IMG/VR virus record: IMGVR_UViG_3300025949_000098
Location: 1-21,072 of that record
Length of the DNA stretch: 21,072 nt
DNA from: a virus
Direction: 5' to 3' (one strand)
The notes beneath the pieces are model-generated. The model was not told the DNA's origin. It worked only from the letters and a program-made list of their open reading frames with translations, and did no database searches. This document shows positions 1 through 21,072 of this stretch, one piece after another; the stretch's first letter is position 1; each line of letters begins with the position of its first letter. A program made the translations under genes and the position numbers.

Positions 1-243
1 GACCGACAACGTGTCGGAGGTGGCCGAGTTCCAGGCGGTGGTCGTGTCCGAGATGATGTCGATGATCTGCGCGCCACCAGGCAGGAGCAGCGTCTGATCG
101 ACGGTGTTCGTGCCGTTGTGCGTCAGCGTCACGTCCTGCTGCAGAACGACCGTGCCGATGTCGCCGTTACCAGCCGGAGGATTTGCCAGCTTGGTGCCGA
201 CCATGATCGGGCCGCCTAGCGAGGTGCTACCGGGACCGGGCAT
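1..243 (-). CDS. Partial phage structural-type protein (C-terminus beyond window)
   Basis: The ATG lies at 243 on the minus strand and the frame stays open for 81 codons to the window edge, so only the N-terminal part is present. The start is preceded by AAGGA about nine bases upstream. The visible protein begins MPGPGSTSLGG and continues with a Gly/Thr/Asn-rich, beta-strand-like sequence (VVLQQDVTLTHNGTN, then LLPGGAQIIDI) ending in a Thr/Ser-rich stretch. It follows the major capsid gene by 12 bases, so it should be co-transcribed with it. Genes in this position often encode small virion components such as decoration or head-completion proteins, but I do not recognise the family; the structural role is inferred from position and composition only. 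Confidence 0.7.
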   Translation of the reverse strand, partial: MPGPGSTSLGGPIMVGTKLANPPAGNGDIGTVVLQQDVTLTHNGTNTVDQTLLLPGGAQIIDIISDTTTAWNSATSDTLSV

Positions 244-255
244 TAGCTGGGTTCC

Positions 256-1164
256 TTAAGAGGTCGGCGTGCTGACGAATACGGAGCGCGGATTGCTGTA
301 GGTGATGCCGTAGCGCTCGTACCCGACAACCAGCAGGTTGCCCGTGGTCGGATCGACCTGCAGGTCCATCTCGTACGGGATGCGGTCGAACACCCGAAGC
401 CCGCGCACATTCGTCATGACGAACCAGGCGAACGACGACGTGAGAAATTCGCTGACCACGTAGCCTTCCGGCATGGCGCCAGAGGTGATGATCGCCGACA
501 CGTCGTTGTTGTTGGTGTTGGTGCGCAGTTCGGTCTTGAATAGCCGCTCAGCTGCCCATGACAGCGCCACCGGCACCACCACCTTACGGGCGCGCACCAT
601 GGCCAGCAGTCCGGCCTGATCCGGCCAGAGGCGAATGGTGTTCAGCGCCGACTCCACCGCCGCCTCGTTGAAGTCGAGCTGCGTGGAGAAGGTGTTGGCG
701 TAGGTGCCGTTGTCGATAGGATGCGCCGTTGACGCCAGCGCCACACCGTCAGCGACGATCTCGCTGTTGTAGGTGGTGGCGTTGTTCAGCAGCGTGTGGA
801 CGTAGACCTCTTTGAACTGGGCGAAAGACTCCGCCAGCCCCATCGAGGATGGTCCGAACTGCTCTTTGTAGAGGTTGTCGTCCAGCATCTCGCGGGTGAT
901 GGCGAAGCCAAGGCCCACGTTGATCATGTTGGCGACGTAGGTGAAACGCTGGCCGGAAGCGTTGTCGAATGTGGTCGCCGCGCCTTCGCCCTTGAGCTGG
1001 GCCAGGCCAGTGTACCGCATCTCATCGATGCGCTCCATGGCCATCTTGGAGGTGCTGGTCGACGCCCATTCCTTGTACCGCGTCGGCAGCTGAGGATACT
1101 TGCCCTCGATGTCCGCAAGACCTGGGAGGAGAAGGTCGCGGGCTGAAGCTCTGTTAATAGGCAT
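256..1164 (-). CDS. Major capsid protein, Mu gpT-like
   Basis: A 302-residue protein that most likely forms the icosahedral shell (HK97 fold). It begins MPINRASARDLLLPGL and continues with a pattern typical of Mu gpT-like major head subunits: an N-terminal helical arm, a region around residues 60-95 (FDNASGQRFTYVANMINVGL, then GFAITREMLDDNLY), a central helical part with many Ala and Asn, and a C-terminal segment with DRIPYEMDLQVDP and VGYERYG. The length fits that family. The ATG at 1164 has AAGGAG eight bases upstream. The gene follows the putative decoration gene by 12 bases and precedes another virion-type gene, the expected place for a capsid gene after portal and scaffold. It could be another HK97-fold subgroup; the capsid role is fairly secure, the exact subfamily less so. 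Confidence 0.8.
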   Translation of the reverse strand: MPINRASARDLLLPGLADIEGKYPQLPTRYKEWASTSTSKMAMERIDEMRYTGLAQLKGEGAATTFDNASGQRFTYVANMINVGLGFAITREMLDDNLYKEQFGPSSMGLAESFAQFKEVYVHTLLNNATTYNSEIVADGVALASTAHPIDNGTYANTFSTQLDFNEAAVESALNTIRLWPDQAGLLAMVRARKVVVPVALSWAAERLFKTELRTNTNNNDVSAIITSGAMPEGYVVSEFLTSSFAWFVMTNVRGLRVFDRIPYEMDLQVDPTTGNLLVVGYERYGITYSNPRSVFVSTPTS

Positions 1165-1176
1165 TCCCGCGGCTCC

Positions 1177-1809
1177 TTATGCCTGACCGCTGCGTGTGGT
1201 CAGGTCTTGCGTATTCATCATCACAGCCAGCCACTGATTGTCGTTGGTGCCGACGTATGAGGGGCTGATGCAGGGAGCAGCCGGGCTGAAGCCAGGCGTC
1301 ACACCCACGATGCCGACGATGCGGAACGGCAAGGTGCTGGTGGTCGCCGCGTTGGCAACATCCAGAGCACATGTGCTCAGACCGGAGCCGGTAACCGGCG
1401 CAGCGCTGGTGCCAGTCGAGATGTCGACGTTCTTGCCGATCGCTGTGGCTGTGACCGCCGTGCCCTTCGCCTGGCAGTAGAGCACCATGCGTGGATCGGC
1501 CATGACCTTGACCGACACCGCGACGCTGGAGGTCAGAGCCGGCTGCAGCCACGCCGGGTGATAGCGCCCGCCGAGGATGTTGTTCGGATCAAAGTAATTA
1601 AGCCCCAACGCGATGCCGTCGATGGTCGTGCCACCGTTGGCCACCACGTTGATCATCCCGTTCGTGTCCTGCTTGACCGGATCACCGAACGCGATGTTGG
1701 AGGCGTAATTCCAGGTAAGCTGCCGGTCCCAGATTCCGAAGTTGGTCGGCGATCCGCCGAACATGAACACCGGATGGAAACCGCTGGGGGCGAATGTGTT
1801 CGCTGCCAC
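1177..1809 (-). CDS. Putative capsid decoration / head-associated structural protein
   Basis: A 210-residue protein when the GTG at 1809 is used. This start gives an N-terminus (VAANTFAPSGFHPVF) resembling a widespread phage virion family that begins M-A-N-x-x-x-P-x-G-F-R-P-V. Further family-like features are a GDPVK segment near residue 50, a G-x-x-L-G-x-x-Y segment, and a C-terminal part with ADPRMVLYCQA, a Gly/Thr-rich linker, STLPFRIVGIVG, and a final variable-to-NTQ strand. Such proteins sit next to the major capsid gene and are thought to decorate the shell. An upstream in-frame GTG at 1878 would add 23 residues but has no ribosome site; for 1809 a GGAG lies ten bases upstream. The assignment rests on remembered family pattern and position, not on a search. 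Confidence 0.6.
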   Translation of the reverse strand: MAANTFAPSGFHPVFMFGGSPTNFGIWDRQLTWNYASNIAFGDPVKQDTNGMINVVANGGTTIDGIALGLNYFDPNNILGGRYHPAWLQPALTSSVAVSVKVMADPRMVLYCQAKGTAVTATAIGKNVDISTGTSAAPVTGSGLSTCALDVANAATTSTLPFRIVGIVGVTPGFSPAAPCISPSYVGTNDNQWLAVMMNTQDLTTRSGQA

Positions 1810-1829
1810 GTCCAGTCCACTCCATACGT

Positions 1830-1851
1830 CCCCGGTCCATAAGGACCGGGG
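1830..1851. promoter_or_regulatory. Perfect 9-bp hairpin between divergent genes
   Basis: The sequence reads CCCCGGTCC, a four-base ATAA loop, then GGACCGGGG: a perfect GC-rich nine-pair stem. It lies in the short gap between the minus-strand decoration gene (start at 1809) and the plus-strand glycosyltransferase frame. On the plus strand the 3' arm runs into GGGGAGAATTGG, which looks like a ribosome site for a TTG at 1860. No T-run follows on either strand, so it is not a classical intrinsic terminator. It could modulate translation, act as an RNA processing site, or block read-through with Rho. Confidence 0.6.
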
Positions 1852-1982
1852 AGAATTGGTTGCGATTGACTGGAACACCCAGCTGGCAGGCGAACGACAC
1901 GCAAACCTGCTTCGGCTCAGCCGCGCATCAACATTCCGACGCGGAATGGCGCGCTTGGCTGGCCGGACGCTACGGGATCGGT

Positions 1983-2735
1983 ATGTCTTTCGTCAAGGAC
2001 TATGCTACTGACGCGCGCATGGCAGACATCACCTTCATTTCCGCCTATGGCGGCATAAACAATGACAACCTGGACCAAGTAGCTGCCCGACTGCACAAGT
2101 CGGGTCTCTGGGACAACCTGACGACGGTCATCTTCTCGCCCGTGACCAAGGCCGTCCCGACGCTATCAGTCGTCTCTTGGGGTAGCCTGCAGCACCCGCC
2201 GAACACTCAAGTCGCCCGGCTGTACTCGATCGACCACGAAGTGGGGTACGCTTACTCTGAGGTAATCGATGAGGTAATTCTGAAGAACGAACAGCTATCC
2301 AAATGGAAATTCCTGCTCACGATCGAGCACGACAACCTGCCGCCGCCGGATGGCATGATCCGTCTGCTGGCGCGGATGCAGGAAAATCCGCACCTCTCGG
2401 CGATCAGCGGCCTCTACTTCAACAAGGCGGAAAACGGCTTCGCCCATATCTGGGGCAAGCCGGGCGAGAACCATTTCTGCCCGCAGCCACCGGCAACGGA
2501 CGGTTCGCTGGTCGAGTGCCACGCGGTCAGCATGGGCTTTACCCTGTTTCGGATCGAGATGTTCAAGGACGAGAGGCTGCCGCGGCCCCTGTTCGAGACC
2601 AAGGCAACCGCCACAAGAGTGCGAACGCACGATCTGGACTTTTGGGCCAATGCGTCTGAGCTAGGCTACCGCTGTGCCGTCGACTGCGGATGCCGCGTCG
2701 GCCACGTCGATCTGGAAACTATGACGGTGTGGTAG
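1983..2735 (+). CDS. Glycosyltransferase-like protein (GT-A fold), plus-strand moron candidate
   Basis: A 250-residue protein from the ATG at 1983. It has an initial beta strand (ADITFISAYGG), a helical middle, a strand leading into an acidic motif (LLTIEHDNLPPPDG, with EHDN at 115-118 in the place of the nucleotide-sugar/metal-binding EDD or DxD of GT2-like enzymes), then SAISGLYF, and a C-terminal HDLDFWANASELGYR ending in VGHVD. That layout matches GT-A enzymes that transfer sugars from nucleotide-sugar donors. The start is uncertain: the frame is open back to 1794, and a TTG at 1860 has the best ribosome site (GGGGAG), while an ATG at 2019 would begin right at the first strand. It is the only plus-strand gene inside the head block and overlaps the 3' end of the next minus gene by 17 bases, suggesting later insertion. 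Confidence 0.7.
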   Translation: MSFVKDYATDARMADITFISAYGGINNDNLDQVAARLHKSGLWDNLTTVIFSPVTKAVPTLSVVSWGSLQHPPNTQVARLYSIDHEVGYAYSEVIDEVILKNEQLSKWKFLLTIEHDNLPPPDGMIRLLARMQENPHLSAISGLYFNKAENGFAHIWGKPGENHFCPQPPATDGSLVECHAVSMGFTLFRIEMFKDERLPRPLFETKATATRVRTHDLDFWANASELGYRCAVDCGCRVGHVDLETMTVW

Positions 2736-2952
2736 CCGACTGAATCGCCTTCAGAACGCGGTGCAGCTGCTGCGATAGCGTGTCCGTCTTCAGCAGATCG
2801 CGTGTGCCCGGCGTTTCCAGCCGGGCGATCTCCTGTTTGAGCTGATCGACCAGCGCCTGATTGCTTTCGAGCATGGCCAGCGCCTTCTCACGCCGGCCCA
2901 TGTTCCATTGCAGCACCAGCGAGTCGAGACCTGGTGATGTGGAGCCGGTCAC
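2719..2952 (-). CDS. Small helical protein of unknown function
   Basis: A 77-residue protein starting at a GTG (2952) that overlaps the upstream stop as GTGA, which favours translational coupling. It is predicted to be mainly alpha-helical: residues 20-50 (REKALAMLESNQALVDQLKQ, then EIARLE) have heptad-like leucines consistent with a short coiled coil, followed by a second helix with LSQQLHRVLKAIQ. I do not recognise a family. It lies between the scaffold-side genes and the glycosyltransferase, so a small assembly role is possible but unsupported. Its end overlaps the convergent glycosyltransferase end by 17 bases. Confidence 0.6.
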   Translation of the reverse strand: MTGSTSPGLDSLVLQWNMGRREKALAMLESNQALVDQLKQEIARLETPGTRDLLKTDTLSQQLHRVLKAIQSATTPS

Positions 2953-3437
2953 TCGACCAGTTCTCCCTCGCCGCTACGGCGACGCGATATCGGCACGTCT
3001 ACCTGCTCGCGCGTGCGACCGATGCCGCGGGCACCGTTGCGCCGCGCCTGCAGACCGAGACGCTGGATCTGTGACTCCAGCGAGTGTTCGGCGGCAAAAC
3101 GATCCTGTTCTTGCGACTGCTGATAGTAATGCTCGGGTATCTCCATGAGCATCAGGCCGCGCCTGACGATCGAGGAATTGGGATTTTCCTGCGCGCGCCG
3201 GTTCCCGGAAAGCTCAGGATGGCGAGAGGCAGGAACCGGCACCCAGCCGTTCTGCTCCGCCATGATCATGTTGTCCTCATCCTCCATCCCGGCGATCTTG
3301 CAGCGCTTCCACTCATATCGATAACCGCGAGGGCGCTTGGTCTCGTCGTAGTCGAAGATGTTCAGCGAGTTGTAAATCTTCTCCCGCTGCGGCAGGCGCT
3401 GCTCAGCGCGCACCTGATTGACCGGCTGATGTGCCAT
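2949..3437 (-). CDS. Conserved-looking phage protein of the head gene cluster, function unknown
   Basis: A 162-residue hydrophilic protein. A central block (residues 37-57) reads PRGYRYEWKRCKIAGMEDED and then NMIMAEQNGWVPVPASRHPEL, followed by IVRRGLMLMEIPEHYY. This reminds me of small uncharacterised proteins found beside portal and scaffold genes in other podovirus-like phages. The C-terminus is rich in Arg, Gln and Glu. No membrane segment or signal peptide is present. The ATG at 3437 shares one base with the scaffold stop (TAATG), and its own stop forms a GTGA overlap with the next gene, so it is embedded in the capsid operon. A role in head assembly is inferred from context only. Confidence 0.65.
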   Translation of the reverse strand: MAHQPVNQVRAEQRLPQREKIYNSLNIFDYDETKRPRGYRYEWKRCKIAGMEDEDNMIMAEQNGWVPVPASRHPELSGNRRAQENPNSSIVRRGLMLMEIPEHYYQQSQEQDRFAAEHSLESQIQRLGLQARRNGARGIGRTREQVDVPISRRRSGEGELVE

Positions 3438-4327
3438 TACAGTCTCCCCGAGGCACGCATGGCCTGCTTGTGCTTGAAGTACTTTTCGTACCGCGCGGCG
3501 TCATCCGCGACATAGCCGTCATGGGTGGGATTGCCATACATGGCGTCGGCCACCTCCCGCTCATCGGCGCTCAGTTCCACGCGCACCCTGCCCGCCGGCT
3601 GCGCGCCAGGCTGCGCGCGCCGCGTCGGCGCAACATCGGCTGACGGACGCCGCGGTGCTGGTTCATCATGATCCGGCTCGCGACGCTCCTGATCCGCACG
3701 CTTCCCCTCGCCCATGATCTCCTCGATCCGGCGAAAGTAGCCTTCGGAACCGCGACCATGACCCTCTGCCGCGGCAATCTGCGACGCGCCAACCACGCGG
3801 TTGCGGTAGCTACCGTCGGTGCGGAACTGCGGACGCGAGGAAACCCACGACCGCTCCTCAGATGTCAGCTGCAGGCCGCCATATTCGTCATCCTGCCGGG
3901 TTTGCTGGGGCCGCAGGATCTGATCTTTGTTCTTCTCCAGCTGCGCCTTGTAAGCCTCGGCCTGCTCGCGCCGGCCCACCGCCTTGGCGATAGCCTCCTG
4001 CAGATCGGCCGCCTTGTCGTGGTCGCCGTCTGCCAGCGCGGCCCGATAGGCCGCCTTGGCTGAAACGACCGCCTCGCTGGCGGAGGTGTATGCTGTGGAG
4101 ACTGCGTTCAGTTCGGCGTTGTAGCGCTGCTCGGTCTCACTGACGACGCGGGCGGCATGGGTATCGCGGTCCCGCTCGACGGTCTGTCGCTGTCGTCGCT
4201 CGTCGGCTAGTTCTTGCTCTAGTCTGGTACTCTTGTCCCGATACTCGTCCAGCATCCGCCGGACATCATCATCGGAAACTTGGCCGTCTGCTGGCTCGCC
4301 AACTTGGCTCGCCGTCGTCTCTGACAT
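3437..4327 (-). CDS. Putative capsid scaffolding protein
   Basis: A 296-residue, highly charged protein without membrane segments. Residues 20-75 form a likely coiled coil (DEYRDKSTRLEQELADERRQ and onward), residues 75-145 are long Ala/Glu/Lys-rich helices, a middle portion carries conserved-looking LTSEERSWVSSRPQFRTDG, and the C-terminus ends in a basic helix (EKYFKHKQAMRASGRL). Scaffolding proteins of P22-type and related phages are rod-like, helical, end in a basic segment that contacts the capsid protein, and are encoded between portal and capsid genes, as here. They have almost no conserved sequence, so the call depends on architecture and position. The ATG at 4327 has AGGAG six bases upstream. 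Confidence 0.6.
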   Translation of the reverse strand: MSETTASQVGEPADGQVSDDDVRRMLDEYRDKSTRLEQELADERRQRQTVERDRDTHAARVVSETEQRYNAELNAVSTAYTSASEAVVSAKAAYRAALADGDHDKAADLQEAIAKAVGRREQAEAYKAQLEKNKDQILRPQQTRQDDEYGGLQLTSEERSWVSSRPQFRTDGSYRNRVVGASQIAAAEGHGRGSEGYFRRIEEIMGEGKRADQERREPDHDEPAPRRPSADVAPTRRAQPGAQPAGRVRVELSADEREVADAMYGNPTHDGYVADDAARYEKYFKHKQAMRASGRL

Positions 4328-4356
4328 TTAGTTCTCCTGCCGGAACGCCCGGTGTT

Positions 4357-4581
4357 TTATCGCCAACCTGGCAAACAGGTGATCAGCCCAAACGCTAGGT
4401 AAATGATCGCGATTACCACGATGGCCCAGACGATGATGCTGATGATCCGAAGCACCACGTCGCCAGCCACGCCCAACTGCGATAGCGCCAGCGGGACAAG
4501 TATCTTCAGGATCGCGACAACGGCTCCAACCACCACCAGCCAGATCAGGAAATGCTCAATCCAGCCAAAACCGAAGCACAT
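4357..4581 (-). CDS. Small two-TM membrane protein (possible holin)
   Basis: A 74-residue protein with two strongly hydrophobic stretches: roughly residues 8-35 (EHFLIWLVVVGAVVAILKIL) and 43-68 (VLRIISIIVWAIVVIAIIYL), joined by a short loop with LSQLGVAGD. It begins MCFGFGW and ends CLPGWR. The ATG at 4581 has a strong AAGGAGG seven bases upstream that overlaps the stop region of the preceding co-chaperonin gene. Two-TM proteins of this size include class II holins, which open the inner membrane for the endolysin. However, the location among capsid genes, away from the endolysin, is unusual for a holin, so an assembly or membrane-remodelling role is equally possible. Confidence 0.7.
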   Translation of the reverse strand: MCFGFGWIEHFLIWLVVVGAVVAILKILVPLALSQLGVAGDVVLRIISIIVWAIVVIAIIYLAFGLITCLPGWR

Positions 4582-4593
4582 CGCGCCGCCTCC

Positions 4594-5040
4594 TTACCAA
4601 ATGGCGTCGAACGTCTCGTCGGGAACAAGCGCCTCGATGGCACGATCCAAGATGAACCGCGCCCGCCTGTCATTCGGCAGATCGAACGGCGAGAAATTCG
4701 AGATGGAGTCGAACATGACCCAGTCGTTGACCTTGGGCGTGACGCCCCCCCAGTCGTGGGTCGCATCAGTCTTGAAGGCCAGCGGCCCCAGCGCCATGAC
4801 CAGCCCCAGCCGGCCCTGATACTTATCCTGCTCAGCGGCCCCAGTGCGGCTCTGGCTCTTGACCATGATAATGCCGCCAGCGGTCTTCGCTTCCCTACCC
4901 TCGCCCTGGTTGGTGCGCTCGTACATCACAACAAGCACGCGATCGGCCAGCGGCTGAAGACCCTTCAGATAGCTGCCGCACTGATCCCAGATCAGTTCCT
5001 TCTGATCGACTTCGTGAACAACTCTAACAGGCGCAGGCAT
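4594..5040 (-). CDS. GroES-like co-chaperonin
   Basis: A 148-residue protein with a GroES-like order of motifs: LQPLADRVLVVMYER near residue 29 (compare PLxDRVLV of GroES), a disordered insert corresponding to the GroEL-binding mobile loop with TAGGIIMVKS, then DKYQGRLGLVMALGP (G-x-V-x-A-V-G-x-G), PKVNDWVMF (V-K-V-G-D-x-V-x-F), and a final strand RFILDRAIEALVPD. GroES caps the host GroEL cage; phage versions such as T4 gp31 are needed to fold large capsid proteins. The chain is longer than the roughly 95-residue bacterial GroES, with an N-terminal extension. The ATG at 5040 shares a base with the upstream stop (TGATG) and has GAGG seven bases upstream. No GroEL gene is visible, so it would use host GroEL. 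Confidence 0.75.
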   Translation of the reverse strand: MPAPVRVVHEVDQKELIWDQCGSYLKGLQPLADRVLVVMYERTNQGEGREAKTAGGIIMVKSQSRTGAAEQDKYQGRLGLVMALGPLAFKTDATHDWGGVTPKVNDWVMFDSISNFSPFDLPNDRRARFILDRAIEALVPDETFDAIW

Positions 5041-5225
5041 CAATGGTCCTCATTTGGTGAATCGACCGCGTCGATAGCGCGTTTCAATCCCTCAATGTAA
5101 CCCTTTTGCCTCTCCAACTGTTCTATGGTGTTTACATGAAGTAAACCCATCATGCGGCGGTCGATTTCTTGCTGGATCTTGTCGCGACCAGCAGTCCACT
5201 TGTCGATCTCTATTAGACGGTTCAC
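5040..5225 (-). CDS. Small helical protein of unknown function
   Basis: A 61-residue protein starting at a GTG (5225) overlapping the preceding stop as GTGA. It is hydrophilic and probably two helices: residues 3-27 (LIEIDKWTAGRDKIQQEIDR) and 31-55 (NTIEQLERQKGYIEGLKRAI). Small proteins with a similar helical hairpin often lie beside portal genes, but I do not recognise the family. It is translationally coupled on both sides, between the His-rich protein and the co-chaperonin. Confidence 0.6.
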   Translation of the reverse strand: MNRLIEIDKWTAGRDKIQQEIDRRMMGLLHVNTIEQLERQKGYIEGLKRAIDAVDSPNEDH

Positions 5226-5836
5226 GCCTTGCAGCGCTCCTTCGGTTTGAAGCCGCCCTTGCCGTAATCGTGCATCTTCTCCAACCGGCCCGGCCCGCTG
5301 CCGGAACCTGCTTCCATGTGCACCTTGCCGCCGCGCGCACGCATCATGCCACCGGGAGGCATCGCACCCGGCATACCCATGCCTGGCCGCGTCATGCCCG
5401 GCGGAGGCATTGGAGGCGGCCCACCCATCGGAGCGCCACCCGGAGGCGGCATCGGTGGCCGCGGCGGTGGCGCGGCAGCCATCGGTGGCCGTGCTGCCAT
5501 CGGAGGTGCACCACCACCACCGCCACCTTGCGGAGCGATGATCACGTTGACCTTCGTGTGCTTGCCGCCGTGCGTCTTCCCGCCGCGCGCACGGTGCGCC
5601 ATGTGATGGTGGCCGCGCTCGCCCTCGACGTGCCCGCCGTCCTTCAGGTGCAGCTTGCTATGCTTGCCGCCGTGCAAGTCGTTCTCGTGCTGGCGCACGC
5701 CGGACTTGACCATGCCCGCGTCTTCGTCGGCATCGACGTGGCCACCGTGCGCAAAGCCCTTGTGGCCCGCGCGGTGGAGGATCTTGTTCGCCTTGGCGAC
5801 GTGCTCTGCGCGGTGCTCGTGGTATGGATGGGCCAT
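5222..5836 (-). CDS. His/Gly-rich and Pro/Met/Gly-rich low-complexity protein
   Basis: A 204-residue protein in three parts. Residues 1-95 are very rich in His and Gly, with repeated pieces such as GFAHGGHVD, LHGGKHSK, MAHRARGGKTHGGKHTK. Residues about 103-165 are a Pro/Met/Gly/Ala low-complexity stretch. The C-terminus carries a second RARGGKVHMEAGSGSG followed by GRLEKMHDYG, a tail (A-G-x-x-S-G-x-G-R-L-E-K) that I associate with small uncharacterised proteins next to phage portal genes. No signal or membrane segment is present. The ATG at 5836 shares one base with the stop of the upstream small gene (TGATG). Metal binding by the His-rich part is possible but is inference; the function is unknown. 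Confidence 0.65.
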   Translation of the reverse strand: MAHPYHEHRAEHVAKANKILHRAGHKGFAHGGHVDADEDAGMVKSGVRQHENDLHGGKHSKLHLKDGGHVEGERGHHHMAHRARGGKTHGGKHTKVNVIIAPQGGGGGGAPPMAARPPMAAAPPPRPPMPPPGGAPMGGPPPMPPPGMTRPGMGMPGAMPPGGMMRARGGKVHMEAGSGSGPGRLEKMHDYGKGGFKPKERCKA

Positions 5837-5994
5837 CAGTCAGGCTCCTCTGCATGCGGATGCTGGGCTTTACAGGCTGGGCAGCCCTTCGGGCCACCGC
5901 GATAATGCTGAAACGGGCCGTGCTCCTCGCAATCGGCCGTGCCATCGGGGCGCAACGTCCAGACGATCGCCCGGCGCTCCTGCGTCTCGCTCAT
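5836..5994 (-). CDS. Small 52-residue zinc-knuckle-like protein
   Basis: A short gene fitting exactly between the portal and His-rich protein genes. The ATG at 5994 overlaps the portal stop as ATGA (5991-5994), and its TGA shares a base with the next ATG (TGATG). The protein begins MSETQERRAIVWTLRPDG and carries a CEEHGPFQHY segment followed by GCPACK, i.e. a C-x2-H and C-x2-C arrangement that could bind one zinc ion, and ends HPHAEEPD. Perfect coupling on both sides and a sensible sequence make it a real gene. The function is unknown. Confidence 0.75.
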   Translation of the reverse strand: MSETQERRAIVWTLRPDGTADCEEHGPFQHYRGGPKGCPACKAQHPHAEEPD

Positions 5995-8279
5995 ATGCTC
6001 TTGCTCCCGAACGATCGCGACTCGCCGCCCTGCTCGGCTTTCTGCGCCTGCTGGACCTGCTGCTGCGCTGCCTGGTGCTGCATCTGGTGGTGCTGCATCT
6101 GCTGGTCCTCGGCGTGATGCTGATTGGCCTGCGCCAACTCCATCTGGGCGTTCTGCTGTTCCTGCTGCCGCGCCATGGCGTCGTGCTGCAGACGCATCCG
6201 CTCAATCTCCATGTTCATCAGCTCGATCTTCTCTTTGGACTGCCGGTCGGCTGCATCGTTCGCCGCCTCCGCCTGCATCTTGCGGTCCTGCTGTGCCGAT
6301 TTCTCCAGCTCAGTCGCCGCCTTTCGCTGGCCTTCCTTATCAGCCTGCTGGTTCTTCATCTGCGCGACCTGGATCGATGCCTGCGCCTGCGCCGCACCCG
6401 GATCAGCACCCGGCTGCTGCGGCGGAGGCTGCACCACCACCTTGTCCGTATCGTTGATGCCGATCATGCGCAGAATGCGCTTCAGCACATCGTCCATATC
6501 CAGCCGCGGCGTGAACATCGGCATTTGCGCCAGCGTTGCCAGCGCGGTTGCCAGCATGACGCGGTGCACCTGGCTCGGCACGTTCGGATCTGACGCCGGT
6601 ACCAGATCGAGGTCCGCGAACTCCGCCGCCGCCGCCCATTGCCGCTTCGGCGAGGGGATAACGTGCGCCAGCGCCTCCGGCCGCTCCATGAACAGTTCAC
6701 GGATCATGGTCAGTTCTTGGCTCATCGCCTCATGCAGCCGCTTGTGGATGGCTGACATGACGACGGCCTTTTCCTCGAGCATGGCCATGATCGTGCCCAC
6801 TGGCACGTTCGCCCTGCCCTCGCCAACCTCCAGCGAAGCCGCCGCGCCAACGCGCTGACACGCCTGCTGCACCAACTCGTAAAGCTGGATCGAGACCGGG
6901 CTTATGTCCTTGTACGGCAGCGCCATCATCGACTGCCTGATGTCGGTTCCACCCGGCACATCAACGTCGACCCATTCCCCAGGCGAAGGGTTAATGTCGC
7001 TCTGCGCCATCCGCGTGCCCTTGATCTTCGCGCCGCCGGGGAAGTTCGCGAACATCATGCCTTCGACCAGCTGCCGGATAACGGCAGTCAGCGTCAGCAC
7101 CGAATTGCCCTGTAGATGCAGAAACCCGTACGCCAGGAAGCCGAAGCCCGGCACCATCTGGTAATGCACGCAGCGCCGCTTGCGCGCGAACCGCTTGTCG
7201 CCCTGCTTCCAGAACCGCTCGATCCGCAACACCTGCCGCGAATAGCGCTCGATCGTCACCCGGTACGGCAGCGCCAATCCCTTCGGCGCCCCAGGCTCCT
7301 TCAGCCCATACATCGCCAGATCAAGATCAGTGACGGTCGAGTAGACCAGGAACGGCTGATCCTGCGGACGCTGCGACACCGACGTGATGCCGGCGATCTG
7401 GTCTTTCTTCTGCTCGATCTGATCAGTCTGCGGCATCGACACGCCAAGATCGCAGTCGCGCCACACACCGTAGAACATCTTGCGCTTGACTTCGCTCGGC
7501 GAAACCTCCGCGCGCATCGTCCAGCGCGTCGCCGTGTCGAGGCTGGTCGCCTCCTCACTGACGATCAGATCCTCGACGCCCACCGTATCCACACGCGGGC
7601 GCTGCTTGATCGGGCAGTGGTAGCCGTAGCGGAACAGGTTGCCGCCGTAGAACAGCCCGAACAGCCCGCGATCCAGATCGGGCACGTATTCCGGCATGCC
7701 CTTGGTCAGCGCGAGGTTGAAGTCCTCTTCGAAATCCGCCGCCAGATTGTCTTCGTCCTCGCCGGCATCCGCGGTCTGCACAATCTTGGCCGGGCCGTTC
7801 GCCGGCAGCAGTTCGCCGCGCGCCTGCGACTGCGCCTTGACGATACTCTCCAGCATCGTGGAATCGCGCAGCGTCGAAACACTCTGCCCCGACTTTTTGC
7901 CTTCCGCTTTCGACTGACCGGGCATCTCCACGGTCAGGCCGAGTAGTTCCAGCCCGCGCGTATAGTTCGCGACGAACTGCTCGCGAGACTTCAGATCGGC
8001 CTCGATGCCTTCCAGAATGTCGTGTGCGATCTCGTAAAGCCGGCCGTCCAGTTCCTCCCGCTCGGCCAGGTTCTCATCGAACCCCTCGTCGCGCGACGGC
8101 GCCGGATCGGCCCCTATCTCGACAACGCGCACACCGCCGTCGTCGTCTACCTCGACAATCGTGGAGCCTGGTGGCGGCTTGCTTTGCTCCATCCACCCAA
8201 CCCACGGCGCAACACCCGGCTCGGGCGGTGGGCCTGGCTGGCGAATGGTCCCATCGGACATGGAGTCGAGCGGCGGCAT
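5991..8279 (-). CDS. Portal protein, P22-type
   Basis: A 762-residue protein forming the dodecameric portal at the capsid vertex through which DNA is packaged and ejected. The length is close to the P22 portal (about 725). After a Pro-rich N-terminus, the core includes a stem/wing region with RDSTMLESIVKAQSQARGEL, FGLFYGGNLFRYGYH, the crown-side PGFGFLAYGFLHLQGNSV followed by TLTAVIRQLVEGMMF, and PVGTIMAMLEEKAVVMSAIH. From about residue 620 the chain becomes a long Gln/Ala/Glu-rich helix, matching the C-terminal barrel of P22-like portals. The ATG at 8279 has AGGAG four bases upstream, within a short palindrome. The position between terminase and capsid genes agrees. Confidence is high for portal, moderate for the subfamily. 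Confidence 0.88.
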   Translation of the reverse strand: MPPLDSMSDGTIRQPGPPPEPGVAPWVGWMEQSKPPPGSTIVEVDDDGGVRVVEIGADPAPSRDEGFDENLAEREELDGRLYEIAHDILEGIEADLKSREQFVANYTRGLELLGLTVEMPGQSKAEGKKSGQSVSTLRDSTMLESIVKAQSQARGELLPANGPAKIVQTADAGEDEDNLAADFEEDFNLALTKGMPEYVPDLDRGLFGLFYGGNLFRYGYHCPIKQRPRVDTVGVEDLIVSEEATSLDTATRWTMRAEVSPSEVKRKMFYGVWRDCDLGVSMPQTDQIEQKKDQIAGITSVSQRPQDQPFLVYSTVTDLDLAMYGLKEPGAPKGLALPYRVTIERYSRQVLRIERFWKQGDKRFARKRRCVHYQMVPGFGFLAYGFLHLQGNSVLTLTAVIRQLVEGMMFANFPGGAKIKGTRMAQSDINPSPGEWVDVDVPGGTDIRQSMMALPYKDISPVSIQLYELVQQACQRVGAAASLEVGEGRANVPVGTIMAMLEEKAVVMSAIHKRLHEAMSQELTMIRELFMERPEALAHVIPSPKRQWAAAAEFADLDLVPASDPNVPSQVHRVMLATALATLAQMPMFTPRLDMDDVLKRILRMIGINDTDKVVVQPPPQQPGADPGAAQAQASIQVAQMKNQQADKEGQRKAATELEKSAQQDRKMQAEAANDAADRQSKEKIELMNMEIERMRLQHDAMARQQEQQNAQMELAQANQHHAEDQQMQHHQMQHQAAQQQVQQAQKAEQGGESRSFGSKSI

Positions 8280-8280
8280 A

Positions 8281-8303
8281 GGTCTCCTGTCAGGAGGAAG
8301 ACC
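8281..8303 (-). promoter_or_regulatory. Palindrome over the portal ribosome-binding site
   Basis: Bases 8284-8296 are an odd palindrome (CTCCTG, one base, CAGGAG) flanked by GGTCT at 8281 and AGACC at 8299. On the minus-strand RNA the AGGAG used for the portal start forms one arm. A six-pair stem with a one-base loop cannot fold completely, but a slightly opened form with the flanking pairs could partly hide the site. Effect on translation is inferred. Confidence 0.4.
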
Positions 8304-8336
8304 CAGACGCTGGGCGGCACTTTATTACACAGCCGT

Positions 8337-8459
8337 TCATCGTGGCGCTAGCACCACCACGGCCAGCAGCGAAACAGACACCACCCCGAAATAGAACAGC
8401 ACGCCGCTCAGCTGATACAGCGCGAGGAACGCAACTCCGCCGGGAGTGATCTGGATCAT
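8337..8459 (-). CDS. Small 40-residue single-TM membrane protein
   Basis: A short gene in the gap upstream of the portal. The ATG at 8459 has a strong GGGGAGGG six bases upstream. The protein reads MIQITPGGVAFLALYQLSG then VLFYFGVVSVSLLAVVVLAP and Arg, stop: a nine-residue head followed by about 30 residues that are almost entirely hydrophobic, enough for one transmembrane helix. No charged residue occurs before the final Arg. A clear ribosome site, good codon structure and lack of any competing frame support it as real. Small single-TM phage proteins include pinholin-like and antiholin-like proteins, but position beside the portal gives no specific hint. Confidence 0.65.
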   Translation of the reverse strand: MIQITPGGVAFLALYQLSGVLFYFGVVSVSLLAVVVLAPR

Positions 8460-8465
8460 GGTGCG

Positions 8466-8493
8466 CCCTCCCCGCGCCGAAGCGCAGGGAGGG
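8466..8493 (-). promoter_or_regulatory. 12-bp hairpin with UUCG loop sequestering a ribosome-binding site
   Basis: On the minus strand the RNA reads CCCUCCCUGCGC, UUCG, GCGCGGGGAGGG: twelve consecutive pairs (one G-U) closed by a C(UUCG)G tetraloop, one of the most stable RNA loops. The 3' arm is exactly the GGGGAGGG ribosome site of the 40-residue protein gene starting at 8459. On the plus strand the same position would be a C-A mismatch, so the minus-strand RNA is the better folder. There is no U-run after it, arguing against a classical terminator. Confidence 0.7.
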
Positions 8494-8500
8494 AAGCGTC

Positions 8501-8836
8501 CTATGCCTTCGGCGCAGGAGTGCCGAGGGTCAGCGTCATCACCGATGCTTGCTGGTTCGGGTCCTGAGTAACGTTGATGTCTTCCGACACGCCAGTAATT
8601 GTCAGCGTCCCGGCGCCAAGATCGGCATCGGCCGTGACGGTGATGCGGGCCGGGCCGCCGGGCGCAACAGCAGCGACAACAGCACTCATGCCATCAGCCG
8701 CAGCAACGACGGAAACGATCGTCGCGTCAGATGTTGCCCATACGGGGACGCCATCAACCGGCGCCGGCTGGCCTGCGGCGTTGGTGATGGAAAGAGTGAC
8801 CGAAGGAAACTCTTGAGAGGTTAGCAGGTCAGCCAT
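8501..8836 (-). CDS. Ig-like (Big2-type) phage protein
   Basis: A 111-residue protein with the beta-sandwich pattern of bacterial Ig-like domains: PSVTLSITNAAGQPAPVDGV, VWATSDATIVSVVAAADG, MSAVVAAVAPGGPARITVTA, then TLTITGVSEDINV. The order (short strands, W-x-T-S-D, a Gly-rich turn and G-x-A-x-I-T-V-T-A) is typical of Big2 domains that phages place on capsids or tails to bind surfaces. No signal peptide is present. The ATG at 8836 has AGAGGA six bases upstream. It may decorate the virion; this is inference from the domain type. It ends LTLGTPAPKA, resembling the end of the neighbouring gene product. Confidence 0.6.
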   Translation of the reverse strand: MADLLTSQEFPSVTLSITNAAGQPAPVDGVPVWATSDATIVSVVAAADGMSAVVAAVAPGGPARITVTADADLGAGTLTITGVSEDINVTQDPNQQASVMTLTLGTPAPKA

Positions 8837-8891
8837 GTGTGATCCTCTTAGGAAAGCGCCCCTTAACCCGAAGGAGCCACGGTCGTTACTC

Positions 8892-9275
8892 TTACGACTT
8901 CGATGTGGGTGTGCCGAGGGCGATCTTCAAACTGGTCGCCTCAGTCTGGAAGACGGCAACGGCCGACTGAATATCGGACAGCTCCTCGCGCAGCTCAGCA
9001 AGCAGCGAATCGATCACCGATGCTGGCGGCAGATCGGGATATCCGTCAGACACGAGCGACGCATGCAGCGAGTTTACATTGTCCATGCCGGTCAGTTCGG
9101 CCTGGATCAGGTCGCGGCGTCGCTTAATAATATCGCTCTGCGCCGTCAACTTGGCCGCCAGATCGGGAGAGACCGAAGTCCTCGCCAAGTCGTCGAGACC
9201 ACGGATCTGCGGCGCGATGATCGTCATCTGATTGTTCAGCTCAGTGCGCCGCGCGGCATTGATATCATCGGCCAT
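8892..9275 (-). CDS. Helical phage protein of unknown function
   Basis: A 127-residue, mostly alpha-helical and acidic protein without signal or membrane segments. Helices are suggested at residues 5-35 (NAARRTELNNQMTIIAPQIR), 40-65 (LAAKLTAQSDIIKRRRDLIQ) and 85-118 (SVIDSLLAELREELSDIQSA). The C-terminus IALGTPTSKS resembles LTLGTPAPKA at the end of the next gene product, and both start MAD. The ATG at 9275 is preceded by AGGGGAG nine bases upstream. Lying between exported proteins and the Ig-like protein in the late operon, it may be a virion or assembly protein, but no family is recognised. Confidence 0.6.
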   Translation of the reverse strand: MADDINAARRTELNNQMTIIAPQIRGLDDLARTSVSPDLAAKLTAQSDIIKRRRDLIQAELTGMDNVNSLHASLVSDGYPDLPPASVIDSLLAELREELSDIQSAVAVFQTEATSLKIALGTPTSKS

Positions 9276-9290
9276 TTGCCCGAACTCCCC

Positions 9291-9908
9291 TTAGTTCCTG
9301 CATTCGGGATGGCGCGCTTGCTCAGCGCGGCTCCATCTGTTGAAAGCTGTAGCACTGCACCACGCGGCTCGGTCACTAAAATTCGCAGTGAGCGGCTTTG
9401 GCGGTGGCGATACTGGTGCCGCATCCGGCACCGCTGCGCGCACCACCGGGTACTGATCTGCCAGCACCTTCATGGCGATGTCGGGATGGCCCATGTTGTA
9501 AAGCAGCTCCGCCAGCTTGCGCGCGTTGCAGTCGGGGCTGATCCACGACGGCCCAATTCCGCCACCACCAATCGGCCCGCTGCCGCCGGCACTTAACCCC
9601 ACAGTCGGACAGTCCATGCCGGACGCACCGACCGAAGGCAGCGACCATGCCGGCGCTGCGAAATTGACGGACGGTGCAGCGGGAGGCGCTGCACCGCCCA
9701 CGCCACCGCCGGGCGCAGTGACGGTGACGTTTGTGGTAGGCGCATTCACCAGTTTCTGGCCCTGGCGCTGCACCTGATGCTGCATTTGTGCTTGGTTCTG
9801 CTTCGCCACCGCGTTCTGTGACTGATCTTGGTTCCAGGCGAACGCCGTCGCAGGAAGCACGATCAGTGCAGCAGCAACAAGTTTCACGTGAAGCATTTTA
9901 CTACTCAT
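9291..9908 (-). CDS. Exported phage protein with Gln-rich and Gly/Pro-rich regions
   Basis: A 205-residue protein with a Sec-type signal peptide (KLVAAALIVLPATAFA, cleavage after AFA near residue 24). The mature part starts with a Gln/Asn-rich segment (QDQSQNAVAKQNQAQMQHQV), then a Gly/Pro/Ala linker, then a conserved-looking core: MDCPTVGLSAGG, GPSWISPDCNARKLAELLYN, MGHPDIAMKVLADQYPVV. The pattern of two cysteines around a Gly-rich stretch followed by a short helical pair recalls uncharacterised exported proteins in several podovirus genomes. The C-terminus (WCSATAFNRWSRAEQARHPE) has two more Cys. The start could also be the ATG at 9896. Probable location is the periplasm; function unknown. 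Confidence 0.65.
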   Translation of the reverse strand: MSSKMLHVKLVAAALIVLPATAFAWNQDQSQNAVAKQNQAQMQHQVQRQGQKLVNAPTTNVTVTAPGGGVGGAAPPAAPSVNFAAPAWSLPSVGASGMDCPTVGLSAGGSGPIGGGGIGPSWISPDCNARKLAELLYNMGHPDIAMKVLADQYPVVRAAVPDAAPVSPPPKPLTANFSDRAAWCSATAFNRWSRAEQARHPECRN

Positions 9909-9923
9909 GATTCTAACAACCTG

Positions 9924-10292
9924 TTAGCCCATTGTGCCCGACGCAAAGCAGTCGATTGTGGGGGCGCCTTCATAGCCATCGAGGTGCCGATACCAGACAA
10001 TCGGCTTGCCGATCGGATTGGCGCCGTTCCCTGGATCAACGATCGCTCCCCGAGGAACGTCCCACCATCTATTTTCTATTAACACCTGGTAAACACCATT
10101 GTAGGTGCGCCATTCTTCTTCGTTCAGCACGACGCCATCTGCTTCACTGCAGCACGGCACGCTGCCTTGATGCGCGGTCTGCCGCTCGAACCATTGGTGT
10201 GTGGGACTGGAAAGATCGGTGCCCGGCGGCGGAGCAGCTATTGCAGACACCGGCAGCAGGCAAAGAACAAAGATCCGCAACGCGCGAGACAC
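9924..10292 (-). CDS. Small exported Cys-containing protein
   Basis: A 122-residue protein from a GTG at 10292, with a signal peptide (MSRALRIFVLCLLPVSAIA, cleavage near residue 19). The mature domain contains an adjacent cysteine pair (VPCCSEADGVVLNEEEWRTY), a Trp-rich strand pair (ENRWWDVPRGAIVDP), then IVWYRHLDGY and a terminal CFASGTMG. This arrangement (Cys-Cys, W-x-V-P, terminal C-F) resembles small exported proteins common in rhizobial genomes. Disulfides in the periplasm are likely. It follows the terminase stop by nine bases. The role is unknown; a capsid operon is an odd place for two exported proteins in a row. Confidence 0.65.
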   Translation of the reverse strand: MSRALRIFVLCLLPVSAIAAPPPGTDLSSPTHQWFERQTAHQGSVPCCSEADGVVLNEEEWRTYNGVYQVLIENRWWDVPRGAIVDPGNGANPIGKPIVWYRHLDGYEGAPTIDCFASGTMG

Positions 10293-10301
10293 GCGCGGCT
10301 T

Positions 10302-12047
10302 CTAGCCGACGCCGTACCGCTCTGCTACCGAAATCCGCCGGCCGCGGAACTTGCGCAACTCAAATTCGTCGCGCTCGTGCTCATCCGCCAACTTGATCAG
10401 CCCGAACTGCCGCAAATACCCGAGCGCGCCACTCACTGTGTCCGTCAGATCCTTCCACCGCCCCTTGGGAAACTGCGACACCTCGGCGATCACCATCTCC
10501 GACCAGGTCGTGTCCGGCGCATGGATCACGCCACCCTCGAACAACGCCGACACCGAATGCAGCCGCGACACCTTGTCGCGCGATCCCTTCGCAAACCCGG
10601 TCTGATTGTCCAGATCGATCCGAAATTCCCCCGGATTCATCAGCCGCTGCAGCTCCAACTGCACCCAGTTGGCGCCCGCCTTGTTCTCCAGCACCACAAT
10701 GTCCAGCTTCCGCCGCCGCGCCGTGTCCAAGATCCGCGTCGCCAACGCCTTCAGCGTCGGCCGGTCACGCCACGCACCCGTCATCGCTACCTTCGGCCGC
10801 CCGCCACTGTCCGCAAACACGCCCCAAGTCGTCATCGCGCAGTAAGCGTTCTCCTCCTTCTCGGTGAACGCCGTATCTATATAACCGATGGTTAACTCCC
10901 ATGACGGCCAAGTGGCGATGTAGTACTGCCGCCCGGTCTCCTCATCGACCACCAGCCGGCGCCACTTGTCCTCCTCGCCAGTCGGCGGCCACAGCTGCCA
11001 CCATTCCCGCCGCACAATGCCGCCGCCGCGCGGCGCAGGCCGCTGCTGATACTGCCCGGCAAATCCAAACTCGCCGACCGACTTCGCCTGCGTCTCATAC
11101 CACTCGACCGAAAACCGCTCCGGCCACAGCGGCTCGCCATCCTCCTCGCGCCAGTCCGCAAACTCATATCGCGTGCGCGCAAGCCGCTGGCCCCACGCAT
11201 TGATCCACCAGCCACCCGTCGCCGTCACACACCGCCGGTCCTCCTCGAACAGCGCCGGCAAGCAAAGATGCACGATCTCCGCCCCGTCGTTGTCCAGCAG
11301 ATATCCCGACAGATCACCCTCCGCCTGGCGCTGCATGATCAGAACCTCGGCGCCCTTCGTCGGATCGTTCGACCGCGTCCGCCACACCTCGTTGTAAGCC
11401 CGCACCTGGCTCTCAACGACCGCCTGACTCTCCACCTCAGTCGTCTTGTGCGGATCGTCCAGGATCTTGATGATCCCGCCCTTCCCCAAGCTCTCAGGAA
11501 TACCAGTGCTGATCCGCGAGCCGCCGGCCGTCGTGTCATACTGCCCGGAATTGTCGCGGTCCTTGGCGATCACCAACCGATCGCCCCACAGCCGCTGATA
11601 CCAGGGCGACGCAATCAACCGCCGCGCGGTGACCGCATCCTCCTCCGCTTTCTTCGCCCCGTAGCTCGCGCACAAAAACCGCACGCCAGGCCCCATCAGC
11701 GGATACTCCGCGTCCGGCGCCAGCGCCCATGTCCACGTCGCCCAGGCGATCGCAACAATACTGGTCTTGCAATGTCTTGGCGGCACATTGGCAATCAGCC
11801 GGCGGATCTCGCCCCTGCTCACCGCCTCCAAATGCTCGCACAGCGCCTGCACATGCCGGCCACCAACAAACGGCGCCGGGTCAAACGCCGGCCAGGCCCG
11901 CACCAGATACTCGTAAAGCGATCCCTCGCAGATCGCCCGCTCATCGTCCAACCGGCACTGGGTCAGGCTCTCGTGCAGCGAGCGCCCTAAGTCTTCGTCC
12001 AGTTCGCCGTCCCGAATGGCATCAACCAGGAATTGGAGGTCGATCAC
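10302..12047 (-). CDS. Terminase large subunit (DNA packaging ATPase/nuclease)
   Basis: A 581-residue protein that pumps and cuts phage DNA at the portal. The ATPase domain has a Walker A variant NVPPRHCKTS (residues 87-96), an adenine-side FLCASYG, Walker B IIKILDDP (192-199) with the coupling region after it, and LGKGG before it. The nuclease domain carries the expected acidic residues: D391 in TIGYIDTAF, E454 in VVLENKAGANW, and D533/D536 in KDLTDTVSGAL. Size and motif order match gp17-like terminases. The start is a GTG at 12047 directly after a stop codon of the same frame; the only GGAGG abuts the GTG with no spacer, so initiation may be poor or depend on coupling. High confidence. Confidence 0.92.
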   Translation of the reverse strand: MIDLQFLVDAIRDGELDEDLGRSLHESLTQCRLDDERAICEGSLYEYLVRAWPAFDPAPFVGGRHVQALCEHLEAVSRGEIRRLIANVPPRHCKTSIVAIAWATWTWALAPDAEYPLMGPGVRFLCASYGAKKAEEDAVTARRLIASPWYQRLWGDRLVIAKDRDNSGQYDTTAGGSRISTGIPESLGKGGIIKILDDPHKTTEVESQAVVESQVRAYNEVWRTRSNDPTKGAEVLIMQRQAEGDLSGYLLDNDGAEIVHLCLPALFEEDRRCVTATGGWWINAWGQRLARTRYEFADWREEDGEPLWPERFSVEWYETQAKSVGEFGFAGQYQQRPAPRGGGIVRREWWQLWPPTGEEDKWRRLVVDEETGRQYYIATWPSWELTIGYIDTAFTEKEENAYCAMTTWGVFADSGGRPKVAMTGAWRDRPTLKALATRILDTARRRKLDIVVLENKAGANWVQLELQRLMNPGEFRIDLDNQTGFAKGSRDKVSRLHSVSALFEGGVIHAPDTTWSEMVIAEVSQFPKGRWKDLTDTVSGALGYLRQFGLIKLADEHERDEFELRKFRGRRISVAERYGVG

Positions 12048-12130
12048 CCTCCGGTCTTATCCCTACCCCGATACCATCCGCAACTGATACAACCGAGCGG
12101 GGCACCAAGATGACTTAAGGAGAGTTGGCC

Positions 12131-12430
12131 ATGTCTGGCTCTATGCAACACCAGATGGCCGTCAGCCTGCGCGACGACGTGGCTCGCCTACATGAGCACG
12201 TGGAGAAAGTAGACGACAAAGTCGACACCATGGCGCTGCAGGTGGCCGTCAACGATACGCATGTCACGCGGATGGTGAAGGAGCAAACGGAAACCAACGC
12301 GAAGTTGGAAAAATTAGACGCCAAGGTGGAGAAGCTAAACAGCCTGAAAGCGCAGCTTCTTGGGGGCGTCGCCGCCATCGGCTTCGTCGTCACCCTTGTG
12401 GTCGAGCTGCTTCGGATCTGGTTCCACTAG
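12131..12430 (+). CDS. Coiled-coil protein with C-terminal TM segment (XhlA-like)
   Basis: A 99-residue protein from the ATG at 12131, with AAGGAG eight bases upstream. Residues about 14-72 are a charged coiled coil (RDDVARLHEHVEKVDDKVDT, later NAKLEKLDAKVEKLNSLKAQ), and residues 74-97 form one transmembrane helix (LLGGVAAIGFVVTLVVELLR) ending IWFH. This is the architecture of XhlA-type lysis accessory proteins and of several holin-associated factors. It diverges from the terminase, with only 83 bases between, in which I see no convincing promoter. Its 3' end overlaps antisense to a probable minus-strand gene by 96 bases. Lysis-related function is inferred from architecture. Confidence 0.65.
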   Translation: MSGSMQHQMAVSLRDDVARLHEHVEKVDDKVDTMALQVAVNDTHVTRMVKEQTETNAKLEKLDAKVEKLNSLKAQLLGGVAAIGFVVTLVVELLRIWFH

Positions 12431-12547
12431 CTCACGCGCCCACCGACGCTTCAGCTCGTCCGCCAGGCGCCACGCGCCCTTGAAATCGTTGATCGACAGC
12501 GCAGACAAAGCCTGCGACGCCAGCGCCATGGAAATTTTGTCGCACAT
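12335..12547 (-). CDS. Small hydrophilic protein, overlaps antisense to coiled-coil gene
   Basis: A 70-residue protein when started at the ATG at 12547, four bases after the stop of the upstream lipoprotein gene; in-frame ATGs at 12574 and 12562 would overlap that gene. The N-terminal half looks like a genuine helix pair (ISMALASQALSALSINDFKG then AWRLADELKRRWARELVEP), while the C-terminal half (KGDDEADGGDAPKKLRF) is antisense to the membrane helix of the plus-strand gene, and may be only a by-product of that overlap. No strong ribosome site was found. The function is unknown, and whether both strands are translated is open. Confidence 0.45.
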   Translation of the reverse strand: MCDKISMALASQALSALSINDFKGAWRLADELKRRWARELVEPDPKQLDHKGDDEADGGDAPKKLRFQAV

Positions 12548-12551
12548 CGGT

Positions 12552-12791
12552 CTACCGGCCATATACGTAAACATTGGGCGGCCCCTGCATTAACTGCGCC
12601 CCCACCGCAGTCGTGCCCGCCCACATCGCCCGGTCCCGCTGGTCAATCGCCATCTGCTGATGAACGCAATCCCAGTAGTGCTGCGATCCAGGCGTGGCTC
12701 CCAACTGACGGCAGAAGCTAGAAACCCTCTGTGCATAAGGTGTGCATCCCGACAGAAGAACCGCAAGTAACAGCATCGCGCGCGCAGGCAT
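12552..12791 (-). CDS. Small lipoprotein
   Basis: A 79-residue protein with a type II signal peptide: MPARAMLLLAVLLSGC, with lipobox LLSGC and lipid-modified Cys16. The mature part (TPYAQRVSSFCRQLGATPGS then QHYWDCVHQQMAIDQR) contains a C-x10-C spacing around G-x-x-P-G-S-x-x-Y, a pattern I associate with small lipoproteins of alphaproteobacteria. The ATG at 12791 has GGAGG six bases upstream. A phage lipoprotein near lysis genes can be an Rz1-type spanin component, but the sequence lacks the Pro-rich character of Rz1, and no Rz partner in the usual overlapping frame is obvious. Superinfection exclusion is another option. Membrane location is secure; role is not. Confidence 0.7.
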   Translation of the reverse strand: MPARAMLLLAVLLSGCTPYAQRVSSFCRQLGATPGSQHYWDCVHQQMAIDQRDRAMWAGTTAVGAQLMQGPPNVYVYGR

Positions 12792-12816
12792 TGAAAGCCT
12801 CCAATTTTTTGTCCTT

Positions 12817-13044
12817 CTAGCGCCGCTGTGTCATTCCGTCTACATGTCCTGACCGATAGGCGTATCCCTCATCCGCCTTGGCAAAATATGGATTTCGCAG
12901 CGGAGCGCCCTGCAGCCCCGCCCGCTTGCCATAAACATATGCCTCGCCCATCCGCTGCTCGTGCTCCGTCAGCGGCGGCTCCGCGTCCGGCGAAGGCGGA
13001 ACATTCGGCACGTCCGGCATCGCGTCAGCCTGTTCGTCTGTCAT
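12817..13044 (-). CDS. Small hydrophilic protein of unknown function
   Basis: A 75-residue protein from the ATG at 13044, with AGGGG about five bases upstream; earlier in-frame starts fall inside the preceding gene. The first third is Pro/Asp/Glu-rich (MTDEQADAMPDVPNVPPSPD) and probably disordered; the remainder (EHEQRMGEAYVYGKRAGLQG, then YFAKADEGYAYRSGHVDGM) may fold as a small helical unit with repeated G-x-A-Y/Y-A-Y elements. I recognise no family. It follows the exported glycosidase gene by seven bases. Confidence 0.6.
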   Translation of the reverse strand: MTDEQADAMPDVPNVPPSPDAEPPLTEHEQRMGEAYVYGKRAGLQGAPLRNPYFAKADEGYAYRSGHVDGMTQRR

Positions 13045-13051
13045 CACACCC

Positions 13052-14611
13052 CTACGTGTACAAGATCGTAACCGACGGATCAGGAAAGCTGATGCTCGTC
13101 GTAACCCCACCCGTCACATTGACCGTCGTGCGCGTCCCATCCACACCAGGCGTCTGCACCGAGGAGGTCATCTGCCACATGTTTACCGTCCCATTCCCCT
13201 GCGCATTCAGCGACGCCCCAAGCGGAACATGGCTCAACGCCACCGTCCCGCTCTTGGCGCCCAGCCCAGGATTGACGATCGTCATGCCAAACCGCCCCGA
13301 CGCAGGCGTCGTCGCAATCACCTTCAACCCATTCGGATTGGTCGGAACACTCCACCGCGACCCAAACACATTCCGAACGCCAGCCCCCATGTAATACGCA
13401 ATCGGCGTCGTCTGGATCGAAGTGCCATTGCCATTGTTGTCAGCAATCACGCCATTGAACGCCTGCCCACCATCATCCCAAATCGCCAGCCACATCGGGC
13501 ACTTGCAAGCACTCAAATTGTTGAACTGATTGACCGCCAGCCACGTCACCGCGTCGATCGACCACATGTCCGGCCGGTTGCCATTAAACCCCACATTGCC
13601 CGCAACCATGACCGATGTCGGCGTGTATCCAGCCGGCATATCAGTCGCGAAAAGATTGCTGATCCCCGGCGACATCCACTGCTGCGCATACGTCGGACTG
13701 GTGTACATCGGGGGACCCAGCGGCGTACTGCTGCCATTCCCGTCATTGAACGCATCCCACGTCACGCCATCAGGCTTCGGACTGCACGCCGTCAAAAAGC
13801 TCTTGGTGTTCGCACCCTGATAAAACGACCACACCGGCCCCGACACAACATAGCTCGAGCTGACCGCCTTCACCGCCGAGGTCATCGCGCTGTAATAGCT
13901 CGCCGTGGTCGTCGGCCCGAAGCTGTCCGGCTCATTGTGCCCAATGCACCCAATGAACGGCACAGACTTGCCGTTCGGCATCACTCGCCCAGCACCGCCA
14001 TTGTTCCACCACGCAGCCATGTTCCCTTGAGCCTGCGCATAAACAGCCGTGCTCGAGAACTGCGGAAACGCATTGAAATTACAGCCGAACAAAATGCCAG
14101 ATATGCCCAGCGGATCGACTTTGAAAAAATTGTTCACCAAGTTCGCCATGGCAGTCGGGTTCACCACAGTAGGATTGCCCGATCCATCATTCGTCCAAAA
14201 CGGCGTCGCCCCAGCCACCGTGTTCCCAGTCACAACATGCAGACCAGGATTGGCCGTCGCCATCGCCGTGGTAAATGTCGAATTGGAGTAAGCCGCAAAG
14301 CTGTTCGTGTTCGTCCCGCCACGGTTCGTCGCGTCGGCGCCATACCCCATGTAAACGCCATACATCCGCTGCGACACAACCTGCTGCGTCGCCGTGCCCG
14401 TGTAGTTCTGCGCTGACGTGAAGTCAGCCGTCAGAAACGCACTGCTCGCCGCTGGGCCATTGCCACCCGAACCACACGCATACGCCTCTGGTATGAATAA
14501 ATCCCCGAACCTGAGCAGCCGACGCCGCTCCTCCTCCCCGCACGGTTCCGCCACCGCCGGCCCAGCAATGATCGCCGCACCACCACCCAGCAACGCACGG
14601 CGCCCAATCAT
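13052..14611 (-). CDS. Exported glycoside-hydrolase-like protein (TIM-barrel with NEPD motif)
   Basis: A 519-residue protein from the ATG at 14611, which overlaps the upstream stop as ATGA. It starts with a Tat-like leader (MIGRRALLGGGAAIIAGPAV), followed by a short module (CGEEERRRLLRFGDLFIPEA then YACG) shared with the upstream gene product. The main domain looks like a clan-A glycosidase barrel: FIGCIGHNEPDSFGP near residue 227 places a Glu where GH5/GH39-type enzymes have the acid/base. The second catalytic Glu is not obvious; the candidate later strand reads PMWLAIWDDGG. A C-terminal beta-sandwich (about 430-519) follows. It may cleave or bind host or extracellular polysaccharide. Exact GH family is uncertain. 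Codons look more often T-ending than in the portal gene, possibly a separate origin. Confidence 0.65.
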   Translation of the reverse strand: MIGRRALLGGGAAIIAGPAVAEPCGEEERRRLLRFGDLFIPEAYACGSGGNGPAASSAFLTADFTSAQNYTGTATQQVVSQRMYGVYMGYGADATNRGGTNTNSFAAYSNSTFTTAMATANPGLHVVTGNTVAGATPFWTNDGSGNPTVVNPTAMANLVNNFFKVDPLGISGILFGCNFNAFPQFSSTAVYAQAQGNMAAWWNNGGAGRVMPNGKSVPFIGCIGHNEPDSFGPTTTASYYSAMTSAVKAVSSSYVVSGPVWSFYQGANTKSFLTACSPKPDGVTWDAFNDGNGSSTPLGPPMYTSPTYAQQWMSPGISNLFATDMPAGYTPTSVMVAGNVGFNGNRPDMWSIDAVTWLAVNQFNNLSACKCPMWLAIWDDGGQAFNGVIADNNGNGTSIQTTPIAYYMGAGVRNVFGSRWSVPTNPNGLKVIATTPASGRFGMTIVNPGLGAKSGTVALSHVPLGASLNAQGNGTVNMWQMTSSVQTPGVDGTRTTVNVTGGVTTSISFPDPSVTILYT

Positions 14612-15519
14612 GGCACCGGGCCGGTGCCAGGCAGCCAATACGCCACGTAATCAACCTGCCCAAACGACGGCGATGCCACAGGCGCCGAGATAAATCCCGT
14701 CCCGCCCGCAGTCCCGCCACTGAACCAATCCAAGAAGATAAACATCGGATTGACGTAGCCAGCCGGCAGCGCCGTCGACACCTGCACCACACGATCAATG
14801 AGCAGCGAAACCTGTGTGTTCGTGACCTTCACGCCATACTGATGAAAGCCGGTCACATTCACCGGCTGCGCCATCTGGAACGTGAACCACTGAAACGTCT
14901 CAGTGTCAGTCGCAGGGTCCCAAACATCGAAACCCGCAAAGTGACTGCTGTCAGCGTTCGTCACACAATCGAATATCCCGATCTGCTGACGCCCGGTCTG
15001 ATCATTCAGCCAGAAAACAAAATTACTCCCCGGCAACACCGGAACCGCAGCACGAACCTCCCAATACCCCTGTACCGCATGCTGGAACGTGTTGAACGTG
15101 TGCAGCTGCCCGCCAATCAACGCATCCCCGCCCGTGTTCGTCGGGTTGGGCGAATTGTCGATCCGCATCGAGAGAATGGAGTTCGATACCGTATACACAT
15201 TGTTATACGGCGTTGCCGGGTTGAACGGATTGACCACCCACACGCCGCTGAAGTCCTGCCCGTCAACGAACGTGCTGAAAGTCCCCGCCGGCTGCCAAGT
15301 CCCGCCCGCCGCTGTGTTGCGCGTGTTGTAAAGGCTCAGCGTGTTGAAGTCGTCCGAGAAGAACGCACCAGCGATCGGGTTGTTGCCGCACGCATACGCC
15401 TGCGGGATCAAGCCAAACTTCAGTAGCTTGCGACGCTCCTGCTCGCCACAGTCCGCATACGCCATCCCAGGCAACGCAGCCGCAGCCCCCGCCAATAAGC
15501 TACGACGAGCTATCAACAT
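14608..15519 (-). CDS. Exported GH16-fold protein with substituted catalytic motif
   Basis: A 303-residue protein from the ATG at 15519 (a GTG at 15543 would add eight residues). The leader (MLIARRSLLAGAAAALPGMA) is Tat-like, followed by the same CGEQERRKLLKFGLIPQAYA-type module as the next gene. The rest matches the jelly-roll of GH16 (laminarinase, lichenase, ExoK succinoglycanase): FFSDDFNTLSLYN, a GGQLHTF strand, GYWEVRAAVPVLPGSNFVFW, HQYGVKVTNTQVSLLIDRVV and FIFLDWFSGG. The catalytic E-x-D-x-x-E strand is, however, QIGIFD (residues 179-184): all three acids are altered (Gln, Gly, Asp). It may therefore bind rather than cleave sugar. The fold is fairly secure; activity is doubtful. Confidence 0.72.
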   Translation of the reverse strand: MLIARRSLLAGAAAALPGMAYADCGEQERRKLLKFGLIPQAYACGNNPIAGAFFSDDFNTLSLYNTRNTAAGGTWQPAGTFSTFVDGQDFSGVWVVNPFNPATPYNNVYTVSNSILSMRIDNSPNPTNTGGDALIGGQLHTFNTFQHAVQGYWEVRAAVPVLPGSNFVFWLNDQTGRQQIGIFDCVTNADSSHFAGFDVWDPATDTETFQWFTFQMAQPVNVTGFHQYGVKVTNTQVSLLIDRVVQVSTALPAGYVNPMFIFLDWFSGGTAGGTGFISAPVASPSFGQVDYVAYWLPGTGPVP

Positions 15520-15754
15520 TCTGGTAGACGTGCTGGTAGACACTCGGTGGCGTTGGCGCCGGCATATAGGTGCTCATCACCTCCGCCATGGTCGGCTCAA
15601 TGCTTGGATTGTCAGCGGCAGCAATGGCAGCATCAGCACACGAATACCAACGCCTGCGATCCAGAACCTGTGGCCACAAAGTCTGACCGCTCGTGGCAGC
15701 GTAGTAAATCGCACGCGCTACAGCCTCGCGACGAGGATTGTAACTTTGTATCAC
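15500..15754 (-). CDS. Small accessory protein with ARAI-type module
   Basis: An 84-residue protein from the GTG at 15754, which overlaps the upstream stop as GTGA; the longer reading to a TTG at 15766 is less likely. Residues 7-48 (PRREAVARAIYYAATSGQTL then W, P, and later DAAIAAADNPSIEP) resemble the neighbouring zinc-finger protein's helical part (VARAI, W-P, AIAAL, D-P-x-V-E). The C-terminus is Pro/Tyr/Gln-rich (APTPPSVYQHVYQN) and its gene end runs 20 bases into the GH16-like gene. A 9-bp direct repeat, CTGGTAGAC at 15521 and 15533, encodes the VYQ-VYQ part. Function unknown. Confidence 0.6.
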   Translation of the reverse strand: MIQSYNPRREAVARAIYYAATSGQTLWPQVLDRRRWYSCADAAIAAADNPSIEPTMAEVMSTYMPAPTPPSVYQHVYQNVDSSS

Positions 15755-16071
15755 GACGCAGCACAATCAATCATCGCCTGCCAGACCGCCACCGCAGCAT
15801 CGTTCGACACCGCACCGGCAGTCGCACCCGCGCCAATCATCTCCACAGTCGGATCACGCAGCGCCGCTATTGCCGTCTTCGCTGCCTCCAGAAACACAGG
15901 CCACTTTGCCGGTGCAATTCCTTCCTCCATCGCAATCGCGCGAGCCACATGCTCCACCACACCCGACATAACTTGCTCCCGAGCAGCACCGCACACACCC
16001 CTATGGTGCCACACCTCACTCAGCGGAACGTCCGCCCCGCACTCCTGGCATCGGGCAGTGTGCTCGGTCAT
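15751..16071 (-). CDS. Zinc-finger accessory protein
   Basis: A 106-residue protein whose N-terminus carries a likely C2HC zinc finger (RCQECGADVPLSEVWHHRGV then CG; Cys8, Cys11, one of the His pair, Cys27). The remaining helical part (EHVARAIAMEEGIAPAKWPV, FLEAAKTAIAALRDPTVEMI, VAVWQAMIDCA) matches a motif common in small phage proteins of alphaproteobacteria: ARAI, a Trp, an Ala-rich helix, D-P-T-x-x-M, then a W-x-A-M-I-D end. The ATG at 16071 overlaps the preceding stop as ATGA. The function of this family is unknown to me. Confidence 0.65.
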   Translation of the reverse strand: MTEHTARCQECGADVPLSEVWHHRGVCGAAREQVMSGVVEHVARAIAMEEGIAPAKWPVFLEAAKTAIAALRDPTVEMIGAGATAGAVSNDAAVAVWQAMIDCAAS

Positions 16072-16505
16072 AGCTCCGTCGCTTTCACACGCTCGATCAT
16101 CGAGCGGTGCCGCTTCTCCTCCATGACCGCAGCGCGCCCCCGCTGCGCGTCGTGGTACCTCACGCCAGCCTCACGCAAGATCTCGTCGAATATGGGACGA
16201 GGCAGCTTGTCCTTGGCAACATTCACAATCCAATTCGCAAACTCGTGCTTGCCTTGAGGCGTCCAGCGACCGCGCTTGCTGATTTCCCTCTGCACAAACT
16301 CAATCTGCTTACCGATACGCCGCTTCTCTCTCGGATCGTCAGCGCGGATATACGCTTCATTCAAAGCCTTAAACGCCCGCTGCAGATTGCGACGCTCCTG
16401 CATCGGCGTTACAGGCACATCCTTCACACCAGAAGTCTGTAGCGCAGCCTGCTTGTTTACCGGCGTCGTCCACACAATCCGGTCAGGGCGAGTGACAAGG
16501 CTCAC
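16068..16505 (-). CDS. Basic helical protein of unknown function
   Basis: A 145-residue protein from the GTG at 16505, which overlaps the endolysin stop as GTGA; the upstream extension of the frame is antiphase to the endolysin and not coding. It is basic, with alternating helices: PMQERRNLQRAFKALNEAYI, DPREKRRIGKQIEFVQREIS, and a C-terminal VMEEKRHRSMIERVKATEL. A middle segment reads GRWTPQGKHEFANWIVNVAK. There is no signal, membrane segment or recognisable catalytic motif. The basic character could mean nucleic-acid binding, but that is a guess. It sits directly downstream of the endolysin. Confidence 0.65.
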   Translation of the reverse strand: MSLVTRPDRIVWTTPVNKQAALQTSGVKDVPVTPMQERRNLQRAFKALNEAYIRADDPREKRRIGKQIEFVQREISKRGRWTPQGKHEFANWIVNVAKDKLPRPIFDEILREAGVRYHDAQRGRAAVMEEKRHRSMIERVKATEL

Positions 16506-17044
16506 GGCATCGCCGCCTGCATCGATCGCTCGCGACACGCCGCAGCCCGCGTGTAAAGCCCAGGGAACACATCCTGAAAGCCAAGGTCGTTGTAGTAAGC
16601 CACCCGCGCCCCATACACCCGATCGATGTACGCCTCGTCCGCATTGATAGCCGCTATGGTGATGTCGCCAATGATCCCATCGAGCGGTTGCACATCGAGG
16701 ATCTTCTGTATCTCCAACGCCGCTCCGCCACTCGTCCAGCACCAGTCCACCGTGCTGATGTCCGCACCGAGCCGCACGTCCAACATCCCCAGCCGCTCCC
16801 AGTAATACGACCAGGCCAGCATCTGCATGTCGTCCTGCGACGACGCTACGAACGCAGCAAAGCTCGCATCAGCATACCCGCACCACCGCCGCGCATCCTG
16901 CCAAGTGGGAAACGTAAAGCCCCACCGAGTCGGTGGATCGTTCGGCGAGCCAGTGTCGTCCGCCTGACCGTCATTTTCTGGTCGCATGTTAAACGCCCAC
17001 CACGCATTGAAGCCGTGGCTGTATGGCTGCGGCGCGGATCTCAT
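16502..17044 (-). CDS. Endolysin, GH108-type N-acetylmuramidase with PG-binding end
   Basis: A 180-residue protein that should hydrolyse peptidoglycan to release virions. The catalytic half resembles GH108 (TtsA-like) lysozymes: FNAWWAFNMRPENDG with a Glu at 23 in the place of the family's E-G-G catalytic Glu, then SPNDPPTRWGFTFPTW corresponding to the D-P-G-G-P-T-R-W-G-V-T motif, and SYYWERLGML for the W-x-x-L segment. The second half (VDWCWTSGGAALEIQKILDV, QPLDGIIGDITIAAIN) is like the peptidoglycan-binding domain 3. Length is typical for this group. No signal peptide is present, so it needs a holin. The usual E-G-G is changed to E-N-D-G. The ATG at 17044 overlaps the upstream stop as ATGA. 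Confidence 0.78.
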   Translation of the reverse strand: MRSAPQPYSHGFNAWWAFNMRPENDGQADDTGSPNDPPTRWGFTFPTWQDARRWCGYADASFAAFVASSQDDMQMLAWSYYWERLGMLDVRLGADISTVDWCWTSGGAALEIQKILDVQPLDGIIGDITIAAINADEAYIDRVYGARVAYYNDLGFQDVFPGLYTRAAACRERSMQAAMP

Positions 17045-17256
17045 CGCGCCAACATCGCCCCCGAATGCCCATAGTCCGTCTGCTTACGCCGCGTCTGCTT
17101 ACGCCGCGTCAGCCAACGCGCATTCGCCTTGCGCCACCGCTTCGCGCGCTCGCGATTGCACTCGCGACAGCACGCAATGGGATGGCCAGCACCGCTATTC
17201 CATAGCGCGACGTTATCGGCGGACAGTTCGTGGCCGCGCTGGCAATGCCGCGTCAC
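17041..17256 (-). CDS. Small zinc-ribbon protein, HNH-associated type
   Basis: A 71-residue basic protein from the GTG at 17256 (GTGA overlap). The N-terminus CQRGHELSADNVALWNSGAG followed by CCRECNRERAKRWRKAN is the zinc ribbon commonly found before HNH nuclease domains (C-x2-G-H, N-x-x, C-R-x-C-x-R-E-R). The HNH catalytic part is missing, so it is either a truncated nuclease or a free DNA-binding ribbon. A tandem 15-bp duplication encodes RRKQTRRKQT near the end. The gene precedes the endolysin, with ATGA coupling. Confidence 0.65.
   Translation of the reverse strand: MTRHCQRGHELSADNVALWNSGAGHPIACCRECNRERAKRWRKANARWLTRRKQTRRKQTDYGHSGAMLAR
17078..17107. repeat. Tandem 15-bp duplication
   Basis: The unit GTCTGCTTACGCCGC occurs twice head to tail (17078-17092 and 17093-17107), followed by another GTC. 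On the minus strand it adds five residues in frame (RRKQT twice) to the zinc-ribbon protein. This is probably replication slippage and maintains the reading frame. Confidence 0.9.
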
Positions 17257-17597
17257 CGCACCAGCCTCGCAATTCGCCCCACAGCCGCGTCAGAACCGCT
17301 AGGCACACGCCCCGCCCTCTCTACCGCCGTGCTCAGCCCGGATCGCTGTGCCGGCGTGGTGCGACCGGCAATCAGGTGATCGCACACACGGTCAACGTGG
17401 CGCTGCACTTCCACATCGGTCGGTGTCTGCTCCACGGTCTCAGAATGCGGCGAATCGGACATCGACGCTGGCTCATGCGCCGCAGACCCATCATCAACCA
17501 AGCCATAGTAGCGCTTGACCGCCTCGAACGCCTGCGACCGCAGCTCCGGCCGGGCCTGCATCTCGGCACGCTCAAGCATCTCGATCCATCTACTCAT
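17253..17597 (-). CDS. Hydrophilic protein of unknown function
   Basis: A 114-residue protein from the ATG at 17597, with GGAGG seven bases upstream and an eight-base overlap with the upstream gene; the longer open frame upstream is antiphase to that gene. It begins MSRWIEMLERAEMQARPELR, continues as a helix through AFEAVKRYYGLVDDG, has a Ser/Glu/Thr-rich, probably disordered middle, then a helical part (VEVQRHVDRVCDHLIAGRTT). No domain is recognised. Coupling through GTGA to the zinc-ribbon gene places it in the late or middle operon. Confidence 0.6.
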   Translation of the reverse strand: MSRWIEMLERAEMQARPELRSQAFEAVKRYYGLVDDGSAAHEPASMSDSPHSETVEQTPTDVEVQRHVDRVCDHLIAGRTTPAQRSGLSTAVERAGRVPSGSDAAVGRIARLVR

Positions 17598-17877
17598 CCG
17601 CGAACCTCCAGCCATTGATCTGCCGCGATGCGCGGTAATGCGCGGAGTTCGGCGACATGCCGTAAGCACGAGCCGCAGCACGCACCGATGCGAACACGCC
17701 GCGATGTGTGTGAACCGGGCACGCCGTTTTCGCCCGCGCCGGCCAGCCATGCCGCGCCCGCAGCTTGCAAAGCGCCGTCCGCGTCGTGCCATGCGCCGCG
17801 GCAATCTCCTCGACGGTCAGTGCCGGGTCATTCCACTCACGGCGAATCTCAACAATCCTCGCGTAGCTGTAGCTCAT
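17590..17877 (-). CDS. HTH protein with homing-type C-terminal module
   Basis: A 95-residue protein. Residues about 8-45 form a helix-turn-helix (REWNDPALTVEEIAAAHGTT, RTALCKLRARHGW) like those of sigma-like or GcrA-like regulators. Residues 55-90 (VHTHRGVFASVRAAARAYGM then SPNSAHYRASRQINGW) match the module seen in the plus-strand GIY-YIG protein here: V-x-T-x-x-G-x-F-A-S, A-A-R, G-x-S, A-S, G-W. Such modules (NUMOD-like) bind DNA in homing endonucleases. Together this suggests a small DNA-binding regulator or the remains of a homing enzyme. ATGA coupling joins it to the endonuclease VII gene upstream. Confidence 0.65.
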   Translation of the reverse strand: MSYSYARIVEIRREWNDPALTVEEIAAAHGTTRTALCKLRARHGWPARAKTACPVHTHRGVFASVRAAARAYGMSPNSAHYRASRQINGWRFADE

Positions 17878-18389
17878 GGCTCGCTCACATCCGGCGTTAG
17901 TTGTTCGCCTTCTGTGTTCCGTCCGATCCGTTGCTCAATCGCCTGCCGTGCACGATGCCGCTCAATGTAAGCCGCCATCGCCCGCAACAGCGCCGGATCA
18001 TCATTGGCGCGGCCAATAGTCGTATTGCATCGAGGGCAGAGCAGACCCCTTACCTGGCCAGTCTCGTGGTCATGATCGATATGGCGAATGCAGAAATCAA
18101 AGTCTTCATCGCAGATCGCGCAATGGTTCTGCTGTCTCTCGACCAGCCTCGCGAATGTCGCTGGGTCCAGGCCATAGGTCTTGATACGATGCTTAGCCGC
18201 GAACTCCTCGCGACGGTTCGCATAGTCCGCCCTCCTCGCGACCGCGCGGCACTCGATGCACTGCGAGTGTAATCCGTCCTTGTTGCCCTGGCAGCGCACA
18301 AACCACGATGGGTGCAACAGCCGCTTGCACGACGAGCAGCCACGCGGCGTATCAGGAAACAACGTCAGCTTGGAGCGAGACTGCTTCAC
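17874..18389 (-). CDS. Recombination endonuclease VII-like HNH nuclease
   Basis: A 171-residue protein of the T4 endonuclease VII (gp49) type, which cleaves branched DNA such as Holliday junctions before packaging. An N-terminal zinc ribbon (CSSCKRLLHPSWF, Cys18/21, then CIECRA, Cys44/47) is followed by the diagnostic YGLDPATFARLVERQQNHCA, IC, HIDHDHETGQVRGLLCPRCN (ββα-metal core, residues 103-122; zinc cysteines 90, 93, 118, 121), and a trailing helix DDPALLRAMAAYIERH. The GTG at 18389 has GAGG seven bases upstream and overlaps the previous stop as GTGA. High confidence for the family; the exact in vivo substrate is inferred. Confidence 0.88.
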   Translation of the reverse strand: MKQSRSKLTLFPDTPRGCSSCKRLLHPSWFVRCQGNKDGLHSQCIECRAVARRADYANRREEFAAKHRIKTYGLDPATFARLVERQQNHCAICDEDFDFCIRHIDHDHETGQVRGLLCPRCNTTIGRANDDPALLRAMAAYIERHRARQAIEQRIGRNTEGEQLTPDVSEP

Positions 18390-18562
18390 GCGTTATCCTC
18401 GCGAACTTCGCCAGTTATCAGATGCAACTCAGGGTTACGGGCGATAATTTGCGTTTGCGGACGTGATAACACCCACGACGCACTAACAGCTGATCCCAGC
18501 ACCAGCGCCCAGCTAACGGACACTGATTGCTGCTGTATATGCGATTGTGTGTATTCTGCCAT
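18386..18562 (-). CDS. Small 58-residue single-TM protein
   Basis: A short gene filling the gap between two coupled genes. The ATG at 18562 shares one base with the upstream stop (TGATG), and its TGA overlaps the endonuclease VII start as GTGA. The protein begins MAEYTQSHIQQQ, has a moderately hydrophobic stretch at residues 13-32 (VSVSWALVLGSAVSASWVL) that may span the membrane once, and ends in a polar tail (RPQTQIIARNPELHLITGEV). The perfect coupling at both ends supports it. The function is unknown. Confidence 0.7.
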   Translation of the reverse strand: MAEYTQSHIQQQSVSVSWALVLGSAVSASWVLSRPQTQIIARNPELHLITGEVREDNA

Positions 18563-18849
18563 CAATGCACCGCCGGGCGATCAGGCCGCGTCGCCAGCGC
18601 GTGCGTGGTCATCTCCAGCAGCACCGCCTGAAACATCTGCTCATTCGGCGAGCCGGCTGCAAGCTCCGCGATCAGCATCGAGAACGCCACCATGATCACG
18701 CCTACCGGCTGGTCACGCACCACGTCCGCAAACCGCTCGAGCACACGCCCAACCTCGTCACCGTCGAGGTGGAGTACGATGGCCTGGGTGACAGCGCGAG
18801 CATCCTCCTGCAGTTCGGTCGCCCGCTCCATCACCTCTGCGTCGGTCAC
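18562..18849 (-). CDS. Helical protein of unknown function
   Basis: A 95-residue protein from the GTG at 18849, coupled by GTGA to the upstream gene. It is predicted to be all alpha-helical: an acidic start (MTDAEVMERATELQEDARAV), then LDGDEVGRVLERFADVV, then an amphipathic stretch VGVIMVAFSMLIAELAAG and a last helix EQMFQAVLLEMTTHAL. No conserved catalytic motif is visible. The hydrophobic section is probably a helix of the core rather than a membrane segment. I do not recognise the family. Confidence 0.6.
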   Translation of the reverse strand: MTDAEVMERATELQEDARAVTQAIVLHLDGDEVGRVLERFADVVRDQPVGVIMVAFSMLIAELAAGSPNEQMFQAVLLEMTTHALATRPDRPAVH

Positions 18850-19070
18850 TGCCGCTCCTCTGGCAGCCCCAGCGCGTGCTCGTCCTCGACAAACACCGGA
18901 GCATTGAACACCGTGCTCAGCGCGCCACGCACCGCAGCTACCGCCAGATCGTGGGCTTTGTCAGGCGCATCGAGCGGTTGCCATTCATGGCCACAGCTGC
19001 ACTTGCGCGCGGCGCAGACAAATGCCGCCACCGCGTCCTCAAAAGCCGCACGGTCCACTTTGACAATCAT
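18846..19070 (-). CDS. Small Cys-containing protein of unknown function
   Basis: A 74-residue protein from the ATG at 19070, overlapping the preceding stop as ATGA. It begins MIVKVDRAAFEDAVAAFVCA, contains a cysteine cluster (RKCSCGHEW) that could bind a metal if it dimerises or uses His, and a helix with DKAHDLAVAAVRGALSTVF; it ends acidic. No family is recognised. It stands second in the operon that begins at 19438. Confidence 0.6.
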   Translation of the reverse strand: MIVKVDRAAFEDAVAAFVCAARKCSCGHEWQPLDAPDKAHDLAVAAVRGALSTVFNAPVFVEDEHALGLPEERQ

Positions 19071-19438
19071 AACCCCATCGCCTTTGCCAGCAGTTTGGCC
19101 ATCGCTTCCCGCTCCTCGGCGCTCAGCGCCGACAGATCAATCTTGCCGCCCTGCTCATTGCTGTGATCGCGCGGCTTGCCAATGCCACGGTCGAGCACTT
19201 CCTTGATTGCCACAATGGCAACGCGCGTATCGGTGTCGTGCATCAGCGCGATCAGTTGCTTCGCGCCCTCAATCGAATGGTCAGCGCAGAGTCGCCTGAC
19301 TGCGTGATATTCGCCGAGCTTGCCTGTGGGATTGCCTGATTGGCCCTTTTGCCACGGGTGAATGCGCCCGTAGCCATGGCTTGGCACATGAGCCGGAGGC
19401 AGCACAGTAGCCGTTCCACTAGTCGCACTGTCTGACAT
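19067..19438 (-). CDS. DUF5681-like protein, possible small terminase subunit
   Basis: A 123-residue protein and apparent first gene of the long minus-strand operon. Residues 26-42 (IHPWQKGQSGNPTGK) carry the W-x-x-G-Q-S-G-N-P-x-G motif of DUF5681, followed by a helical part (DHSIEGAKQLIALMHDTDTR, VAIVAIKEVLDRGIGKPRD) with the typical A-I-x-V-L-D-R-G-x-G-K-P ending. Proteins of this family often precede large terminase genes and are suspected to be terminase small subunits that recognise packaging sites; here it lies about 7 kb upstream of the large subunit. The C-terminal helix (LSAEEREAMAKLLAKAM) is charged. The ATG at 19438 has no strong ribosome site. Function is inferred. Confidence 0.65.
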   Translation of the reverse strand: MSDSATSGTATVLPPAHVPSHGYGRIHPWQKGQSGNPTGKLGEYHAVRRLCADHSIEGAKQLIALMHDTDTRVAIVAIKEVLDRGIGKPRDHSNEQGGKIDLSALSAEEREAMAKLLAKAMGL

Positions 19439-19552
19439 GCGCAGCGCAGTAACACGACAGCATCGATCAAATAAAGTTTACTGATTGTTAACACATTAGT
19501 CTTGCTGATAATTGTTTGACACACATTCTTGTCAAGCAATATATCCCGCAAC
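19439..19552. promoter_or_regulatory. Divergent AT-rich promoter region with inverted TTGACA boxes
   Basis: This gap separates the minus operon from the plus GIY-YIG gene and is clearly richer in AT than its surroundings. TTGACA occurs on the plus strand at 19516-19521 and, inverted, at 19530-19535 (TGTCAA), with eight bases between. For the plus direction, TATATC at 19540-19545 gives an 18-base spacer and would start transcription very close to the ATG at 19553. For the minus direction a weak ATTATC lies 17 bases from TTGACA. A palindromic GTTAAC occurs between 19480 and 19495. The inverted pair may equally be a repressor operator. Confidence 0.5.
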
Positions 19553-20053
19553 ATGCTCAATAAAGCTGAAATCCTTACTCTCGCGAGACCACTCGGCGAG
19601 CGCAAAATCGGAGTCTACTTCCTGATCAAGAACGGCGAGGTTATGTACGTTGGCCAATCGACGCACGTCGAAGCCCGCGTGCTCAAAACACGCGAAAAGT
19701 CGTGGCACAATCACGACTATGACGCTTGGGCTTGGCTGCCCTGCTCCAAAGCAGAACTGGACGCAACAGAACGCCGCTACATTACCGCGCTGGACCCTCC
19801 GTGGAACGTAGATTCACTCACCAGAAGCGGACGCGGCCTGCCAGGCTTTGCCGCGGGCACGGTAAAGAACGGCGTGGCAGTGAATACGCCCGAAGGGACT
19901 TTTGCCTCCCTTTCGGAGGCAGCGAGGCACTTTGGGATTAGTCGCCAAGCCGCTTGGTCAAATGCCTCCAAGAACCACGCTGGGTGGAGCCTCTTGGGTA
20001 AGGCCGCTCGTGAGAAGCGCGCGAGGGGACGACCCAGGAAGGAATCAGCCTGA
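19553..20053 (+). CDS. GIY-YIG endonuclease with DNA-binding module and AT-hook
   Basis: A 166-residue protein from the ATG at 19553. The N-terminal GIY-YIG nuclease domain shows GVYFLIKNGEVMYVGQS (residues 20-36, GIY as GVY and YIG as YVG), Arg at 42 (EARVLKT) and a Glu in DATERRYI near residue 73 as possible metal ligand. Residues 110-145 (VNTPEGTFASLSEAARHFGI, SRQAAWSNASKNHAGW) form a homing-type DNA-binding module, followed by a basic tail RARGRPRKE resembling an AT-hook. These features suit a free-standing homing-type endonuclease. It is isolated, divergent from the main operon and convergent with the helicase. No clear ribosome site precedes the ATG; a TTG at 19529 is an alternative start. 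Confidence 0.78.
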   Translation: MLNKAEILTLARPLGERKIGVYFLIKNGEVMYVGQSTHVEARVLKTREKSWHNHDYDAWAWLPCSKAELDATERRYITALDPPWNVDSLTRSGRGLPGFAAGTVKNGVAVNTPEGTFASLSEAARHFGISRQAAWSNASKNHAGWSLLGKAAREKRARGRPRKESA

Positions 20054-20150
20054 TCGCACCATCCCACCGCCGGCTGTCCTGCTGCTGCGGGCGTGCCTCG
20101 AGGTGCGCGGGCTGGTCCATTGGTTGCAAAACCGCACCAGATACCCACCC

Positions 20151-20316
20151 CCGACAACCAGACACCCAACCAGACATAAATCGAGCCGGACACACTTGCC
20201 CAGACACTCGGGATATATCGAAGATATATATCCCCGAATGTCTGGGCAAATGTCTGGGTGTCGCGTCGGGTGTCTGTCTGGGCATGTCTGGGTAAATGTC
20301 TGGGCAAATGTCTGGG
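20151..20316. repeat. TGTCTGGG iteron cluster, candidate replication origin
   Basis: Six exact TGTCTGGG copies occur on the plus strand at 20239, 20251, 20275, 20285, 20297 and 20309. Several are part of a 12-bp unit TGTCTGGG(C/T)AAA repeated head to tail (20285, 20297, 20309; also 20239, 20251). To the left the same motif is inverted: CCAGACA at 20158, 20170 and 20200, and CCGGACA at 20186. The orientation switches across the central dyad. Lying directly downstream of the helicase gene and free of genes, it resembles iteron origins bound by an initiator. The preceding 20054-20150 holds nothing recognisable. Confidence 0.75.
20199..20246. repeat. Large AT-centred inverted repeat within the iteron cluster
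   Basis: The left arm CCCAGACACTCGGGATATAT (20199-20218) pairs with the right arm ending TGTCTGGG at 20246 across a seven-base centre; the reverse complement of the right arm is the same apart from one substitution and one inserted G. The inner part is an AT stretch (GATATAT, ATATATATC). It could extrude as a cruciform, be an unwinding element of the origin, or act as a bidirectional terminator between the convergent genes. Confidence 0.8.
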
Positions 20317-20317
20317 G

Positions 20318-21072
20318 TCATGCACCCTGCTCTCGATAGATGATCCAAACACGACTGTTAGCCATTCCGACAATCTGATCATTAACCAGCGCAACCGAAG
20401 CACGACGAAAAGCCTGTCGTTTCGCCTCATGCGTGTCTCCAGGAGTGCGTTCATAAAAGCGCTCGCGCCACCAATCCTCGGGGACGGACGGCACGCCGGA
20501 AGGGGTGCCAGGATGCCCCGACTGCCCCTGCGAGCCGCACAAATCGACTAACACCTCGTAAGCGCGTTGTGCGTGGCCAGTAAGCTTGCGGCGCGCCTGT
20601 GCAGCTGCCGGTATGCTGCCGCTCTGTTCCGTCACGACGCACGAGGTCACGGCCTTGCCGCGGCGATTGGTTCCCAGATCCACCACCTCGAGGTGGAAAG
20701 GAAACTCGCCGGAGCATTCCAGCTCGCGTTGCTTGACCACCGTGGCCATGCGAAACGCGCCGTCAGCGATCACCTCAATTTCCGTATCGGTAGCAGCGCG
20801 CAGCAGCGAGTGACCGCGCGCACCCTTGGCGGCATCCTTGCCGGAGTGGTGCACGTAGACGACTGCCGCACCGGTCGCCTGGCGCACCCGATCGGTATTC
20901 ATGACCAGCGCGCCCATGTCGTCGGGCGCGTTTTCGTTGCCGCCGGCCATGGCGCGCGAGAGGGTGTCGATCACTACCAGCTTGACGGGACAGCCCATCA
21001 TGGTCGCCGCGTCGAGAATGGAGGCAATCAGCCGGTCGGTGTCGGCTTTGGGGTCCAGCATATTGATGGCGC
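20318..21072 (-). CDS. RepA-like hexameric helicase, partial (N-terminus beyond window)
   Basis: The frame is open from the window edge to a stop at 20318, so the N-terminal part with Walker A is missing. The visible 251 residues include Walker B (KLVVIDTLSRAMAGGNENAP), sensor-like AAVVYVHHSGKDAAKGARGH and the SLLRAATDTEIEV segment typical of RepA/AAA_25 RecA-fold helicases that unwind plasmid and phage origins. The C-terminal 100 residues (after SGSIPAAAQARRKLTGHAQ) look like a winged-helix-type domain (AYEVLVDLCG, WWRERFYER, AFRRASVALVNDQIVG). It lies next to the iteron cluster, in agreement with a replication role. It may alternatively be annotated as a DnaB-like or primase-associated ATPase. 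Confidence 0.82.
   Translation of the reverse strand, partial: AINMLDPKADTDRLIASILDAATMMGCPVKLVVIDTLSRAMAGGNENAPDDMGALVMNTDRVRQATGAAVVYVHHSGKDAAKGARGHSLLRAATDTEIEVIADGAFRMATVVKQRELECSGEFPFHLEVVDLGTNRRGKAVTSCVVTEQSGSIPAAAQARRKLTGHAQRAYEVLVDLCGSQGQSGHPGTPSGVPSVPEDWWRERFYERTPGDTHEAKRQAFRRASVALVNDQIVGMANSRVWIIYREQGA

Follow-up and report, generated by a model that had tools for sequence, protein, structure and literature searches.

Phage proteins directed at polysaccharides are mostly known as tail enzymes. In phages with multiple tailspikes, a common N-terminal anchor domain is carried by different carbohydrate-directed bodies; to our knowledge these anchors are virion-bound and have no export leader before them. 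Phage GH16 proteins are already known, including the beta-glucanases of Sinorhizobium/Rhizobium phages (phiM12, RHph_X2_24) and minor tail proteins of Curtobacterium phages, and so is a secreted, inactive GH16. The latter, Rv0315 of Mycobacterium tuberculosis (PDB 4wzf), had no glucanase activity by assay and keeps the two catalytic glutamates, its inactivity being attributed to an open groove (PMC4606783).

The locus described here lies in a window of 21,072 bases (the whole stretch of DNA that was analysed; IMG/VR record IMGVR_UViG_3300025949_000098), which is a piece of a tailed-phage genome. The terminase was 26-34% identical to phage records (best 25 of 850 matches), including those of Roseobacter and Pelagibacter phages, and the portal was 25-34% identical to phage records (17 of 17 matches), including those of Roseobacter, Pelagibacter and Caulobacter phages. 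All 21,072 bases of the window were found, at 100% identity, within the 67,331-base contig IMGVR_UViG_3300005563_000004, and the finding therefore counts as one instance, not two. Its features are the following:

14608..15519, minus strand: gene 1, encoding a 303-residue protein with a Tat-like leader, the shared module and a GH16-fold domain with a degenerate active site
15519 (ATG) or 15543 (GTG, the start in the list of open reading frames), minus strand: start of gene 1, from the sequence
15451..15519, minus strand: leader of gene 1, MLIARRSLLAGAAAALPGMAYAD, residues 1-23, with RR-x-LL, a core hydropathy of 1.66 and an A-Y-A site
15385..15450, minus strand: shared module of gene 1, CGEQERRKLLKFGLIPQAYACG, residues 24-45
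14629..15363, minus strand: GH16-fold domain of gene 1, about residues 53-297 (EglC profile over 53-292, model residues 47-297)
14968..14985, minus strand: QIGIFD, degenerate GH16 active-site motif of gene 1, where most relatives have E-x-D-x-x-E
13052..14611, minus strand: gene 2, encoding a 519-residue protein in which that leader and module precede a different body of unproven fold
14543..14611, minus strand: leader of gene 2, MIGRRALLGGGAAIIAGPAVAEP, residues 1-23, with a core hydropathy of 1.85 and an A-V-A site
14471..14542, minus strand: shared module of gene 2, CGEEERRRLLRFGDLFIPEAYACG, residues 24-47
13925..13939, minus strand: HNEPD motif of gene 2, residues 225-229

The ATG of gene 2 (14611) overlaps the stop codon of gene 1 as ATGA, and the two genes are probably translationally coupled. 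Counting against the interpretation favoured below, neither ATG was preceded by an evident good ribosome site when inspected by eye.

An initial annotation of the window had described a shared leader and two-cysteine module in the two adjacent genes, and the likeness proved real and its coordinates exact. Residues 1-70 of the gene 2 protein aligned with residues 2-64 of the gene 1 protein with 36 of 70 positions identical (51%; E 5e-16 in a two-sequence BLASTP), and gene 1, used as a protein query against its own record, retrieved gene 2 at E 2.6e-13. The alignment comprised the leader, the module and a looser stretch extending to about residue 64-70. The modules aligned as CGEQERRKLLKFG--LIPQAYAC (gene 1) against CGEEERRRLLRFGDLFIPEAYAC (gene 2), with a score of 96, against 44 for the best of 5000 shuffles (0 reached 96); the leader pair scored 50, again attained by 0 of 5000. 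The two module cysteines are 20 (gene 1) and 22 (gene 2) residues apart. The remaining domains had been called unrelated. The similarity faded beyond the module: the approximately 30 residues directly after it still scored 36, a value that 37 of 10000 shuffles attained, and over 90 residues counted from the same point the score did not stand out from shuffles (813 of 2000). We also considered the module as an internal repeat, i.e. a second copy of the leader (RR-x-LL..AYA), and found no support for this, the score being reached by 219 and 842 of 5000 shuffles.

Codon counting by the method of Nei and Gojobori, on one pair of sequences with 21 aligned module codons, gave a pN of 0.11 and a pS of 0.78 for the module (5.5 non-synonymous changes at 48.2 sites, 11.5 synonymous changes at 14.8 sites). 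The corresponding values were 0.36 and 0.54 for the leader, and 0.38 and 0.67 for the part after the module. The excess of silent changes was significant in the module (Fisher p 2e-5, rounded counts) and was not significant in the leader alone (p 0.17) or the downstream part alone (p 0.12). The module also had a lower pN than the parts on either side of it (p 0.0017), making it the most constrained part of the shared N-terminus. A chance match was rejected by the shuffles (module and leader) and by the codon analysis. The identity of 51% (E 5e-16), together with the difference between pN and pS in the module, indicates an old duplicate that is held in both genes by selection on the protein. 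Purifying selection of this kind would fit a shared role such as the anchoring or pairing that had been suggested.

As had been thought, the module corresponds to no named domain, searches of Pfam, PHROGs and NCBIfam being empty. Other proteins carrying it did not turn up: with the patterns used, viral, phage, plasmid and genome searches yielded no copy outside its own genome. Among viral contigs, whole gene 1 gave 12 stretches, whole gene 2 gave 2, and an alignment of the shared region gave 31, the own record alone being confirmed each time; an IPxAYACG-type pattern gave 7, one being the own record and six looking unrelated on translation. In genomes, the same pattern gave 30 stretches, and translation of all of them (30/30) showed neither the leader nor further parts of the module; the alignment gave 130, none of which was confirmed with two patterns, IPxAYACG not among them. 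In tblastn, neither gene matched the phage collection, and the module region matched one phage record at E 6, taken as chance, and no plasmid. A profile had matches at E up to 10 in 6 of 7 genomes; three of these loci were examined further, and the best match (3e-5) spanned the leader only. Blastp of both genes against 80 loci of terminase relatives found no relatives at E 0.05, and we found no description of such a module in the titles and abstract openings of open-licence papers. What is new is a strongly constrained N-terminal segment, shared by two different bodies and, with the patterns used, unseen elsewhere in the collections searched.

The interpretation that we tentatively favour, at a little under an even chance, is that the two coupled proteins are exported, that their common N-terminal segment docks or matures both of them, and that one of them holds polysaccharide. 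Both leaders have RR-x-LL near the start, a core without charged residues and an A-x-A site 1-2 residues before the module. Their core hydropathies were lower than the values of 2.43-3.12 for seven further leader-like N-termini in this phage, which were picked by eye and include one lipoprotein, and were close to the 1.82 of a Csp1-like protein encoded in an alphaproteobacterial metagenome-assembled genome. This protein, which matched the Csp1-family copper storage model TIGR04401 (TAT_Cys_rich) at E 2.7e-6, below that model's cut-off, has a leader very similar to that of gene 2 (score 69, reached by 0 of 10000 shuffles); the likeness is confined to the leader, and the CGE..AYACG module is absent. 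Among the 294 open frames of the contig, only gene 1 and gene 2 passed a custom Tat-like filter, written after both leaders had been seen; in 80 related viral loci, 5 of 3219 open frames passed it. The full Tat consensus is S-R-R-x-F-L-K, and neither leader has it in complete form. Pfam TAT_signal (PF10518) matched neither protein up to E 10, and it matched the Csp1-like protein only at E 0.023, below cut-off. Judged from these leader features, Tat export of both proteins is plausible. Small proteins with RR-x-FL Tat-like leaders were also seen on two other terminase-related viral contigs (L032:8834-9328 and L043:4030-4446), and another frame that passed the filter, in L051, looks like a lipoprotein.

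The export-type leaders on both proteins, and a similarity that starts at the leader and continues through the module, could also mean that an export cassette was duplicated and the module is just its last part, i.e. a pro-region or spacer for clean Tat/Sec export or signal-peptidase processing that has no partner. We consider this possible but rather unlikely, since pN is lower in the module than in the leader itself (0.11 versus 0.36) and an incidental spacer should show the reverse.

Of the two bodies that follow the common segment, that of gene 1 had been assigned a GH16 fold, and profile and model both bear this out. NCBIfam NF052454 (EglC, endo-1,3-1,4-beta-glycanase) matched residues 53-292 at E 2e-17, with 63 bits, far below the equivalog cut-off of 700. 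Pfam GH16 (PF00722) did not reach gene 1 up to E 10; of the other viral GH16 proteins scanned, it matched 7 of 7. The AlphaFold model (pLDDT 59, pTM 0.65) had GH16 structures as its top Foldseek matches and aligned with laminarinase 6jhj over 208 residues (VIA-align Z 21.8, rmsd 2.7) and with the Rv0315 structure at Z 19.6. The GH16 domain begins at about residue 53, after the end of the module, which is thus not an ordinary glycosidase N-terminus.

The GH16 catalytic pattern is given as E-x-D-x-(x)-E (PMC4606783). In gene 1 the active site reads QIGIFD, the nucleophile E being replaced by Q, the D by G and the acid/base E by D, a loss that the initial annotation had missed. E-x-D-x-x-E was kept in 4 of 4 aligned bacterial relatives and in 8 of the 9 further viral GH16 domains in the alignment, the ninth, from locus L156, having DIDVMK. 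Six further viral contigs included five with an intact motif; in the sixth, L185, the first domain has QMDLMK and the last domain ends before the motif in the stretch examined. A second L156 protein is also degenerate at the motif, and L156 has an intact one beside it. In loci L156 and L185, which contain multiple GH16 domains, the catalytic motif is degraded in some of them, so that decay of the motif is not unique to gene 1 among viral GH16 domains. Because its catalytic motif is replaced, gene 1 probably encodes no active enzyme; it is probably a GH16-fold pseudoenzyme and probably sugar-binding. Rv0315 is like gene 1 in having a GH16 fold and a signal peptide; it differs in that its two catalytic glutamates are not replaced, and it is not a phage protein. 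Among phages, a viral GH16 query matched 25 records, and two of the proteins, when translated, had intact or nearly intact motifs (PPEIDMMEW, PPETDMMEW) and, by eye, no export leader, unlike gene 1. The viral relatives of gene 1 were in eight contigs besides its own and in six more. Seven of 385 alphaproteobacterial genomes had matches at E 0.01; GH16 proteins were recovered at loci in four of the seven and none at L144 and L147, and the match L146 is probably not a GH16.

The gene 2 protein had been described as barrel-type, which we could not confirm. It had no match in Pfam, PHROGs, NCBIfam or PDB sequence searches, and its AlphaFold model, from a two-row alignment, had a pLDDT of 27.8. In the order to which the Rhizobium genome G002 belongs, no genome matched at E 0.01 (0/297). 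Among 385 genomes of the class of G002, 34 had matches at E up to 1, with a best value of 0.003; 9 of the 35 places listed were examined, on truncated alignments, and taken as chance. The motif HNEPD is the only hint of a clan GH-A barrel. In this clan, the Asn-Glu-Pro acid/base motif lies at the end of strand 4. The body of gene 2 is possibly a clan GH-A-like barrel. With a barrel unproven in gene 2 and Q/G/D in place of the catalytic E/D/E in gene 1, the proposal of two glycosidases was unsupported.

A 988-residue viral protein (L154:4104-7067, in IMGVR_UViG_3300036828_000126) contains a GH16 domain with an intact motif and a second half with a CLNEPES motif. Gene 2 matched this C-terminal half in BLASTP at E 0.017 over 92 columns, a likeness that phmmer --max and hhalign did not support. 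If the two were homologous, the gene pair might be the split form of such a fusion; we set the fusion aside as proof for the pair, the E value being too weak and phmmer and hhalign silent. A scan of close relatives with the L154 half gave its own record only, the phage collection gave none, and 3 of 385 genomes matched, two of which were examined and look unrelated.

The gene pair sits between the endolysin gene (Glyco_hydro_108, E 2e-4; endolysin PHROG, E 2e-6), which is upstream, and the terminase gene, which follows downstream after a small lipoprotein-like gene (LLSGC motif); the matches to tail and virion proteins are elsewhere on the contig. This neighbourhood fits a late, envelope-directed role better than membership of the tail gene block. 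Between the terminase and the lipoprotein-like gene, on the opposite strand, window 12125-12430 (plus strand) encodes a coiled-coil-like protein with a C-terminal hydrophobic stretch; its matches were to coiled coils only, weak and below cut-off, and a holin or spanin-like role is possible. Another frame that runs opposite to its neighbours, window 1794-2735 (plus strand), is glycosyltransferase-like by eye; a Pfam search with 1878-2732 gave no match at E 0.01.

The same layout bears on the proposal of a virion-attachment peptide, in which the segment would fix two sugar-directed domains to one site of the particle and the hydrophobic leader would stay uncleaved. One N-terminus on different bodies, as in the anchors of multi-tailspike phages, would suit this, as would the L154 protein, in which an intact GH16 domain is joined to a half with an Asn-Glu-Pro motif, and the annotation of the GH16 match in Curtobacterium phages as a minor tail protein. 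We nevertheless regard a virion anchor as improbable, given that the pair lies outside the tail block and that the leader has the parts of an export signal. It is very improbable that the segment is a relic without special role, left when recombination carried the beginning of one gene over to its neighbour. Such copying would be easy between adjacent, overlapping genes, but in a relic silent and amino-acid-changing sites should both decay, and here pS is near saturation (0.78) with a module pN of only 0.11.

More export-like leaders or lipoboxes were noted by eye in the same phage, in the window at 9291-9908, 9924-10292 and 12552-12791 (minus strand) and outside it at L016 18341-20000, L018 1635-3434 and L018 5434-5691 (plus strand); some of these proteins fall inside the structural gene block. 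Also outside the window, L018:3448-5430 (63448-65433 of the 67-kb contig) encodes a relative of the GH5 endocellulase E1 (PDB 1ece, E 1.2e-9) with a Sec-like leader. The C-terminal part of this protein resembles that of a 996-residue open reading frame upstream of the L154 fusion gene (phmmer E 5e-6), and a search of the phage collection at E 0.001 gave no relative of the protein. Because this GH5-related protein, at the other end of the contig, has a Sec-like leader, the phage may export sugar-directed proteins more widely.

Under the favoured interpretation of docking or joint maturation, a tailed phage would produce both proteins by coupled translation of genes 1 and 2, and both would leave the cytoplasm by means of the twin-arginine-type leader. 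Cleavage at A-Y-A or A-V-A would let the mature protein start 1-2 residues before the segment of about 22-24 residues. Outside the cytoplasm, the two cysteines could form a disulfide-closed helical hairpin, in a region where the gene 1 model (leader and module) had a pLDDT of 33-47. Through this segment the two proteins would dock at a common partner or envelope site, or undergo a common maturation step. The gene 1 protein, a GH16 jelly roll without catalytic residues, would hold polysaccharide without cutting it, and gene 2 would contribute a different body, possibly the GH-A-like barrel.

A more daring version, which we think unlikely, is that CGE-x-ER..IP-x-AYACG is a new phage docking domain that works outside the cytoplasm and gathers retired glycosidases on the host envelope, where they grip polysaccharide of the surface or periplasm. 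If this were true, the grip could serve to block further phages, to gather new virions or to aid release. For the favoured interpretation, if it is true, the exported pair and a GH16 without catalytic residues would point to the holding of sugar at the envelope of the infected cell, a use different from that of the tail enzymes. The module would provide a short, specific handle with which to find more such proteins in metagenomes.
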